Below, piece by piece: positions 1 to 64,000 of a stretch of DNA of 64,000 bases; position 1 is the stretch's first letter; every line of letters begins with the position of its first letter. Location of the stretch: assembly GCF_022288805.1 (NCBI RefSeq), contig NZ_JAKOPM010000009.1, positions 1 to 64,000 of the forward strand, given 5' to 3'. Position numbers and translations under genes: made by a program. Source of the DNA: Corynebacterium yonathiae. GTDB taxonomy: Bacteria > Actinomycetota > Actinomycetes > Mycobacteriales > Mycobacteriaceae. The notes beneath the pieces are model-generated. The model was not told the origin of the DNA and searched no databases. It saw only the letters and a program-made list of their open reading frames with translations.

Positions 1-540
1 AAAAAAATTTCAGAACAAAATCCGAAACAGGCCGTGAAAAGCCCGAAACCCAACAAAAGAACAAACCACCACAAACCACACAAAGGCTCATGCTGGCGTC
101 CAAAAAATTACTACAAAGAAAAATAAACAGTTCCCTCAACCCGACGGGGAAAAAGAGGAAACCACAAAGTTGAACACAATCACATGCCAACCAATCCATC
201 TCAATGCAGCCGAAACACCAAACAGCATTCAAAAAGGTACGTGTTCCACATACCCAACCGGCACACACCAACCAACAAGCACACAGGCCCATCGGCAGAC
301 AAACCAATCAACACACAACCATGCACACAAAAAATAAAAAGTACATTGGCACACTATTGAGTTCTCAAACATCATCACCACACAACAACCACACACACTT
401 TGGCATGTAGCTCGTTGTGAGCAAAAAGAATTTTGTTTTGTCAGGGCCTGTTTTCCTATCGCCGCTTCAGCCAGGAACTTTTCTGTTCCTGTGGGGCGCT
501 GTCGGTCGCGCTGACTCGTATTAAGTTACACAGCGACTTA
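1..540 (-). other. rRNA operon leader (external transcribed spacer), 16S gene just outside window
   Basis: This stretch has no convincing gene. It is rich in A and C and very poor in G on the plus strand, so its minus-strand transcript is G/T-rich, as corynebacterial rrn leaders are. Reading the minus strand, an antitermination-like element at 371-348 is followed by a T-rich run ending at position 1, where a 16S rRNA 5' end would be expected. A 7-bp inverted repeat (472-478 with 485-491) lies further upstream. A CTGACA hexamer on the minus strand near 440-445 could be a -35 box, but I see no convincing -10. The 16S gene itself is not visible, so the assignment rests on the leader signature. 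Confidence 0.6.
348..371 (-). promoter_or_regulatory. boxA-like rRNA antitermination element
   Basis: On the minus strand this reads TGTTTGAGAACTC followed by AATAGTGTGCC. This is the conserved element found in leaders and 16S-23S spacers of actinobacterial rRNA operons and thought to load the Nus antitermination complex. It is the main reason for calling the left end an rrn leader. Confidence 0.6.
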
Positions 541-581
541 AACAAACACAAATCCCCAGGCCAACCCTTCTTTTAAGCGGT

Positions 582-1553
582 TTAATTTATGCCCATCCAA
601 GCGCTCATTCCCCCTCGGTGCGCGTTCGCTCGGCGAATGTAGGCGGGGAACGTCAATGCCCAGGCCGCATAGAAGGCCACCGCCAAGAAAAGCTGGACAA
701 CCGCGGGAACCGCCACCTGAGTACACAGAAGGGCCATCCCGGCGATGAGCACCGCATAGAAGGCGAATAGGTGCCAATTCTTCTTTCCCAGAAATTCCAG
801 ACTGGCCACTACTGGGGCGCAGGTGGCACTAGGCAGCGCGACGGCCGCAACGAGTTCACCGTCTTTCGCTAGTACTGCGCTGAAGGTTAAGGCGACGACG
901 ACAGGGATCAGTCCGAGCACTGCAGTGTGGCGGGCCCAGACGGTACGGCTACCACCAAGCACCGTGTATCCACGAAGGGATACCCGCAAGCTTTGCAAAG
1001 CCGCAGCGAGCGCTACCGCTGTCAGTGCCCAACAGAAACTTCCTAGGAAGCCTAGGACTGGGATTTGATCCTCATACCTGTAGAGAGCAAGACCGATCGC
1101 AGGAGCCAGACACGCAGCACCCCACGCCTTGACCTGGGGGCGATAAATTGCTTGCCCAGCCAAGGTGCGGGGGAACCATCCAAATCCGTTTGAGGGTTGG
1201 GAACCGGTCGTGGTGTACCCGGCCCGTTTAGGAGTAGCCCTGCGGTACATGGCCCACGCCGCTGCGAGGGTATAAATGGGCAATGCCCACCACAACTGCA
1301 CGGTAAGGGCGCCGATAGCTGACGCTAATGTACACAGGGCAACGAGAATGCGGCGATGCTCATTCCAGATTTTCGAGCCTAGGCCGACTAGCTGATACTT
1401 CTTAAAGTCTGGTGTCAGGGAAAGTATTAGCGACAAGGAAAAGATCACCGGGAGCACCTTCCACGTTTCCTGCGCCATGACGGGCATGACCAGCAAAGCG
1501 AAAAGGAAAAAAGACCAGCGCCACCAATCGCCTAGGTACCACAGGAGTTTCAT
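582..1553 (-). CDS. polytopic membrane protein, probable ABC transporter permease subunit
   Basis: A 323-residue protein made almost entirely of hydrophobic segments, near residues 14-46, 69-103, 145-157, 166-189, 209-251 and 261-306, with no soluble domain. Its start overlaps the stop of the upstream ATP-binding gene by 4 nt (ATGA), so the two are translationally coupled. It is most likely the membrane half of that transporter. No family-specific motif reveals the substrate. The gene is third in an operon with a GntR/YtrA-type regulator and an ATPase, an arrangement known from antibiotic- or cell-wall-stress-induced ABC systems. Function beyond transport is inference. Confidence 0.7.
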   Translation of the reverse strand: MKLLWYLGDWWRWSFFLFALLVMPVMAQETWKVLPVIFSLSLILSLTPDFKKYQLVGLGSKIWNEHRRILVALCTLASAIGALTVQLWWALPIYTLAAAWAMYRRATPKRAGYTTTGSQPSNGFGWFPRTLAGQAIYRPQVKAWGAACLAPAIGLALYRYEDQIPVLGFLGSFCWALTAVALAAALQSLRVSLRGYTVLGGSRTVWARHTAVLGLIPVVVALTFSAVLAKDGELVAAVALPSATCAPVVASLEFLGKKNWHLFAFYAVLIAGMALLCTQVAVPAVVQLFLAVAFYAAWALTFPAYIRRANAHRGGMSAWMGIN

Positions 1554-2353
1554 GCTTTCTCCTCCAATGCCAGAACTGCGCGCTCCAAGGAGACCTCAGT
1601 GACGCGCAGACCGTAGTCCTGGGCCGTGCGGAAGATGGGGTCGGCGGCGGTAGAGCGGGCGTCGATAAGCACGCGGTCCCCCAAGCCTGTGGTTTCCCTA
1701 CTAAGTACGCGGAGGTCGAGCTCTGTGACCGCTGCGGTGAGAGCCTCAGATGGGCCGGTGAGCTCAAGAATTCCCTCGATGAAGTCATCGATAGGACCGG
1801 AAATTGGGTTATCCCCCATCAGCGAAACGGTGTCGAGGAGACCTGCTACCTCATTGAGGTGATGGGTAGAGACGACAATTGTGCGGCCGTGCTCCTCGCG
1901 CAGCACCTGATAGAAAAGCTCCCGGCGCTGAGTATCGAGGCCCAGATAGGGCTCGTCGAGAAGCATGACCTCGCAGCCAGAAGCAACGGCGAAGATAAAT
2001 CCCACCGCAGACTTTTGCCCGCGGGACAGGGCAGAATAGGCCTTGGCCGGCACGTCGAAGCGAACCAGCAGCTCATTGAAGCGCTCCTCATCCCAGCGCG
2101 ACCAGCGCGCCTTACCAATAACGCCCAGCTTTCCGATGCCCCAGGAATCCGGCAGCGGGTTATCAATCCCCATCAAAATGACCCGGTTGAGAACCGACTG
2201 CTTGTCAAAGGGTTCCTCGCCGAAGACCGTAATACCGCCAGATTGGATTTGTCCGGCAATCTTGCGCAGGAGCGTGGTCTTGCCAATGCCATTGGGGCCA
2301 ACTAAGCCGTGCGTGAGGCCATCAGCAAAAGTGAATTCTCGTGTTTTAATCAT
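1550..2353 (-). CDS. ABC transporter ATP-binding protein
   Basis: A 267-residue ABC ATPase. Walker A is GPNGIGKTT at residues 19-27, a degenerate signature LSRGQK lies near residue 110, Walker B with catalytic Glu is MLLDEP near 130, and the H-loop histidine is in STHH near 161. The LSRGQ signature in place of LSGGQ is typical of the YtrB/BcrA-like group. The C-terminal 60 residues lie past the nucleotide-binding core. The start overlaps the GntR gene by 4 nt and the stop overlaps the membrane gene by 4 nt, so all three form one coupled operon. It probably drives export or sensing of a cell-envelope-active compound, judged from context only. Confidence 0.88.
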   Translation of the reverse strand: MIKTREFTFADGLTHGLVGPNGIGKTTLLRKIAGQIQSGGITVFGEEPFDKQSVLNRVILMGIDNPLPDSWGIGKLGVIGKARWSRWDEERFNELLVRFDVPAKAYSALSRGQKSAVGFIFAVASGCEVMLLDEPYLGLDTQRRELFYQVLREEHGRTIVVSTHHLNEVAGLLDTVSLMGDNPISGPIDDFIEGILELTGPSEALTAAVTELDLRVLSRETTGLGDRVLIDARSTAADPIFRTAQDYGLRVTEVSLERAVLALEEKA

Positions 2354-2724
2354 GAGTACATTCCTCGGCTTTCTGCAACGCGATCAAATAGGTCGTGGAG
2401 TTGGGCCCGGTTGTAACCTAAGCGAACGGCTTCGTCGACAAGCGGTGCCATGTATTCCGCCGCGAAATCGGCGCGGCGGCGCTCCCAGATCGTTTTCAGG
2501 GCGCCTTCTGCCACGAACATGCCGATGCCGCGGCGCTTATCCAGCACCCCGATATCCACCAACAGGCTTATGCCCTTGCGGGCAGTGGCTGGGTTGATGT
2601 TGTGAAAATCAGCAAGCTCGTTAGTGGAAGGAGCCCTGTCCCCTTCGCCCAAGGTGCCATCCACGATGGCGTCCTCCACCAGAGAAGCAATCTGACGGAA
2701 GAGTGGTTGCGTGGAATTATCCAT
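2350..2724 (-). CDS. GntR-family (YtrA subfamily) transcriptional regulator
   Basis: A 124-residue regulator from the ATG at 2724. A longer reading to 2790 would run through the operator and is unlikely. The N-terminal winged helix (about residues 1-75) carries the GntR signature: PLFRQIA, then PSTNELADFHNINPATARKG, then a hairpin with DKRRGIGMFV. The C-terminal tail is only about 40 residues, too short for the FadR or HutC effector domains and typical of YtrA-type proteins. These sit at the head of ABC operons and repress their own operon until a stress signal arrives. The 11-bp inverted repeat just upstream (2740-2765) is the obvious operator. Confidence 0.9.
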   Translation of the reverse strand: MDNSTQPLFRQIASLVEDAIVDGTLGEGDRAPSTNELADFHNINPATARKGISLLVDIGVLDKRRGIGMFVAEGALKTIWERRRADFAAEYMAPLVDEAVRLGYNRAQLHDLFDRVAESRGMYS

Positions 2725-2739
2725 TGACCCTCGGTTCGT

Positions 2740-2765
2740 TGGTTGGTTACTTGTGTAACCAACCA
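2740..2765. promoter_or_regulatory. perfect inverted repeat, probable operator of the GntR/YtrA regulator
   Basis: Arms of 11 bp (TGGTTGGTTAC at 2740-2750 and GTAACCAACCA at 2755-2765) are separated by TTGT. The repeat sits 16 nt upstream of the regulator's ATG, suited to autorepression. YtrA-type GntR proteins bind palindromes with GT...AC centres, which this matches. Confidence 0.75.
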
Positions 2766-2927
2766 TATCGGCAACACTCCACCCCTGCAATACTTCCGAA
2801 GAGAAAACTTTTTTGCTGCCACTGCGCTGGGATTTTGCCCAAGGTTATCGACGTTTTGTGACTAATGGGGCACACTGGAAACCACAAAGAATTTTATTTA
2901 GAACAATTAGAACGGAACTTAGGAGCC

Positions 2928-4025
2928 ATGCTTGAACGCACACTCGTCTTTGTCGATACCTCTTACTTGCTCGCTAGCTTTTATAACTCGTGGGAAACGG
3001 GTGCCCGCGCACAGCTAGAAATCGATCTGCCCGAGGTGGTCAGCACCATGGGCGGGATGATCGAGAACCAACTTGGGACCCCAATCCAGCGCCAATACTG
3101 GTACGACGGCATTCCCGATACCGGCCCACACCGCTACCAGCGCGCCCTGCGCACCTGCGAAGGCGTGCAGCTGCGCACCGGTCAGCTCATCGAATGGGGT
3201 GAGCGCCGCACCCAAAAAGCCGTAGATACCCGCCTCGTAGCGGACATGGTCATCGCCGCTATGAAGGGACAATTCACCGACTTTGTCCTCGTCAGCGGCG
3301 ATGCCGACATGATTCCCGGCGCACAAGCAGCCGTAGACAATGGCATCCGCGTACATCTTTATGGGTTTGGCTGGGACTCCATGTCCTCCGCACTGCGCCA
3401 TGCCTGCGATTCCACCACCATCTTGGACCCTCGCGAGGACTTCGCAGACGCTATGGAATTGCAGGTCCTAGAAGGCCCGCTTCCTCCAGTGGTGCGCGAA
3501 AATGGGCATAAAGAGGCCGAGGAAATGCCCGAACCGGATGAATGCGGCGAGCCCTCAGAGGTGGAGGCAGCCTTTGGCGCCACAGAAAAGCCCACCCCGG
3601 CCCCGACGCCCAAGCCGGCTCCTCCCAAGGCGGATGCCGCAGAGGGTTCCCCCGCCGAGGAGGACTCTCCGGCGGAGAAGCCGGCGCCCAAGCCGTCCAT
3701 GATGGCACCGCGGCGCAAGCTGCGCTCTAAGTATGTACCGCTGCCGGAAGAAGTATGGAGCTCGGCCGGCTTCCAATCCCCATTCGACGTGGGCCAGCAA
3801 TACGCCTCGTGGTGGTTCGATAACGCTGCTAGCACCGAGCAGCGAGATCAGGCACATCTACTTTCAGGCGGCGGGCTCCCCCCAGAGATCGACCGCCCGC
3901 TGTTGCAGTTTGCCTGCGAAACCCTGCACGAATATACCCTGACCGAAACCCAGCGCGTGAACCTGCGCGATGGATTCCACTCAGGGATTCGTGGGGTTTT
4001 GATTAATGTTCGTCGGCAGAATTAA
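2928..4025 (+). CDS. NYN-domain (LabA/DUF88-like, PIN-fold) protein with Pro/Ala-rich linker
   Basis: A 365-residue protein from the ATG at 2928, preceded by AGGAG; an in-frame ATG at 2865 is also possible. The N-terminal 170 residues form an NYN domain, a PIN-like predicted RNase fold. It has acidic residues in LVFVDTSYLL (D10), a TRLVADMVIAAM helix and the hallmark LVSGDADMIPG near residue 120. An acidic, proline/alanine-rich linker (about 183-271) joins it to a C-terminal region of about 90 residues (VPLPEEVW onward) that I do not recognise. It is convergent with the PspA-like gene, the stop codons overlapping. Probably an RNA-processing or RNA-decay factor; the target is unknown. Confidence 0.8.
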   Translation: MLERTLVFVDTSYLLASFYNSWETGARAQLEIDLPEVVSTMGGMIENQLGTPIQRQYWYDGIPDTGPHRYQRALRTCEGVQLRTGQLIEWGERRTQKAVDTRLVADMVIAAMKGQFTDFVLVSGDADMIPGAQAAVDNGIRVHLYGFGWDSMSSALRHACDSTTILDPREDFADAMELQVLEGPLPPVVRENGHKEAEEMPEPDECGEPSEVEAAFGATEKPTPAPTPKPAPPKADAAEGSPAEEDSPAEKPAPKPSMMAPRRKLRSKYVPLPEEVWSSAGFQSPFDVGQQYASWWFDNAASTEQRDQAHLLSGGGLPPEIDRPLLQFACETLHEYTLTETQRVNLRDGFHSGIRGVLINVRRQN

Positions 4026-4759
4026 TCGCCGGATTCGAGCTCTTTCTTCTTTTTAAGATCCGCCCGGATGGCATCAAGGCGCGCAGTCGCCTTCATGTCA
4101 TTGCCGGCGGCTTGGATCTCATTAATGCGATCGCCGCCGGTGGCGTGCTGCAATTCTTGGGCGCCAAGGGCATCGGCGTAGCGCTTTTCAATCTTGGCAC
4201 GCACAGAATCAAGAGTAGGTACGGAATCGTCCGGGTTGAGCTGATTCATGGAATCAATAGCCTGGGCGTTCTTTTCTTGCATAGCCGCCTGGTCCGCCTG
4301 GGCCTCCAGCTGGCTAACCTGCGCTAGTTGTTCCTTCAAGCGCGCCTCAGACTGCTGCTGCTGGCTCTTAGCCTGCGCGGCAGCCTGCTCTGCGGCGGCG
4401 TACTGCTGCTTGACGTCTTCCAGCTCCTGCTCCACTGCTACCAGCTGGGAGGCAACCACTTCCGCAGCCTGGTTATATTCGGAAGCTTTTTGCGGATCCT
4501 CCGCAGAATCCGCCAGCTCCAACGCACGCTGGGTTTGAGACTGGTAGTCCTGCTGAGACTTAACCAGGCGGTTCATCTGCATCTCCAGCTGGGACTTATG
4601 GCCGATGATTTCCGCTGCATGATCAGAAATCTGCTGGTGCTGCTCCTTGGCGGCCTGGACGGCCTGCTGGATCTGCACCTTCGGATCAGCGTTCTCATCA
4701 ATCTTCTGATCGAAGGAACTCATCATGTACTTCCAGCCCTTGCTGAAGGGGTTAGCCAT
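4022..4759 (-). CDS. PspA/IM30 (phage-shock/Vipp1) family protein
   Basis: A 245-residue protein dominated by a long Gln/Ala/Glu-rich coiled coil (about residues 20-180), with an N-terminal amphipathic helix (MANPFSKGWKYMMSSFDQKI) as in PspA/IM30. These are peripheral membrane proteins that polymerise on the inner face of stressed membranes. The last 40 residues are charged and end in KKKKELESGD. The stop overlaps the stop of the NYN gene. The short promoter region (4760-4843) also holds the thioredoxin terminator. No PspB, PspC or ClgR partner is visible nearby, so the regulation is unknown. Confidence 0.85.
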   Translation of the reverse strand: MANPFSKGWKYMMSSFDQKIDENADPKVQIQQAVQAAKEQHQQISDHAAEIIGHKSQLEMQMNRLVKSQQDYQSQTQRALELADSAEDPQKASEYNQAAEVVASQLVAVEQELEDVKQQYAAAEQAAAQAKSQQQQSEARLKEQLAQVSQLEAQADQAAMQEKNAQAIDSMNQLNPDDSVPTLDSVRAKIEKRYADALGAQELQHATGGDRINEIQAAGNDMKATARLDAIRADLKKKKELESGD

Positions 4760-4778
4760 TATCTTCTCCTTTGGACAT

Positions 4779-4823
4779 AAAAAGACGCTTTCTAGCGAGT
4801 TTAGCGATACTCACCAGAAAGCG
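4779..4823 (-). terminator. rho-independent terminator of the thioredoxin gene
   Basis: CGCTTTCT (4786-4793) pairs with AGAAAGCG (4816-4823), with an inner GAGT/ACTC pairing. On the minus strand the stem is followed by TCTTTTTATG, a good U-tract, 21 nt after the thioredoxin stop codon. Confidence 0.75.
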
Positions 4824-4843
4824 CCCAGGAAGATAGGGGAAGT

Positions 4844-5212
4844 TTAGCCCTGTGCGTTCTGCTCTTCTACCTGGCGGCGAACCTCTGCCATATCGAGTTC
4901 CTTAACCTGCTTCAGCAGGTCCTCCAATGCCGCAGGGGGCAGCGCGCCAGCCTCACGGAATACCAAGATGCCATCGCGGAAGATCATCAGCGTTGGAATG
5001 GACTGAATCTCCAGTGCGGATGCAAGGCCCTGGTTAGCCTCGGTATCCAGCTTGGCAAAGGTAGCATCCGTGTGCTCTTCGGAGGCCTTTTCAAAAACCG
5101 GTGCAAAGCGCTTGCACGGTCCACACCAATCGGCCCAAGCGTCTACGAGCGTAATGCCCTCGCCGGTAACGGTTTCTTCAAAGTTTTCTTCGGTGACATC
5201 GATAGTAGCCAT
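4844..5212 (-). CDS. trxA: thioredoxin
   Basis: A 122-residue thioredoxin from the ATG at 5212. A longer in-frame reading would extend into the copper promoter and is rejected. The redox motif WCGPC is at residues 29-33, the cis-proline is in SIPTLMIF near residue 75, and the fold ends with the usual amphipathic helix plus an 18-residue tail. It is cytoplasmic and reduces protein disulfides using thioredoxin reductase. It is a single-gene unit, divergent from copZ-copA, with its own terminator. The 116-bp shared promoter region contains the CsoR-type operator, so copper may affect both directions, though only the copper side has the operator in its core promoter. A second trx often lies near murJ/parAB in this genus, so this may not be the main one. 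Confidence 0.92.
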   Translation of the reverse strand: MATIDVTEENFEETVTGEGITLVDAWADWCGPCKRFAPVFEKASEEHTDATFAKLDTEANQGLASALEIQSIPTLMIFRDGILVFREAGALPPAALEDLLKQVKELDMAEVRRQVEEQNAQG

Positions 5213-5267
5213 GGTTGTTCTAACTCCTTTGCGGATTGCTTTATTCCCCAACGTACATGAAATATCC

Positions 5268-5296
5268 TTGTCATATACCCCTGGGGGGTATAAAAT
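5268..5296 (+). promoter_or_regulatory. copZ-copA promoter with CsoR-type operator in its spacer
   Basis: A -35 TTGTCA (5268-5273) and -10 TAAAAT (5291-5296) are 17 bp apart. The spacer is almost exactly the 19-bp palindrome at 5274-5292 (TATACCCC, TGG, GGGGTATA). That G/C-tract palindrome is the published CsoR operator type (TACCCC...GGGGTA). Binding would cover the promoter core, giving copper-inducible expression. No csoR gene is in the window. Confidence 0.85.
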
Positions 5297-5328
5297 CGGT
5301 ACAGAAATCAACCACAGGAAGGAACATC

Positions 5329-5529
5329 ATGAGCACTAAGAACTACACCGTAGAGGGCATGACCTGCGGACATTGCGAGATGTCGGTAAAGGAGGAAGTC
5401 GGCGAGATTTCCGGCGTTAGTGAAGTCACTGCAGACCACACCACCGGCGCCGTCACGGTTACCGGAACTGATTTCACCGACGAGCAGGTAGCCGCCGCCG
5501 TAGCAGAGGCCGGCTACACCCTAAAGTAG
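5329..5529 (+). CDS. copZ: CopZ-like copper chaperone (HMA domain)
   Basis: A 66-residue single heavy-metal-associated domain. The metal-binding loop is GMTCGHC (Cys13 and Cys16). The ATG at 5329 follows GGAAGGAAC and comes 33 nt after the -10 box. Such proteins bind Cu(I) in the cytosol and hand it to the CopA exporter, whose gene starts 8 nt downstream, so the two form an operon under the CsoR-type operator. The full length matches the family (65-70 aa). Confidence 0.93.
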
Positions 5530-5537
5530 GCGCCACC

Positions 5538-7691
5538 ATGTCCCACTTGGACCTTGGCGTCACGGGCATGACGTGCACTTCCTGCTCCTCCCGCGTCGAG
5601 CGCAAGCTCAACAAGCTCGAGGGGGTAAGCGCCAGCGTCAACTTTGCCACCGAGGCAGCGGCCATCGAGTATGACTCCCAGGCGGTTAGTCCGCAGGAGC
5701 TCATTTCGGTGGTTGAGGGCGCAGGTTACGGTGCCTTCGATATGTCCGAGAAGAAGGCGGAGGAGCCCCAGCCCAAGAAGGACGGTGGCGACGCCTTGCT
5801 GCGCCGGACCATTGTCTCCGGCGCTCTATCGCTACCGCTCATGGTGGTGTCGATGTGGCCGGCTCTGCAATTTCAGAATTGGCAATGGGCCTGCGCCATC
5901 ATCGCTACCATCGTCTACATTTTTGGTGGCGCGCCTTTCCACACAGCAACGTGGACAAACCTTAAGCATGGCTCTTTCACCATGGACACGCTTATCACTA
6001 TGGGAACCACTGCGGCCTACTTCTGGTCGCTGTGGGCGCTGTTTTTCGGCAACGCGGGCGAGCCGGGCATGAAGATGCATATGACCCTAGACGCAAATGC
6101 AGCGCACATGGATCATATCTATTTTGAGTCCGTAGGCATGGTAATTACGTTCCTGCTGCTCGGCCGCTGGTTCGAGGCACGGGCCAAGGGCCAGTCTTCG
6201 GAGGCGCTGCGGGAGCTGCTCTCTCTAGGAGCTAAGGAAGCTTCGGTGCTAGACGCGGAGGGCGAGCACCGCGTGCCCATTGCAGAGCTGCAGGTAGGCG
6301 ATGTCTTTGTAGTTCGCCCCGGAGAGAAGATCGCTACCGATGGCATCGTGGTCGCGGGCAACTCTGCCGTCGATACTTCTATGATTACCGGCGAGCCAGT
6401 CCCCGTTGAGGTCGGTACTGGCGATGCGGTCACTGGTGCGACCATCAACGCTTCGGGCCGCATTGAGGTGCGCGCGACCAAGGTCGGCGAGGACACTGTT
6501 CTCTCCCAGATGGCCCAATTGGTAACGGATGCCCAAACCTCCAAAGCTCCAGTGCAACGCCTCGTGGACCGTATCGCACAGGTCTTTGTCCCTGTGGTAA
6601 TTGCGGTAGCCGCACTTACGCTGGTTGTTCATCTCTTCTTCGGTGGTGTGGCACCAGCCTTCATTGCCGCGGTCTCCGTCCTCATTGTGGCTTGCCCATG
6701 CGCTATGGGCTTGGCGACGCCCACCGCTATCCTCGTCGGCACCGGCCGCGGGGCTCAACTTGGGCTTGTCATTAAGGGCCCAGAGATTCTGGAATCTACC
6801 CGGCAAGTCGACACCATCGTCTTGGATAAAACCGGCACAGTCACGGCCGGAGAGATGTCTGTCACCGCCGTCCATGGTGACGTGCTCGAGCTGGCCGCGG
6901 CCGTGGAGCACAATTCCGAACACCCCATCGGCCGCGCTATCGCCCGGGAACGGTCGGTGAAACCAGCCACCGATTTCGCCGTAGTTTCAGGCGGCGTGGA
7001 AGGAACTGTGGAGGGGGCTCGGGTGGGCGTCGGCAAGCCGCAAGGCCCCTTGGGTGACTTAGAAGTACCATTCCGCGAGGCACAGGATTCCGGTGCCACG
7101 CCGGTAGTTGTCTCCGTGAACGGCCAACCTGCCGGATTCATTGAAGTCCGCGATGCCATCAAGCCCAGCTCGGCGGCGGCTGTGGCCCAAATGAAGGAGC
7201 TAGGCCTTACCCCTTACCTTCTGACCGGCGATAACGCTGGGGCCGCGCGCGCCGTGGCCGCCGAGGTGGGAATCGAGCACGTCAGAGCCGAGGTCCTCCC
7301 AGAAGACAAGGTAGATAGCATCGAGGAACTGCAAAGCTCCGGGCATACCGTGGCGATGGTAGGCGACGGCATTAACGACGCCGCCGCCCTTGCTCAGGCG
7401 GACCTTGGGCTTGCCATGGGCGCGGGTACCGACGTCGCCATTGAAGCCTCCGATATCACCCTGATGAATGGCGATCTACGCTGCGCCGCTGACGCCATTC
7501 GGCTTTCGCGCCACACCCTAGCAATTATCAAGGGCAACCTTTTCTGGGCCTTTGCGTATAACGTACTGCTTATCCCTGTTGCCGCACTGGGATGGCTCAA
7601 CCCCCTGCTCGCCGGACTGGCTATGGCACTGAGCTCAGTATTTGTGGTTACCAACTCACTACGCTTGAAAGGTTTTTCTGTTCGGCGATAG
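5538..7691 (+). CDS. copA: copper-exporting P1B-type ATPase
   Basis: A 717-residue P-type ATPase with one N-terminal HMA domain (GMTCTSC, Cys13/Cys16). It has the transmembrane metal motif CPC at 386-388, the phosphorylated Asp430 in DKTGT, a His-Pro of the P1B nucleotide domain in [10 protein letters not shown], the TGE actuator motif in [12 protein letters not shown], and GDGIND at about 609. CPC together with the CopZ neighbour points to Cu(I) efflux. A small Met/His-rich stretch ([19 protein letters not shown], about residues 178-196) lies between two membrane segments and could help metal loading or release. Length is normal for the family. It sits at the end of the copZ-copA operon, 9 nt before an MFS gene. 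Confidence 0.95.
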
Positions 7692-7700
7692 GATTATCGC

Positions 7701-9002
7701 ATGCTCAGCCGCACCGAACGTCTCGATCGCCTTCCCGTCACCTCTAAGCACAAGCGCCTACTCCTAGGTTCCGGCCTTGGATGGGCGCTTGATGCTATGG
7801 ATGTCGGGTTAATCTCCTTCATCATGGCCGCCCTTGCCGTTCACTGGGATCTAGGTGCCAACCAGACCTCCTGGTTGGCCTCGGCAGGCTTCCTTGGCAT
7901 GGCGCTCGGTGCAACCTTTGGCGGGTTGCTGGCAGATAAATTCGGCCGCCGCAATGTCTTTTCTCTCACCTTGCTTATCTACGGCTTGGCAACAGGGGCA
8001 TCCGCGCTAGCTGGGGGACTAGCGGTTCTCATCTTCTTCCGATTCATCGTTGGGCTGGGCCTCGGAGCCGAGCTACCAGTTGCCTCCACACTCATATCCG
8101 AATTCGCGCCTCGGCGGGTCCGCGGAAGGATGGTAGTCATTCTCGAGGCATTCTGGGCATTGGGATGGATCCTTGCGGCTATCATCGGCACTTTCGTGGT
8201 GAGCACATCTGAATCCGGTTGGCGCTGGGCCCTGGCCCTAGGCATGCTGCCAGCCGCGTATTCAATCTATGTGCGCCGCGGTCTACCAGAATCTGTGCGC
8301 TTTCTTGAGTCCAAGGGCCGCCATGATGAGGCCGAAGCTATCGTTTCCAGTTTCGAAGCCGCGGCGGAAAATCGCCCGCTGGACGATGCCCTCCCAGACC
8401 CCACACCTTCCCCCGCAGCGTCTATCTGGAGTCCGCAGCTACGAAGGAGGACCGCAGCGCTGTGGACCATTTGGTTCTGTGTAAACCTCTCCTACTATGG
8501 CGCCTTCATCTGGATTCCCTCTCTGCTAGTAGCCGACGGTTTCTCCCTAGTGAAGTCGTTTAGTTTTACCCTCATTATCACCCTTGCCCAGCTTCCTGGC
8601 TACGCGGTGGCAGCTTGGCTCATCGAGCTCTGGGGCAGGCGGGTAACCCTCGCGGTATTCCTGCTCGGCTCGGCAGCAGCAGCCGGCCTATATGGAGCTG
8701 CAGCTACGGAAGCATTGATCATCCTTGCTGGTTGTCTGCTCTCCTTCTTCAACCTCGGCGCCTGGGGAGCCCTCTATGCCATCGGTCCGGAGCTGTATCC
8801 CACTTCATTGCGAGGGCGTGGTACGGGAGCGGCAGCAGGCTTCGGTAGGCTAGCATCTATTGCGGCGCCACTAATTGTCCCGCCACTGCTTGCTGTGGGT
8901 GGGACGACCTGGTTATTTATTGTATTCGCCGCCGCGTTTGCCATTGCGGCTGCCGCCGCCTTCAGTCTGCCCGAGCAGAAAGGAATAGCGCTTGCTCAGT
9001 AA
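7701..9002 (+). CDS. MFS transporter, metabolite:H+ symporter (NiaP/aromatic-acid-like)
   Basis: A 433-residue major facilitator with 12 predicted membrane segments. Family motifs are visible: the loop 2-3 signature GGLLADKFGRRN (about residues 74-85) and a later APRRVRGRM. The start (LGWALDAMDVGLISF) and the ESVRFLESKGRHDEA central loop resemble the sugar/aromatic-acid/nicotinate group (PcaK, NiaP). The substrate cannot be read from sequence. The gene begins 9 nt after copA and could be cotranscribed with it. The following VanZ gene overlaps its 3' end by 11 nt. Confidence 0.85.
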   Translation: MLSRTERLDRLPVTSKHKRLLLGSGLGWALDAMDVGLISFIMAALAVHWDLGANQTSWLASAGFLGMALGATFGGLLADKFGRRNVFSLTLLIYGLATGASALAGGLAVLIFFRFIVGLGLGAELPVASTLISEFAPRRVRGRMVVILEAFWALGWILAAIIGTFVVSTSESGWRWALALGMLPAAYSIYVRRGLPESVRFLESKGRHDEAEAIVSSFEAAAENRPLDDALPDPTPSPAASIWSPQLRRRTAALWTIWFCVNLSYYGAFIWIPSLLVADGFSLVKSFSFTLIITLAQLPGYAVAAWLIELWGRRVTLAVFLLGSAAAAGLYGAAATEALIILAGCLLSFFNLGAWGALYAIGPELYPTSLRGRGTGAAAGFGRLASIAAPLIVPPLLAVGGTTWLFIVFAAAFAIAAAAAFSLPEQKGIALAQ

Positions 9003-9495
9003 GCTCTCCCTCGCCGCGTGGACGGCCGTTATGGTCGCATTGACCACGCTCAAGCCTTTCTACCAAATCGGCTATTTGTGGAAGCCGGAAAATCAGCGTG
9101 CGCGAGAACTGCGCTGGGTGCCGCTGGATGAATTCTCCGGCGGCAGCTGGTTTGGTCCGCTATTTGAGTACGCGGGAAACACAGCCTTCTTTATCCCGTT
9201 TGGAATGCTGGTGTTTAGTCTGTGCCGTTCCATTAAAACCACTGCGGCGTGGGGATTTGGCCTGAGCCTAGTGCTGGAGGTTTGCCAATATGCGTTTGCG
9301 CTTGGGCGAACGGATATTGATGACCTCATATTTAACACCGTGGGCGCACTCATCGGGGCTGTATTGGCACGCCTGTGCGGCGAACGTCTTTTCCCTGTGT
9401 GGCGCTGGTTAGCCCTTGCCGCGGCGGTGGTTTTCTTGGTATTGGTCATCCTCGGCCCACGTTTGGGCGATCCCAACGCGGTAGTGGACCTGTAA
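8992..9495 (+). CDS. VanZ-family membrane protein
   Basis: A 167-residue membrane protein beginning at TTG 8992, overlapping the MFS gene by 11 nt. It carries the VanZ core: a GNTAFFIPFGMLVF segment, LSLVLEVCQYAFALGRTDIDDLIFNTVGALIGA (here split into its parts LEVCQYAF and RTDIDDLIFNTVGA), and a final membrane helix near 140-157. VanZ-like proteins confer low-level teicoplanin resistance in some Gram-positives, but most genomic copies have no known role. A second, disrupted VanZ gene lies at 33507-34097. It ends 1 nt before the convergent dnaB stop, with no terminator hairpin between them. Confidence 0.85.
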   Translation: MLSKLSLAAWTAVMVALTTLKPFYQIGYLWKPENQRARELRWVPLDEFSGGSWFGPLFEYAGNTAFFIPFGMLVFSLCRSIKTTAAWGFGLSLVLEVCQYAFALGRTDIDDLIFNTVGALIGAVLARLCGERLFPVWRWLALAAAVVFLVLVILGPRLGDPNAVVDL

Positions 9496-9496
9496 T

Positions 9497-10927
9497 TTAT
9501 CCGTGGGCCATATTGACGAACTTGGAGTAGTGCAGCTGGTGCGCCACTTGGACAGTGTCAATGGGGCCACCACGATGCTTGGCTAAGATAATATCCGCCT
9601 CACCGGCGCGCTCATTATCGCGATCCTGGGAGTCTGGGCGATACAGCAGCATGACCATATCGGCGTCCTGCTCCAAAGAGCCGGACTCACGCAGGTCAGC
9701 AAGCTGCGGCTTTTTGTCTGTACGCGCCTCGGGACCACGGTTCAACTGCGAAATCGCAATGAGAGGGACCTCAAGCTCCTTGGCCAGAAGCTTGAGCTGA
9801 CGGGAGAACTCAGAGACCTCTTGCTGACGGGATTCGACCTTCTTGCCGGAAGACATCAGCTGTAGATAGTCCAAAACAATAAGATCCAGCCCGTGCTGCT
9901 GCTTTAGGCGGCGGGCTTTGGAGCGGATCTCCATCATGGTAAGGTTCGGCGAATCATCAATAAACAGCGGGGCATCTTGAACCCGGTTGAGAGTCTCATC
10001 TATCTTCGCCCAATCCTCAGTGGATACACGTCCACCGCGCATATCGGCCAACTTCACCTCTGATTCCGCCGAGAGTAGGCGCATAACAATCTCTGAGGCT
10101 GACATCTCGAGAGAGAAAATCACCGAAGACTTACCGTGCTGCAAAGAACAGGAACGCATGAAATCCATGGCTAGAGTCGATTTACCCACACCAGGGCGAG
10201 CGGCGACGATGACCATCTGCCCTGCATGCAAACCGTTAGTCAGCTTATCTAGATCAATGAACCCAGTTGGCACGCCCAGCTCCACGCCGCCGGCCTGTTG
10301 CAAAGCGGCCAGCTCATCAATGGTGGGGTCAATAAGGTCACCCAAGACTCGGTAGTCCTCTGCAGTTTTGCGCTGGGCGACGGCAAAGACTTCCTGCTGG
10401 GCGCGGTCCAGGACGGACTCGATCTCTGCGTCCTCAGTGCCAGAAAATCCAAGCTGTACTACGCGGGTACCGGCATCAACCAGCTTGCGCAACACGGCCT
10501 TCTCCGCCACGATTTCGGCGTAGTAGCGAGCGTTCGCTGCTGTGGGCACCGTGGCCAAGAGCGTGTGCAGGTACGGCGCACCGCCAACGCGCTCAAGGTT
10601 ATTGAAGCGGTCCAGCTGGGAGGCCAAAATGACGGCATCGACGTCCTTGCCCTCGGAATAAAGATCCAGCATGGCACGGTAAATCAGCGTATGAGCCGGA
10701 TAGTAGAAATCTTCTGGCTCCAGCTCTTCGATGACTTCCATTACCGTATGGGGGCTAAGCAGCATTGCGCCAAGAACACCTTGCTCCGCTTCTCGGTCTG
10801 CTGGTGGCTGGCGGAATTCTCCATAGCGCTTTGGCTCTTCCTGCTGAAAGCGACGGCGTGGGGCCGGTTCCTCCTCCGGCGGCGGCTCCGGTGGCAGGTG
10901 TTCATCGTCAAAACTGGCGTTGGTCAT
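9497..10927 (-). CDS. dnaB: replicative DNA helicase DnaB
   Basis: A 476-residue hexameric helicase that unwinds the fork ahead of DNA polymerase III. The N-terminal domain (about residues 40-150) contains REAEQGVLGAMLL. The C-terminal RecA-like domain has Walker A GVGKST with Lys249, the DnaB motif LIVLDYLQLMS, and an arginine-finger region near SGSLEQDADMVM. No intein is present and the length is normal. The first 35 residues are acidic and proline-rich. It is transcribed from the intergenic region that carries the DnaA-box cluster (11023-11281), 96 bp upstream of its ATG at the nearest box, so control by DnaA is plausible. Confidence 0.97.
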   Translation of the reverse strand: MTNASFDDEHLPPEPPPEEEPAPRRRFQQEEPKRYGEFRQPPADREAEQGVLGAMLLSPHTVMEVIEELEPEDFYYPAHTLIYRAMLDLYSEGKDVDAVILASQLDRFNNLERVGGAPYLHTLLATVPTAANARYYAEIVAEKAVLRKLVDAGTRVVQLGFSGTEDAEIESVLDRAQQEVFAVAQRKTAEDYRVLGDLIDPTIDELAALQQAGGVELGVPTGFIDLDKLTNGLHAGQMVIVAARPGVGKSTLAMDFMRSCSLQHGKSSVIFSLEMSASEIVMRLLSAESEVKLADMRGGRVSTEDWAKIDETLNRVQDAPLFIDDSPNLTMMEIRSKARRLKQQHGLDLIVLDYLQLMSSGKKVESRQQEVSEFSRQLKLLAKELEVPLIAISQLNRGPEARTDKKPQLADLRESGSLEQDADMVMLLYRPDSQDRDNERAGEADIILAKHRGGPIDTVQVAHQLHYSKFVNMAHG

Positions 10928-11022
10928 CTCTTCCCCCTTGTAGCTATTCGAGCGTGCGAGCCTGACGGAATTTCAGTTTAGTCTAGCTCCCAGACGCCAC
11001 CCCCTGGGTATAACTTCCAGAG

Positions 11023-11281
11023 TTATCCACAGGCGGTTGTGGAAACTGCTGGTCGCTATAATCATCTCCCACATTTTCCCTGCACACACTTGTGGATAAC
11101 TCAAAAACTTCGTGACCTGCATAAATTAAAATGCCTGCTCAGGGCACGTTTTAGAGGGTGTGAAAATAGGCACATCAATCGTGGATAAGGCCGCTGACCT
11201 GCGAGTTAATTATGCGACCTGCACGTAAACACGAAGTTAATGCGCGCCGGAGTTATCCACAGAATTCCACAGTTATCCACA
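11023..11281. promoter_or_regulatory. DnaA-box cluster between dnaB and rplI
   Basis: Four perfect DnaA boxes occur: TTATCCACA at 11023-11031, 11253-11261 and 11273-11281, and the reverse form at 11091-11099. A one-mismatch reverse box is at 11180-11188. An A/T-rich patch lies near 11100-11135. The stretch is noncoding. It may control dnaB or titrate DnaA; an origin-like role is less likely because oriC in this genus is at dnaA-dnaN. Confidence 0.8.
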
Positions 11282-11301
11282 AGGGGGTGAAAACGCGCTA
11301 G

Positions 11302-11346
11302 AGGCCTCAAGAACCTGCCACCTCACATAGCAGGAACTTGAGGCCT
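11302..11346 (-). terminator. terminator after rplI
   Basis: Arms at 11302-11318 and 11330-11346 pair at 15 of 17 positions around an 11-nt loop (AGGCCTCAAG against CTTGAGGCCT at the base). On the minus strand the stem is 48 nt past the rplI stop and is followed after a few bases by GCGTTTTC, a weak U-tract. It separates the ribosomal/ssb operon from the DnaA-box region. Confidence 0.7.
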
Positions 11347-11394
11347 AAAGCGTTGCTGTTGTCTTTGGGTCTTTATGGACCGTCGTGCGCCTAG

Positions 11395-11847
11395 TTAGGC
11401 AGCAACGACCGAGAAGTTCACCTTGCCGATAACATCAGCGTGCAGCTTCAGCTCGACCTGGTAGTTGCCGGTCTTCTTGACCAGACCCTTAGGAAGCACA
11501 ACGATGCGCTTATCCAGCTTGGGGCCACCGGCCTTGGAGACGGCGTTGACAATGTCTTCTGCTTGAACGGAACCGAAGAGCTTACCGGATTCGGAGGTCT
11601 TGACCTCTACCTTGACATCCGTTAGCTGCTCGAGCTGGTTGCGGACCTCACGTGCGTGATCCAGGTCGCGAATCTCGCGAGCTTCCTGGGCGCGCTTGAT
11701 GCCCTCAATCTGCTTCTCTGCACCGCGGGTAGCCACGATGGCCAGGCCACGAGGAAGCAGGTAGTTACGTCCGTAGCCGTCCTTAACCTCAACAATTTCG
11801 CCAGCGGCGCCGAGGTTCTCAACGGCAGCGGTGAGGATCAGCTTCAT
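11395..11847 (-). CDS. rplI: 50S ribosomal protein bL9
   Basis: A 150-residue bL9. The N-terminal 23S-binding domain begins [17 protein letters not shown] and contains the signature [14 protein letters not shown] long connecting helix (about 45-80) leads to the C-terminal domain ([17 protein letters not shown]). Full length. It is the last gene of the rpsF-ssb-rplI operon, with a strong hairpin 48 nt downstream. bL9 sits at the base of the L1 stalk and helps keep the reading frame. Confidence 0.97.
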
Positions 11848-11895
11848 GATCCCTGCCTTTCAATTGAGTTAGTTGAATAGTTGCGGGTGACAGAC

Positions 11896-12444
11896 TTAGA
11901 ACGGAGGTTCAGAATCAGCGCCTCCGAATCCACCGGCAGGTGGTGCGGAGTTCCACGGATCTTCAGAAGGAGCCTGGTTCTGCTGCGGCTGCTGTTGTTG
12001 CTGGCCGCCTCCAAAACCACCCTGATTATTGTTATTCGAGCGCTGCTGGCCGCCTCCAAAGTTATTGCCGCCCTCACGAGGGTTGCGGTTTACCTGAGCG
12101 GTGGCGTAACGCAGAGATGGGCCAACTTCGTCGACGTCAATCTCGAATACGGTGCGGTTATCGCCCTCACGGGTCTGGAAGGAACGCTGCTTCAAGCGGC
12201 CGGTCACGATGACGCGCATGCCCTTGGACATGGTCTCAGCGACGTTTTCCGCCGCCTGACGCCATACGTTGCAGGTCAGGAACATAGCTTCGCCGTCTTC
12301 CCACTGATTCGTCTGCGAGTTATAGCGACGAGGGGTGGAGGCGACGCGGAAGTTAGCTACTGCCGCACCCGCTGGGGTGAAGCGCAGCTCGGGGTCAGCA
12401 ACGATGTTGCCCACCACCGTAATATTGGTATCTCCCTGTGCCAT
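11896..12444 (-). CDS. ssb: single-stranded DNA-binding protein
   Basis: A 182-residue SSB. The N-terminal OB fold (about residues 1-115) starts [20 protein letters not shown] and contains [18 protein letters not shown] and [14 protein letters not shown] flexible Gly/Gln/Asn-rich linker (about 120-165) follows, and the acidic tip ends in DSEPPF, which matches the C-terminal peptide that recruits replication and repair partners. It lies between rpsF and rplI, a conserved bacterial order. Confidence 0.97.
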
Positions 12445-12493
12445 GTCTTTACTCCTTATCGGTTACGTGGATTGTGCTTGATCCCAGTATCCG

Positions 12494-12784
12494 CTACTTG
12501 CTGTCGGTGCGCAGAACCTTGGTACGCAGGATGGTGTCGTTCAGGTTCAGACGGCGGTCGAGCTCGGCAACCGAAGTGTGCTCGCACTCCAGGTTGACGA
12601 CGGCATAAATGCCCTCTTCCTTCTTGTTGATGGGGTATGCAAGACGACGCTTGCCCCATACATCAAGGTTCTCAACCTTGCCGCCATCCTGGCGGACGAT
12701 TTCGAGGAACTTATCCAGGGACGGGGTTACGGTGCGCTCATCCTGATTAGGATCCAGAATGATCATGACTTCGTAGTGACGCAC
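12494..12784 (-). CDS. rpsF: 30S ribosomal protein bS6
   Basis: A 96-residue bS6 from the GTG at 12784 ([12 protein letters not shown]). Upstream in-frame GTG 12796 and ATG 12793 lie inside or against the Shine-Dalgarno AGGAGGTGA, so they cannot be spaced properly from it. GTG 12784 sits about 10 nt from AGGAGG and gives the usual family N-terminus. Internal motifs are [19 protein letters not shown] and [10 protein letters not shown]. It binds 16S rRNA together with bS18 on the 30S platform. First of the rpsF-ssb-rplI group; rpsR is not here. Confidence 0.95.
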
Positions 12785-12906
12785 GGACCTCATCACCTCC
12801 TATGGTCTAGTAGTTTTCGGCTGCATCACCTTTGCGGATGCAGCAGGAGGGTACGTTGCGTCAAGCAACCCCACTACAGTACCGCAAGTGACCGGCGAAG
12901 AGAAAT

Positions 12907-13095
12907 CTAACCAGTGGTGGTTGCGGCGAAAAACACAGCCGCCGTAGCCGGAATGATAGTCAGGAAAAGGATGGCCAGAATCCCCAAGGTAATGGGACCG
13001 CGCCGATCCTCGCGGTTATGAAAGAGCCAAAAAGCTCCCATTACGCAGAGAAAGCCCAAGAAGATGGAGGCCATCCCGATATATGTAACGATCAT
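12907..13095 (-). CDS. small two-helix membrane protein
   Basis: A 62-residue protein with two hydrophobic helices (about 3-24 and 36-57) joined by a charged loop HNREDRRGP. The start overlaps the GT87 stop by 4 nt (ATGA), so translation is coupled to the glycosyltransferase gene. No family is recognised. Its tight coupling suggests it works with the GT87 enzyme or the neighbouring PBP in envelope assembly, which is inference only. Confidence 0.75.
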   Translation of the reverse strand: MIVTYIGMASIFLGFLCVMGAFWLFHNREDRRGPITLGILAILFLTIIPATAAVFFAATTTG

Positions 13096-14489
13096 GCGAA
13101 TGCTCCTGCCAGTGGGTCACGGCCGCCGTGCGCATCGCGCACCTTGTCCGTGGTCTTACCGCACATCTGGCGAATGATGAGGACGGCCATGGTGATAATG
13201 AGGACGTCGCGGGCGATAATAGCGAGGTCAAGCAGCTCATGCGGAATGCCCTTATTATCCGTGCCCAACATGTGCCACATGAGTAGGGGCCATACAAGGG
13301 CGTCGACAAGCGCCCAGCTAAAGACCAAACGCCAGCGCGGTAGGGCAAGTGCTGCGGGGACTACTAGCCACAGCGAATACTGCGGCGACCACACCTTATT
13401 GACCAATAAAAAGGCAGCCACGATGAGGTAGACCAGCTCTGCCATGCGCGGCGTCCGCGCGCTGCGCAGACCTAGCACCGCAATCGCTGCGCAAAGAGCC
13501 AAAAACGCCACCAAACTGAAGGTATTGAGAAAATCTGTGCTAAAACTTATGCCAGTATTGCGGCTGAGCACCGAATAGATGGTGGTCCACTCCGCACCGC
13601 GCTCTTGGTTGAGACGGAAAAATTCGCGCCACGCATCCGGGTATTTCATTGCCACCGGCACGTTGACCGCAATCCAAGCAACGGCCGCGCCAAGTAAGGT
13701 TTGGAAAAATTGCGGCCAGCGGCGATTGCGCACCGCCAAGACGAGGAATGCCCCCAAGAGGTAGAGCGGCCACAGCTTGAAGGAGGTGCCAAGGCCGATA
13801 AGGACACCCGCTAGCACCGGCCGCTTGCGCGCGGCGGCCAGAAGCGCGCCCACGGCGAAGGCGATGGAGGGGATATCCCAGTTGCTAAAGGCGTGGATAA
13901 TAATAAGGGGGCTGGCCGCTACCAGGATGGTGTCCCACGTGCGGTTGCCCACCAACAGGTAGACCATATAAAGCACGCCTACCCAGATGCAGGACATGAC
14001 CAAGGCGGTCAGGCCGAAATACCATCCAGCCTCAGGAATGCCGGCCGACTCCACGAGCGAATAGGTATTGCGGGCAATCCACCCCATCAATCCTTGGAAT
14101 AAGCCTGCGAGGACCGGGTATTCCATATAACGAGTCAGGTCACCCTCCTGCCATGAAAAGGCATAGGGAAAGCCACCTTCATCTAAACCACGGCCTCCGT
14201 AGAGCGGGATGATGTCGTTATAACAAAAAGAGGTGTATTGGCGGTTGCCCGCCCAATTTAGGCTAATGCTCCCGTCATCACCGCGGGTACCGCCGGCACA
14301 ATTGGCTTTGGAAAGGAATCCGCAAGCCAGAAATACCCACCCGACGGCGATGATGGCGCGCAGCGGGGTCCACCATTGAGTACGCCGAACACCGGCAAAA
14401 CGGCCCATTGGCCCGCCGAGGAATTCAATTACCCCGCGGGCCATAGGTTCTGAAGAGGCGGGAATGCGCTGGTGCGGATTCACTATCAC
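13092..14489 (-). CDS. GT87-family (DUF2029) polytopic glycosyltransferase
   Basis: A 465-residue protein with about ten membrane helices, starting at GTG 14489 or the next GTG at 14483. Features typical of GT87 polyprenol-phosphate-mannose-dependent enzymes are the extracytoplasmic acidic loop near GGRGLDEGGFPYAF, followed by DLTRYMEYPVLAGL, and the later LLGAFLVLAVRNRRWPQF helix pair. In Corynebacteriales these build lipomannan, lipoarabinomannan or related glycans at the outer face of the membrane. It starts 6 nt after the class A PBP stop, linking it to cell-wall assembly. The exact acceptor cannot be told. Confidence 0.8.
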   Translation of the reverse strand: MIVNPHQRIPASSEPMARGVIEFLGGPMGRFAGVRRTQWWTPLRAIIAVGWVFLACGFLSKANCAGGTRGDDGSISLNWAGNRQYTSFCYNDIIPLYGGRGLDEGGFPYAFSWQEGDLTRYMEYPVLAGLFQGLMGWIARNTYSLVESAGIPEAGWYFGLTALVMSCIWVGVLYMVYLLVGNRTWDTILVAASPLIIIHAFSNWDIPSIAFAVGALLAAARKRPVLAGVLIGLGTSFKLWPLYLLGAFLVLAVRNRRWPQFFQTLLGAAVAWIAVNVPVAMKYPDAWREFFRLNQERGAEWTTIYSVLSRNTGISFSTDFLNTFSLVAFLALCAAIAVLGLRSARTPRMAELVYLIVAAFLLVNKVWSPQYSLWLVVPAALALPRWRLVFSWALVDALVWPLLMWHMLGTDNKGIPHELLDLAIIARDVLIITMAVLIIRQMCGKTTDKVRDAHGGRDPLAGAFA

Positions 14490-14495
14490 TGCCGC

Positions 14496-16757
14496 CTACC
14501 CTAGAAGGTCTGCTAGGTCACCATCGGGGCCGATGAGGTCATCCAACGACGGGGTCTCGGGCTGGGCCGGTGCCTTATTGCCGTTTCCGCTGTTGCCGCT
14601 GTTGCCGCTGTTGCCATTATTGCCGTTATTACCGCGCTGCGGGTTCGGGGCTGGCTTCGGGCTCTCTGGCTTCTTCTCTGGCTGAGCCGGCTTGGTCTCC
14701 TCCTCCGGAGCCGCTTCCTCAGCCGGGGTCTCATAGTACTGCGTATCTCCAGTACCGCTATCCCAGCTTGGGTCGTAGGCCGGGGCGGCCGTTCCGGCGC
14801 CCGTATTGCCGAAGCCTATTGGGTAGGCGGCCGGGAAGTTCTGGAACTCGGAGTTGGCCAGGGAGTTATCCAGTACGGCCTTCCAAATCTTGGTCGGCGC
14901 GCCGGCGCCGTACATGATGCCGCCGTATTGATCGAAGATGGCGGAGGTATTATCCGCGGTACCTACCCACACGGCGGTAGCCAACTGCGGGGTGGCACCA
15001 ACCATCCAGGCATCCTTGTTATTGCCGGTATCGCCCATCTGGGTGGTACCAGTCTTAGCGGCAGAAACGCGGCCACCGGCAAGGGCACCATTGGACCAGG
15101 CAGCCACTGGCTCCATAGCTTCAATGACGTTATTGGCCACATTGGACGATACGCGGCGCTCGCCTTCATCTTCAGGGTGCTCGTACAGCACGTCGCCGGC
15201 GGCGTTTTCTACGCGCTGTACAAAGTGCGGGTTATGCCACACGCCCTGGTTAGCCAGAGTGGACATCGCGGTAGCCATATCGAGCGGGCGGGACTGGTAC
15301 TGGCCCAGGGCGATGCCCTCGAATGGCTGCTTGCCCTTTTCCGTCAGCGTCTTTTCAATGCCCGGCAGGGACTTAGCCACGCCAAGGGCGTGCGCCATAT
15401 CGGCGGTGTCCTGCGTGCCGTGCTTGAGGTCCGCCTGCAGGCGGAGGAAGGAGGTATTCAGTGACTGCTTGGTAGCCTCGCGCAGGTTGCACACGCCGCA
15501 GCCACCGCCCACGTTATTAACAACGTCAGAGCCCGGCAGCTGGTACGGGGCAGAAGAGTAATTGGTATCTAGGCTAATACCCTGCTGCAACGCGGCAGCA
15601 AGGGTCATGATCTTGAAGGTAGAACCGGTCTGTAGCGGGGAGTTGGCGTAGTCCCAGCCATTGGAATCGTGGCCACCGAAGTACCCACGGACCGCACCGG
15701 TCTTCGGGTCGATGGTGACGGAAGCCGCACGAGCATCGTCCTGCAGCGGAGCCATCTGGTCATCGACTGCCTGGATGGTGTTGTTCTGCACATTCATATC
15801 GATGGTGGTGGTGATGCGCAGACCGCCGGTGGACACCTCATTTTCGGTGATGCCTACCTTTTCCAACTCGCGGATGACCTGATCCTTGATGTGGCCATTA
15901 GCGCCTGGGGCCTCAGTATAAGCGGAGTACTCAGCTGGGTCACGGGTCTCTGGGAAGACCATGCCATCGCGCTGTTCCTGGGTGAGGTCACCCATGTCCA
16001 CAAGGCCATCGAGGACGTAATTCCACCGATCCTCGGAGCCCTCCTGATTCACACGCGGGTCAAGGCCGGACGGGGACTGAATAAGGCCGGCGAGCATGGC
16101 GCCTTCCTCCGGCGAGAGGTCCTTGGCGTCCTTATCAAAGTAGGCGTTGGAGGCTGCCTGAATGCCATAAGCATTGCGGCCGAAGTAGACGGTGTTGAGG
16201 TAGGCGTTAAGAATGTCCTTCTTATCCCACTCATTGGTCATCTTCACCGAGTAAATGAGCTCGCGAAGCTTTCGCACGTAGGAGTATTCGTTTCCTACCA
16301 GCGTGTTCTTTACATACTGCTGGGTGATGGTGGAACCGCCACCAGCATCTTCGTTACCCGTTACCTTACCCACCACGGCGCGGCCAAGGCCGGTAAAGGA
16401 GAAACCAGAGTTATCCCAAAAATCGCGGTCCTCCGCGGCAAGCACGGAGTCCTGCACGTAGTCCGGGATTTCATCCAGCTTCACGTGGGTACGGTTGCCT
16501 TCCGGCGGCACCAAGCGGGCGAGCTGGGTCTGGTTATCGCCTGCATAGATGGTAGAGACCTGGTTATTTGCTAGGTCCTTCGGCTCCGGAACGGAGTATT
16601 GCGAGTATGCGTAGGCAAAAAGTCCTGCGGGCAGTGCCACAAAGACCAGAAGGAAGGCCAAAACGACCCACGGCCAAATGCGGTGCTTCTTCTTCGCCTG
16701 CTTTTTGCTGGGGCGCGCCACCTTAGTGGACTTGCCGGTAGATTCCTTTTCGGTCAC
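14496..16757 (-). CDS. ponA: class A penicillin-binding protein (bifunctional transglycosylase/transpeptidase)
   Basis: A 753-residue bifunctional peptidoglycan synthase from GTG 16757. A short basic cytoplasmic tail (KKQAKKKHR) and one membrane helix (about 28-50) precede the GT51 domain with catalytic Glu109 in EDRDFW. The transpeptidase domain has Ser379 in STFK, the SLN motif in KQSLNTSF, and KTGTT near residue 565. The C-terminal 90 residues are disordered: Pro/Glu-rich, then a run of Asn-Gly-Asn and Asn-Ser-Gly triplets before SLDDLIGPDGDLADLLG. The target of beta-lactams in the periplasm. The gene is cotranscribed with the GT87 enzyme. Whether it is the PBP1a or 1b homologue cannot be settled here. 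Confidence 0.95.
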   Translation of the reverse strand: MTEKESTGKSTKVARPSKKQAKKKHRIWPWVVLAFLLVFVALPAGLFAYAYSQYSVPEPKDLANNQVSTIYAGDNQTQLARLVPPEGNRTHVKLDEIPDYVQDSVLAAEDRDFWDNSGFSFTGLGRAVVGKVTGNEDAGGGSTITQQYVKNTLVGNEYSYVRKLRELIYSVKMTNEWDKKDILNAYLNTVYFGRNAYGIQAASNAYFDKDAKDLSPEEGAMLAGLIQSPSGLDPRVNQEGSEDRWNYVLDGLVDMGDLTQEQRDGMVFPETRDPAEYSAYTEAPGANGHIKDQVIRELEKVGITENEVSTGGLRITTTIDMNVQNNTIQAVDDQMAPLQDDARAASVTIDPKTGAVRGYFGGHDSNGWDYANSPLQTGSTFKIMTLAAALQQGISLDTNYSSAPYQLPGSDVVNNVGGGCGVCNLREATKQSLNTSFLRLQADLKHGTQDTADMAHALGVAKSLPGIEKTLTEKGKQPFEGIALGQYQSRPLDMATAMSTLANQGVWHNPHFVQRVENAAGDVLYEHPEDEGERRVSSNVANNVIEAMEPVAAWSNGALAGGRVSAAKTGTTQMGDTGNNKDAWMVGATPQLATAVWVGTADNTSAIFDQYGGIMYGAGAPTKIWKAVLDNSLANSEFQNFPAAYPIGFGNTGAGTAAPAYDPSWDSGTGDTQYYETPAEEAAPEEETKPAQPEKKPESPKPAPNPQRGNNGNNGNSGNSGNSGNGNKAPAQPETPSLDDLIGPDGDLADLLG

Positions 16758-16832
16758 TGATTCGTGTCCTCATTCATCCCTGATCACAAACTAAATAATT
16801 GCAGCTTACTGCCTAAGGCGGTGCGCCGGAAA

Positions 16833-17240
16833 CTAACACGCGTTAAATGCAGTAGCAGAACGCAACAAATGGTTCCATCGGCACTGGCGGCATACCTCTA
16901 CCTCGTGCACCGTAAACTCCAAGCCCTCGGCCACGAACTCCGCTATTTCTTTGTCACTGCGGGCGCTCCCCGCGCGGCGGCCGAGATTTTCGCCATAGAC
17001 CCAGCGTGTGAGCCGCAAAGGCTCGCCGCAGACGGGGCATTCCTTGTCCATTGTGCGCCCGTGGTGCTCGGCTGCGGCACGCAGCAAAAAATCGGCATCG
17101 CACACATCCTCCCGGGTGAGCTGCCCGGCGCGAAATTCGCGGAGATGGTGGGCGCGCTCCCACTCGTGGGAGAGCACATGCTTATAGGCAATAGAACTCA
17201 CCCGGCTTATCCTAATTACCTCTTCTTGATCGATCCACAT
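16833..17240 (-). CDS. DUF5318 zinc-ribbon-like protein
   Basis: A 135-residue protein found across Actinobacteria next to ino1 and PBP genes. It has a possible zinc site: CPVCG (about residue 68) and CRQCRWNH (about 117-124). The N-terminal half is helical with a REFRAGQLTREDVCDADFLL segment. The function is unknown. It is divergent from ino1, with 87 bp between the start codons, and lies upstream of the PBP gene in the same orientation with a 75-bp gap. A regulatory or envelope role is only suggested by neighbours. Confidence 0.75.
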   Translation of the reverse strand: MWIDQEEVIRISRVSSIAYKHVLSHEWERAHHLREFRAGQLTREDVCDADFLLRAAAEHHGRTMDKECPVCGEPLRLTRWVYGENLGRRAGSARSDKEIAEFVAEGLEFTVHEVEVCRQCRWNHLLRSATAFNAC

Positions 17241-17327
17241 GGTGTTATGCCACCGTAGGGCATAATTTTTGGCTTACTCTTACGCAGTCACTGACAGCCA
17301 CAACTCATGGAGTTAAAGGAGTAGACC

Positions 17328-18416
17328 GTGTCCGAAAAAGTAAAGGTCGCCATCGTGGGCGTCGGCAACTGCGCCACGTCCCTTATTGAGGGCGTGGAGT
17401 TTTATCGCAACGCCGCGGCCGATGCAGACATTCCCGGATTGATGCATACCCAGTTTGGCCCGTACCACGTAGGCGATTTGGAATTCGTCGCCGCTTTTGA
17501 CGTGGATGCGGACAAGGTGGGCAAGGACCTTGCGGAGGCCACGCGCAGCTCCCGCAATTGCACCATCTCCATTACGGAAGTCCCGGAGCTGGGCGTTACC
17601 GTGCAGCGCGGGCCTACCCTGGATGGCTTGGGGCGTTACTACCAAGAATCCATCGCGGAATCAGAAGCCCCGCTTGCCGACGTCCCCGCTATACTCCGCG
17701 AATCCGGCGCCGATGTCGTAGTTTCCTACCTGCCGGTGGGCTCTGAGGAAGCCGATAAGTTCTACGCCCAAGCGGCCATCGATGCCGGTTGCGCCTTTGT
17801 CAACGCCCTTCCGGTCTTTATTGCCTCTGATCCGGAATGGGCGAAAAAATTCGAGGACGCCGGCCTGCCCATCGTGGGCGATGATATTAAGTCTCAGGTG
17901 GGCGCCACCATTACCCACCGCGTCATGGCGAAGCTCTTCGAAGACCGCGGCGTGCGCTTGGAGCGCACCATGCAGCTCAATGTGGGCGGCAACATGGACT
18001 TTAAAAATATGCTCGAACGCGAGCGCCTCGAATCCAAGAAGATTTCCAAGACCCAGGCCGTAACCTCGAATCTGCACAACTCCCCCATCGCCGGCAAGCG
18101 CGAGGACCGCAATGTACACATCGGCCCCTCCGATTACGTGGAATGGCTCGATGATCGCAAGTGGGCCTATGTCCGCTTAGAAGGCTCCGCCTTCGGCGAA
18201 GTACCGCTGAACTTGGAATACAAGCTGGAGGTCTGGGACTCCCCTAACTCTGCGGGCATCATCATCGATGCGGTGCGCGCCGCCAAGATTGCTCTCGACC
18301 GCGGGGTTGCCGGCCCAGTGCTTCCCGCCTCGTCCTACCTGATGAAGTCCCCACCGGTCCAAAAGGCCGATGACGTGGCACGCGCAGAGCTAGAAGATTT
18401 TATTGCCGGAAGCTAA
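17328..18416 (+). CDS. ino1: myo-inositol-1-phosphate synthase
   Basis: A 362-residue actinobacterial-type inositol-3-phosphate synthase (the short class of about 360 aa). Start is GTG 17328 behind AAAGGAG. The NAD-binding loop is [12 protein letters not shown] (residues 9-20). Family motifs [13 protein letters not shown] and [12 protein letters not shown] are present. It converts glucose-6-phosphate to inositol phosphate using NAD. Inositol feeds phosphatidylinositol, PIMs, lipoarabinomannan and mycothiol in Corynebacteriales. The ino1-MarR-usp order matches that known in C. glutamicum. Confidence 0.95.
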
Positions 18417-18443
18417 TTTTTAGCCACCGAACTACCGCGCAGG

Positions 18444-18468
18444 GAAAACGAGCTATACAATCGTTTTC
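18444..18468. promoter_or_regulatory. palindromic operator over the marR promoter -10 box
   Basis: GAAAACGA (18444-18451) and TCGTTTTC (18461-18468) are perfect inverted arms 9 bp apart. The -10 TACAAT (18456-18461) lies in the spacer, and the ATG (18470) follows 8 nt later with no Shine-Dalgarno. This fits a leaderless, self-repressed regulator gene. Confidence 0.7.
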
Positions 18469-18469
18469 T

Positions 18470-18970
18470 ATGACGCAGCAACATGAGGAGAAGGACCTCA
18501 CTCAATCCCCGTCTACATACGAGGATGCTGTCGAGGTCGCGCGTTCAATCCAACCGGCGCTCAATAAGCTCATCCTTATTTTCCAGCGCACGGCGGAGGG
18601 CTCTTCTTTGACCACCTCCCAGGTCTCCATCATGAACCAGCTGCGTATGCGCGGCCCATCCCGCGTCTCCACCATCGCGCAGGCAGAGCTTATCCGCATG
18701 CCCACCGCCTCCAATGCGCTCTATCAGCTAGAGCGCCGCGGCTACGTGGAACGCCACCGCGATGAAGAAGACCGCCGCGGCGTCCTAGTAGCACTGACGC
18801 AATTGGGCGAATCCGAACTCGCCATCGTCTCGCAACAGCGCGCCTCGGCCTTGGCTGAGATCATGCGGTGGCTAGAGCCGAAGGATTTGGACACCGCTAA
18901 CGAGGTTGCCACCGTCATCTCCAAGCTGGCTGATGTCTATCGCCCCACAATGAACGGCGAACAGCACTAG
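18470..18970 (+). CDS. MarR-family transcriptional regulator
   Basis: A 166-residue regulator with a central winged helix-turn-helix (about residues 50-115). It has LTTSQVSIMNQLRMRGPSRV, recognition region IRMPTASNALYQLERRGYV and wing RHRDEEDRRGVLVALT, the DxRxR-type wing typical of MarR. It dimerises through its terminal helices. It is probably leaderless and self-repressing through the palindrome at 18444-18468. The usp gene begins 87 nt downstream on the same strand. Position next to ino1 and usp resembles C. glutamicum MalR, a stress and envelope regulator, but orthology is inferred from synteny, not shown. Confidence 0.9.
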   Translation: MTQQHEEKDLTQSPSTYEDAVEVARSIQPALNKLILIFQRTAEGSSLTTSQVSIMNQLRMRGPSRVSTIAQAELIRMPTASNALYQLERRGYVERHRDEEDRRGVLVALTQLGESELAIVSQQRASALAEIMRWLEPKDLDTANEVATVISKLADVYRPTMNGEQH

Positions 18971-19057
18971 TTTCGCCCGCAGTGATTTCATTTTTCTTGG
19001 GCTTAACGTGATAATTGAGAGAAGCGAAAACCGTAATCTCTCACTAGTTCGTACAGT

Positions 19058-20029
19058 ATGGTAACTGAATCTTCCGATGGGCATTTCCCAGCCTTGAACA
19101 AGGGCTCGGCCGATAAACCTCTTCGCATTCTCATTTCTTGGAGTCCTTCCTCCTCCGGCACCGAGGCACTGGACTGCGCCGCGTGGCTTTCCCGTACCGC
19201 CGATACCCAAGTGCGAGTCATTTCTACTGTGTTCCAGCCGTGGACTACTACGTCCCTTAGCAAGCTCGGTGGAAAATATAAAAAATGGTTTAAAGGACAA
19301 CAGGAGGCCTGTGCCGCCGCTACCCGTGCCGCCCTCGATAAGGCCGGCGTGCCGCGTAGCTGCTGGGATGAGAAACCCTCCCTATTGGTCGACGGCCCTT
19401 CGCGCCCCCAGCTACTGACGGAAATGGCCAAGAAATTCGAGGCAGACCTCATCATTTTGGGGCCTAACCAGGCCGCACCCAAGGGGCGTTTCTTCGCCGG
19501 CTCTACGGCCGATACCTTGCTGCATTATTCTCCTCAGCCGTTGGGCTTGGTGCCTCGCAAGGTAAAGCTGTCCAAGCACGGTGTCACCCGCTTTAACTTC
19601 GCCATCACCGAACGCAGCCCGCGCGAGGATCATGAGATGCTCGCCGCGGCCGAGCTGGCCAATCGCTGGAACCTGCCGCTGCGCCTGCTGGCCTTTTCGG
19701 CAAAGGGACTGCTCAATACCCCTTCTAAGGATAAGCACGATATGGCGCTCGAGCTGGCGGCGGAATGGCTCGAGGATTCCCTTGCCATGCTGGACCGCGC
19801 CCGCGATTGCATTCAGGAGAAATTCCCCGAGCTGGATGTCACCTCTGAAATTGGGTCCGGCGCGGGCTGGGGCGGTGCGGTAGATTCGCTCAAGTGGAAA
19901 AAGGGCGATCTCATGCTTATGGCCTCCACCCCGCAAGGCCCCATCGCCCGCGTATTCTTGGGCTCTACTGCTACAGAGCTACTGCCACATATTCGGGTGC
20001 CCATCTTGGTCCACCCATCCTGCGGTTAA
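19058..20029 (+). CDS. universal stress protein (tandem UspA domains)
   Basis: A 323-residue protein with two UspA domains in tandem (about residues 20-165 and 175-320). The ATP-type signature appears as GPNQAAPKGRFFAGSTADTL in the first, and as a related sequence in the second (ASTPQGPIARVFLGSTATEL). Tandem Usp proteins are common in Actinobacteria and act as cytoplasmic stress or nucleotide-binding proteins. It follows a MarR gene and precedes a small membrane protein by 9 nt. Its biochemical role is unknown. Confidence 0.9.
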   Translation: MVTESSDGHFPALNKGSADKPLRILISWSPSSSGTEALDCAAWLSRTADTQVRVISTVFQPWTTTSLSKLGGKYKKWFKGQQEACAAATRAALDKAGVPRSCWDEKPSLLVDGPSRPQLLTEMAKKFEADLIILGPNQAAPKGRFFAGSTADTLLHYSPQPLGLVPRKVKLSKHGVTRFNFAITERSPREDHEMLAAAELANRWNLPLRLLAFSAKGLLNTPSKDKHDMALELAAEWLEDSLAMLDRARDCIQEKFPELDVTSEIGSGAGWGGAVDSLKWKKGDLMLMASTPQGPIARVFLGSTATELLPHIRVPILVHPSCG

Positions 20030-20038
20030 GATTGGGGC

Positions 20039-20521
20039 ATGAGCCTGCGACCCGAGCATCCCGAAAACGATCTCACTTCTGATGCGGACTACGCCAATCT
20101 GCGCCGCCCGGAACCGCGGAGCTTTGATGAGCTGGCCGATGAGCCAGATCCCTTGGAGGTTGCCGCTGCCAACCGCCGCTCCACCCGGCAGGCCGTCTGG
20201 TACATGCTCGGCGTCCTTGTTTTGTCGGCGCTTTATGGTTTTGCGGTAGCTCTCATCACTAGGCTTGCCGGGGGTCCCTTATGCGAGGATGGCAGCGCCA
20301 CGTGGCTCTGCACCGATGGACAACGTACCTTCTTTAGCCTTACTACCCCGATCATCCCCTTCTGCGGCATGATTGGCTGCGCCATCATCATGGTGCGCAA
20401 GCTACACCGCTATCTGCGCTGGCGCAGTTGGATGGCCATTTTCTGGGTGATGGCCTGCAATTTCATGCTGTGGACCATCACCGATATCCAGCTATTTCTC
20501 ATGGACTCGGCTGCCGCATAG
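20039..20521 (+). CDS. membrane protein of unknown function
   Basis: A 160-residue protein with an acidic N-terminal tail (about residues 1-55) followed by three hydrophobic segments: about 57-80, 98-120 and 131-153. Two cysteines (Cys84, Cys93) lie in the short loop after the first segment and could form a disulfide outside the cell. It starts 9 nt after the universal stress gene and ends 12 nt before pabAB, so it may link the two transcription units. No family is recognised. Confidence 0.75.
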
Positions 20522-20533
20522 AACCCCCTCCCT

Positions 20534-22393
20534 ATGATCCTCCTGCTTGATAACTACGATTCTTATACCTTCAACCTGGCTCACCTCATTGCAGAGGTAG
20601 ACGGCCGCCACCCACTCGTTATTGCTGCCGGCGAGGCAGAAGGTCTGGCCGAGCGCGTGCGTGCTGGCGAATTTTCTCACGTGGTCATCTCTCCTGGGCC
20701 AGGAACGCCTGAACGGGAGGAGGACTTCGGCACTGCCCGAGCCATCATCGCTGCCGCAGCAGCGGCCAAGATACCGGTGCTGGGCGTATGCCTTGGCCAC
20801 CAAGGGCTGGGCCTGTTGGCCGGCGCCCAGGTGTCTCGCGCGCCGCAACCGCGCCACGGTTTTGTCTCCACCCTTAGCCACTCGGGCAAGGGGATCTTTG
20901 CCGGAATTCCGCAAAACTTCGAGGTAGTGCGCTACCACTCGCTGCACCTAGAAGAGGCACCCGGATTCACTGTTCATGCGCGCAGCGAGGATGGCATCAT
21001 TCAAGCGCTCAAGGTCGATGGTTTGCCGCACTGGGGCGTGCAATTCCACCCGGAGTCGGTGCTCACCCAGCACGGCCGGGATATTATGCGCAACTTCCTG
21101 GGTGGGTTCCGCCTGCTCCACCGCGAGGTGCCCGGCGCGGTGGACTGCCCGCGGGTCTTTGCCACCCTGCGCGCCGAGGGAGAAGATGCTTTCTTCCTCG
21201 ACTCCGCGGATCCGCGCGGGCGCTACTCCATCCTCGGCGATACTGCTGGCGCGTTGAGTCGCTCTTTCCGCTATCGGCTTGGTGACGCCCCCGATATCCT
21301 CACCCTCCTCGATCGCGAGCTCGCCACCCGTATCATCGATGCACCGGACCTCCCCTTTAGCGGCGGGCTTATCGGCTACCTGGGCTATGAGTGCGCCCAA
21401 TTGACCCTGCCCATTGAGCTCAGCCACCGCTCCCCTTACCCAGATGCTTATTTTGTGCGGCCGCAGTCCTTTATCGTCTATGACCACCAGCAAGAAACCG
21501 CGCATCTGTGCTGCCTGGCTGGCGACGGCGCTGATCACCTGCTTGACCGCTTAGAAGCCGCCTTGGAAGCAGATGGGCCACAGGACGCCGGGGAGGGCAG
21601 CGGGGCGTCGCTAAGCGCGGGCTCCTGGCACAGCCCCGGCTACCTGGAGCGGATTAAGCGCGCCCAAGGGTTCCTACACGCCGGCGAGAGCTACGAGATC
21701 TGCCTAACCGATACCTACTCGGCCGCGGCCGAGGGGGAGCTCTATTCCCAACTGCGCTCGCACAATCCCGCCCCCTATGCCGCGCACCTCGTCTTCGACG
21801 GCGTGGAAGTCTGCAGCGCCTCGCCTGAGCGCTTCCTCACCGTGCGCGGCCGGGAGGTGGAGGCCAAACCAATTAAGGGCACTATCTCCGCCGACCAAGA
21901 TCCCGCGTTGCTGACCACGGACCCGAAAACACGCGCCGAAAACCTCATGATCGTCGACCTGCTGCGCAATGACCTTTCCCGGGTATGCGAGCCCGGAAGT
22001 GTGCGCGTACCGAAGTTGATGCAGGTAGAAAGCTATGCCACGGTTCATCAATTGGTATCCACCATTACCGGACAGCTGCGCGCCAATGCCACTGCGGTCG
22101 ATGCCCTCCGCGCTGCCTTTCCTCCCGGCTCGATGACGGGTGCGCCGAAGCTGCGCACCTGCGAAATCATCGATCAGCTCGAGACCGGCCCTCGCGGGGT
22201 CTACTCCGGCGTGGTGGGCTATCTAGGCTTCGATGGGCAAGCCGACCTCAGCGTTGTCATCCGCACGGCCGTACGCGCGGACGGTGAGGTCACTATCGGG
22301 GCCGGCGGGGCCATCGTTTTGGATTCGGAACCCGCCGCCGAGCTAGAAGAGCGCAACCTCAAGGCGCAGTCCGTGTTGAGGGCATGGCAATGA
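20534..22393 (+). CDS. pabAB: aminodeoxychorismate synthase, fused glutaminase and synthase (PabA-PabB)
   Basis: A 619-residue fusion. The N-terminal class I glutamine amidotransferase (about 1-195) has Cys86 in GVCLGHQ and the His-Glu of FHPESVL. The C-terminal chorismate-binding domain (about 230-619) has PIKGT with Lys448. The lysine in this motif is characteristic of PabB; the TrpE in this window has PIAGT. Together they convert chorismate and glutamine to 4-amino-4-deoxychorismate for folate. The next gene, overlapping it, is the matching lyase. Fused forms are usual in Corynebacterium. Confidence 0.94.
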   Translation: MILLLDNYDSYTFNLAHLIAEVDGRHPLVIAAGEAEGLAERVRAGEFSHVVISPGPGTPEREEDFGTARAIIAAAAAAKIPVLGVCLGHQGLGLLAGAQVSRAPQPRHGFVSTLSHSGKGIFAGIPQNFEVVRYHSLHLEEAPGFTVHARSEDGIIQALKVDGLPHWGVQFHPESVLTQHGRDIMRNFLGGFRLLHREVPGAVDCPRVFATLRAEGEDAFFLDSADPRGRYSILGDTAGALSRSFRYRLGDAPDILTLLDRELATRIIDAPDLPFSGGLIGYLGYECAQLTLPIELSHRSPYPDAYFVRPQSFIVYDHQQETAHLCCLAGDGADHLLDRLEAALEADGPQDAGEGSGASLSAGSWHSPGYLERIKRAQGFLHAGESYEICLTDTYSAAAEGELYSQLRSHNPAPYAAHLVFDGVEVCSASPERFLTVRGREVEAKPIKGTISADQDPALLTTDPKTRAENLMIVDLLRNDLSRVCEPGSVRVPKLMQVESYATVHQLVSTITGQLRANATAVDALRAAFPPGSMTGAPKLRTCEIIDQLETGPRGVYSGVVGYLGFDGQADLSVVIRTAVRADGEVTIGAGGAIVLDSEPAAELEERNLKAQSVLRAWQ

Positions 22394-23136
22394 ACACCCA
22401 TCTCTGGCACGAAGGCAGCTTTATTCCCGGCCAACCCCATCCCGGCCCCTTTGACGTTGCGGATTCTTGGCGGATGCTTGGCGACACCTACTCAAACGCC
22501 CTTCGCCTTCACCTCCAGCGCTTCGAGTCGGTGGCGGGGCCGCTTCCCGCCGGGTTCGTGCCCGCGATGCGGCAGCGCTTCGCCCCTGGCGATCTTTTTC
22601 CCCGCATCTCGCTAACCGCCGGAGAACTGCGCCTTGATATTCGCCCTGCTCCCCCAGCGCGCCCAGTCACCCGGCTAACCTATGCGCTGGCACCCGACCC
22701 GCGCTCACAACCTTTAGTCAAGGGCCCCGATTTCCCAGCGCTGGCACACTACCGCACCAAATACCAGGTAGACGGCACCGATGACACCGCCATCGTGGAT
22801 TCCTCCGGTGCCATGGTGGAGACCACCACCGGCGCGCTCGTCGCCTGGGACGGGGAGACTCTTGTCCTCCCCACCGGGACTGCGCTGCCCAGCATCACGC
22901 TGCACCAGGTCACCCGGCGCGCCGCGGCCCTAGGCATACGGACCGAAACACGCCCGCTCACCCTGGAGCTCGCCGCCGAATGCCCCGTGTGGTTCCTCAA
23001 CTCGCTGCACGGCATCAGCCCGGTGACCGAACTACACACACCTACCGGCATCATCTATCCGCCCGGCAACCCGCACACCGCCACGTGGCAACAGTGGTGG
23101 TGGAGCTGCTTCCACAAGGAAACGGCGCGCGATTAG
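22390..23136 (+). CDS. pabC: class IV aminotransferase, probable aminodeoxychorismate lyase
   Basis: A 248-residue fold-type IV PLP protein, starting at ATG 22390 or 22384, inside the pabAB 3' end. The PLP lysine is probably Lys111 in VKGPDF, and the conserved Glu is in [14 protein letters not shown]. It should release pyruvate from aminodeoxychorismate to give p-aminobenzoate. Family divergence is high, and the call leans on the overlap with pabAB. An alternative is a branched-chain or D-amino acid aminotransferase. The stop overlaps the convergent rhodanese stop by 4 nt. Confidence 0.85.
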
Positions 23137-24068
23137 CTCTCCTGCTTGGCTAGCTGCGCTGCTACCTCGGCGCAATCTGGCCGGCCGCAGTGCTGCGTTT
23201 CTACATGCTGGATGCAGTCATCACAGATGAGCACCTGCTGGCGGCAGGTATCTTCATTGATGCAGTTGTGGAAGGTATTCGTGCCTTTGCCACAGTGCAC
23301 GCAATGGCCCAGCTGGATAAAACCTGGGTCCTGGAGCCCTTGGCCAAACTCATGGTGCATGCGCTTATCAAAGACGTACATTGAGCCTTCCCACAGGCCA
23401 TCATTGCCGTACTTTTCGCCATAGCGCACGATGCCGCCATCAATCTGGTAGACCTCTTTGAAACCACGATTCTTCATCAACGAAGACAGGATCTCGCAGC
23501 GAATACCGCCGGTGCAATAGGACACCACCGGCTTATCTTTCATCCAGTCGTACTTGCCGGACTCAATTTCCTCGATGAAGTCATGCGTGGTTTTCACATC
23601 GGGCACGACGGCATTTTTAAACTTGCCAATCTCTGCCTCCATGGCGTTGCGTCCATCAAAGAAGACGACTTCCTCGCCACGTTCTTCTACCAGCTTATTG
23701 ACTTCTTCTGGTTTGAGGTGCACACCGCCACCGACGACACCATTTTCATCCACCTTCAGCTCACCCGGCGCGCCAAAGGCCACAATTTCATCGCGCACCT
23801 TGACCGAAAGGCGTGGGAAGTCATCCGCTCCGCCCTCGGACCACTTGAACTGCATGCGCTTAAAGCCTGGGTATTCCTTGGTCTGGCGAACGTAGCGCTT
23901 GCAGGCTTCCATATCGCCGCCAACGGTGCCGTTGATGCCATGCTCGGAGATGAGGATGCGCCCCTTGAGCCCCAGGGACTCGCACAGGGTGCGCTGCCAC
24001 AGCATGATTGCAGTGGGATCTTCGATGGGGGTAAAGCAGTAATACAGGAGAACTTTGCCAATAGTCAC
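23133..24068 (-). CDS. trhO: tRNA uridine(34) hydroxylase, rhodanese type (TrhO/YceA)
   Basis: A 311-residue protein of the TrhO family: an N-terminal acylphosphatase-like domain (about 1-110) with [16 protein letters not shown], then a rhodanese domain (about 125-225) with active-site Cys185 in [11 protein letters not shown]-terminal cysteine-rich tail ([25 protein letters not shown]) may bind a metal. In E. coli and B. subtilis such enzymes hydroxylate uridine 34 of certain tRNAs, giving ho5U. It is cytoplasmic and lies convergent with pabC. Confidence 0.9.
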
Positions 24069-24131
24069 GCCCCAATCTTAGGCCTGCAGCAGGATAGATC
24101 CCCAATCTTGTAGTTCTTCTTTATAAGACTG

Positions 24132-24162
24132 CGGCCCCTCCAGCACGGGGCTGAAAGGGCCG
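24132..24162 (-). terminator. possible terminator after the DUF1846 gene
   Basis: CGGCCC (24132-24137) pairs with GGGCCG (24157-24162), with an inner CAGC/GCTG helix. It is 20 nt past the minus-strand stop. No clear U-tract follows, so it may be a weak or Rho-linked terminator. Confidence 0.4.
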
Positions 24163-24181
24163 ACCCTCTAATACGCAGAAC

Positions 24182-25678
24182 CTAGCGCTTTTGATACAGC
24201 GCTTTCTTGCGGGCAAAGACGGGATCAGAGGTCACGAGCACGCCAAGGTTGCGGAAGATTCCCTCATCCACCGAACCCAAGATGGTGGTGGTGTGGACGT
24301 CGCACCCGGCAAGCTCCTTGATCTGTTCCAGTGCCTTGCGAGCATTGTCATCCTTCGCTGCAGACACGGACAGAGCGATGAGTACCTCGTCGGTATGCAG
24401 GCGTGGATTCTTGGAACCTAGGTGCTTGGTCTTAAGCGTTTGAATCGGCTCGATAGATTCGGGGGAAAGCAAGTGGATATCGTCATCGATGCCTGCCAAA
24501 TGTTTCAGTGCATTCAGCAACATCGCAGCCGAGCAACCCAACAGGGGCGCGGTACGGCCGGTGATCATGGTGCCGTCGTGCAGCTGCATAGCAGAGGCTG
24601 GCTCACCCGTTTCTTCCGCACGCTGGCGAGCAGGAGCCACCACGGGGCGATCTTCTACCTTGATGCCGGCCTTAGCCATGATGACTGCGGCACGCTCAGA
24701 TTGTTCGGTACCCAGGCCAGCGCGAGCCTCTTCCACCTGCGCTTTAAAGTAGCGGCGGATGATTTCTTGCTGGGCGGCAGCGCAGCACACGGCGTCGTCA
24801 GTAATGCAGAACCCAGCCATATTCACTCCCATGTCCGTCGGAGACTGGTAAGGAGTGGCGCCGGTGAGCTTTTCCAACAACGTGCGCAGCAGCGGGAATG
24901 CTTCCACATCGCGGTTATAGTTCACGGTGGATTCACCATGGGCGGATAGGTGGAAGTGGTCAATAATATTGGAATCGTTGAGATCCACCGTGGCGGCCTC
25001 ATAGGCCAAATTCACGGGGTGTTCGAGGGGAAGATTCCAGATAGGGAAAGTTTCAAACTTGGCGTAGCCGGCATTATTGCCGCGCTGGTGCTCGTGGTAA
25101 ACCTGCGAGAGCGCGGTGGCCAGCTTGCCGGAACCAGGTCCCGGCGCGGTGACAACGACAAGATCGCGGGAGGTTTCCGCGAATTCATTGCGGCCAAAGC
25201 CCTCTTCGGACACGATAAGGTCTGTATTGGTGGGGTAACCAGGGATAACGCGGTGGCGGGCCACCTTGAGGCCAAGGCGTTCTGCCTTTTCAATGAAGGC
25301 CTCGGCCTGGGAGTTACCCTCCTCCAGCTGGGTCATGACGATGTTTTCCACCAAGAATCCGCGGCTGCGGAATACATCCACAAGACGCAGCAGGTCATCT
25401 TCATAAAGGATGCCTAGGTCAGCGCGCACCTTCTGGCGGGAGATGTCCTTCGCGTTGATGCAAATGAGGATCTCTACGTCCTCTTTGATGCGCTCCAGCA
25501 TCGCTATTTTATTGTCCGGGGTGAAGCCGGGCAGCACGCGGGAGGCATGCATATCGTCAAAAAGTTTGCCGCCCATCTCCAAGTAGAGTTTTCCGCCAAT
25601 TTCCTCGCGGCGGGCGTGGATGTGCTTTGACTGCAGCTCGATGTATTTCTCGCGGTCAAAGCCGATTTTGTGCGTCAT
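24182..25678 (-). CDS. DUF1846 domain protein
   Basis: A 498-residue protein matching the DUF1846 family along its length. It starts [20 protein letters not shown] and contains the conserved [20 protein letters not shown] and [12 protein letters not shown]. Crystal structures of this family exist, but no enzymatic role is established. The glycine-rich [10 protein letters not shown] loop looks like a phosphate-binding site. It is monocistronic, divergent from the nei gene, with 127 bp between the starts. Confidence 0.9.
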
Positions 25679-25770
25679 GATTTGAAAGCCTTCCCCTGAG
25701 TTAAATCATTCCGCATTTCGAGTTTACGCTATTGTCACCTCCCGAATAAGTGAGCTGGTTAGCGCCAGGT

Positions 25771-25798
25771 TTGGCCGAAAATTCTTCCCGGTTAGACT
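25771..25798 (+). promoter_or_regulatory. leaderless promoter of the Nei-type glycosylase
   Basis: A -35 TTGGCC (25771-25776) and a -10 TAGACT (25793-25798) are 16 bp apart. The ATG at 25806 lies 8 nt past the -10 box and has no Shine-Dalgarno, so transcription should begin at or next to the start codon. Confidence 0.55.
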
Positions 25799-25805
25799 GA
25801 ATTCT

Positions 25806-26621
25806 ATGCCTGAAGGTCACGTCATCCATCGCCTAGCCAATAAATTCAACGCGGATTATCGCGACATGCCGCTAAGGGTGACCAGCCCGCAGGGACGCTT
25901 CGCTGCGGAGGCCGAGCTTCTCGATGGCGAGCGCATCGAGCTGGCCGAGACCTACGGTAAGCACCTTTTTGTACACTTCACCGCCCAGAATCCACGGCAT
26001 ATTCTCTATATTCACTTAGGGCTCATCGGCAAGCTGCGCTTCGAGCCCCGCGAGGAAACCGGCGGACAGATTCGGGTGCGCATTGATAATGGCACAGAGG
26101 CCGCCAACCTGCGCGGACCCCAGTTTTGCCGCCTCCTTACTGAGGAGGACTACCGCGCACAATTGGGCAAGGTGGGCCAAGACCCGCTGCGCGCGGACGC
26201 CGATGTGGAGGCTTTATGGGCCAAGGTGCACAGGTCGCGGCGCAGCATCGGCTCGCTCATGATGGACCAGCACCTCTATGCCGGCGTGGGCAATATTTAC
26301 CGCGCGGAAACCCTCTTTCGCCATGGCCTCTCCCCTTTCCTGCCGGGCCGAGACGTTTCCCGTGAAACCTTTGACGCCACGTGGGCCGACCTGGTGGATC
26401 TGATGGAGTACGGGGTGGAGCACGGCCGCATCGATACGGTGCGGCCCGAACATTCTCCCGAGGCCATGGGGCGCGAACCACGCAAAGACGACCATGGCGG
26501 GGAGGTCTACGTCTATCGCCGCGCCGGCCTGCCCTGCTATGTGTGCGGCACCCCGGTGGCCGAAAGAGTCATGGAGGGGCGCAACCTATTTTGGTGTCCG
26601 ACCTGTCAACCTGCGCTTTAA
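25806..26621 (+). CDS. Fpg/Nei-family DNA glycosylase/AP lyase, Nei2-like
   Basis: A 271-residue base-excision repair enzyme. The processed N-terminus would be Pro2-Glu3 (MPEGHVIHRL), with Pro2 the catalytic nucleophile. The H2TH region contains DQHLYAGVGNIYRAE and the C-terminal zinc finger has CYVCG and CPTCQ. MPEGH at the start points to the endonuclease VIII group rather than Fpg (MPELPEV). Such enzymes remove oxidised pyrimidines, and mycobacterial Nei2 is the closest known type. The gene has a leaderless promoter. A degenerate parS (one mismatch) lies at 26355-26368 and is read as VSRET. Confidence 0.93.
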   Translation: MPEGHVIHRLANKFNADYRDMPLRVTSPQGRFAAEAELLDGERIELAETYGKHLFVHFTAQNPRHILYIHLGLIGKLRFEPREETGGQIRVRIDNGTEAANLRGPQFCRLLTEEDYRAQLGKVGQDPLRADADVEALWAKVHRSRRSIGSLMMDQHLYAGVGNIYRAETLFRHGLSPFLPGRDVSRETFDATWADLVDLMEYGVEHGRIDTVRPEHSPEAMGREPRKDDHGGEVYVYRRAGLPCYVCGTPVAERVMEGRNLFWCPTCQPAL

Positions 26622-26639
26622 AGGCCTATCCTGGCGGGC

Positions 26640-28217
26640 ATGCGACATGCCTATAGCGTTGCTGCCGTCCGCGCGGCGGAGCATTCCCTTCTAGCTCAAC
26701 AAAACTACGACGATGAGCTCATGCGCCTGGCCGCGCGCGGCGTAGCAGCCACGGCCGCAGCCATGCTGGGCCACCAGCGGCGTGTGACGATCCTCGCCGG
26801 TCCGGGTGGCAATGGCGGCGATGGCCTCTACGCTGGCGCTTTCCTGGCTAAGGACGGTTATTCAGTGGAGGCCATCCTCGCCGCGAATAGCGCCCACGAA
26901 ACCGCACTGCAGGCGTTTACCGCGGCCGGTGGGACCATTGTGCACAGTCTGGGGGATGCCGATCTGCTTATCGACGCCGTCGCCGGCCTCGCCTCCACCC
27001 GCGGCCTTTCCGGTGCCCCGCTCAGCGCCTATGCCGAAGCCAAAAAGCGTGCAATTCCAGTCCTAGCGGTGGATATTCCCTCCGGGATTAACGCCGATAC
27101 TGGTGTGGCTGCGACCGATGCGGTGGAAGCGGACGTGACCATTAGCTTTGGCTGGGCCCGTGCCGGACACGTCTTTGCCCCGGAATGCGGCGAGGTGGTG
27201 CTCTGCGATCTGCTCCTGCCTGGCGCCCCGCGCTCCTTTGCGGAAGAGCTGTCTGCCACCGCAGAACCGGTGGGCCATATCGCCAATGAACCCACCATCC
27301 CCTTGCCCTATCAGTGGCCACCCGAGCCGGTACTCACGGGTGACCAAGGCCAGGTTTCCGCCCCAAAGCCGGTGGGCTGCACGGGGCCAATCCTGGATCC
27401 GACGCCGGGGGCAAAAAGCACCAAGTACACCGGCGGGGTTACCGCGGTATGCGCTGGCAGCAGTACCTTTCCCGGCGCAGGCATACTCGCCGCCACGGGC
27501 GCGGTGCGCGCCACGCCTTCCATGGTCCGCGTCGTGGGTAATGACTCTGTGGTCGCAAGCCTGCCAGAGGTAGTGCCCCATGCAAGCGCTGAAGAAAAGG
27601 TCCACGCCCAAGCCTGGGTAGTAGGCCCAGGGCGAGGAACCGGGCCGGAAGCGGCAGCGGAATTGCGGGGTGTGTTGGCCCGCAAGCTGCCTACAGTTAT
27701 CGATGCGGATGCGCTCACGGTTCTCGCCACAAATGAGGATCTGCGCGAACTTGTGCGCGATCATCCTTGCGCGGTCCTTACCCCACATGCCGGGGAATTT
27801 GAGCGGCTATATACGGCTACGCTTGGCCGCGCACTCCATCTTTCGGAGGGCTTAGGCATTCGCCTGCAGGAGCTTGCCTTAGCGCTCGACTGTTTTATCC
27901 TGCACAAGGGCCGGATCACCACGGTCACGGCCCCCGGTCAGGAAATTTATGGCATGAACGCGGGGCACTCCTATGCAGCTACCGCCGGCTCCGGTGACGT
28001 ACTTTCTGGCATCCTTGGCGCCACGCTAGCCCAGCTGAATATCGCTGAGGTGGATGCGAAGGAGATCATTACGGAGATCTTGCACGCCGCAGCCATACAC
28101 CAACACGCTGCCGCTATTGCCGCCCACACCCCGGACGGCTTCGGGATTTGCTCTGCCTCCCAGATTGCCGCGGCGGTGCCCCATGCAATCGCACGGTTGC
28201 TGGTGATGCGGCGTTAG
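26640..28217 (+). CDS. nnrDE: bifunctional NAD(P)H-hydrate epimerase / ADP-dependent dehydratase
   Basis: A 525-residue fusion. The YjeF N-terminal epimerase (about 1-210) has the GPGGNGGDGLYAG loop. The ribokinase-like dehydratase (about 250-525) has GPGRGTGPEA, TPHAGEFERL and GSGDVLSGILGA with its catalytic Asp. The enzyme repairs R- and S-forms of hydrated NADH and NADPH that arise by heat or by GAPDH. The insertion at about 205-250 carries a proline-rich linker. It begins 18 nt after the glycosylase gene and is probably cotranscribed with it. The stop overlaps the convergent ABC gene by 4 nt. Confidence 0.94.
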   Translation: MRHAYSVAAVRAAEHSLLAQQNYDDELMRLAARGVAATAAAMLGHQRRVTILAGPGGNGGDGLYAGAFLAKDGYSVEAILAANSAHETALQAFTAAGGTIVHSLGDADLLIDAVAGLASTRGLSGAPLSAYAEAKKRAIPVLAVDIPSGINADTGVAATDAVEADVTISFGWARAGHVFAPECGEVVLCDLLLPGAPRSFAEELSATAEPVGHIANEPTIPLPYQWPPEPVLTGDQGQVSAPKPVGCTGPILDPTPGAKSTKYTGGVTAVCAGSSTFPGAGILAATGAVRATPSMVRVVGNDSVVASLPEVVPHASAEEKVHAQAWVVGPGRGTGPEAAAELRGVLARKLPTVIDADALTVLATNEDLRELVRDHPCAVLTPHAGEFERLYTATLGRALHLSEGLGIRLQELALALDCFILHKGRITTVTAPGQEIYGMNAGHSYAATAGSGDVLSGILGATLAQLNIAEVDAKEIITEILHAAAIHQHAAAIAAHTPDGFGICSASQIAAAVPHAIARLLVMRR

Positions 28218-28855
28218 CTGAGCGCGGAAACTTTTTCCTGCTCGGAAACGTGACCGTCTTTGACCTCAACCACGCGGTCAGCGAAGGTCAGCAGGGATCG
28301 GTCGTGGGTCACCAGCACGGTAGCGGTATTCATCTCCTGGGTGACATCGCGCAAAAGGCGGATGATCTCCTGAGAAAGGTGAGAATCGAGCGCAGAGGTA
28401 GGCTCATCCGCCAGCAGCAGGTCTGGCTGCTCCATGAGCGCACGGGCAATATTGACGCGCTGGCGCTGGCCGCCTGACATCTGGCCCATGCGGCGGTTTC
28501 CCATACCTGCCAGGCCCACAAAATCCAATAGCTCATCGGCGCGCTGTGGGCGCAGCTTGCTGCCAGCGATGTGATCCATAATCAATAGTTGGTCGCGCAC
28601 ATTGAGCGCGGACAGCAAGTTGGCCTGCTGAAAGATGATGGACCGGGTGCCATCCACCTGTACGGAACCGGAATCCGGGGTGATAAGCCCAGCGGCTACG
28701 GATAGTAGCGTGGATTTACCAGAACCGGACTCGCCCACGATGGCGGTCAGGGTATTGGACTCGGCCTTAAGGGAGGCGTCGGCAAGCGCGGTAGTGGTTG
28801 TCTCGCCGTCCTGGTAGGTCACGGTGGCATTGCGAATATCAAGAATGGTGGACAT
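28214..28855 (-). CDS. ABC transporter ATP-binding protein (LolD/DevA-like)
   Basis: A 213-residue ATPase from ATG 28855 ([17 protein letters not shown]); a longer reading to 28879 would overlap the permease. Walker A is GESGSGKST (about 42-50), the signature [15 protein letters not shown] (about 127-141), Walker [13 protein letters not shown] (about 147-158) and the H-loop THD. It pairs with the FtsX-like permease upstream, whose stop lies 1 nt before its ATG. This MacB/LolD type moves substrates by mechanotransmission, typically for peptide resistance or lipoprotein release. A divergent two-component system next door suggests stress control. Confidence 0.93.
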
Positions 28856-28856
28856 G

Positions 28857-29840
28857 TTAAGCATTTCCTCCAAGAGCATCGAGTGGGTTGGCTTTAGCTA
28901 CGCGGCGGGTAGCAACAAGGGCGCCGGCCATGCCGAGGGCCCAAATGCCAATCGCGGGAACAACGATGGTGCGTGGGGAAACATCGAAGGGTACGGTGCC
29001 GGAGGCAAGCGCGCCGAGCCCCCAACCAACGACGGCACCCGCAATGGTGCCGGCAGCCAGGATGATGGCGGCTTGCGCCAGGGCATCGCGCAACAGGTAG
29101 CGCACGGTGGCGCCGAGCGCGCGCAAGATGGACAGGTCACGGGTGCGCTGGATGGTCCAAACGGTCAAGAAAGCGACGGTGACCAGCGCGGAGATGCCGT
29201 ACAAGAAGCCCTGCATGGTAAGCAGCGAGCCGCGCTCAGACTGATAGGCCGCCAGGCCGGCGAAGGACTTGGACACTTTGACGGATCCGGGAACCTCGTA
29301 TTTATACAGTGCAGCGGTGCCGATGATGCCTTTCGGGGCGTGGCTAATCTGCTGCCAGGACTCCGTAGAGGCCCACACCACCTCAGAGTGGGAGTACATA
29401 GTCTCCGGGACGGTGCCCTCCACCGAGAAGTCGGCGCCACCTAGGGTGACGGTATCGGCCGCATCAATGGAATCTGACAGGAGCACGCCCTGCTCCGGAA
29501 TGGTCTTATCGGTGCCCGGAACCTGGGTGCCGGCCGGTAAGCTGAGGACAGCAACGCCGCCGTGACCCTCCAGCTTGGTCTGCGCCGCGCCTAGGGGGAT
29601 ACCGTCGCTGGCGATATCGCCAGCGTGCATCTCGGATTCGCTAAAGGAGGGGTCATCGGTGGAGAAGGAAATATATGGGTACTCCTTTTCCAGGGACTCC
29701 AAAGCGGAAGTATTTTGCTTGGACAGGCCCTCCGTCAGGCCGGAGAGCATCACGAGCAAAAGGGTAATGAGCGCAACCGTGCCGCCAATGAGCGCGAAGC
29801 GGCCGCGCGCTGTGGTGATTTCTCTGATTGCTAGGAACAT
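28857..29840 (-). CDS. FtsX-like ABC transporter permease
   Basis: A 327-residue permease with one N-terminal helix (about 15-40), a large extracytoplasmic domain (about 45-205) and three C-terminal helices (about 211-235, 252-280, 290-312), the standard four-helix FtsX/MacB layout. The loop has VLSLPAGTQVPGTDK and few aromatics. Its start is only 6 nt from the histidine kinase ORF on the other strand, so regulatory sequence must lie inside one of the two coding regions. The substrate is unknown, perhaps a peptide or lipid. Confidence 0.9.
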   Translation of the reverse strand: MFLAIREITTARGRFALIGGTVALITLLLVMLSGLTEGLSKQNTSALESLEKEYPYISFSTDDPSFSESEMHAGDIASDGIPLGAAQTKLEGHGGVAVLSLPAGTQVPGTDKTIPEQGVLLSDSIDAADTVTLGGADFSVEGTVPETMYSHSEVVWASTESWQQISHAPKGIIGTAALYKYEVPGSVKVSKSFAGLAAYQSERGSLLTMQGFLYGISALVTVAFLTVWTIQRTRDLSILRALGATVRYLLRDALAQAAIILAAGTIAGAVVGWGLGALASGTVPFDVSPRTIVVPAIGIWALGMAGALVATRRVAKANPLDALGGNA

Positions 29841-29846
29841 ACTTCT

Positions 29847-31094
29847 ATGTTCGCTTTATGCAGGTCAGAAGTAATCGGCCAGCTCGCTGAACCTGTGGTC
29901 AACCAAGTGGTTGATTCACTGTCCACCCTTGCACGGATATCCTGGGTGGTTGTGTTTAAAGGACAAAAATTATGGGTCTATGGTTTGCACGCCATGTTCA
30001 CGTTTCTGCTGGTCTTCGGCGTAGCGCGCGCATATGTGGATAACCGGCTCGATGCCCGCGTTATTGGCTTAGCCGTTGTACTCGCCGTGGTATACGCCGC
30101 GCAACGCTGGTTGCCCACGTGGCTGTGGCTGGGTGGACTTTGCCTCCTGTGGCTGGGCTTGATGGTCCACGCGCAGGATTTCATGTGGCTGGAGTTCCCA
30201 CTTATTTTTGTCTTTCTGCGCGCCTTGCCCACTGTGCCTGGGTTGGTCTCCATCGCCATACTGTGGGCGGCGGCCGCTTTCATCCCCGCCTGGTTACATC
30301 CCGAGGGCTGGTCCATCGCTGCGGCTGTAGGACCGCTTATCGGTACCGCCTTTGCAACCGCGGTTTTTTTCATCCAGCGGCGGCTGCAGGCGGAGGCGGC
30401 GCACCACAGGGACATCGCCAAGCAGCTGCGCGAAACCCAAGCCGAGCTGGCCGCAAGCGAACACCAAGCCGGCCGTCTGGAGGAGCGTGAGCGGCTCTCC
30501 CGCGAGATTCATGACACCGTCGCACAAGGCCTCAGTTCTATCTTGCTGCTCTCCCGTGCGGCCCGTGGCACCACTGATCCAGAAACTAAGGAAGAACAGC
30601 TGGCAGTCATCGAGGAAGTTGCCAGCGAGAATCTGGCCGAGGCCCGCCGCTTCGTCCGTGAGCTCGCCGGGCCCGATGAACGACTAGAAACCCAGCTCAA
30701 TTCCCTGCTGTCCCAGATGCGCAGCCGCGTGAAGGCCTTAGGAAAAGACACCACCTTTGAACTGGTGGTTTCCGGCAGCGGCAAGGTGCCTGCCCGGATT
30801 AAAGAGGTCATTATTCGAGCCGCACAAGAGGGTCTCAATAACGTGATCAAACACGCTCACGCCTCGCGCGCGGTGGTCACACTCGGCCTCTTCGAAGATG
30901 CGGTGACCTTGGACGTCGTTGATAATGGACGCGGACTATCCGCCTCGCCGGGACCCGAGAGCGCGGATCATGGCTTCGGGCTTTCCGGCCTGCGTGGCCG
31001 CGTCGAGGGCGTGGGTGGCACCATGAACCTAGAATCAGGCGAGGGCACCGCCTTGGCCGTCCGTATCCCGCTGGAGGAGCGAAACAATGGTTAA
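29847..31094 (+). CDS. sensor histidine kinase, NarL/LiaS type
   Basis: A 415-residue kinase as the longest reading. The first 30 residues look unlike a membrane sensor, and the start codon is doubtful (GTG 29895, 29946 or ATG 29994 are in-frame alternatives). Five or six membrane helices (about 45-175) are followed by a HisKA_3 domain with the phosphorylated His in REIHDTVAQ (about 228) and a GHKL ATPase with DNGRGL and GFGLSGLRGR. The response regulator gene overlaps it by 8 nt. A divergent ABC exporter lies 6 nt away. The arrangement resembles LiaSR/VraSR-like envelope-stress or antibiotic-sensing systems. Confidence 0.9.
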   Translation: MFALCRSEVIGQLAEPVVNQVVDSLSTLARISWVVVFKGQKLWVYGLHAMFTFLLVFGVARAYVDNRLDARVIGLAVVLAVVYAAQRWLPTWLWLGGLCLLWLGLMVHAQDFMWLEFPLIFVFLRALPTVPGLVSIAILWAAAAFIPAWLHPEGWSIAAAVGPLIGTAFATAVFFIQRRLQAEAAHHRDIAKQLRETQAELAASEHQAGRLEERERLSREIHDTVAQGLSSILLLSRAARGTTDPETKEEQLAVIEEVASENLAEARRFVRELAGPDERLETQLNSLLSQMRSRVKALGKDTTFELVVSGSGKVPARIKEVIIRAAQEGLNNVIKHAHASRAVVTLGLFEDAVTLDVVDNGRGLSASPGPESADHGFGLSGLRGRVEGVGGTMNLESGEGTALAVRIPLEERNNG

Positions 31095-31704
31095 TGTCAT
31101 GCTGATCGATGACCACCCAGTTGTCCGCGCCGGCCTGCGCGCCATCCTCAATACCTTCTCCGATGTCGAGGTAGTCATGGAAGGCTCTACCGGCGCGGAT
31201 GTGGATAAGCTTTTTACTGCGGATGCCCCGCAGGTAGACGCTGTGGTCTGCGATATCCAGATGCCCGGCATGGACGGCATAGCAGCCACCAAACGCGTAG
31301 TAGACGCCGGCGGCCCGCCCGTGCTCATCTTGACCACCTATGACACGCAGGCTGATATCCTCGCCGCCGTGGAAGCCGGCGCGCTGGGCTACCTACTCAA
31401 GGACTCCCCTGAGCAGGCGTTGCACGAAGCCGTCCTCAATACCGCCGCGCACCGCCGCACCCTAGCACCGGAGGTGGTGGATCTCCTCGCCCAGCGTGTG
31501 GGCCAGCCGCAAGAATCGCTCTCCGCGCGCGAGTTGGAAATCCTGCGGGCGTTATCTAGCGGTTCCTCCAATAAGGAACTAGCCAAGCAGCTTTTCATTT
31601 CCGAGGCCACGGTCAAGACCCACCTCATCCACATTTTCCAAAAATTGGGCGTGGAAACCCGCACCGCCGCAGTGACCGTGGCGCGAGAGAGAAAGCTTAT
31701 TTGA
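31087..31704 (+). CDS. LuxR/NarL-family response regulator
   Basis: A 205-residue regulator. The receiver domain (about 1-120) has the acidic pair DDHPV (residues 8-9) and the phosphorylatable Asp in VVCDIQMPGMDG (Asp55). The LuxR-type helix-turn-helix (about 140-200) reads LSARELEILRALSSG, then ISEATVKTHLIHIFQKLGV. It is coupled to the kinase by an 8-nt overlap and likely controls the facing ABC exporter. It also overlaps the next flavoprotein gene by 1 nt, so it may share its transcript. Confidence 0.95.
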   Translation: MVNVMLIDDHPVVRAGLRAILNTFSDVEVVMEGSTGADVDKLFTADAPQVDAVVCDIQMPGMDGIAATKRVVDAGGPPVLILTTYDTQADILAAVEAGALGYLLKDSPEQALHEAVLNTAAHRRTLAPEVVDLLAQRVGQPQESLSARELEILRALSSGSSNKELAKQLFISEATVKTHLIHIFQKLGVETRTAAVTVARERKLI

Positions 31705-32678
31705 TGTTGGACTGCATAGTCATCGGTGCCGGCCAGGCGGGTCTTGCGGTGGGCTATTACTTGCGCAAAAAGGGCCTAGATTTTGTCCTTCTGGATGCTG
31801 AATCCGGCCCCGGCGCAGCGTGGCGCCATACCTGGCCCTCACTTACGCTCTTTAGCAATTCCGCCTCCTCCAACCTGCCCGGATGGCCCATGCCCCATCA
31901 CGAGAGCTTTCCGCCGGCCAGCCACGTTATTGATTATTTTGCCCGCTATGAGCAGCGTTATGAACTGCCCATCCGCCGGCCAGTCACGGTAGATGAAGTT
32001 ACCCATGACGGCGCTTGTTTCCATGTCTTTGCCGGTAAAGAGCAGCTGACCGCGCGCACAGTCGTGGCAGCCACGGGCACGTGGTCCGCTCCCTTTATCC
32101 CCTACTACCCCGGTACTTTTGGCGGAAGGCAATGGCATTCCGCCTTCTATCCAGGCCCCACGGACTTTGCCGGATCTACCGTGGCGGTCGTGGGCGCGGC
32201 CAATTCCGGTGCCCAAATCGCGGCGGAGCTTCTTCTCTCCGGTGTGGAAACCACCTGGTATACCCGCAGCTCCCCGCGGTGGATGCCCGATGATGTTGAT
32301 GGTCGAGTCCTGTTTCAGCGCAATCGCGCCCGGCTCAACGCAATGCTGCACGGCGAACCAGATCCCGGCGCGGATTCGAACCTGGGCGATATTGTGATGG
32401 TCCCGCCGGTTCTGAGGGCGCGGGATTCCGGTCTCTTGCAGGCCACTCCAATGTTTTCTTCCCTCGATGAGGTCAACACAGACCACCTCATCTGGTGTAC
32501 CGGCTTCCGGCCTGCCCTCCGGCCTATCCGCGGGCTTCTTGACGGCACCTCCCCCACCGTCGACGGCCTATTCCTCGTGGGCTACGGCACCTGGACCGGA
32601 CCCGGCTCCGCAACTATTACAGGTGTAAGCCCTTTTGCCAAGCAGACAGCACACGCCGTAGCGAATATATGTGACTAA
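31704..32678 (+). CDS. FAD/NAD(P)-binding oxidoreductase (flavin monooxygenase, CzcO-like)
   Basis: A 324-residue flavoprotein from ATG 31704, overlapping the regulator stop by 1 nt (TGATG). Two dinucleotide-binding loops are visible: FAD-binding GAGQAGLAVGYYL (about 7-19) and NADPH-binding VGAANSGAQIAAEL (about 165-178). The segment GPGAAWRHTWPSLTLFSN is typical of flavin-containing monooxygenases and of CzcO-like proteins annotated from cation-diffusion operons. The substrate is unknown. Close packing behind the two-component genes hints at shared expression. Confidence 0.88.
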   Translation: MLDCIVIGAGQAGLAVGYYLRKKGLDFVLLDAESGPGAAWRHTWPSLTLFSNSASSNLPGWPMPHHESFPPASHVIDYFARYEQRYELPIRRPVTVDEVTHDGACFHVFAGKEQLTARTVVAATGTWSAPFIPYYPGTFGGRQWHSAFYPGPTDFAGSTVAVVGAANSGAQIAAELLLSGVETTWYTRSSPRWMPDDVDGRVLFQRNRARLNAMLHGEPDPGADSNLGDIVMVPPVLRARDSGLLQATPMFSSLDEVNTDHLIWCTGFRPALRPIRGLLDGTSPTVDGLFLVGYGTWTGPGSATITGVSPFAKQTAHAVANICD

Positions 32679-32682
32679 AGCT

Positions 32683-32701
32683 ATAGGTTAGTCCAAGCTA
32701 A
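32683..32701. promoter_or_regulatory. DtxR-like iron box upstream of the DUF4213/DUF364 gene
   Basis: ATAGGTTAGTCCAAGCTAA matches the 19-bp DtxR consensus (TTAGGTTAGSCTAACCTAA) at 15 of 19 positions. It lies 60 bp before the gene's ATG. A TAAAGCTATAG stretch nearby could hold a -10 box. An iron-repressed promoter would fit a metal-chelation domain. Confidence 0.5.
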
Positions 32702-32760
32702 TTCGACTACACTGCCTTCACACAAAGAGTGCGAAGCAACTAGGGAAAGCTGGTTTATAC

Positions 32761-33510
32761 ATGTCTGCCTGGGATCTCTACGATGACCTCATCGACGCCA
32801 TTCCCCGTGACATAGTGGTCTCCCGCGCTGCCCAAAGCCCACGGTGGACCCGCATCTACACCGAAAGCCCCAGCTGCGGCATTGCCATGACCATGTCCGC
32901 TTCCTCTCGCCCAGCTCAGATGCGTGCTGAATACTCCGGGGTCCCCCTTCGCGCCATCGCGCAACTGGCTAAGAGTTGGAATTTCTCGGAGGCTTCCTTC
33001 GGCATGGCCGCGCTTAATTCTTATTACGCCACGCCTTCTGTGGCCGATGAGTATGGCTTTGCGCTTGCCGACGCCCCCTGGCCCCATATCTTCGATCCCT
33101 TCCGCGATGCCGTCGCTGGTAAAAAGGTGGCAGTCATCGGCCACTTCCCTTTCGCACCCAAGGAGCTCAGTCAGGCGGGCGATTTTTATATGTTAGAGCG
33201 CTCACTGAATGAGGGCGACTACCCCGACTCCGCTGCCGAATATATCCTGCCCGAGTGCGATTATGTCTTCATTACCGGCTCCGCTTTCGTAAATAAAACG
33301 GCTCCCCGTCTGCTCGAACTCTCCCGCGAGTCTTTCAATGTGGTTCTCGGCCCCTCTACCCCGCTGGCGCCGACACTAATCAACGATTACGGGGTTTCGC
33401 AGGTCACCGGCATAGTTCCGACCGCTCCTCTCGGAATGTTTGAGTGCCTCGAGGAGGGAGATTCCCTCGATATGTTTAACTTTGGCCACCGCGTCACTCT
33501 AGGAAGTTAG
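32761..33510 (+). CDS. DUF4213/DUF364 (putative heavy-metal chelation) domain protein
   Basis: A 249-residue protein with an N-terminal DUF4213-like region (about 1-95) and a DUF364 Rossmann-like region (about 100-249) containing KKVAVIGHFPF, CDYVFITGSAFVNKT and VVLGPSTPLAP. Family members sit in iron/siderophore or molybdenum loci and are predicted to handle chelated metals, without proven chemistry. A DtxR-like box in the 82-bp upstream region supports iron control. The stop overlaps the disrupted VanZ gene on the other strand by 4 nt. Confidence 0.85.
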   Translation: MSAWDLYDDLIDAIPRDIVVSRAAQSPRWTRIYTESPSCGIAMTMSASSRPAQMRAEYSGVPLRAIAQLAKSWNFSEASFGMAALNSYYATPSVADEYGFALADAPWPHIFDPFRDAVAGKKVAVIGHFPFAPKELSQAGDFYMLERSLNEGDYPDSAAEYILPECDYVFITGSAFVNKTAPRLLELSRESFNVVLGPSTPLAPTLINDYGVSQVTGIVPTAPLGMFECLEEGDSLDMFNFGHRVTLGS

Positions 33511-34097
33511 ACAATCACACCGGCCACTACGGCGGCAGCGAGAGCAGCCAAGCTTAGCGCCGCAGCCCAGCCAATGACGCGCACAGCTCGCAGCTGTGCC
33601 TTTGCACTACAGCGGCTAGTTAGAAACGCCCCCAGAGACGCGCCGACAGTATTAAAAACCACATCGTCGATGTCACTAAACCCTAGCGAAAATAGGTACT
33701 GGGTAATTTCGATACCCAAGCTGAGCCCCACTGCGGAGAGGATGGTTCCTCCCCGGCCGAAGCGGACGTGCCGCGAATTTTGCCCCATCACCACCAAGCA
33801 CGCGCCGAGAGGTATAAACAGCGCAATATTGCCAAAGGTATTAGTCTAGGGGCCCCACCACGGATGAGGGTTATTAAAGCCGTTGAACATCTGCAGATCT
33901 AAACTGCGGCGGGCATGCGCAGAGGCATCAATCAGGCCGGGGATTTCAATAAACGGCTTACCCACCGTAGCTACGGCGATAGCTATTAAAACGACCACGC
34001 AAGCTAAGGCAGCGTTGCGCCACAGCGTGCGTTTGGCGGGCGCGCCCGGCGCACCAATCTGGCGCGAGATGCGGGTGGATGCCGTGGTCATCGTCAT
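33507..34097 (-). pseudogene. VanZ-family gene interrupted by an in-frame amber codon
   Basis: Translated from ATG 34097, the reading frame is open except for TAG at 33848-33846. The sequence runs NPHPWWGP, stop, then TNTFGNIALFIPLG in the same frame, and continues to SRCSAKAQ and a final helix. The downstream part has the VanZ core (LGIEITQYLF, FSDIDDVVFNTVGASLG), which aligns with the intact VanZ at 8992-9495. Family members usually carry Trp at the stop position (WWGPWTNTFGN), so a TGG-to-TAG change is the simplest history. Without it the product would be about 196 aa. Reinitiation at ATG 33797 could make only the C-terminal half. Confidence 0.75.
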
Positions 34098-34175
34098 GTT
34101 GTTCAAGTTAACAAGCGAGCCTGAAAGATTCCCGGGAGATTCACTGTTAAAACTCTGCATCACAACTCACGTACG

Positions 34176-35150
34176 ATGGTGAGCATGAGCACGCTACTTG
34201 TTACTCGCAACGAAGATAAATCCGTAAGGACCTCCTTTGAAGAAGGAGAGTTCCTTGGCGAGGGCGACCTTACCGTTGATGTTTCTTATTCTTCTCTGAA
34301 CTACAAGGATGCCATGGCCATTGCTGGTGACCGCGGCGTCATGCGCACTAGTCCACTGGTACCAGGCATCGACGTAGTCGGCACCGTTGCCGAATCCAGC
34401 GTTGAGCGTCTTCCGGTTGGCACTTTGGTAGCTTCCTTCGGTGATGGTCTGGGTGAATTCCGCCACGGTGGCTACACTCCGAAGCAGCGCGTCAATTCGC
34501 AGGCTACTGTCGCGCTCCCCGCCGACTTCACTGCAGAGCAGGCTGCTGCCGTCGGCACCGCGGGCTACACCGCCGCGCTGTGCGTCAATTCTCTGCGCGA
34601 GCTTCCCGAAGGCCCCGTCTTGGTCACCGGTGCCACCGGTGGCGTTGGTTCCATTGCTGTGAACCTGCTGTCCAATGCCGGCTACGAGGTCCACGCCATG
34701 ACCGGCCGCCCGGACGACTACTCCCAATATCTCCACGAGCTCGGCGCCCACACTGTTGTGGACCGCGCTGAGTTTGCCGAGGCCGGAAAGCCTCTGCAAA
34801 AGGCTACCTACGCCGGTGCGATTGATACCTCCGGATCCCACGTTTTGGCTAATGTTTTGGCTCGGATCGTCTGGGGCGGCACCGTCGCCTCCACCGGTAT
34901 GGCTGCAGGCCCGGACCTGCCCACCACCGTTTTGCCATTCATTCTGCGCAATGTGCACTTAGCAGGCGTTAACTCCGTAGACGCCCCACTGCACTACCGC
35001 CAAAACGCTTGGCAGCTGCTGGCTCAGAAATTGGACCTATCCATCCTCAAGTCCCTAACCAATACGATTCCACTGTCTGACGTAGTTGAGGAATCCAAAA
35101 CCCTCCTCGAAGGAACCCACCACGGACGCACCGTCCTCAAGATTTCCTAG
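34176..35150 (+). CDS. MDR-family quinone oxidoreductase (YhdH/AcuI acrylyl-CoA reductase type)
   Basis: A 324-residue medium-chain dehydrogenase without zinc. The start may also be ATG 34185 (MSTLLVTRNED). The catalytic domain has SYSSLNYKDAMAIAG and VPGIDVVGTV. The NADPH-binding loop is VTGATGGVGSIAVNLL (about 148-163), and TYAGAIDTSG, then MAAGPDLPTTVLPFILR, close the fold as in AcuI/YhdH. The family reduces acryloyl-CoA or similar enones with NADPH. No conventional Shine-Dalgarno is visible. A strong terminator follows, and the gene stands alone. Confidence 0.9.
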   Translation: MVSMSTLLVTRNEDKSVRTSFEEGEFLGEGDLTVDVSYSSLNYKDAMAIAGDRGVMRTSPLVPGIDVVGTVAESSVERLPVGTLVASFGDGLGEFRHGGYTPKQRVNSQATVALPADFTAEQAAAVGTAGYTAALCVNSLRELPEGPVLVTGATGGVGSIAVNLLSNAGYEVHAMTGRPDDYSQYLHELGAHTVVDRAEFAEAGKPLQKATYAGAIDTSGSHVLANVLARIVWGGTVASTGMAAGPDLPTTVLPFILRNVHLAGVNSVDAPLHYRQNAWQLLAQKLDLSILKSLTNTIPLSDVVEESKTLLEGTHHGRTVLKIS

Positions 35151-35173
35151 GCCACCCCTAGTCAATCTTTTAC

Positions 35174-35204
35174 GGCACCCGCCATTTTGGCGGGTGCCCT
35201 TTTT
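35174..35204 (+). terminator. rho-independent terminator after the quinone oxidoreductase
   Basis: GGCACCCGCC (35174-35183) and GGCGGGTGCC (35189-35198) form a perfect 10-bp stem with a 5-nt loop, followed by CTTTTT. It lies 23 nt after the stop and 25 nt before the convergent MarR stop. Confidence 0.92.
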
Positions 35205-35228
35205 GCATGCGCGGGTACGTGCTAAGGC

Positions 35229-35690
35229 CTAGCTTTCCGACGCCACCTCTTTGGTAGCTAGCCCGCGCAGTAGCTTACGCGAAATCCTGCCCAAAGTTTG
35301 TAGGTCTTCATCACTAAGGGTGGACACCACGATCTCATCAATCGCGGCGGTGTGGCGCGCGATTGCCGTACTGAAAGCAGTGCTTCCCCTTTCCGTCACT
35401 GTGACTTCAATAGCGCGAGTTCCTAGCTCTGGAGCTTCGCGCCTGGAAATTAATTTTCGGGACTCCATGCGCACTAACTGACGATGCAGGCGGGACTTTT
35501 CCCACTGGAGTTCCGCCGCCAATTCATGTGGTCGCGTATGGATTCTACGGCGGCGATGCAGCACGGCCAATACCGCGTAGTCTGCTTCGCTCAAATTCGA
35601 TCCATTCTGCATCTGTGCGGATAGTTGTGCATGGAGCGCTTGCTGCATAGCAACAAAATCGCCCCATGCCACACTCTGGTCCACACGCAT
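35229..35690 (-). CDS. MarR-family transcriptional regulator
   Basis: A 153-residue regulator. The winged helix-turn-helix (about 45-110) has LSEADYAVLAVLHRRRR, then LAAELQWEKSRLHRQLVRMESRKL and wing RREAPELGTRAIEVTVTERG. The Trp-Glu-Lys-Ser-Arg-Leu-His recognition region marks the group of actinobacterial MarR proteins (LMO-like). It starts at ATG 35690 behind AAGGGGTAA. Three AGTTGRTCY repeats (35705-35783) lie upstream and may be its own binding sites. The gene is followed by the terminator of the convergent oxidoreductase, which is a possible target. Confidence 0.9.
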   Translation of the reverse strand: MRVDQSVAWGDFVAMQQALHAQLSAQMQNGSNLSEADYAVLAVLHRRRRIHTRPHELAAELQWEKSRLHRQLVRMESRKLISRREAPELGTRAIEVTVTERGSTAFSTAIARHTAAIDEIVVSTLSDEDLQTLGRISRKLLRGLATKEVASES

Positions 35691-35704
35691 CGATTTACCC
35701 CTTC

Positions 35705-35783
35705 AGTTGGTCTCTATTTAGTAGTTTATACAGCACAGTTGATCTAGCAACTCATTGGGTCTCTTTCAGTTGATCCAACAACC
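35705..35783. promoter_or_regulatory. three repeated AGTTGRTCY half sites upstream of marR
   Basis: AGTTGGTCT (35705-35713), AGTTGATCTAGCAACT (35737-35752) and AGTTGATCCAACAACC (35768-35783) are similar. The second has perfect 5-bp inverted arms. Their placement 15-93 bp before the regulator's ATG suits autorepression. Confidence 0.5.
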
Positions 35784-35878
35784 CCTAATACTTCAAAATG
35801 ATGTGTGTATACCTCGACCATGTTTTTATTAACCCACCCATTTGTATTCAAAACTATAGTTATTTTCCTTTTGCACAC

Positions 35879-35887
35879 TTATCCACA
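35879..35887 (+). promoter_or_regulatory. single DnaA box in a 324-bp noncoding gap
   Basis: One perfect TTATCCACA lies in the noncoding stretch 35691-36014 that separates the MarR gene from the next. The rest of that stretch is AT-rich with no gene. It is isolated, so its role, if any, is unclear. Confidence 0.4.
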
Positions 35888-36014
35888 GGTCTCTTCGACC
35901 ATAAAAGGTGCCATAGTATCCAAGGGAAAATTAAATAGTGAAGCAAGGTTTCTGGGTGAAGATTAACCCCCGATTGCAGTCGGCGCACCGGCGCAGACAT
36001 GACAAGCGTTTAAA

Positions 36015-36665
36015 ATGGCGGACATGGATAAGCTATTTGGCACGTGCGGTTTCGACTTTATGGACCTGGAGGAGCTCATCACGGAGCTACCTACAGACCG
36101 CGAAATGTGGGAAGCGCCCGGATTTGATCGAGTTCTATTCCACGCCGATCCCTCCGGCATGGCGGTCACGGCTATGGAGTACGAAGGGGAGTGGGCCGCA
36201 GTGCCTTCGTATCGAAGCGGGGAAGAAACTCCAGGGACGATATATAGAGCAACGCCCTATATCGGCATTGTGGAGACCGGCGATCTGCGGTTTGCGGCGT
36301 TGGTGGATGCGCCCTTTGCCCTGCCGGCAGGCAACCCAGTTGGAGGAGAAAAGCTCCAAGGAAAGCTGCAGCCGGCGGTGGTGGCTTTAAACTACAAGGT
36401 AGGGGACCCGGAGGAGTTTTCTTTGGCTTCACCTGCTACCGAGCGCTTTTACCGGAATTTTAAACCCAGCATGGTGAACCCGCAGGTAGAAGTAGCGGGG
36501 ACTATTGGGGGCGTCGCCAAGCACTGCAATCAGCTGGGCATGGGGGAATTTTGGACATGCGACCTCGACGGCCTCCCGCTCATTGTGGGCGAGAAGATGG
36601 AGGCCGGCCAGGGCATCCGGGCGCACGGCATTGCGCTGTGCGCCACGGAGTTTTGGGCCGAGTAA
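36015..36665 (+). CDS. hypothetical protein
   Basis: A 216-residue soluble protein, starting at ATG 36015 or ATG 36024. It is acidic and rich in aromatics and glycine, with no signal peptide, membrane segment or recognised motif. The closing region (CDLDGLPLIVGEKMEAGQGIRAHGIALCATEF) reads like a compact alpha/beta or beta domain; here given as parts CDLDGLPLIVGEK and IRAHGIALCATEF. Its stop is immediately followed by the leuS stop on the other strand. The upstream gap of 324 bp holds a DnaA box and AT-rich sequence. No function can be proposed. Confidence 0.7.
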   Translation: MADMDKLFGTCGFDFMDLEELITELPTDREMWEAPGFDRVLFHADPSGMAVTAMEYEGEWAAVPSYRSGEETPGTIYRATPYIGIVETGDLRFAALVDAPFALPAGNPVGGEKLQGKLQPAVVALNYKVGDPEEFSLASPATERFYRNFKPSMVNPQVEVAGTIGGVAKHCNQLGMGEFWTCDLDGLPLIVGEKMEAGQGIRAHGIALCATEFWAE

Positions 36666-39512
36666 CTACTTGACCACGAGGTTGACCATGCGGCCCGGCA
36701 CGTAGATCTTCTTCACTACGTTCTTTCCGCTGGTCAGTTCGGCAATCTTGGCATCGGCGAGGGCAACCTCGAAGACCGCATCCTGGTCCGCGTCGGCGGC
36801 AATATTGATGCGGGCTTTGACCTTGCCGTTGATCTGGACCGGTACCTCGATTTCATCATCTACCAGGTACTTTTCCTCAAAAGTGGGGAAGGGCTGGTAC
36901 GTGATGGTCTCATTGTGTCCAAAGCGCTGCCACAGCTCCTCTGCGATATGCGGGGCGATGGGGGAGACCAACTGTGCAATTGGCTCAACAGCGGCGCGCG
37001 GGGCCTCAGTGCGATAGGTCTTGGTCAGGTAGTTGACGTACTCGATGAGCTTGGCCACCACGGTATTAAGCCGCAGGTTCTCGTAATCATCGCGCACGCC
37101 CGCGATGGTGCGGTGTAGCTGCTTGAGATCCTCCTCGCTCAAATCTGCGTCGGTAGTGGCCAGTTCTCCGGTGTCCTCGTTGACGGCGAGACGCCAGAGA
37201 CGCTGCAGGAAGCGTTGGGAGCCGACAACGTCCTTGGTAGCCCACGGGCGGGAGGTATCCAACGGGCCCATGGACATTTCATACACACGCAGGGTATCGG
37301 CACCAAAGTCGCGGCAAATATCGTCCGGAGCCACGGCATTCTTGAGGGACTTGCCCATCTTGCCGTACTCCTGATTGACCTCTTCGCCGTTGTAGTAGAA
37401 CTTGCCGTCCTTTTCCTCTACCTCAGCGGCCGGCACATATACACCGCGGGAATCAGTATAGGCATAGGCCTGGATATACCCCTGGTTGTACAGACGGCGA
37501 TAAGGCTCCTGGGAGCTGACAAACCCCAAGTCAAAGAGCACTTTGTGCCAGAAGCGGGAATAAAGCAGGTGCAGCACGGCGTGCTCAACACCGCCGACGT
37601 AGAGGTCGACGCCACCTGTGTCCTGCGGGCCATGCTGCTCTGGGCGCGGGCCCGTCCAATAGCACTCGTTTTCGATATCGCAGAATGCCTCATCATTGCG
37701 GGGATCGATGTAACGCAGCTGGTACCAGGAAGAACCTGCCCACTGTGGCATAACGTTGGTGTCGCGGAAGTAGGTCTTCGGACCGTCACCCAGGTCAAGT
37801 TCTACCTCGACCCAGTCGCGTACCTTGGCCAGCGGCGGTTGTGGCTCGGAATCCTTATCCTCCGGATCGAAGGAAACGGGCTTATAGTCCTCTACCTCCG
37901 GCAGCTCTACCGGCAGCATAGATTCTGGCAGGGCATGAGCAGAGCCATCCTTGTCATAGACAATGGGGAAGGGCTCTCCCCAATAGCGCTGGCGGGCGAA
38001 GAGCCAGTCGCGCAGCTTGTACTGCACCTTCTCGCGGCCTGATCCGTCCTTTTCCAGCCATTCAATGGCCTTGGCAATGGCCTCGGACTTGTTCAGTCCG
38101 TTGAGATCTAGCCCCTTGTCATTGGCAGAATTAACCAGGGCGCCGTCCTCGGTCCAGGCCTTTTCCTCTACGTTTCCGCCCGAGACAACTTCCGTAATGG
38201 GAAGGCCGAAGGCCTGAGCAAACTCATAGTCGCGGGTATCGTGCGCCGGAACTGCCATGATCGCGCCGGTGCCATAACCGGTTAGCACATAGTCCGCGAT
38301 AAAGATCGGGACCTTCTTGCCGGAGACCGGGTTGGTGGCATAAGTCCCGAGGAAGACACCGGTCTTTTCCTTGTTCTCTTGGCGCTCTAGATCAGACTTG
38401 GCGGCAATATCGGTGCGGTAGGACTCCACGGCCTCCTTGGGATCATCGTGACCGTAGGTCCAACGCTCGTCTATGTCATCGTCATAAGGGATGGGGGAGA
38501 GGAGGGCGTCGACAAGCTCATGCTCTGGGGCCAGCACCACGTACTCGGCGCCGAAAAGCGTATCGGGGCGGGTGGTGAAGACCTCGATTTCGTAGCCCTC
38601 GGCAGGGAAGGACACCTCTGCGCCGCGGGAACGGCCAATCCAGTTGCGCTGCATGGACTTGACCTTCTCCGGCCAATCCAAAAGTTCCAGATCATCGAGC
38701 AGACGGTCGGAGTAGGCGGTAATGCGCATCATCCACTGGGACAGGTTCTTGCGGAAGACAGGGAAGTTACCGCGCTCGGACTTGCCCTCCGCAGTGACTT
38801 CCTCGTTTGCCAGCACGGTACCCAAACCCGGGCACCAATTCACCGTGGAATTAGACAGGTAGACCAAACGGAATTCATCAATAGCTGCGGCCTTCTCCTC
38901 TGCGGTGAGGTCCTCGTAGTAGCGGCCGTCCTTAGTGGTGCGCTTATTGGCTTCTAGTTCCTTGATGAGCTCCGCAATGGGGCGGGCCTTCTGCTGCTCC
39001 TCGTCGAACCAAGAGTTATAAATCTGTAGGAAAATCCACTGCGTCCACTTGAAAAACTCCGGATCCGTAGATTCTACGGAGCGGCGCGGATCATGACCCA
39101 GGCCGAGCATGCTCAGCTGGCGGCGCATGTTTTCAATATTCGCCTCGGTGGTAGTCCGTGGGTGAGTACCGGTCTGGATGGCGTACTGCTCGGCCGGCAG
39201 GCCGAAGGCATCGTAGCCCAAGGTATGCAGCACGTTCTTGCCCAGCATACGGTTATAGCGCGCATAGGTATCGGTAGCGATATAACCCAATGGATGTCCG
39301 ACGTGCAGGCCTGCACCGGAGGGGTAGGGGAACATATCCTGCACATTGAGCTTTTCCTTAGGCAGCTCGCCCGCCTCGGTGGCGAGCTCGCCTACCGGAT
39401 TCGGGGCGTTGAAGGTGCCATTATCTTTCCAGTACTGCTGCCAAGTCTTCTCGATCTGGTTCGCCAGCTCCGGGGTATAGCGGTACGAAGTGGAATCGCT
39501 CTGGGTAGTCAT
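36666..39512 (-). CDS. leuS: leucyl-tRNA synthetase
   Basis: A 948-residue class I synthetase from ATG 39512 ([12 protein letters not shown]); the longer reading has an atypical Gly/Cys-rich start. The HIGH box appears as HVGH in [14 protein letters not shown] (about residue 70), and KMSKS appears as KMGKS in [12 protein letters not shown]. The editing domain (about 260-480) with a [18 protein letters not shown] motif should hydrolyse mischarged tRNA. The C-terminal anticodon-binding region ends the protein. Charges tRNA-Leu in the cytoplasm. KMGKS in place of KMSKS is a tolerated variant. Confidence 0.97.
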
Positions 39513-39685
39513 AGTCACACAGTGTAATAGCCGCGTGCCGGTGCGGTGTAGTTCGCTGCGCATTCCGCGTCCTACTGGGCACGCGCACCCAAAATCTCCG
39601 CCAGACTCACCCCCGGCTTTCGGGTCATTTCCCCCGCTCGCAGCCAAAATGCAGATCTGCATGAAAATGATCTAGGCTGGGGTAA

Positions 39686-42259
39686 ATGAGCCAGGAGAAG
39701 TTTCGCAGCCAGCTTTCATCTTTTGCAGACGCAGCGGTATTTCAGGGGATTCCGCACCTGCGCCTCTCCCCAGCTACCCACACTTTGGAGCTGTACCTAC
39801 CAGCCTTAACCGCAGGTTATGAGCCAGAGGATCCCCAGTGGTCCGTGTCCGCTCAGCTGCTCGACGACAGCGAGGACACTCGTAAGTTCTACTACGTGGA
39901 GGGCGAGGAGCCCGGGCTGTGGATCAGCATGCCCCACCCCTTTAGCCACCTGAGCGTCTCCTTTGAAGAGCACACCTTGGAATTCGCTGGCGTGGCCAAT
40001 GGCGGCTTAGTGCTGGATTCCACCCATCGGCCGCTCGATACCACCGCAGCGATACCTAAGGGCTCATATACCTTCATCGCCCCTGCTGGCACGGAATTCA
40101 CCAAGGCTAAGGCCGGCGAGGCTCGCTCACACGGCGCCTGGGAAGGTTGGTCCATCTTCCCGCTAGAGGTGAGTCAGTCCTTCACGGTGGAGGCACCGCA
40201 ACAAGAGCCCGCCACCATCAAGGTGTCTGGCAGCCCTGACTTTGCCTGGGATATGGCCGTCAAGTCGCTGCCCAATGCCCACGGGCTGGATGGTGAGCTG
40301 GTCTATACCCAGTCACCTCGCGTCATCGCCAATACCGAGCTCAGCATGGAGCTGACCTATGTCCCCATGGGTGGGGAAGAAGAGGCCGTGCTGGAAGACG
40401 AGCTACCGGAGGGCATCCACGAGGTGCTCCCGGCAGACGCCTTCGAAGATCCTTGGGTAGGCCGCTACCGCTTCACCCTGTACAAGGACGAGGAACTGGT
40501 AGATATCCAGTATCTCAATTTTGCGGAATCACTCCACATGCGAGCTAAGAACGAAGGCCCACGCGGGACTAACTTCCGCTTTATTGATGCCTTGGGCAAC
40601 CTTTCGCCCTTTAGCTATGCCTTAGCCTCTGCGCCGGGTAAATCCATCCAGATGGAAAAAGGCCAGCGTGTCTTCGGTGAGGACGAGAGCGTGCGCGAGG
40701 AGACCATCGGCAGCGAGGCCGGCTATGAGCTGACCTTCCAGGTGGAACCGGCAACGATTCGTACCCGCGTCAAGCGCACCGCGGCCGAGCCCGTGGACTA
40801 CCTGGATAAGCAGGTCATCCTGGCAGATCAGCTCGATGCCGATGCGCTTTTTACCATCCACTCGCCAGAGCCTTTGCCGCTAGCAAAATTCGTGGTCATT
40901 GACAAAAACCAGAAGATTAAGGACCTTGTCACGGCCAATGGCTCTACCGAGGCGGCTACCAGCCTCTCCGTGCCGAACCGCGCGCTGAAGTCTGCGCTGA
41001 CGAAAAAGACCTCGCTGGAGCTTTATCTCTTGTGGTCCACGCTCTCCTATGAGGAGTACCTCGAGGGTCTGCCGGAAAAGGAGCGCGCAGCGCACCAAAA
41101 GCGTAGCTTTGAGCGTCGCGTCATGGAATATGAAGCCACTGCAGCCAGCGATCTCATCTATGCCGCCATCGCCACCGTGCGTAAGGCGCCGTTGGTCTCC
41201 CGCGCCACCATCGAGGATGGCATCCTCGTCCCCGAGCAGCCGCACGAAGAAGAGGTTGAGCTACTGGCTTGGGCTTGGCCGCTGGGCAATCCTGCGGGGG
41301 AACCGCAACCGCTTGAGCCCACCGAAGAAGGCTTTGAGCTGCCCGAGGAGCTGCTGGATGCCGGCCACCTCATCGTGGATTTCCGAGAGGACGAACCGGC
41401 CAGCGACTTAGCCGCGCCGCAGTACCCACCGGCAAGCGCGCTCATCATCTTCCAAGATGGTGAAACCGAAAACACTGAGGGCATGTGGCCCACCTACGCG
41501 GCTATGCGCCGCCTAGCTCCCAAGGCCAAGGACACCTTCGAGGGAATCATCAAGGAGATCGAAGCCGATCCGCGCGCCAGCGTGGATGCCCTTATGACCG
41601 CGGACTTTGAGCCGGGCCAGCGCATACGCGCCTTTGTCCGCACCGGATTGGTCTCCCGCGATTTCCGCCGCGAAGAGCCAGCCGGCGAGCCTTCCTCACT
41701 ACTAGCAGCGCTTGCCGACGCCGCGCATGACTACGTCGCAGCCCACGGCTCCACCTCGCTCGCGCAGGTGCCGTCCACCGGCGTCGACGATGTCACCCGC
41801 CCAATGCTGCTGATGAGTGCCACGGGTGAGGCACCCACGCCATCGACAGACAGCGATCAGCTCTGCGATGATGCTCACCGAGTCGCAGCACTACGCGAGT
41901 GCTTTGCCAACGACCTCGCACTCACCCGCCTGGGCACCATCTCCAACCTGCGGAGCACCGCCATGCAGCTGCGCGTGACACTGCAACAACTGGGTGTGGA
42001 TAAGTCTGTCCTGCACACTTTGCTAGCGCTGGATGCCTTTGGTGATGGCAATTCGGAGCTCGGCGATTCCGCTTGGATGCCGTTTATCTCCTATGTCTTT
42101 GCCATTACGGCGCGCGGTGTAGCCAATGGCAAGCTGGCTGACCCCGCTTTCGCCGCCACGCTTGACGGCGCCCTCCCGCAGCTAGCCGAGGCCGTCTCCC
42201 TCGCTCCGCAGCTGTTTTATCGCGATATTCTCACCGCGGAGGCGCTCACACTCAGCTAG
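39686..42259 (+). CDS. large protein of unknown family (857 aa)
   Basis: An 857-residue acidic, soluble protein with no signal peptide and no membrane segment, in good translational context. The N-terminal half looks like repeated beta-rich modules (for example AIPKGSYTFIAPAGTEF, and VGRYRFTLYKDEELVDIQYL), while the C-terminal third is helical. I recognise no catalytic motif: no Walker A, no nuclease or protease signature. It starts 173 nt after the divergent leuS ATG and its stop is followed 1 nt later by a MOSC gene, so they form a likely operon. Two short internal repeats of Glu/Pro-rich text occur near residues 515-570. Function unknown. Confidence 0.75.
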   Translation: MSQEKFRSQLSSFADAAVFQGIPHLRLSPATHTLELYLPALTAGYEPEDPQWSVSAQLLDDSEDTRKFYYVEGEEPGLWISMPHPFSHLSVSFEEHTLEFAGVANGGLVLDSTHRPLDTTAAIPKGSYTFIAPAGTEFTKAKAGEARSHGAWEGWSIFPLEVSQSFTVEAPQQEPATIKVSGSPDFAWDMAVKSLPNAHGLDGELVYTQSPRVIANTELSMELTYVPMGGEEEAVLEDELPEGIHEVLPADAFEDPWVGRYRFTLYKDEELVDIQYLNFAESLHMRAKNEGPRGTNFRFIDALGNLSPFSYALASAPGKSIQMEKGQRVFGEDESVREETIGSEAGYELTFQVEPATIRTRVKRTAAEPVDYLDKQVILADQLDADALFTIHSPEPLPLAKFVVIDKNQKIKDLVTANGSTEAATSLSVPNRALKSALTKKTSLELYLLWSTLSYEEYLEGLPEKERAAHQKRSFERRVMEYEATAASDLIYAAIATVRKAPLVSRATIEDGILVPEQPHEEEVELLAWAWPLGNPAGEPQPLEPTEEGFELPEELLDAGHLIVDFREDEPASDLAAPQYPPASALIIFQDGETENTEGMWPTYAAMRRLAPKAKDTFEGIIKEIEADPRASVDALMTADFEPGQRIRAFVRTGLVSRDFRREEPAGEPSSLLAALADAAHDYVAAHGSTSLAQVPSTGVDDVTRPMLLMSATGEAPTPSTDSDQLCDDAHRVAALRECFANDLALTRLGTISNLRSTAMQLRVTLQQLGVDKSVLHTLLALDAFGDGNSELGDSAWMPFISYVFAITARGVANGKLADPAFAATLDGALPQLAEAVSLAPQLFYRDILTAEALTLS

Positions 42260-42260
42260 T

Positions 42261-42902
42261 GTGACAGGCATGCAGGTCATTTCCACCAATGTCGCCGTCC
42301 GCCGGCCGGATCCGAGCGGGCGGCATGAGTTCTCAGGCATCGACAAGAAACCTCAGGATTTTATCGAGCTGGCAGCCCCCGGCCCCAATTATGGAGATGG
42401 CTCTGGCGTCTACGGCGATATAATTGGCGATACCCAACATCATGGCGGCAATGATAAAGCCGTCTATGCCTACGCCCGCGAAGAATTGGATTACTGGCAA
42501 TCCGAGCTTTCCCGCCCGCTGGCTTCCGGTTGCTTTGGCGAGAACCTCACCACACAGGGTGTCGATCTGTCCGCTCTACTCATCAACCAACGCCTCCAAA
42601 TCGGCACCGCTGTACTTGAGGTATCCGTGCCCCGCCAGCCTTGTGCCACCTTCGCCGGATGGTTAGGGGAGCGCGGCTGGCTCAAGCGTTGGACCGCGCG
42701 CGGCGATTGCGGCACCTACTTGCGCATCATTTCCCCTGGCCGCATTCGCCCCGGCGACAGCATCGATTTGGATGCGCCACCCAACCACGAGATCACCATG
42801 CGCATGGCCTTTGCCGCCAAGATGGGTGACCGTATCCTTGCACGGCGCGTTATCGAGGCCGACTGCTTGCCCGCTCACCAGCAAAATAAGCTTCGCACCT
42901 AG
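42261..42902 (+). CDS. MOSC-domain protein (YiiM-like)
   Basis: A 213-residue MOSC protein, starting GTG 42261 or ATG 42270. Signatures are DTQHHGGNDKAVYAYAREELDYW (given here as GDTQHHGGNDKAVYAY), FGENLTTQGVDL and the sulfur-carrying Cys in PRQPCATFAG. YiiM-type proteins belong to the molybdenum-cofactor sulfurase C-terminal superfamily and are linked to detoxification of N-hydroxylated base analogues or to sulfur transfer. The gene is 1 nt downstream of the 857-aa protein, suggesting co-expression. A terminator lies 110 nt downstream. Confidence 0.9.
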   Translation: MTGMQVISTNVAVRRPDPSGRHEFSGIDKKPQDFIELAAPGPNYGDGSGVYGDIIGDTQHHGGNDKAVYAYAREELDYWQSELSRPLASGCFGENLTTQGVDLSALLINQRLQIGTAVLEVSVPRQPCATFAGWLGERGWLKRWTARGDCGTYLRIISPGRIRPGDSIDLDAPPNHEITMRMAFAAKMGDRILARRVIEADCLPAHQQNKLRT

Positions 42903-43012
42903 CCGTACACCCTAAACTCTTTTTCGGCGAGTTTTCCGTCCCTGCGCTTAGCGCCATCGCCGGCCTCGAGACTCTTAAACTAGAACCTCACGGTCTACCT
43001 AATGCGAAAGCA

Positions 43013-43040
43013 CACCAGCCTCGATGGCTGGTGCGCTTTT
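43013..43040 (+). terminator. terminator after the MOSC gene
   Basis: CACCAGCC (43013-43020) pairs with GGCTGGTG (43026-43033) around TCGAT. The stem is followed by CGCTTTT. It lies between the MOSC gene and the convergent MFS gene and may stop both. Confidence 0.8.
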
Positions 43041-43070
43041 AATGCTTCAGGCTAAGAGGGGAGTGCCGTG

Positions 43071-44282
43071 TTACTTACCTTCGTCGAAGTGTAGATGGTG
43101 CCCCTTGGCCTTGGGGAAGCGACCGTGCACAAAGAAGTAGTAGATGGCTGCGATGACTACGAGGGCTGCAAGGATGAGGTACATGGTGTCAAAGCCGGTT
43201 GCTTCGACAATGGGGCCTAGGCCGAACGGAGCCAGGCCAATGCCTAGGTCCATCAGGAGGAACATGGTGGAGATACCCGCGCCCATCTGTGCGGTGGGTA
43301 CCGAGCGCACAGAGATGGCCTGGCATGCGGGGCTCAGGGTGCCGAAACCCAAGCCGGTGCAGGCGCCTGCAACCACCAGCATGACGTCGTTGGTGGGGAA
43401 GCCCATGAGGAGCAGAGCGATAATAAAGGCTGCAAGGCCGAGGTACATCACGGCGTTATCGCCCTTATGGTCTTGGATGCGGCCCAAAACAAAGCGCATG
43501 ATAAGCATGGTTACCGCATAACCAATAAAGAACAGACCTGCGCCAGTCGCAAGGTCTTCCTTGCGCGCATAAGCGTTGAGATAGGTAACCACACCGGAGT
43601 AGGCGATTCCGACCAACAACATAAACAGGCCGATGGGAACCACGTTGGGGTGCACGGCATTGCGCAAAGTAAAGGCCGGCTTCTCGGCGGAAACCTCAGC
43701 TGGGTAGCGCAGCACCAAGGCCAGGACCAAAGACACGACATTAGCGCCTAGCGCTACAGCGAAAAGCGTGTTGTAGCCGATGTTATTTGCCAGGAACAGG
43801 CCAAGGGCTGGGCCGAAGGCCGTTGCCAAGGTAGTGCCGAGGGCGAAGTAACCGGTACCCTCCGCGCGGCGCTCGTGCGGAATGACGGATTGCGCCACTG
43901 CCATAAGCGCGGTGGAGGTCAAAGCGTACCCCGTGCCGTGCAGGAAACGGACGACGATGAGAACGGCAACGTTCTGCGCAAAAAAATACGCCACAGCAAC
44001 AACTGTGACGAAGACTAGGGAGGTCAAGGCGGCCTTCTTGTGACCTACTCGGTCCACGAGCCAGCCAGAAAAGACGCGCATACACGTCGCACCCAAAACG
44101 AAGGCACTGGACGCAAAACCACCCACGGTATCCGATGCCCCGAAGCTCTCTACTGCGTAGAGGGCCATGGTGGTCACGGACAGGTAGAAGACCAAAAACT
44201 GACAGAAATTAGCCACCCACGCGAGAACGAACGTGGGCGTAATCAGCTGCGGCTTATCCGCTGCAGATTCTGTAGACGTCAT
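43071..44282 (-). CDS. MFS transporter
   Basis: A 403-residue carrier from ATG 44282 (MTSTESAADKPQLIT); an in-frame longer start at 44333 lies in a weaker context. Twelve hydrophobic segments are seen. The loop 2-3 signature is FSGWLVDRVGHKKA, and HGTGYALTSTALMAVAQSVIPHERRAEG lies in the middle. The final segments end in VHGRFPKAKGHHLHFDEGK. Substrate unknown; the drug:H+ antiporter or metabolite group is most likely. Upstream is a gap of 329 bp shared with gabD. Confidence 0.85.
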   Translation of the reverse strand: MTSTESAADKPQLITPTFVLAWVANFCQFLVFYLSVTTMALYAVESFGASDTVGGFASSAFVLGATCMRVFSGWLVDRVGHKKAALTSLVFVTVVAVAYFFAQNVAVLIVVRFLHGTGYALTSTALMAVAQSVIPHERRAEGTGYFALGTTLATAFGPALGLFLANNIGYNTLFAVALGANVVSLVLALVLRYPAEVSAEKPAFTLRNAVHPNVVPIGLFMLLVGIAYSGVVTYLNAYARKEDLATGAGLFFIGYAVTMLIMRFVLGRIQDHKGDNAVMYLGLAAFIIALLLMGFPTNDVMLVVAGACTGLGFGTLSPACQAISVRSVPTAQMGAGISTMFLLMDLGIGLAPFGLGPIVEATGFDTMYLILAALVVIAAIYYFFVHGRFPKAKGHHLHFDEGK

Positions 44283-44611
44283 GTACTCACTCCAAATAAC
44301 AAAAAGAAAATTCCCTCTCCACGAGCGGGCCATTAGGCCACGCTTCGCAGATGAAGGAAATACAAATTAAATTTTACGGAGAGGAACTATACGCTCTGCA
44401 GGTTTCAAAAGGTTAATCAAAAGACTCTCTTGACCCTCTTCGGCACCGCTTTTTGTACTCCAATGGAAGTAATAACGAGGCTTTGTGCAGGCTAAACAGC
44501 CTCGGGTAGGGAAATATGCCACGTGTTTGACATTGTTTATATTATGAGACCTCGGCCGAGTCCCAAAGGGGACCCAGCCAACCTTTGCGTCTTGGTCAAA
44601 TGCTAGCGCTT
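44283..44611. other. 329-bp noncoding gap between the MFS and gabD genes
   Basis: No gene is seen. An inverted repeat CGAGGCT (44476-44482) / AGCCTCG (44498-44504) lies here and may end gabD transcription, though it has no U-tract. On the minus strand a TATAGT hexamer near 44387-44392 may be the -10 box of the MFS gene. The rest is AT-rich. Confidence 0.5.
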
Positions 44612-46087
44612 CTAGACATTGGCATAAGGGTCGCGGATACCCAGGTATTGAACTGAGGTATATTCCTCAATACCCTCAGCGCCACCTTCGCGGCCCAAAC
44701 CGGATTGCTTGACGCCACCGAATGGGGCAGCGGCGTTGGAGATGACGCCGGCGTTGAATCCCATCAGGCCGAATTCGAGGCCGTCGGCCACGCGCCACAG
44801 GCGGTCGGAGTCTTCCGTAAACACATAGGACGCAAGACCATATTCCGTCTCGTTTGCTAGCTCTAGGGCTTCCGCCTCCTCGGTGAAGGTAAGGATGGGC
44901 GCAACTGGGCCGAAGATTTCCTCCTGGGCCACGCGGGTTTCACGTGAAACATTGCTCAGGATCGTGGGGGCATAAAAGTGCCCCTCGCCCTCGCCACGTT
45001 TGCCACCGGTGATAACGGTGGCGGCCTTTTCCACTGCGTCATCCACTAGGGCAGCAATATTGTCGAGCGCTTTAGCTTCAACGAGGGGACCGCATGTAAC
45101 GCCTTCGTCCAAACCATTGCCCACGACGAGCTTATTAAACTCCGCCGCCAACTTTTGCGTAAACTCCTCCGCCACGGACTCGTGCACTAGGAAACGGTTG
45201 GCTGCGGTGCAGGCCTCACCAATATTGCGCATCTTCGCAGCCATGGCTCCCGCTACAGCTTGATCGATATCCGCATCCTCAAAGACGATGAACGGGGCAT
45301 TACCGCCCAGCTCCATGGAGGTGCGCAGCACATTATCCGCGGCGCCCTTTAGTAGCGTCTTTCCCACCGGGGTGGAGCCGGTGAAGGAGAGCTTGCGCAG
45401 GCGGGCGTCGGCAAGCAGAGGCTCCGAAATGGCCGAGGCAGAACTTCCAGAGACCACATTGAGCACACCCTTGGGCAGGCCAGCATCGAGCATGGTTTGC
45501 GCGAAGTACTGCGAAGTCAGCGGGGTAAGCTTGGCCGGTTTCAGGACCATGGTGCAGCCTGCCGCAACGGCAGGGGCCACCTTGCGCGTTGCCATCGCGA
45601 GGGGAAAGTTCCACGGGGTAATCAGCAAGCATGGCCCGACCGGCTTGCGGCGTGTGACCATACGCAAAGTGCCCTCCGGAACGGGGGAGTAGCGACCATA
45701 GTCACGCGTTGCCTCCTCACTAAACCATCGCAGATACTCAGCGCCATAGGTGACCTCACCTTGAGATTCGGCAAGGGGCTTTCCCATTTCAAGGGTCATC
45801 AGCGTCGCGAACTCATCGGCCCGCTCGTGCACCAGCTCGAAGGCCCGGCGGAGGATATTGGCCCGCTCGCGCGGCGTGGTTCGTGCCCACTCATCTTGCA
45901 CCGCACAAGCAGCGTCAAGGGCGGCTACCGCGTCTGCGGAGTTTGCAGATTCTAGCGTGGCTATGGTCTCTCCGGTTGCGGGATTTTCCACCGTGAAAGT
46001 TTCACCGGACGATGCCTTTCGCCACTCGCCCCCAATCAGAAGTTTGGTAGGAACCTTTGCCAATACCTCGCTCGGATTTGAAGTCAT
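44612..46087 (-). CDS. gabD: NAD(P)-dependent succinate-semialdehyde dehydrogenase
   Basis: A 491-residue aldehyde dehydrogenase. The catalytic Cys293 lies in GEACTAANRF and the general-base Glu in MELGGNAPF, with a cofactor-binding LTPLTSQYFAQTM stretch before it. The fold is complete. The GabD call is by overall similarity; other aldehyde dehydrogenases cannot be ruled out. It oxidises succinate semialdehyde to succinate in the GABA pathway. A perfect parS site (44937-44950) lies inside the gene, read as Val380-Ser-Arg-Glu-Thr. It is divergent from the trp operon, sharing a 161-bp promoter region. Confidence 0.85.
   Translation of the reverse strand: MTSNPSEVLAKVPTKLLIGGEWRKASSGETFTVENPATGETIATLESANSADAVAALDAACAVQDEWARTTPRERANILRRAFELVHERADEFATLMTLEMGKPLAESQGEVTYGAEYLRWFSEEATRDYGRYSPVPEGTLRMVTRRKPVGPCLLITPWNFPLAMATRKVAPAVAAGCTMVLKPAKLTPLTSQYFAQTMLDAGLPKGVLNVVSGSSASAISEPLLADARLRKLSFTGSTPVGKTLLKGAADNVLRTSMELGGNAPFIVFEDADIDQAVAGAMAAKMRNIGEACTAANRFLVHESVAEEFTQKLAAEFNKLVVGNGLDEGVTCGPLVEAKALDNIAALVDDAVEKAATVITGGKRGEGEGHFYAPTILSNVSRETRVAQEEIFGPVAPILTFTEEAEALELANETEYGLASYVFTEDSDRLWRVADGLEFGLMGFNAGVISNAAAPFGGVKQSGLGREGGAEGIEEYTSVQYLGIRDPYANV
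44937..44950. other. parS site 1 (inside gabD)
   Basis: Perfect GTTTCACGTGAAAC, the core of the ParB centromere site. In the gabD frame (minus strand) it encodes V380-SRET. Confidence 0.93.
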
Positions 46088-46194
46088 TTACATCACCTTT
46101 CTTCTCTTTCTTAATGGATCCAACAGTACCGCACTCGTTTCCCTCAGGTGCGAATACCAATTGCGTTCTTAGAAAGCCAGCTTGCGCCGCGAGA

Positions 46195-46211
46195 ATATTT
46201 TTCGGAAATAT
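46195..46211. promoter_or_regulatory. inverted repeat in the gabD/trp divergent promoter
   Basis: ATATTT (46195-46200) and AAATAT (46206-46211) form a perfect palindrome with TTCGG between. It sits near the -35 region of the trp promoter, suitable for an operator. Which regulator binds it is unknown. Confidence 0.4.
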
Positions 46212-46235
46212 CTTCCGCTTTATAGAAATCTGGGT

Positions 46236-46241
46236 TAGAGT
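46236..46241 (+). promoter_or_regulatory. trp operon promoter -10 box
   Basis: TAGAGT lies 7 nt before the leader peptide ATG at 46249, which has no Shine-Dalgarno. The leader transcript therefore probably begins at its start codon. No clear -35 hexamer is visible. Confidence 0.5.
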
Positions 46242-46248
46242 AGCTGAC

Positions 46249-46287
46249 ATGAAGAACATGACTACTACTTGGTGGTGGCTCGCTTAA
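46249..46287 (+). CDS. trpL: trp leader peptide (MKNMTTTWWWLA)
   Basis: A 12-residue leader peptide with three consecutive Trp codons at 46270-46278, followed by Leu-Ala-stop. It starts 7 nt past a -10 box and has no ribosome-binding site, so its translation is likely leaderless. The third Trp codon overlaps attenuator segment 1. When tryptophan is scarce, ribosomes stall there and let segments 2 and 3 pair. Its length, the Trp run and the downstream segments together leave little doubt. Confidence 0.93.
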   Translation: MKNMTTTWWWLA

Positions 46288-46341
46288 CCCGCGGGCCATT
46301 CTTCGCAACCAATTTTTAGGCTCGCATTCTGCGGGCCTTTT
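46277..46341 (+). promoter_or_regulatory. trp transcription attenuator
   Basis: Four segments pair as in enteric attenuators. Segment 1 GGCTCGC (46277-46283) and segment 2 GCGGGCC (46291-46297) form the pause hairpin. Segment 3 is GGCTCGC (46319-46325) and segment 4 is GCGGGCC (46331-46337). Segments 1 and 3, and 2 and 4, are identical, so 2:3 (antiterminator) and 3:4 (terminator, followed by TTTT at 46338-46341) compete exactly. High Trp: 3:4 forms. Low Trp: stalling over segment 1 frees 2 to pair with 3. Confidence 0.92.
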
Positions 46342-46417
46342 GGCGTTTTGGTGCCTCTGCTCGTGGAAGCTCAACTTTCGTTTCCCCATTCCCCATACCC
46401 ACCGAAAGGGCACTGCA

Positions 46418-47935
46418 ATGCCATACACCGCTACCCGCGACATACCCTACGGTAATGATGCGGCCGCCATTTTTGACGGCCTCGCGCAATCGCACGACTC
46501 CCTGTTGCTCGAGAGCGCAGACATTGAGACTAAGAAAAGCCTCAACTGCCTCGCTATCCTAAGGGCAGCACTCAAAGTCACGTGCCACGGCCACAGGGTC
46601 GAGGTACAGGTCCTCACAAAAGCGGGGGAGACTCTCCTTCCTTCCCTCTGCGATCGGTTCCGCCAGCGCGTAGTTTCACGTGAAACTACTACCGCTGTAT
46701 TCGAGTTTTCCCCTTCCGCCCAACCCGACGAGCGGAAGCGACTCCTTGCCGAATCTACCGCTGACATTCTGCGTTTCCTGCAACTGGAGGCCACCTATTC
46801 CTCTCCGTTATTGCCATTCCTAGGAGGCGGATTCGCTTATGATTACCTGGCCACCTTCGAAGATCTGCCCGAGGTCAAAACGGGGGCAAATACCTACCCG
46901 GACTATGAGTTCCTGATTGCCCAAACGGTCCTTGAGGTAAACCACCTTCAGGGGACTGCACGCATAGAAGGCTGGGATATAGACCAAAGCCGCCTTAACG
47001 CGGAACTAGATTCCCTAGCGGCGCGGCAAGAGGCTCCACGCCCCACCGCACCACAGAAAGACAAGATCCGTGCGGTGGCTGATACGGATGACGCAGCGTT
47101 TCGCGCGGGCGTTGAAAAGCTCCAACGCAATATCCATGCCGGTGATATCTATCAGGTAGTGCCCGCGCGTTCTTTCACCCTGGAATGTCCGAACGCCCTC
47201 GCGGCCTACCGGGCGCTACGAGAGACCAACCCTTCGCCCTACATGTTTTACGTTCGTGGTGACGGCTATGAACTATTTGGCGCCTCGCCAGAATCCAACC
47301 TCAGGTTTACGCCGGAAGATAGGCAAGTGCAGCTCTATCCCATCGCTGGCACTCGGCCGCGCGGTCTGCGCCGGGACGGCAGTATCAACCATGAACTTGA
47401 TATCCGCAATGAACTAGAAATGCGTACCGACCAAAAGGAAATTGCGGAGCACACGATGCTGGTGGACCTAGCACGCAATGATCTCGCACGGGTAGCCGTT
47501 CCTCGTAGCCGCCAAGTGGCAGAGCTATTGCAGGTGGATCGCTACTCCCGTGTTATGCATTTGGTCTCCCGAGTCACAGCGACGCTCCACCCAGATTTCG
47601 ATGCGCTCGATGCCTATCGTGCCTGTATGAACATGGGCACCCTGACGGGCGCGCCCAAGCTTCGTGCCACCGAACTAGTGCGTCGAACGGAAGGTACACG
47701 GCGCGGATCCTACGGCGGGGCAGTGGGTTACTTGCGCGGCGATGGTGCCATGGATAACTGCATCGTCATCCGCTCCGCCTACGTCCAAGATGGCACCGCA
47801 GTGGTGCAAGCCGGTGCTGGTGTTGTCAAAGATTCCGTCCCACAGGCCGAGGCCGATGAAACGGTACATAAGGCCTACGCCGTGCTCAATGCCATTGCCG
47901 TGGCTCACGGTGCCGAATTGGAGGTACAACGATGA
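46418..47935 (+). CDS. trpE: anthranilate synthase component I
   Basis: A 505-residue enzyme from ATG 46418 behind GAAAGGGCACTGCA. An upstream in-frame reading is rejected because it runs into the attenuator. The N-terminal LLES motif (residues 29-32) lies in the tryptophan-feedback site. PIAGT with Ala (TrpE type) and AGAGVVKDS close the chorismate-binding domain. With TrpG it makes anthranilate from chorismate and glutamine. A perfect parS site at 46673-46686 is read as V86-SRET. The trpG gene overlaps by 4 nt. Confidence 0.97.
   Translation: MPYTATRDIPYGNDAAAIFDGLAQSHDSLLLESADIETKKSLNCLAILRAALKVTCHGHRVEVQVLTKAGETLLPSLCDRFRQRVVSRETTTAVFEFSPSAQPDERKRLLAESTADILRFLQLEATYSSPLLPFLGGGFAYDYLATFEDLPEVKTGANTYPDYEFLIAQTVLEVNHLQGTARIEGWDIDQSRLNAELDSLAARQEAPRPTAPQKDKIRAVADTDDAAFRAGVEKLQRNIHAGDIYQVVPARSFTLECPNALAAYRALRETNPSPYMFYVRGDGYELFGASPESNLRFTPEDRQVQLYPIAGTRPRGLRRDGSINHELDIRNELEMRTDQKEIAEHTMLVDLARNDLARVAVPRSRQVAELLQVDRYSRVMHLVSRVTATLHPDFDALDAYRACMNMGTLTGAPKLRATELVRRTEGTRRGSYGGAVGYLRGDGAMDNCIVIRSAYVQDGTAVVQAGAGVVKDSVPQAEADETVHKAYAVLNAIAVAHGAELEVQR
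46673..46686. other. parS site 2 (inside trpE)
   Basis: Perfect GTTTCACGTGAAAC; encodes V86-SRET in trpE. Confidence 0.95.
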
Positions 47936-48579
47936 GTTCGCCACACATTGTCCTTCTGGATAACTACGATTCCTTTGTTTATAACCTCGTCGATGCCCTA
48001 GCCGAGTTCGATACCACCGTATTTCGCAATACCGTTGCGGTGGAGGAGGTATTGGGGGCTCGGCCCGACATTATCGTGCTTTCCCCCGGCCCCGGCCATC
48101 CACGAGAAGCCGGCTGCATGATGGAGCTTATCGACGCCGCCCTGGGCACCACTCCCATTCTCGGCGTCTGCCTCGGCTTCCAGGCGCTTCTTGAATACCA
48201 CGGTGGGGTAGTTGCGCCCTGCGGCCCGGTACACGGGAAATCCGTTCCGATGACTCTCACGCCAGCCGGGGCTCAGCATCCCGTCTTCCACGGCCTTGCC
48301 ATCGATACCGAACCTGGTCAACCGGGTCATCTCGGCACACAAATACCGGTCGCGCGCTACCACTCGCTCGGCTGTACGGATCTCCCGCGCGGAATGCGTT
48401 GCCTGGCGCACACCTCCTCAGATATTGGTGAGGTAGCCATGGCCGCAGAGACGCTCGACGGGAGGGCCCTAGGTGTGCAATTCCACCCAGAGTCCATTCT
48501 CACACCCACTGGCCCCATCATGCTTGCACGCTGCATTCACCAATTATCTTCCCGCCCCACTATGGAGAAAGAGGACTAA
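47932..48579 (+). CDS. trpG: anthranilate synthase component II (glutamine amidotransferase)
   Basis: A 215-residue class I amidotransferase. The nucleophile is in GVCLGFQALLEYHGG, and the catalytic His-Glu in QFHPESILT. It supplies ammonia to TrpE in the tryptophan pathway. The start overlaps the trpE stop by 4 nt (ATGA). It is a distinct gene, unlike the fused amidotransferase of pabAB in this window. It ends 1 nt before trpD. Confidence 0.96.
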   Translation: MSSPHIVLLDNYDSFVYNLVDALAEFDTTVFRNTVAVEEVLGARPDIIVLSPGPGHPREAGCMMELIDAALGTTPILGVCLGFQALLEYHGGVVAPCGPVHGKSVPMTLTPAGAQHPVFHGLAIDTEPGQPGHLGTQIPVARYHSLGCTDLPRGMRCLAHTSSDIGEVAMAAETLDGRALGVQFHPESILTPTGPIMLARCIHQLSSRPTMEKED

Positions 48580-48580
48580 A

Positions 48581-49615
48581 ATGAATCAACCGGCCCTGCG
48601 AACCTTGCAAGCCTTTCTCAGCAACCCAGACCCAAACATCGAAGAAGCCACGGAGGTATTTACCCCCTTGGCCGTGGGCGCCTACGACGATATTCATATC
48701 GCAGCATTGCTCACCCATATACGCGCCCGTGGCGAAACCTTCCCAGACGTTGCCGGCGCTGCCAAGGCCTTTTTGAAGGTGGGCTATCCATTCCCCATCA
48801 CTGGAAAGGGTCTCATGGATTCCGCCGGTACTGGCGGCGATGGCGCAAATACCATCAATATAACTACGGGTGCCTCGCTCGTCGCCGCTGCCGGGGGAGT
48901 GAAGATGATCAAGCACGGCAACCGCTCGGTCTCTTCCAAGTCTGGATCTGCGGATGTTCTCGAAGCCCTTAATATCCCGCTCGACCTAGATGCCGCCCGA
49001 GCGGTCCGCCAATTTGAAGCCTCTAACTTTACGTTCCTGTTCGCCCCGGCCTACAACCCAGCTATCGCCCACGTGCAACCGGTGCGCAAGGCACTGGGCA
49101 TCCCCACCATATTCAATACCCTCGGACCCCTCTTGTCTCCAGGACGCCCATCGCTCCAAATCATGGGCATTGCAAACCCAGATCAAGGCCAGCTCATTGC
49201 GGAGGTCTTCCGAGAACTTGGCCGCGAGCGCGCCTTAGTCGTCCATGGTGCCGGCACGGATGAGATTGCCACTCATGGCACGACGCAGGCTTGGGAGCTC
49301 AGGAACAGTGAAATTTTCAACTACCAGCTCACCCCTGAGGATCTCGGCATTGAGCGCCATGAGCTGGCGGAGCTGGCCGGCGGCGATGGCGCTGCAAATG
49401 CCCTAGCTCTCCGCGCGGTATTTTCCGGCCGAGGTAAGCCCGCCCATGTGGATGCCATTGCCGCCACTGCCGGAGCCATGTTTTACCTCAACGGGACTAC
49501 CGAGAGTATCGCGATAGGAGTCGCTCACGCTAAGGATCTTATAAATGGCGGCGCTGTCGACGAGTGGCTCGATATTCACGAAAACGCCAACTATGCAGTA
49601 GGGGAGGAGGGCTGA
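48581..49615 (+). CDS. trpD: anthranilate phosphoribosyltransferase
   Basis: A 344-residue enzyme from ATG 48581; it starts 1 nt after trpG with a GAGAAAGAGGA upstream. Family motifs are GTGGDGANTINITT (about 85-98), KHGNRSVSSKSGSADVLE and the VHGAGTDEI region. It transfers phosphoribose from PRPP to anthranilate. The stop overlaps the trpCF ATG (TGATG). Length is normal. Confidence 0.96.
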   Translation: MNQPALRTLQAFLSNPDPNIEEATEVFTPLAVGAYDDIHIAALLTHIRARGETFPDVAGAAKAFLKVGYPFPITGKGLMDSAGTGGDGANTINITTGASLVAAAGGVKMIKHGNRSVSSKSGSADVLEALNIPLDLDAARAVRQFEASNFTFLFAPAYNPAIAHVQPVRKALGIPTIFNTLGPLLSPGRPSLQIMGIANPDQGQLIAEVFRELGRERALVVHGAGTDEIATHGTTQAWELRNSEIFNYQLTPEDLGIERHELAELAGGDGAANALALRAVFSGRGKPAHVDAIAATAGAMFYLNGTTESIAIGVAHAKDLINGGAVDEWLDIHENANYAVGEEG

Positions 49616-51021
49616 TGACGGTGAAGAAATTACCTACCGTGCTCCAAGAGATCGTCGCCCAGCGCCGCACTCATCTGCCGGTCATTCGTGAAAGGTTGTC
49701 CCATGTGGACCTCGCTAGCGTGCCACCCTCGGAGCGCTCGCTTGTCAAAGCACTCGATGGCACCAATCGTTTCATCATGGAATGTAAGTCTGCGTCACCA
49801 TCTCTCGGGTTGATTCGCGCGGACTACCGTCCGGGCGATATCGCCCGCACCTACTCACTCTATGCCTCCGCCATTTCAGTGCTTTGCGAGCCTGAGCGCT
49901 TTGGCGGCGACTATGACCATCTGCAAACCGTCGCGCTATCTACCCATCTGCCGGTGCTGTGCAAAGACTTCATTATTGATCCCATTCAGGTTTACGCCGC
50001 ACGCCACTACGGCGCTGATGCCATCTTGCTCATGATGTCTATCGTTGATGATGACACCTACGTTGAACTCAAGGCGCTGGCTGATGAACTCGAGCTGGAC
50101 GTCCTGACTGAAGCCATCACAGAGAAAGAAGTCCAACGGGCCTTACAGTTAGGTGCGGATATCATCGGTATCAATAACCGCAACCTCCACGATCTCAGCA
50201 TCGACCTAGGGCGCACCAATCATCTCGCTTCCCATATTTCAGAAGGAAAGACTATCGTATCGGAGTCTGGAATCCGCGACAACGCCACCGTCCGCCGGCT
50301 GGGCTCCCACGTGCACGCATTCCTTGTAGGCTCACAACTCAGCCGCCAAGAGGATATCGATCGGGCAGCTCGCGACCTTGTCTACGGCACCAATAAAGTA
50401 TGCGGTCTGACGTCTGCCTCCGCTGCGCAAGCGGCGCGCGCCGCAGGGGCCCGTTATGGAGGACTTATCTTCGCGCAGGATTCGCCGCGTGGTGTTTCAC
50501 GTGAAACCGCGAGAGAGATCATCGCCGCGGAGCCTGGCCTGGACTACGTTGGCGTGACCCGCTCTTCGGATATCGAAGAACTCCGGAGCCTAGCCAAAAT
50601 CCCCGGGCTCAAGGCCCTTCAGCTCCACGCCCCATTCCAAGGAAGTGGGGAAGCGGAGCGAGCATTCCTACACGCGGTCCGCGGGATCGTGGGTGGATTA
50701 CCCCTCTGGCGTGCCGTCGATATGCTCGACCCCGAATTTGCAGCATTGGCGACTGACCTTTCCCCAGAAGCAGACGCACTAGTCCTGGACTCCGGAAGTG
50801 GCGGGTCAGGAACCGCGTTCGAGTGGAACACCATTCCCCCTGAGGTTAAAGATAAGTCCTTCCTCGCCGGCGGACTCCGGTTGGACAACCTCGAAGAAGC
50901 GCTGTCGATAGGCACCATGGGTCTTGACCTCAACTCGGGCCTTGAGTACGCACCCGGCCGAAAGGATGCCTCGCTTGTGTCCCAAGCTTTCAACATCATC
51001 CGACGCTATACACACCCATAG
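49615..51021 (+). CDS. trpCF: bifunctional indole-3-glycerol-phosphate synthase / phosphoribosylanthranilate isomerase
   Basis: A 468-residue fusion, normal for Corynebacterium. The TrpC domain (about 1-255) has MECKSASPS and DILGAD-like [12 protein letters not shown] and VSESGI. The TrpF domain (about 260-468) has [11 protein letters not shown], then LQLHAPFQG and [15 protein letters not shown]. They are steps 3 and 4 of the pathway (isomerase, then indole-glycerol-phosphate synthase). A parS site at 50494-50507 is read as V294-SRET near the start of the TrpF half. Confidence 0.95.
50494..50507. other. parS site 3 (inside trpCF)
   Basis: Perfect GTTTCACGTGAAAC; encodes V294-SRET in trpCF. 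Confidence 0.95.
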
Positions 51022-51034
51022 AAAGAACACGATC

Positions 51035-52240
51035 ATGACCGTTTCACGTGAAACACTCCTTCCAGCATACTTTGGTGAATTCGGTGGACAGTTCGTCCCT
51101 GAATCCCTGATTCCCGCCCTCGACCAACTTGAGAAGGCTTTTGTAGAAGCACAGAATGACCCATCTTTTCGCGAAGAGCTCAGCGGTCTTTTGCGTGACT
51201 ACCTTGGCCGCCCTACACCACTCACGGAGGCAAAAAACATAGGCGGCAAGGCAAGAATCTTTCTCAAGCGTGAGGACCTCGTACACGGTGGTGCGCATAA
51301 GACGAACCAAGTCCTCGGACAAGCCCTCTTGGCTAAACGTATGGGAAAGACTCGCATCATTGCGGAGACGGGAGCGGGCCAGCACGGCACCGCCACCGCA
51401 CTCGCTTGTGCTCTCTTGGGGCTCGAGTGCGTGATCTATATGGGAGCAAAAGACGTCGCGAGACAGCAACCCAATGTCTTCCGTATGGAGCTGATGAACG
51501 CGAAAGTCGTAGCCGTTGATACCGGATCCGGAACACTTAAGGACGCGGTGAATGAAGCGCTCCGCGATTGGACCGCTACATTCCATGAATCCCACTATCT
51601 CCTTGGCACTGCGGCGGGACCCCATCCTTTCCCCACGATTGTCCGGGAGTTTCATAAGGTGATTTCCAAGGAAGCTAAGCAGCAGATGCTTGAGCACACC
51701 GGTGGTCTTCCGGATGTAGTGGTGGCCTGCGTCGGAGGCGGTTCCAATGCAATCGGCATGTTCGCGGACTTCATAGAGGAAGAACAGGTGGAACTTGTCG
51801 GTGCTGAGCCTGGCGGTGAAGGACTGGACTCTGGCAAGCACGGCGCCACCATCAACAACGGAACTGTAGGCATCCTCCACGGCGCACGAAGCTACCTCAT
51901 GCGGAACACGGACGGTCAAGTGGAAGAATCATATTCCATTTCCGCCGGACTCGACTACCCGGGCGTGGGCCCACAGCATGCTTACCTACACTCCAGCGGA
52001 CGGGCAAAATACGTTGGCATTACGGACGCCGAGGCATTAGAAGCATTCCAACTACTTTCCCAGCGGGAAGGCATCATCCCCGCCCTTGAATCTTCCCATG
52101 CCCTTGCTTACGCATTGAAGCGGAACGACGAAGATATAACCATTTTGGTCTCTCTTTCGGGCCGTGGCGACAAAGATATCGACCATGTTCGCCACACACT
52201 TGAGGCCCATCCAGAATTTAAGCTGCAGGAGGAGCACTAA
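51035..52240 (+). CDS. trpB: tryptophan synthase beta chain
   Basis: A 401-residue PLP enzyme from ATG 51035; the 14-nt gap after trpCF holds GAAAGAA as its only ribosome-binding candidate. The PLP lysine is Lys89 in [12 protein letters not shown]. The phosphate cup [10 protein letters not shown] and [12 protein letters not shown] motifs are present. It condenses indole with serine. Its very N-terminus, [18 protein letters not shown], is set by a parS site at 51041-51054. Normal TrpB length. It overlaps trpA by 1 nt. Confidence 0.97.
51041..51054. other. parS site 4 (5' end of trpB)
   Basis: Perfect GTTTCACGTGAAAC, 6 nt after the trpB start codon; encodes V3-SRET. Confidence 0.95.
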
Positions 52241-53106
52241 TGAGCAACCGATACGAGAACCTATTCCGGTCACTCCACGAAAGGGGAGAGGGCGCGTTCG
52301 TCCCCTTCCTCATGTTGGGCGATCCAACCCCAGAGGACGCGCTGGACATAGTGCGCACCGTTGTCGCGGCCGGTGCTGACGCATTAGAACTAGGCGTTCC
52401 ATTTTCTGATCCCGTGGCCGATGGGCCAACCATTCAGGCGTCTCACCTGAGGGCGCTTGCGGCCGGCGCCACCGTAGATTCCGCCCTAGAACAGGTACGG
52501 GCGATTCGCTCAGAATTCCCTGAGCTTCCCATCGGCATGTTGATTTACGGCAACGTGGCTTTCACGCGCGGCTTCAACCGCTTCTATTCCGAGTTCGCGG
52601 AAGCAGGTGCGGATAGCATCTTGCTTCCCGACGTCCCCGTACGCGAAGGTGCTCCATTTATCGCTGCAGCAGAAAAGGCTGGCATCGATCCAATCTTCAT
52701 CGCCCCGGCTCGCGCTTCCGCAAGCACTCTCGAGGGCGTTGCTCACCACTCGCGCGGCTATATCTACGCCATTTCGCGCGATGGCGTGACAGGTACGGAG
52801 AGGGAATCTGAGACGCTCGGGCTTGAAGAAGTCGTAGCAAACATCAAAAGATTCGATGGTCCTCCGGTACTGCTCGGCTTCGGCATTTCAGCACCCGAGC
52901 ATGTACGCGATGCGGTGGCAGCCGGTGCTGAGGGCGCTATTACTGGCTCAGCCATTACTAAGATCATCGATCGCCACGTTTCACGTGAAACGGCTGCAGA
53001 GAGCACCCAGATTGAAGGGAATTCAAGCCGCGCTCCCATGGACCCTGCGCTGCACAAAGAACTCGCTGAGTTTGTCACCCGCATGAAGGCGGCGACCCGA
53101 AAATAG
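52240..53106 (+). CDS. trpA: tryptophan synthase alpha chain
   Basis: A 288-residue TIM-barrel subunit that cleaves indole-3-glycerol phosphate. The catalytic Glu lies in FVPFLMLGDPTPEDALDIV and the Asp in DSILLPDVP. The phosphate loop is GFGISAPEHVRDAV then GAITGSAITKII. Its last 45 residues include the parS-encoded VSRETAAES (V247) and a variable tail. The start overlaps trpB's stop (TAATG). It is the last trp gene. Confidence 0.97.
   Translation: MSNRYENLFRSLHERGEGAFVPFLMLGDPTPEDALDIVRTVVAAGADALELGVPFSDPVADGPTIQASHLRALAAGATVDSALEQVRAIRSEFPELPIGMLIYGNVAFTRGFNRFYSEFAEAGADSILLPDVPVREGAPFIAAAEKAGIDPIFIAPARASASTLEGVAHHSRGYIYAISRDGVTGTERESETLGLEEVVANIKRFDGPPVLLGFGISAPEHVRDAVAAGAEGAITGSAITKIIDRHVSRETAAESTQIEGNSSRAPMDPALHKELAEFVTRMKAATRK
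52978..52991. other. parS site 5 (inside trpA)
   Basis: Perfect GTTTCACGTGAAAC; encodes V247-SRET, near the C-terminus of TrpA. Confidence 0.95.
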
Positions 53107-53120
53107 TCCCACAACGAATC

Positions 53121-53158
53121 AAACCCCTCGTCTGCTCGCGGCAGCTGACGAGGGGTTT
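53121..53158. terminator. bidirectional terminator after trpA
   Basis: AAACCCCTCGTC (53121-53132) and GACGAGGGGTTT (53147-53158) form a perfect 12-bp stem. It is 15 nt past the trpA stop and 15 nt past the convergent symporter stop, so it likely ends both. Confidence 0.88.
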
Positions 53159-53172
53159 GGTTTAGAGAGCCT

Positions 53173-54384
53173 CTACACGGTTGCTTTTGCAGATTCCTCT
53201 TCGGAGGGTCCATTCTTTTCCCCTGCGAATTTGTCTACGATCATTGCAATGGCGCCGTCGCCGGTGACATTGGCGGCAGTGCCGACCGAGTCGATGGCAA
53301 TGTAGGCGGCGATCATGAGCGCCACCATGCCATCATCAAAGCCCATCATGTCTGCCAATAGGCCGGCCGCCACCATCACGGCACCACCCGGAACGCCCGG
53401 AGCCGCAATCATCATGATTCCCAACAAGAAGATGAAACCAAGTCCGGTACCGGTACTAATATCGAGGTTTGCCATATACACGATCGCAAAGGCATAGAGC
53501 GTCAGCTTAATCATCGAACCGGACAAGTGAATGGTCGCGCACAGCGGGATGACAAAGCTAGCTACCGGCTTGGAAATTCCATTCTTTAGCGTGGACTCCA
53601 AAGACACCGGAATAGTCGCGGCAGACGAGGAGGTTCCCAAAGCCGTGAAATAAGCCGGCAGCATATTGCGAAGAGCCTTGAAGGGATTCTTCCCGGTAAT
53701 CGCACCAGCAATGATGTATTGCAAGACCAGGTAGACCAGGGTCATAACAACCGCCAAAATCAAAACCTTGGCAAAGGCCGAAAGTACCGAGCCCAGATTG
53801 CCATTCATGCCCAATCCCAAGAACATGCCAAAGATGTAGAAGGGCAAAATCGGCACAACAAAGCCCCAGATTACCTTGACTACGACGTTCTCCAATTCCT
53901 TGGTGACAGCGTACAAGGTATCGGACTTCACTGTAGTCATCGCTACACCGATGCAGAACGACAACAAGAGGGCAGTCATAACCTCAAAAGGCGGTGCCAT
54001 CTCCACCTCGAAGTAGGGAGAAAGTGCACCCTCATCAATATCGGAGACATTAGTAATCAGATTCTGACCGCTAAGCATGGTGGGGTAGAGCCAGTGGGCA
54101 AGCACGTAGGCAAGAAGACCGGCGACAATAGTGGAGCCATAGGATATCCCCGCTGTAACCCCCAGCCACTTACCGGCACCACGCCCAAGCCCCGCAATGG
54201 ACGGAGCGATCAGCGCGAAAATAAGAACCGGGATAAAGAAGTTGAGAAAGTTGCTAAATAGTCCATTGAAAGTGGCGAATACGCGACCAAACCATTCTGG
54301 AGCGAATCGGCTGACCACCACGCCAAGGATGATGGCAACGATAATGCGGAACAGCAAAGATTCCGAAAGTTTCTTGAGATTCAT
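53173..54384 (-). CDS. dicarboxylate/amino acid:cation symporter (DAACS family)
   Basis: A 403-residue transporter with about eight helices and two re-entrant loops. It shows the signature GTSSSAATIPVSLES for loop HP1 (about 242-256) and VPGGAVMVAAGLLADMMG for HP2. These proteins take up glutamate, aspartate, succinate or serine/threonine with Na+ or H+. The exact substrate is not readable; SstT-like serine/threonine uptake and GltP-like acidic amino acid uptake are both possible. It is convergent with trpA and separated by a shared terminator. Confidence 0.9.
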   Translation of the reverse strand: MNLKKLSESLLFRIIVAIILGVVVSRFAPEWFGRVFATFNGLFSNFLNFFIPVLIFALIAPSIAGLGRGAGKWLGVTAGISYGSTIVAGLLAYVLAHWLYPTMLSGQNLITNVSDIDEGALSPYFEVEMAPPFEVMTALLLSFCIGVAMTTVKSDTLYAVTKELENVVVKVIWGFVVPILPFYIFGMFLGLGMNGNLGSVLSAFAKVLILAVVMTLVYLVLQYIIAGAITGKNPFKALRNMLPAYFTALGTSSSAATIPVSLESTLKNGISKPVASFVIPLCATIHLSGSMIKLTLYAFAIVYMANLDISTGTGLGFIFLLGIMMIAAPGVPGGAVMVAAGLLADMMGFDDGMVALMIAAYIAIDSVGTAANVTGDGAIAMIVDKFAGEKNGPSEEESAKATV

Positions 54385-54576
54385 ATACTTACAATCAGAT
54401 CAGGTGCTCCACCTCTAGGACTAGCCGACCGAGGCGAAACAACGCAGTGCGGAGACAGGGGTCGATTCAATATCTATCAACCGACCTTAAATGCATACTA
54501 CCTGAGCGCACACAGCCACAGAACACTCGGCCTAGGCACAATTTTTATCTCAGCGCTACAGGGTTAAACTGAGTAC

Positions 54577-55047
54577 ATGATCGCAGTGGGAATCATCTTC
54601 TTAATCCTCGCCGTCCTCCTCATCGTTGTGGGTACCATGGCCGCAACCAAACGCCTCCCCGGAAACAACTACATTGGCTTGCGACTTCAAGAGATCCGCA
54701 AATCTCGCGAAGCATGGGATAACGCCCACCGCATCGCTGGTCCATTCTGGATCCTCAGCGGCGTTTGCCTAGTCTTCGGTGGCATCGTTGCACTTAGCGC
54801 AGAGGGCTGGATGTGGCTCCTTCCTGCTCTTACCTTTGTGGCGGCAGTTCTCGCCCTTTCTGTAGGTTCCAACCTCGGCTCTCGTGCCGCGTTCCTCTAC
54901 GAACAGGCACACGCTAATGAAGAAGGTTGTGGGGATTCCTGCAATTGTGGTTCCGAGGGTTGCGGTGGGGAAGAGGCCGCCGCGGCTTCTGCACCCCAGG
55001 TCGATGTCAACGCACTCCGTCACGCCGCACGAGAATCTGACAGATAG
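54577..55047 (+). CDS. SdpI-like membrane protein with cysteine-rich tail
   Basis: A 156-residue protein. One helix at residues 2-22, then the SdpI-type motif LPGNNYIGLRLQEIRKSREAW and NAHRIAGPFWILSGV, then helices at about 58-75 and 81-103. SdpI of B. subtilis is an immunity protein; most homologues have no known role. The C-terminal tail has Cys-rich EGCGDSCNCGSEGCGG, an unusual addition that could bind a metal or cluster. Single gene with an AT-rich promoter upstream. Confidence 0.8.
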   Translation: MIAVGIIFLILAVLLIVVGTMAATKRLPGNNYIGLRLQEIRKSREAWDNAHRIAGPFWILSGVCLVFGGIVALSAEGWMWLLPALTFVAAVLALSVGSNLGSRAAFLYEQAHANEEGCGDSCNCGSEGCGGEEAAAASAPQVDVNALRHAARESDR

Positions 55048-55375
55048 CAACGTCTGCTGCACCACCACCCCCTCTGGAGAAGAATCACGCCCATCCAGCG
55101 GGGGAATTTTTGTAGCTATGCCCCTTCGCTTGCGTAGACCACTGAATGTTTTCCGATAGTAACAGTGACGTTATGGGTCAGGCTTATTACATCTTCTTGT
55201 TCAGTCACTTACGATATCGCGTCACCCCTTTTAACATATTGAACCATGCAACCCTAGGCTCTGCGAATAATTGACTTACCGCGCTATTCGCGTTACTGCT
55301 AATAACGATGGAGATTGCGTAAAGCTTCCGGGGAACCTAGAGAGTAAAGAGCATCAAAGACCTACGCTAGGCAAA
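55048..55375. other. 328-bp noncoding gap after the SdpI-like gene
   Basis: No gene seen apart from the small ORF starting at 55376. A TTGACT hexamer is at 55271-55276, but no clear -10 box pairs with it. A TACGCT near 55362-55367 could instead serve as a -10 for the downstream peptide. Confidence 0.4.
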
Positions 55376-55603
55376 ATGATCCATATGAAGAAAAGCACCG
55401 CCCTCGCAGCCATCGCCGCTTCGACCTTTGTCATTGGCGCTTACAACGAGCAAGGCCACAAAGAGGCGACACCCACACCGGTAGCGGAGGGGCAGTCAGC
55501 ACATAGCATCGTTGATGATTTAGGCATTGAATCTGGCACCTATGAACTCACCCCTACGCCTAGTGGTCTCCCTGAAACATGGGAGGGCTATCTGATTAGC
55601 TAA
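55376..55603 (+). CDS. small exported or membrane-anchored peptide
   Basis: A 75-residue reading from ATG 55376, or 72 from ATG 55385 (MKKSTALAAIAASTFVIG). The N-terminus is a basic pair followed by a hydrophobic stretch (about residues 8-22), like a signal peptide or anchor. The rest is hydrophilic with Thr-Pro repeats (EATPTPVAEG, ELTPTPSGLP). It has no recognised family. A parS site lies 9 nt after the stop. Whether it is translated is uncertain; no strong ribosome-binding site is seen. Confidence 0.5.
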   Translation: MIHMKKSTALAAIAASTFVIGAYNEQGHKEATPTPVAEGQSAHSIVDDLGIESGTYELTPTPSGLPETWEGYLIS

Positions 55604-55611
55604 CTTTCTGT

Positions 55612-55625
55612 GTTTCACGTGAAAC
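55612..55625. other. parS site 6 (intergenic)
   Basis: Perfect GTTTCACGTGAAAC, 65 bp upstream of the Rieske gene. Confidence 0.95.
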
Positions 55626-55689
55626 TTTGGATTCGATTGGCCACACAGCTGACGCCCAATGGACCCGCATGACCGGCTAGACTAGGGGC

Positions 55690-56055
55690 ATGACTAAGTG
55701 CTCTCGCCGAATCTTCTTGCTTGGTACCGCTACCACCTTTGCAGGTGCCTACGTAGCGGCCTGTGGTTCTTCTCCGTCCGCGGAAATCGCAGCTACGGAA
55801 ATTCCGGTCGGATCCGCAAAGATTGTAGATGGCGTCATTTTTACTCAGCCGAAAGAAGGTGAGTTCAAGGCCTATTCCCAGACCTGTCCGCACCAGCACA
55901 ATCCGATCACCAAGATCGATGGCATGACGGCCACCTGCACCGCACATAACACCTCCTATGACCTCAGCGATGGAAGCGTAATCTCCGGACCAGGCCGCGA
56001 TCCCCTGGAAGAATACGAAGTTAAACAAGACGGCTCTAATGTCACTACGGCCTAG
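55690..56055 (+). CDS. Rieske [2Fe-2S] lipoprotein, Tat-type export signal
   Basis: A 121-residue protein. It begins MTKCSRRIFLLGTATTFAGA with a twin-arginine-like signal and a lipobox ending in YVAAC. The Rieske ligands are visible as C-P-H (residue 76-78) and C-T-A-H (residue 93-96), 14 residues apart. The cluster would be on the outside of the membrane. Small soluble Rieske proteins of this kind act as electron carriers or in envelope redox reactions. Flanked by two parS sites (55612 and 56076). The partner is unknown. Confidence 0.88.
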   Translation: MTKCSRRIFLLGTATTFAGAYVAACGSSPSAEIAATEIPVGSAKIVDGVIFTQPKEGEFKAYSQTCPHQHNPITKIDGMTATCTAHNTSYDLSDGSVISGPGRDPLEEYEVKQDGSNVTTA

Positions 56056-56075
56056 TGCGCATTCCTCCCTCTGTG

Positions 56076-56089
56076 GTTTCACGTGAAAC
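56076..56089. other. parS site 7 (intergenic)
   Basis: Perfect GTTTCACGTGAAAC, 20 nt after the Rieske stop. Confidence 0.95.
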
Positions 56090-56157
56090 TACAGAGGGTA
56101 TATTTTTGCCCCGAGTATTTCCCGAGAAGAAGGAGGGGCCGGGTTTAAACTTTTAGA

Positions 56158-57123
56158 ATGCTGCAGAGTTTAAAGAAGCCCGACCCCCTCATAGTGCTCA
56201 TCATCTTGGCGGTCACCCTTGCGGTCATTGCACCAGCCCGTGGGGACTTTGCCGCGGTATTTGGCCAGCTAACAAACGTTGCTATCGCGTTACTTTTCTT
56301 TTTGTACGGCGCTAGGCTCTCCACGCAAGAGGCCCTCAATGGGCTGAAGCATTGGCGCCTACATCTAACAATCCTGGCTTTTACTTTTGTGATCTACCCG
56401 CTCATAGGAATAGCGCTGCGGCCACTTACCGCATTCATTTCGCACGACATGTACCTGGGGATCTTATTTCTCACACTTGTACCTTCCACCGTGCAATCTT
56501 CGGTTGCTTTCACTTCCATCGCGAAGGGAAACGTTGCAGGCGCAATCGTGTCAGCGTCCACCTCTAACTTGGTTGGAGTATTTATCACCCCTGCACTCGT
56601 TATGCTTCTCATGGGAACCGGGGGAGGGGTCCACATTGACACGTCCGTATTTGGAGAAATTGGCCTCCTGTTGCTGGCTCCCTTCGTTCTGGGTCAGCTG
56701 ACTCGACGTTGGGTTGGAAAATTCGCCCAAAGCAAGGCCACCAAAATAGTAGACCGCGGCTCCATTGCCATGGTGGTGTATTCTGCATTTTCCAAAGGCA
56801 TGGTGGACGGAATTTGGTCCTCCCTCTCCGTATGGGAGTTGGCTTTCCTTGTCGCATTCGCGGCGATCTTCGTTGCTTTCATGCTGTGGCTCACCAAGAA
56901 GGTAAGTGAGAAATTGGGATTCAAGCGTGCCGATACAGTCGCCATCGAGTTCTGTGGATCGAAGAAATCACTAGCCACAGGGCTACCCATGGCCTCGGTT
57001 ATCTTTGCTTCTGGCGGCACATCCCTTGGTCTACTCATCCTGCCGTTGATGATTTACCACCAGGTCCAGTTAATGATGTGTTCGTGGCTGGCAGCCCGCT
57101 ACGCCCAGCATGCCACCACATAG
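56158..57123 (+). CDS. bile acid:sodium symporter (SBF-like) family protein
   Basis: A 321-residue protein with about ten hydrophobic helices. It contains SBF-like signature RLSTQEALNGLKHWRLHL near residues 45-62, LVPSTVQSSVAFTSIAKGN near 103-121 and SKKSLATGLPMAS. YfeH/SBF-like proteins are Na+-coupled organic anion symporters. The substrate is unknown. It ends 15 nt before a short protein gene. Confidence 0.85.
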   Translation: MLQSLKKPDPLIVLIILAVTLAVIAPARGDFAAVFGQLTNVAIALLFFLYGARLSTQEALNGLKHWRLHLTILAFTFVIYPLIGIALRPLTAFISHDMYLGILFLTLVPSTVQSSVAFTSIAKGNVAGAIVSASTSNLVGVFITPALVMLLMGTGGGVHIDTSVFGEIGLLLLAPFVLGQLTRRWVGKFAQSKATKIVDRGSIAMVVYSAFSKGMVDGIWSSLSVWELAFLVAFAAIFVAFMLWLTKKVSEKLGFKRADTVAIEFCGSKKSLATGLPMASVIFASGGTSLGLLILPLMIYHQVQLMMCSWLAARYAQHATT

Positions 57124-57138
57124 CTACACTTAGGTTCT

Positions 57139-57447
57139 ATGGCGAATTACCTATACGTACGAACTGAACTAACCGTGCCCGGCGTAGGCTCGGCAATCCA
57201 CTTGGCGGAAATGGAAGAGCAAGATGCGCGCAGCTGCCGAATGGTCCGGATGATCGCTCTGGATCCCTCGGATGCCATAGTCGGCGTGGCCACACCGACC
57301 AGTTCCACGGGAAACGTGGATCAGCCGCAGGAGGTTGTCCCGCACCCGGATACCTATGATGATTTCCCGGACATTAGCGCCCAGTACGTGGACCCGTCTC
57401 ACTTCGACGCCCTGTGGTCCGAAGCTACCGCCAAGTTCGGCCTTTAG
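57139..57447 (+). CDS. small hypothetical protein
   Basis: A 102-residue soluble, acidic protein starting MANYLYVRTEL. No motif or domain is recognised. A possible beta hairpin region is SCRMVRMIALDPSDAIVGVA, and the C-terminus is rich in Asp and Pro (HPDTYDDFPDISAQYVDP). It lies between the SBF transporter and the convergent azlD fragment. Confidence 0.65.
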   Translation: MANYLYVRTELTVPGVGSAIHLAEMEEQDARSCRMVRMIALDPSDAIVGVATPTSSTGNVDQPQEVVPHPDTYDDFPDISAQYVDPSHFDALWSEATAKFGL

Positions 57448-57463
57448 GTGTCAACCACGGTAC

Positions 57464-57795
57464 CTACAAGACCACGTTAACGAGGAGCATGTAAAAGACG
57501 GTTCCTCCGAAAATGGACAACGCTGACTCGCGCCTCCACAGGTGAAGCAGAAAGGTTACAACCACGCCGAGGAGAGCCGCCCAGATGCCCCCGGGGCACC
57601 AGTCTGCCCGTGGACGGTATAAACCACCAAAATGGTCATCACACCTACAGGCATCATCATGCCCAGCAGTGAAAAGAACTGGCTATCCTTCATCCATTTC
57701 ACAAAGGAAAAAGGAAGCTGGCGCAGCACAACGGTAATAAGGCCGACTGGGACCAACACCGCGGCGATAGAAGCAAGGGTAACGCCAGCGGGCAT
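57464..57795 (-). pseudogene. azlD: azlD (branched-chain amino acid exporter subunit) with a frameshift
   Basis: Starts at ATG 57795, overlapping the azlC stop by 1 nt. The 5' part reads VPVGLITVVLRQLPFSF and ends in the VHGQTGAPG segment. From there a different frame continues as GIWAALLGVVVTFLLHLWRR, ending at TAG 57464. The shift lies in a run of five C at 57588-57592; adding one base restores an AzlD of about 110 aa. The frame as read ends early at 57556 after an altered 8-residue tail. A sequencing error or a phase-variable run are also possible. Intact AzlCD (BrnFE) exports branched-chain amino acids. Confidence 0.75.
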
Positions 57796-58523
57796 TAGCA
57801 CCCCTCCCGGCAACTCGTTGGCTCGTCGCGGCGACGCAAGCGAATAGCGGCATCGACGCGAGGAGAAGCGTACCGGATAAGAAGCAAAATGAAGTAGGCA
57901 ATCAGCGCCACCATGAGCAGTTGTCTTGGGGCGAAGGCAGCGGCGAGGGTTCCCACCACCACGGCGCTTAACGGCAGTGAAAAGTCCTGGTTATTGCGGA
58001 AGGACTCCATAGTCAGCACGACAAAAAGGGCAACCAGAGCGAATTCCATGCCCTGCACGGAAGGGGGAATCACTTGGCCAGCGAGGGCACCGACGATGCC
58101 GCCGCCTACCCACAGGGCCTGGCAAAAGATTTGGATGGTGAGGATGCGGCTCCCACTCGGGCGGCCATCGGCGGAGAGAGAGGAAACGATGGCATAGGTT
58201 TCGTCGGTAAGCGCATATGTGGAATAAGCCCGGCCCACCCGTGAATGAATGCGGTGCCAGGGGAAGGTGAGGCCATAGAAAATATGGCGGAAGTTCACCA
58301 TGAACCCGGTAACCAACGAGGCAAAGGCGGAAGCCCCACCAGTAACCATGGAAATGGCCAAGAATTCCATGGAGCCGGCGTAGATGACGAGGGAGAAAAT
58401 CGGCGTCCACCACCAGCTGAAACCGGATTGGTCCATGAGTAAGCCGAAGGCTAGGCCGAGTGGAACAAGGCCGATCGCGGCGGCCCAGGTATCTCTTATT
58501 CCTTGAGAAATATCCGCGCGCAT
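57795..58523 (-). CDS. azlC: branched-chain amino acid exporter subunit AzlC (BrnF-like)
   Basis: A 242-residue membrane protein. AzlC motifs are GLVPLGLAFGLLMDQSGFSW, YAGSMEFLAISMVTGGASAF and NFRHIFYGLTFPW. It has about six to seven helices. In C. glutamicum the homologous BrnFE pair exports isoleucine, leucine, valine and methionine. The second subunit, azlD, overlaps by 1 nt but is frameshifted here, so the exporter may not work. No Lrp-like regulator is nearby. Confidence 0.92.
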   Translation of the reverse strand: MRADISQGIRDTWAAAIGLVPLGLAFGLLMDQSGFSWWWTPIFSLVIYAGSMEFLAISMVTGGASAFASLVTGFMVNFRHIFYGLTFPWHRIHSRVGRAYSTYALTDETYAIVSSLSADGRPSGSRILTIQIFCQALWVGGGIVGALAGQVIPPSVQGMEFALVALFVVLTMESFRNNQDFSLPLSAVVVGTLAAAFAPRQLLMVALIAYFILLLIRYASPRVDAAIRLRRRDEPTSCREGC

Positions 58524-58562
58524 GCGGGATAGTCTAGCCCATTGCCTGCAGCGCGATAGGAA

Positions 58563-59159
58563 TTAATTGTCTTCCACGTTGACTGGATATGTGGAATAGA
58601 GCGGCAACGGCATGGGTTGACGTTTCATAACATCGGCCCAGAGATCGGCCGGGCCTGGAGTAATAACGTCTTGGGCAAGGGCAGGGGAGACGAACCATTC
58701 GCCGGCCTCGATTTCCTCCTCCAGCTGGCCCGGGCCCCATTCGGCATAGCCAGCAAACATTCGCATGCCAGAAACTAGTGGCTCGATCTCTTCTGGGTCT
58801 GCGCGCAGGTCCACGTGTGCCAAGCGCGGCGCGAGGCGGGTGAGCCGATCTTGTTTGTCCGGATCGACGCCCTGTTTAGTCTGGGCGAGGCCAACAACGG
58901 ATTGCTGATTAAGCGGACCGCCAATATACAGCGCCTGCGGCTTAGCCACCACGGGAAGCCATTCCGGCAGTACATTGAAAATAGCTACCTCGGAGCGTTT
59001 AGTCAGATCCACGCCAAAGGTCATCATGTCATTGTGCTCAATGACGAGGATGACAGAGCGGGCGAATTCCGGCGAAAGCATGCCCGGGGCAGCGATGAGC
59101 AGCTGGCCGGGGGCGGGGTCATTGCGCTCGAGGGCGTTGAATAATCTATCGGCAAACAT
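58563..59159 (-). CDS. YqgE/AlgH (UPF0301) family protein
   Basis: A 198-residue protein from ATG 59159, overlapping the CCA-adding enzyme stop by 1 nt (TGATG). Conserved parts are GQLLIAAPGMLSPEFARSVI, ALYIGGPLNQQSVVGLA and MRMFAGYAEWGPGQLEEEI. Family members are conserved in bacteria, but the function is not settled; AlgH in Pseudomonas was proposed as an alginate regulator. The last four residues are basic-acidic NVEDN. Confidence 0.93.
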   Translation of the reverse strand: MFADRLFNALERNDPAPGQLLIAAPGMLSPEFARSVILVIEHNDMMTFGVDLTKRSEVAIFNVLPEWLPVVAKPQALYIGGPLNQQSVVGLAQTKQGVDPDKQDRLTRLAPRLAHVDLRADPEEIEPLVSGMRMFAGYAEWGPGQLEEEIEAGEWFVSPALAQDVITPGPADLWADVMKRQPMPLPLYSTYPVNVEDN

Positions 59160-60595
59160 CACTGTTTAGAATCCCACCACTCGCGCAACTTCGCAATCGC
59201 TTCCTCGCGCTCGAGGGGGCCGTGCTCTAGGCGCAGCTCCTTGAGGTAAGACCATGCCTGGCCTACCTCTGGGCCGGGCTTAAGACCGAGGATTTCCATG
59301 ATCTCATTGCCGTCAAGATCCGGTCGCACGCGAGCGAGGTCCTCCTTGCGGCCGATCTCTTCGATGCGCTCCTCAAGTTGATCGTAGGTGCGCTGGAGTC
59401 GGCGCGCCTTTTTAGCATTGCGGGTGGTGCAATCGGCACGCACCAGCTTATGCAGCCGGGGAAGGAGATCACCGGCGTCGGTGACATAGCGGCGGACGGC
59501 AGAATCGGTCCACTGATTTTCCCCGAACCCGTGGAAGCGCATATGCAGGTACACCAGCTGGCCGATGGCCTCCGTGGTGGCCTTGGGGTATTTCAACTTG
59601 CGCAGGCGCTTGCGGGCAAGCTTGGCGCCCACCACCTCGTGGTGGTGAAAGGAGACCTTGCCATCGGTGTTATCAAAGGTATCCGGCTTGCCAATATCGT
59701 GCAGGAGGGCCGCCCAGCGCAGCACCAGGTCCGGGCCATCTTCCTCTTGATCCATGGCCTGACTTAGTACCTTCAGCGAATGAGCGTAGACGTCCTTATG
59801 CTGCGCGTGTTCGTCCGCGGTCATGTGCAATGCAGGGATTTCCGGAAAGATATAGTCCGCGATTCCGGTAGAGACCAGCAGGTCAATGCCGTCCCACGGC
59901 GCTGTGCCGCAGATGAGCTTATCCAGCTCTACCTGCACGCGCTCTACGGTGATGCGCTGGATCTCGCCGGCCATATTCCGCATGGCATCCACCACGCGGT
60001 CGGCCACGCGGAATTCCAACTGGGATGCAAAACGCGCCGCCCGCAGCATGCGGAGAGGATCATCGTGGAAGGAAATTTCCGGCTTATCGGGGGTATCGAG
60101 CACCCGGTCGGCCACATCCTGGAGGCCGTGGAGGGGATCGTGGAAGGTAAAAGAGGCGTCGGTAAGCAGCTCAATGGCCATCGCATTGACCTTAAAATCA
60201 CGCCGCACTAAGTCCCCTTCCAAGGTGTCACCGTAGACCACCTCCGGGTTGCGGGACTGGCCATCATAAGAATCGGAACGGAAGGTAGTGATCTCAATCT
60301 GCTGGCCCTTATAGGCCGCGGAAACGGTACCGAAGTCGATGCCGGTATCCCACACAGTTTCGGCCCACTCATCCAGGATCTCTTTAACGACTTCCGGGCG
60401 GGCCGGGGTGGTAAAGTCCAGGTCATTTCCCAAGCGGCCCAAAAGCGCATCGCGCACAGAGCCGCCCACAAGGTAGAGCGAGTAGCCACGGGCGGCAAAT
60501 TTCTCCACCAAACCGCCGAGCAGGTCGCTGAGGGAGGAGACGGTGGATTCCGCGCGGGCAAGAACGCCAATTAGCTGAGTGTCCTGAAAATTCAC
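59159..60595 (-). CDS. cca: CCA tRNA nucleotidyltransferase
   Basis: A 478-residue enzyme from GTG 60595 ([10 protein letters not shown]); the longer reading enters the divergent Nudix gene and is an Arg-rich artefact. The class II nucleotidyltransferase head has [22 protein letters not shown] with its DxD metal site. The central region has an HD domain ([11 protein letters not shown] and HHEVVG), as in the type that removes 2',3'-cyclic phosphates. It adds or repairs the 3' CCA of tRNA. Upstream Nudix starts 29 bp away on the other strand. Confidence 0.95.
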
Positions 60596-60623
60596 GGGTG
60601 AGAGTCTACTACGATTGGCAGGG

Positions 60624-61277
60624 ATGACTAACCAAGCACAGGGCCCCTCTAAGGGAGGCGGCCGCAACCGTAACCGGTCTCGGCGCAGGCGGCGCCGCCG
60701 GCCGGATAATCGCGCGCGCCGCAGCACCCAGCAGCGCAGGCCCTACCGCGGTGGCAATGGCCAATCCACGGCCATGGAAACCCGCGATGAAACCTCCGCA
60801 GGCGGCCTTGTTGTCTCTGGTTTGGCGGAATGCGTCGATACCACTGGCCAGGTAGATCTTTCCCGGCTTTATGTGGCGCTCATCGGCCGCCTCGACCGGC
60901 GCGGGCGCCTGCTATGGTCCATGCCTAAAGGCCACGTGGAAAATGGCGAGGCCAAGGAAGTCACCGCTGAGCGCGAGGTATGGGAGGAAACCGGCATTTC
61001 CGGTGAGGTTTTTGCAGACCTCGGCATGATTGATTATTGGTTCGTCTCTGATGGGGTGCGCATCCATAAGACAGTGCACCATCACTTGCTGCGCTTTGTA
61101 GACGGCATCATGAACGATGAGGATCCGGAGGTCACCGAGGTCTCATGGATTCCCGTCTCTGAGCTTATCGAGCATTTGGCCTACGCCGACGAGCGCAAAT
61201 TGGCGCGCATCGCGCATGATCTCCTCCCCGATCTCGCACGAAAGGAAGCCGCCGCGGGGAAAGTGACCCCACGGTAA
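60624..61277 (+). CDS. Nudix hydrolase with Arg-rich N-terminal extension
   Basis: A 217-residue protein from ATG 60624; TACGAT at 60610-60615 may be its -10 box, making it leaderless. The first 50 residues are basic, with eight arginines in a row and a Gly/Asn/Arg mix, suggesting nucleic-acid contact. The Nudix box reads [25 protein letters not shown] with its GX5EX7REUXEEXGU pattern (given in parts: [10 protein letters not shown] and [10 protein letters not shown]). It lies between cca and a DUF6049 gene, and the stop overlaps that gene by 1 nt. In this genus the cluster leads to murJ. Substrate unknown. Confidence 0.92.
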
Positions 61278-63472
61278 TGCGCCAACGCCTGAAATCTTGG
61301 GCCGCCATGGGCGGCTGCCTGGCGGTAGCGGGGTGGGGGTTGTGCCTGCCGCTGCCAGAGGCCGCCGCGCAGATGGATTCGGCTGCGGAAAAACAGCAGG
61401 ATATCCAGGCATGGTTGGGCGCGCGCGGGCCGGAGCGGGCCACTCTCGACCTCATTGCGGCCGAACCCTTCGCAGTGGGCAAGGAACTGAAGCTTACCTT
61501 CCGGGTGCACAATCCCACCGATGAAGCCATGGAGGATCTCCAGCTCACCAGCCGCCGTGGCGATGCCGTCGAGGATACCGCGCAGGCCCGCACACAGCTG
61601 GCCACCGGCGAATTCCCGTATTACGGGCCCAGCACGACCACCGCACCGCTGCAGCCCGGCGAATCCCGAGAGATCACCTTTCAGGTTCCCACCTCCTTAC
61701 ATGGCGAGCAGACCCTAGCCATCGAAGACCCCGGCGCCTATCCACTGCTATTTACCTTCACCGGCACTGTTGGCGGCGAGGCGGTCAGCTTTGCGGAAGA
61801 ACGCCTAATAGGCCAGGTGCAGGGAAAGAAGCAGGCGCTTGGCGATGCCCCCTCGGATCCCAAGCCCCACGACCTCACCGTGGTCTATCCCATCAGCGCT
61901 GATATTGACGCGGTGCCAGGCGGGACTGGGGGAGAGGAGCTCATTCTCACCTCTGATGAGCTAGCCGATGAACTGGCCGAGGGCGGTCGACTCGACCGCT
62001 TGTTAAGCACCTACGCCGACCACGATCTGCGGGGAGCAGGCTGCGTCGCCATCGATCCCGCACTTTTAGATACGGTCAACCGCATGGCGGAGGGCTATAA
62101 GGTGGGTTCGGACCGCCCGGCTCAGGCGGAGCGTCCTAAACGCCTGCGTGATTCGTGGTTCAATAATAATGACGATGTGCACCTTGAACCCGGCACTGGC
62201 AAAGAAGACGCCGCCCGCTGGCTCAAGCGCCTCCGGGAACTCAATTGTTTTATGTCTATGCCGTGGGCAAACGCTAATGCCTCGTCCGTGGCCAAGGCGA
62301 ATAATCCCTTCCTTACCTACGAAGGACTGCAGCGCGGCAATCACACCATCGAGCGAATCCTCGGCACCAAGCCGGCCACTACCGTGCTCGCGGTGGGCTC
62401 CGGCTACGTAGACCAGCAGCTCCCCGAGCCCGCGTTGGTGGCTGATAATACCTCGTGGCCTGGCCACGCCGTGACTTTCGACGCCTCCCTGGGCGCCCTA
62501 TTGGCCCAAACCGGCTCCAAGCCACAGACGGTGGGCTATTCCAACCCGGAGCTGCGCTACGACTACTCGCTCGATTCCGAACTTTCCCGCGCCATCACCG
62601 GCGGTGCTGCCTTGAGCTTGGCCGCTAGCGATGACACCGTGGCGCGTTTGCCCAATTATCTGGATCCCAGCGCCGCCGAATACGCGCTTGACTCCGCCGA
62701 AGCGCTTATCAATTCCGGCCAGTCCCATCCGCGTACCGTCGGCAGCCTCAAGAAAAAGACCGCCGCTCCGGGGTCACTGCCTGGCAGTCCCTTTAGTGAT
62801 CCCGCCGCCTTCGCCGAATCCGATATCGTCCGCGTGGAGCAGCAGGCCCGCTATACCGATGAGCTGATGAATATCATGGTCGATGATCCAGATATCGCAC
62901 TGACTCCCTATGAATTCGTCCTGCCTTTGCGCCGGGATCTGCTAGCCGCGCTCTCGCTTACCAACCGCGACAGCTTGGGCAGCAATGCTGAAGCGCGGCG
63001 AAGGTTCACGCACACCACGGATGTGCATTCGAATACATTGCGGGATCTGCGATCTTCTGTGGCGCTTATCCCACCGGGCAATGTTTATACCCGCGTATCC
63101 GAGTCATCGCCACTGCTCATCGTGGCAGAAAATGGCCTTCCGCTACCGGTGGAGGCCAAGCTGCAATACGATGCACCCAATGGCGCGCGCCTCAACACGC
63201 CCAAGAGTGTCCGTATTCCGGCCAAGGGCTCTATTACTGTATCCATGACCGCTGATATGCCTAAGGACGTCGATCGCACAGACATCGGCCTCTGGCTTGC
63301 CACCCCAGAAAAGCAAACCATTTCAGAGCCGATCAGTATCGCTGTGCAAACGCGTGCCGGTATCGTAAGCGTGTATGGCGTCGGCATAGCCGGCGCTCTT
63401 GCGCTGGTTCTAGCCACGCTCTTCCGGCTGGGCCGCCATCGGCGCAAAAAATCACAAAGGCTTAAAAAGTAA
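61277..63472 (+). CDS. DUF6049-family secreted/membrane-anchored protein
   Basis: A 731-residue exported protein. A signal peptide occupies about residues 1-31, ending near PEAAAQMD. The large extracytoplasmic part (about 35-695) has beta-rich Ig-like sections (LKLTFRVHNPTDEAM) and an ordered segment with TVVYPISADIDAVPGG. One C-terminal helix (about 697-722) precedes a basic tail RRKKSQRLKK. The family is found next to murJ and is thought to work in cell-envelope assembly, without a proven role. The start overlaps the Nudix stop by 1 nt (TAATG). Confidence 0.85.
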   Translation: MRQRLKSWAAMGGCLAVAGWGLCLPLPEAAAQMDSAAEKQQDIQAWLGARGPERATLDLIAAEPFAVGKELKLTFRVHNPTDEAMEDLQLTSRRGDAVEDTAQARTQLATGEFPYYGPSTTTAPLQPGESREITFQVPTSLHGEQTLAIEDPGAYPLLFTFTGTVGGEAVSFAEERLIGQVQGKKQALGDAPSDPKPHDLTVVYPISADIDAVPGGTGGEELILTSDELADELAEGGRLDRLLSTYADHDLRGAGCVAIDPALLDTVNRMAEGYKVGSDRPAQAERPKRLRDSWFNNNDDVHLEPGTGKEDAARWLKRLRELNCFMSMPWANANASSVAKANNPFLTYEGLQRGNHTIERILGTKPATTVLAVGSGYVDQQLPEPALVADNTSWPGHAVTFDASLGALLAQTGSKPQTVGYSNPELRYDYSLDSELSRAITGGAALSLAASDDTVARLPNYLDPSAAEYALDSAEALINSGQSHPRTVGSLKKKTAAPGSLPGSPFSDPAAFAESDIVRVEQQARYTDELMNIMVDDPDIALTPYEFVLPLRRDLLAALSLTNRDSLGSNAEARRRFTHTTDVHSNTLRDLRSSVALIPPGNVYTRVSESSPLLIVAENGLPLPVEAKLQYDAPNGARLNTPKSVRIPAKGSITVSMTADMPKDVDRTDIGLWLATPEKQTISEPISIAVQTRAGIVSVYGVGIAGALALVLATLFRLGRHRRKKSQRLKK

Positions 63473-63490
63473 GTTGAAGTTGTATCCTCT

Positions 63491-64000
63491 ATGACTGATA
63501 AGACTGGCCGCGAGGCCGAACACGTGGAGAAGTCACCTGCGGGTGTAGTTGACCCGAAGGATGCCGCCGTGCCGGCAGAGCACCCCGCCCCAGCGGGTGC
63601 CCGCGGCCGCATCGTCCGCGCCTCTCCTCCCGCTCCGGTGCCAGAAAAGCGCCCCACGCCCGCGGTGCAGGACACCACCGTTCCTCCCGAAGAGGACAAG
63701 TCCGCACTCACCGGACGCAATGCGGAGAACGAATCATCCAATCAAGACGTCATCCGCGCGACGGGCACAATGGCCATCGCGACACTGCTGTCCCGCGTCA
63801 CCGGCTTCCTGCGCCAGATGCTCATCGGCGCCACCCTCGGCGCCACGGTGGGCACCGCGTTTAGTAGCGCCAACCAAATCCCCAACCTCGTCACCGAGAT
63901 CGTATTGGGTGCCGTGCTGACCTCTCTGGTCGTGCCCGTCCTCGTACGCGCCGAAAAAGAAGACACGGACCGCGGCGAGACCTTTGTCCGGCGGCTATTT
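63491..64000 (+). CDS. murJ: lipid II flippase MurJ, N-terminal part (cut by window end)
   Basis: The first 170 codons are present from ATG 63491; the gene continues past the window. About 95 residues of a Pro/Ala/Glu-rich cytoplasmic extension precede the first helices. The MurJ core begins ATGTMAIATLLSRVTGFLRQ, followed by VGTAFSSANQIPNLVTEIV and VLVRAEKEDTDRG. MurJ flips the cell-wall precursor lipid II across the membrane. The long disordered N-terminus is typical of actinobacterial forms. It starts 18 nt after the DUF6049 gene. Confidence 0.93.
   Translation, partial: MTDKTGREAEHVEKSPAGVVDPKDAAVPAEHPAPAGARGRIVRASPPAPVPEKRPTPAVQDTTVPPEEDKSALTGRNAENESSNQDVIRATGTMAIATLLSRVTGFLRQMLIGATLGATVGTAFSSANQIPNLVTEIVLGAVLTSLVVPVLVRAEKEDTDRGETFVRRLF

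Follow-up and report, generated by a model that had tools for sequence, protein, structure and literature searches.

The 64,000-nucleotide stretch of DNA analyzed here (hereafter the window), which comes from a Corynebacterium close to C. yonathiae, carries seven exact copies of the 14-bp palindrome GTTTCACGTGAAAC, which we take to be the core of parS, and these copies are, judging from their sequence and surroundings, almost certainly the parS sites of a chromosomal ParABS system. This reading rests on their exact repetition, on their uniqueness in the genome, on their nearness to dnaA and parAB, and on a conservation of the DNA at the level of codons in five genes. The TrpCF protein encoded in the window shares 100% identity with that of C. 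yonathiae. The sites and the genes that surround them are as follows (no strand is assigned to the sites):

44612..46087, reverse strand: aldehyde dehydrogenase family gene (ALDH; Pfam PF00171), holding parS 1
44937..44950: parS 1, in the aldehyde dehydrogenase gene (reverse strand), codons VSRET
46418..47935, forward strand: trpE (Pfam PF00425/PF04715), holding parS 2
46673..46686: parS 2, in trpE, codons VSRET
49615..51021, forward strand: trpCF fusion (Pfam PF00218/PF00697), holding parS 3
50494..50507: parS 3, in the TrpF half of trpCF, codons VSRET
51035..52240, forward strand: trpB (Pfam PF00291; named from its operon context), holding parS 4
51041..51054: parS 4, in codons 3-7 of trpB (M-T-VSRET)
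52240..53106, forward strand: trpA (Pfam PF00290), holding parS 5
52978..52991: parS 5, in trpA close to the C-terminus, codons VSRET
55612..55625: parS 6, outside any supported ORF, upstream of the Rieske-domain gene
55690..56055, forward strand: Rieske-domain gene (Pfam PF00355), between parS 6 and parS 7
56076..56089: parS 7, outside any supported ORF, on the downstream side of the Rieske-domain gene, at 464 bp from parS 6

A preliminary description of this DNA had placed the seven copies at these positions and reported no eighth perfect copy in the window, and both statements hold. It had also named many more copies over the genome as evidence against a centromere; in the whole draft genome (2,476,753 bases in 71 contigs), the perfect copies are the window's seven only, and all of them lie inside 11.2 kb on one contig, clustered rather than scattered. 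Several exact palindromic copies are thus present, far above chance: the earlier estimate of one occurrence per 270 Mb equals 4^14 and is valid for a uniform base composition, and when up to three mismatches are allowed, the window contains 9 matches, a number reached by none of 100 dinucleotide shuffles (mean 1.65, largest 6). The trpCF–trpB pair had been singled out as the densest part of the cluster, wrongly so, as its two sites are 547 bp apart whereas those at 55612 and 56076 are separated by 464 bp.

The genes expected of such a system lie on the same contig, beyond the end of the window:

C71:76583-77623, reverse strand: parB
C71:77630-78478, reverse strand: parA, adjoining parB
C71:81552-83189: gene that we take to be dnaA

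Past the window end, the murJ-like gene runs on and is followed by, among others, what are presumably a sigma factor gene, trxB, and an amidase-like gene; after parA come genes that we take to be gidB and yidC, then dnaA and dnaN. The distance from the cluster to parB is 20.5 kb, and that to dnaA 25.5-36.6 kb. Since parA, parB, and dnaA are all found on the murJ side, the proposed closeness of the cluster to oriC, in agreement with the murJ end, is supported, with oriC taken as near dnaA. The trp operon points towards dnaA and is therefore, from these coordinates, probably read against the replication fork. The ParB protein harbors the ParB_N, HTH_ParB, and ParB_C domains (Pfam) together with the CTP-binding motif GERRWRA, and its closest PDB proteins are Spo0J/ParB, so that a parB gene with a helix-turn-helix, a CTP-binding motif, and a dimerisation domain adjoins the gene of a parA ATPase, the arrangement of a ParABS system. 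An SMC gene is also present, scoring above the curated cut-off.

The proximity of parB, parA, and dnaA, the uniqueness of the sites in the genome, and the precedent of ParB ChIP-seq in C. glutamicum, as given in the partial text of PMC7083940, all support the proposal that the cluster is a ParB-binding chromosomal centromere. By analogy with C. glutamicum and with other ParB proteins, ParB dimers would load at each parS, close as CTP-dependent clamps, and slide onto the adjacent DNA, and the clamps may join in a single nucleoprotein complex covering about 11 kb; this ParB–parS complex would be moved by ParA, and SMC–ScpAB could be loaded at the parS cluster.

Five of the seven sites lie inside genes (aldehyde dehydrogenase, trpE, trpCF, trpB, and trpA), and each encodes Val-Ser-Arg-Glu-Thr. 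As the palindrome is the same on both strands, it reads VSRET in phase 0 and xFHVKx in phase 2, and these are the only possible readings because phase 1 contains TGA. Across 46 Corynebacterium loci (the window and 45 others), we counted 219 perfect sites. Supported ORFs contain 118 of these: 104 in phase 0 (about two fifths of them the trpCF site alone, orthologous sites being counted once per locus), 14 in phase 2, and 0 in phase 1. VSRET as the sole reading is accordingly rejected, FHVK being used by 14 of the 118 coding sites. The remaining 101 of the 219 fall in no supported ORF; ORF support having been judged automatically, some of these are misses, one example being the trpCF site of L031 at a contig end. 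In several species, parS is found at or next to possible ORF starts reading MFHVK (ATG TTT CAC GTG AAA; L025:15714, L048:15912, L053:14749 and 15123, L059:16429).

Within these genes, it is the DNA itself that appears to be conserved. Over seven loci of the window's clade, the five sites contain 20 whole codons, and every one of them is identical. Outside the sites, identity in the same loci is found for 452 of 1638 codons (28%) at amino-acid-conserved columns, a set into which as many as 60 codons from upstream of the aligned part may enter; since the seven loci are related (the window and L015 are nearly identical), their codons do not count as independent tests. The base just past the 14-mer, at the Thr wobble position, varies, with all four letters occurring across the sites. 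When five more loci are added, the amino-acid-conserved site columns remain identical in 19 of 19 cases, against 193 of 1399 outside; the twentieth column, the Val of trpB, is Asp or Glu in the added loci, hence the one or two mismatches of the trpB site there. From these codon comparisons, the coding sites are predicted to do two jobs, as a ParB target and as the codons for VSRET.

It could be argued that selection acts on the protein instead, VSRET being a functional peptide and the identity of the DNA incidental, since all five coding sites of the window encode it and since Val is kept at the first position in three of the four TrpF rows that lack the site. We regard this as extremely improbable: the peptide occurs in five different proteins, its synonymous codons are themselves identical (20 of 20, against the 28% found outside), two further perfect copies fall outside supported ORFs, the FHVK reading occurs in other species, and rows without the site carry other residues. 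A spread of the sequence by recent duplication or by a mobile repeat deserves just as little credence for the window, where the 12 bases flanking each site are unlike one another and where related species carry sites at the same gene positions, even if duplicated segments truly make up the arrays of one other genome (G138, described below).

The presence of four of the seven sites in trp genes might rather suggest operators, bound at their CACGTG palindrome by a regulator of the trp operon and its neighbors, with no centromere involved. This is very unlikely, if marginally less so than the two preceding ideas, given that most sites are within coding sequence and extend to the ALDH gene and the surroundings of the Rieske gene, that the sites of other species are in other genes or intergenic (those of G138 forming two arrays outside the trp genes), and that the trpCF parS of C. 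glutamicum recruits ParB, as stated in the available portion of PMC7083940. Under the centromere reading, a selection exerted on DNA dictates amino acids in tryptophan enzymes, which matters when conservation in those proteins is interpreted.

The 16-mer TGTTTCACGTGAAACA, put forward in the preliminary description as the form to be searched for, does not hold as the conserved unit in the window: both of its outer bases are present in 0 of the 7 sites, and these bases vary. The full 16-bp TGTTTCACGTGAAACA is one form of the consensus, and membership of parS does not require it. In the sampled loci, the outer bases are merely a preference, both being present in 26 of 81 distinct non-coding sites; sites lacking the outer T/A of that consensus could nevertheless differ in affinity.

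Beyond the perfect copies, the genome holds 1 site with one mismatch (at 26355) and 4 with two, and as a class these near-matches are background, a reversed control pattern giving 8 matches in the same genome at two mismatches or fewer. Two of the near-sites were compared across relatives, the first being:

26355..26368, no strand assigned: candidate one-mismatch site GTTTCCCGTGAAAC, reading VSRET, in a formamidopyrimidine-DNA-glycosylase-family gene (Pfam H2TH, Fapy_DNA_glyco)

From 25 genomes searched, 12 loci were fetched; the letters of this site are identical in the window's own genome and in 3 of the 11 other loci, and they are absent in 8 of the 12. In the 4 genomes concerned (own included), its whole codons are identical in 4 of 4 cases, and 104 of 214 codons outside are identical as well (about 0.06 by chance), which leaves it a candidate only: it may possibly be a weak eighth parS site. 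The second, at 57302 (GTTCCACGGGAAAC, two mismatches), recurs in the two nearest clades, where 11 of 12 loci have it, and is rejected as a parS site, its conservation being explained by the protein, since L054 has a synonymous GGC and L025 another base.

At the scale of the genus, at least one perfect copy is found in 241 of 242 Corynebacterium genomes, when the reversed pattern is found in 0 of 242; the only exception (G210) is a genome of 53% completeness. In a locus scan based on six peptide patterns, none of which contains VSRET, 42 of the 46 loci have the trpCF site, down to 55% TrpCF identity; as relatives were found by TrpCF similarity, Corynebacterium with more distant TrpCF are under-represented among them. 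The four loci without the trpCF site form one clade, in which the trpE site is in the other phase. A broader pattern, P-R-x-site, is found in 161 of the 242 genomes and gives no clean count of the trpCF site, as it takes in other places and misses variants such as K-R, but it fits the trpCF site being common rather than universal.

To account for the distribution of the sites on a 44-locus tree (two short loci dropped, site columns excluded from its building), the least numbers of changes are 1 for ALDH, 1 for trpCF, 4 for trpE, 4 for trpB, and 3 for trpA, a perfect site anywhere in the gene being scored for trpE and trpB and loci without an aligned ALDH being scored as lacking its site. In rows without the site, the variability percentile of the site segment reaches 0.95 in trpE (25 rows), 0.99 in trpB (34 rows), and 1.00 in trpA (30 rows); it is 0.97 in trpCF, from 4 rows only, and 0.55 in ALDH, from 3 rows only, a segment that is not unusually variable and departs from the pattern. 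As far as these alignments indicate, the trpCF site dates far back and persists in most loci, the other sites come and go, and those of trpB, trpA, and trpE occupy segments that are strongly variable in the species lacking them.

High numbers of sites are rare, as more than 12 perfect copies are found in only 2 of the 242 genus genomes, G120 (18) and G138 (45), and the most found among 298 genomes drawn from the order, a set without G138, is 10. Among five genomes picked for high site numbers, G120 and G118 have the trpCF site, and G138, G142, and G067 lack it. The 18 perfect sites of the G120 draft are spread over three contigs (L092; G120:C4, C7, C34). L090 (G142) and L091 (G067) have 12 perfect sites each, none in the trp genes aligned in the fetched stretch.

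G138, one assembly with one contig of 2,866,540 bases, is the extreme outlier of the 242 genomes, with two arrays in the same gene neighborhood as the window's cluster:

L076:7322-16723 (G138:C1:2706322-2715723): two arrays, 45 perfect and 13 one-mismatch parS sites

All 45 perfect sites lie inside 9.4 kb, the median spacing over all 58 sites is 88 bp in one array and 97.5 bp in the other, and no site with two mismatches was found in the 20 kb fetched around them. One array separates yqgE from o57139, a place occupied in the window by azlC and free of sites there. The other is bordered by an FMN-oxidoreductase gene and the Rieske gene, and it falls into the Rieske-transporter interval, the one to which parS 7 belongs in the window. 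The G+C of the two stretches is lower (0.47 and 0.45), and parB is 16 kb away. Both arrays are apparently non-coding, as no window protein was matched inside them, no open run in them exceeds 128 codons, and neither of the two ORFs of at least 110 residues that start there matches a Pfam family. The arrays have segments in common that have diverged (245 bp at 88% and 197 bp at 92%), and their growth was therefore at least partly by duplication. The coding trpCF anchor is absent from this genome, its TrpF segment reading SPRAITPTTA. In a first look at 2 candidates per genome, none of the other 241 genus genomes showed extended similarity to the one array that was compared; short matches occur in 22 of the 241 and coincide with a parS copy in all 9 examined as loci. 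Searches for a plasmid or phage origin of one array (L076:13190-16730 or -16760) and for known RNAs in both arrays gave no match.

Taken together, these observations lead us to favor, with some reservation, a view of the Corynebacterium centromere as a place rather than a fixed set of sequences. The old trpCF anchor would be widely kept, while other parS sites would be born in the codons of tolerant protein segments, leaving a VSRET footprint, and die again; in G138, up to 58 sites in a duplicated and apparently non-coding array would have taken the place of the lost coding anchor, as a bacterial analogue of a regional centromere.

The window's cluster is an already known kind of centromere, and it is the genus-wide pattern and the arrays of G138 that are worth following. 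Because related species gain and lose such sites, the cluster can be used for studying the evolution of bacterial centromeres; the expansion of the centromere region, called an interesting open question in the consulted part of PMC5815017, can be addressed by comparison and experiment, as gains, losses, and the expansion of one array can all be followed in Corynebacterium within a single gene neighborhood. The open-licence literature on coding parS, parS arrays, and Corynebacterium parS, to the extent of its accessible text, gives 22-24 as the highest number of sites.

The closest known case is that of C. glutamicum, which, according to the partial text of PMC7083940, has ten parS sites that span 35 kb and lie 73 kb away from oriC; the trpCF site is the only coding one, and ParB ChIP-seq peaks are seen at all ten. 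The window resembles it in its single parS cluster on one side of oriC, its trpCF site, and its ParB and SMC, and differs from it in that its seven sites, five of them coding, are packed into 11 kb at a distance of 25.5-36.6 kb from dnaA. The C. glutamicum sites are described there as a B. subtilis-like 16-bp consensus, and the likeness to ours is one of description. As in Caulobacter crescentus, there is a tight cluster near the origin with sites inside genes, and since those of Caulobacter are in essential genes or genes of high fitness cost, coding parS sites are not new; in contrast to Caulobacter, where only the half-palindrome GTGAAA is conserved, the whole 14-mer is exact in the window (PMC5815017, in part). 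For larger sets, the same source gives 22 sites in S. coelicolor and in L. innocua. In Myxococcus xanthus, the sections seen of PMC3899335 report 22 parS in 3 kb near parA, with the consensus TGTTCCACGTGGAACG, and those of PMC3778016 report 24 sites in the region. This dense array is a precedent for the arrays of G138 rather than for the window, the two arrays of G138 totalling 45 perfect sites and 13 with one mismatch, against the 22 in 3 kb of M. xanthus (PMC3899335).
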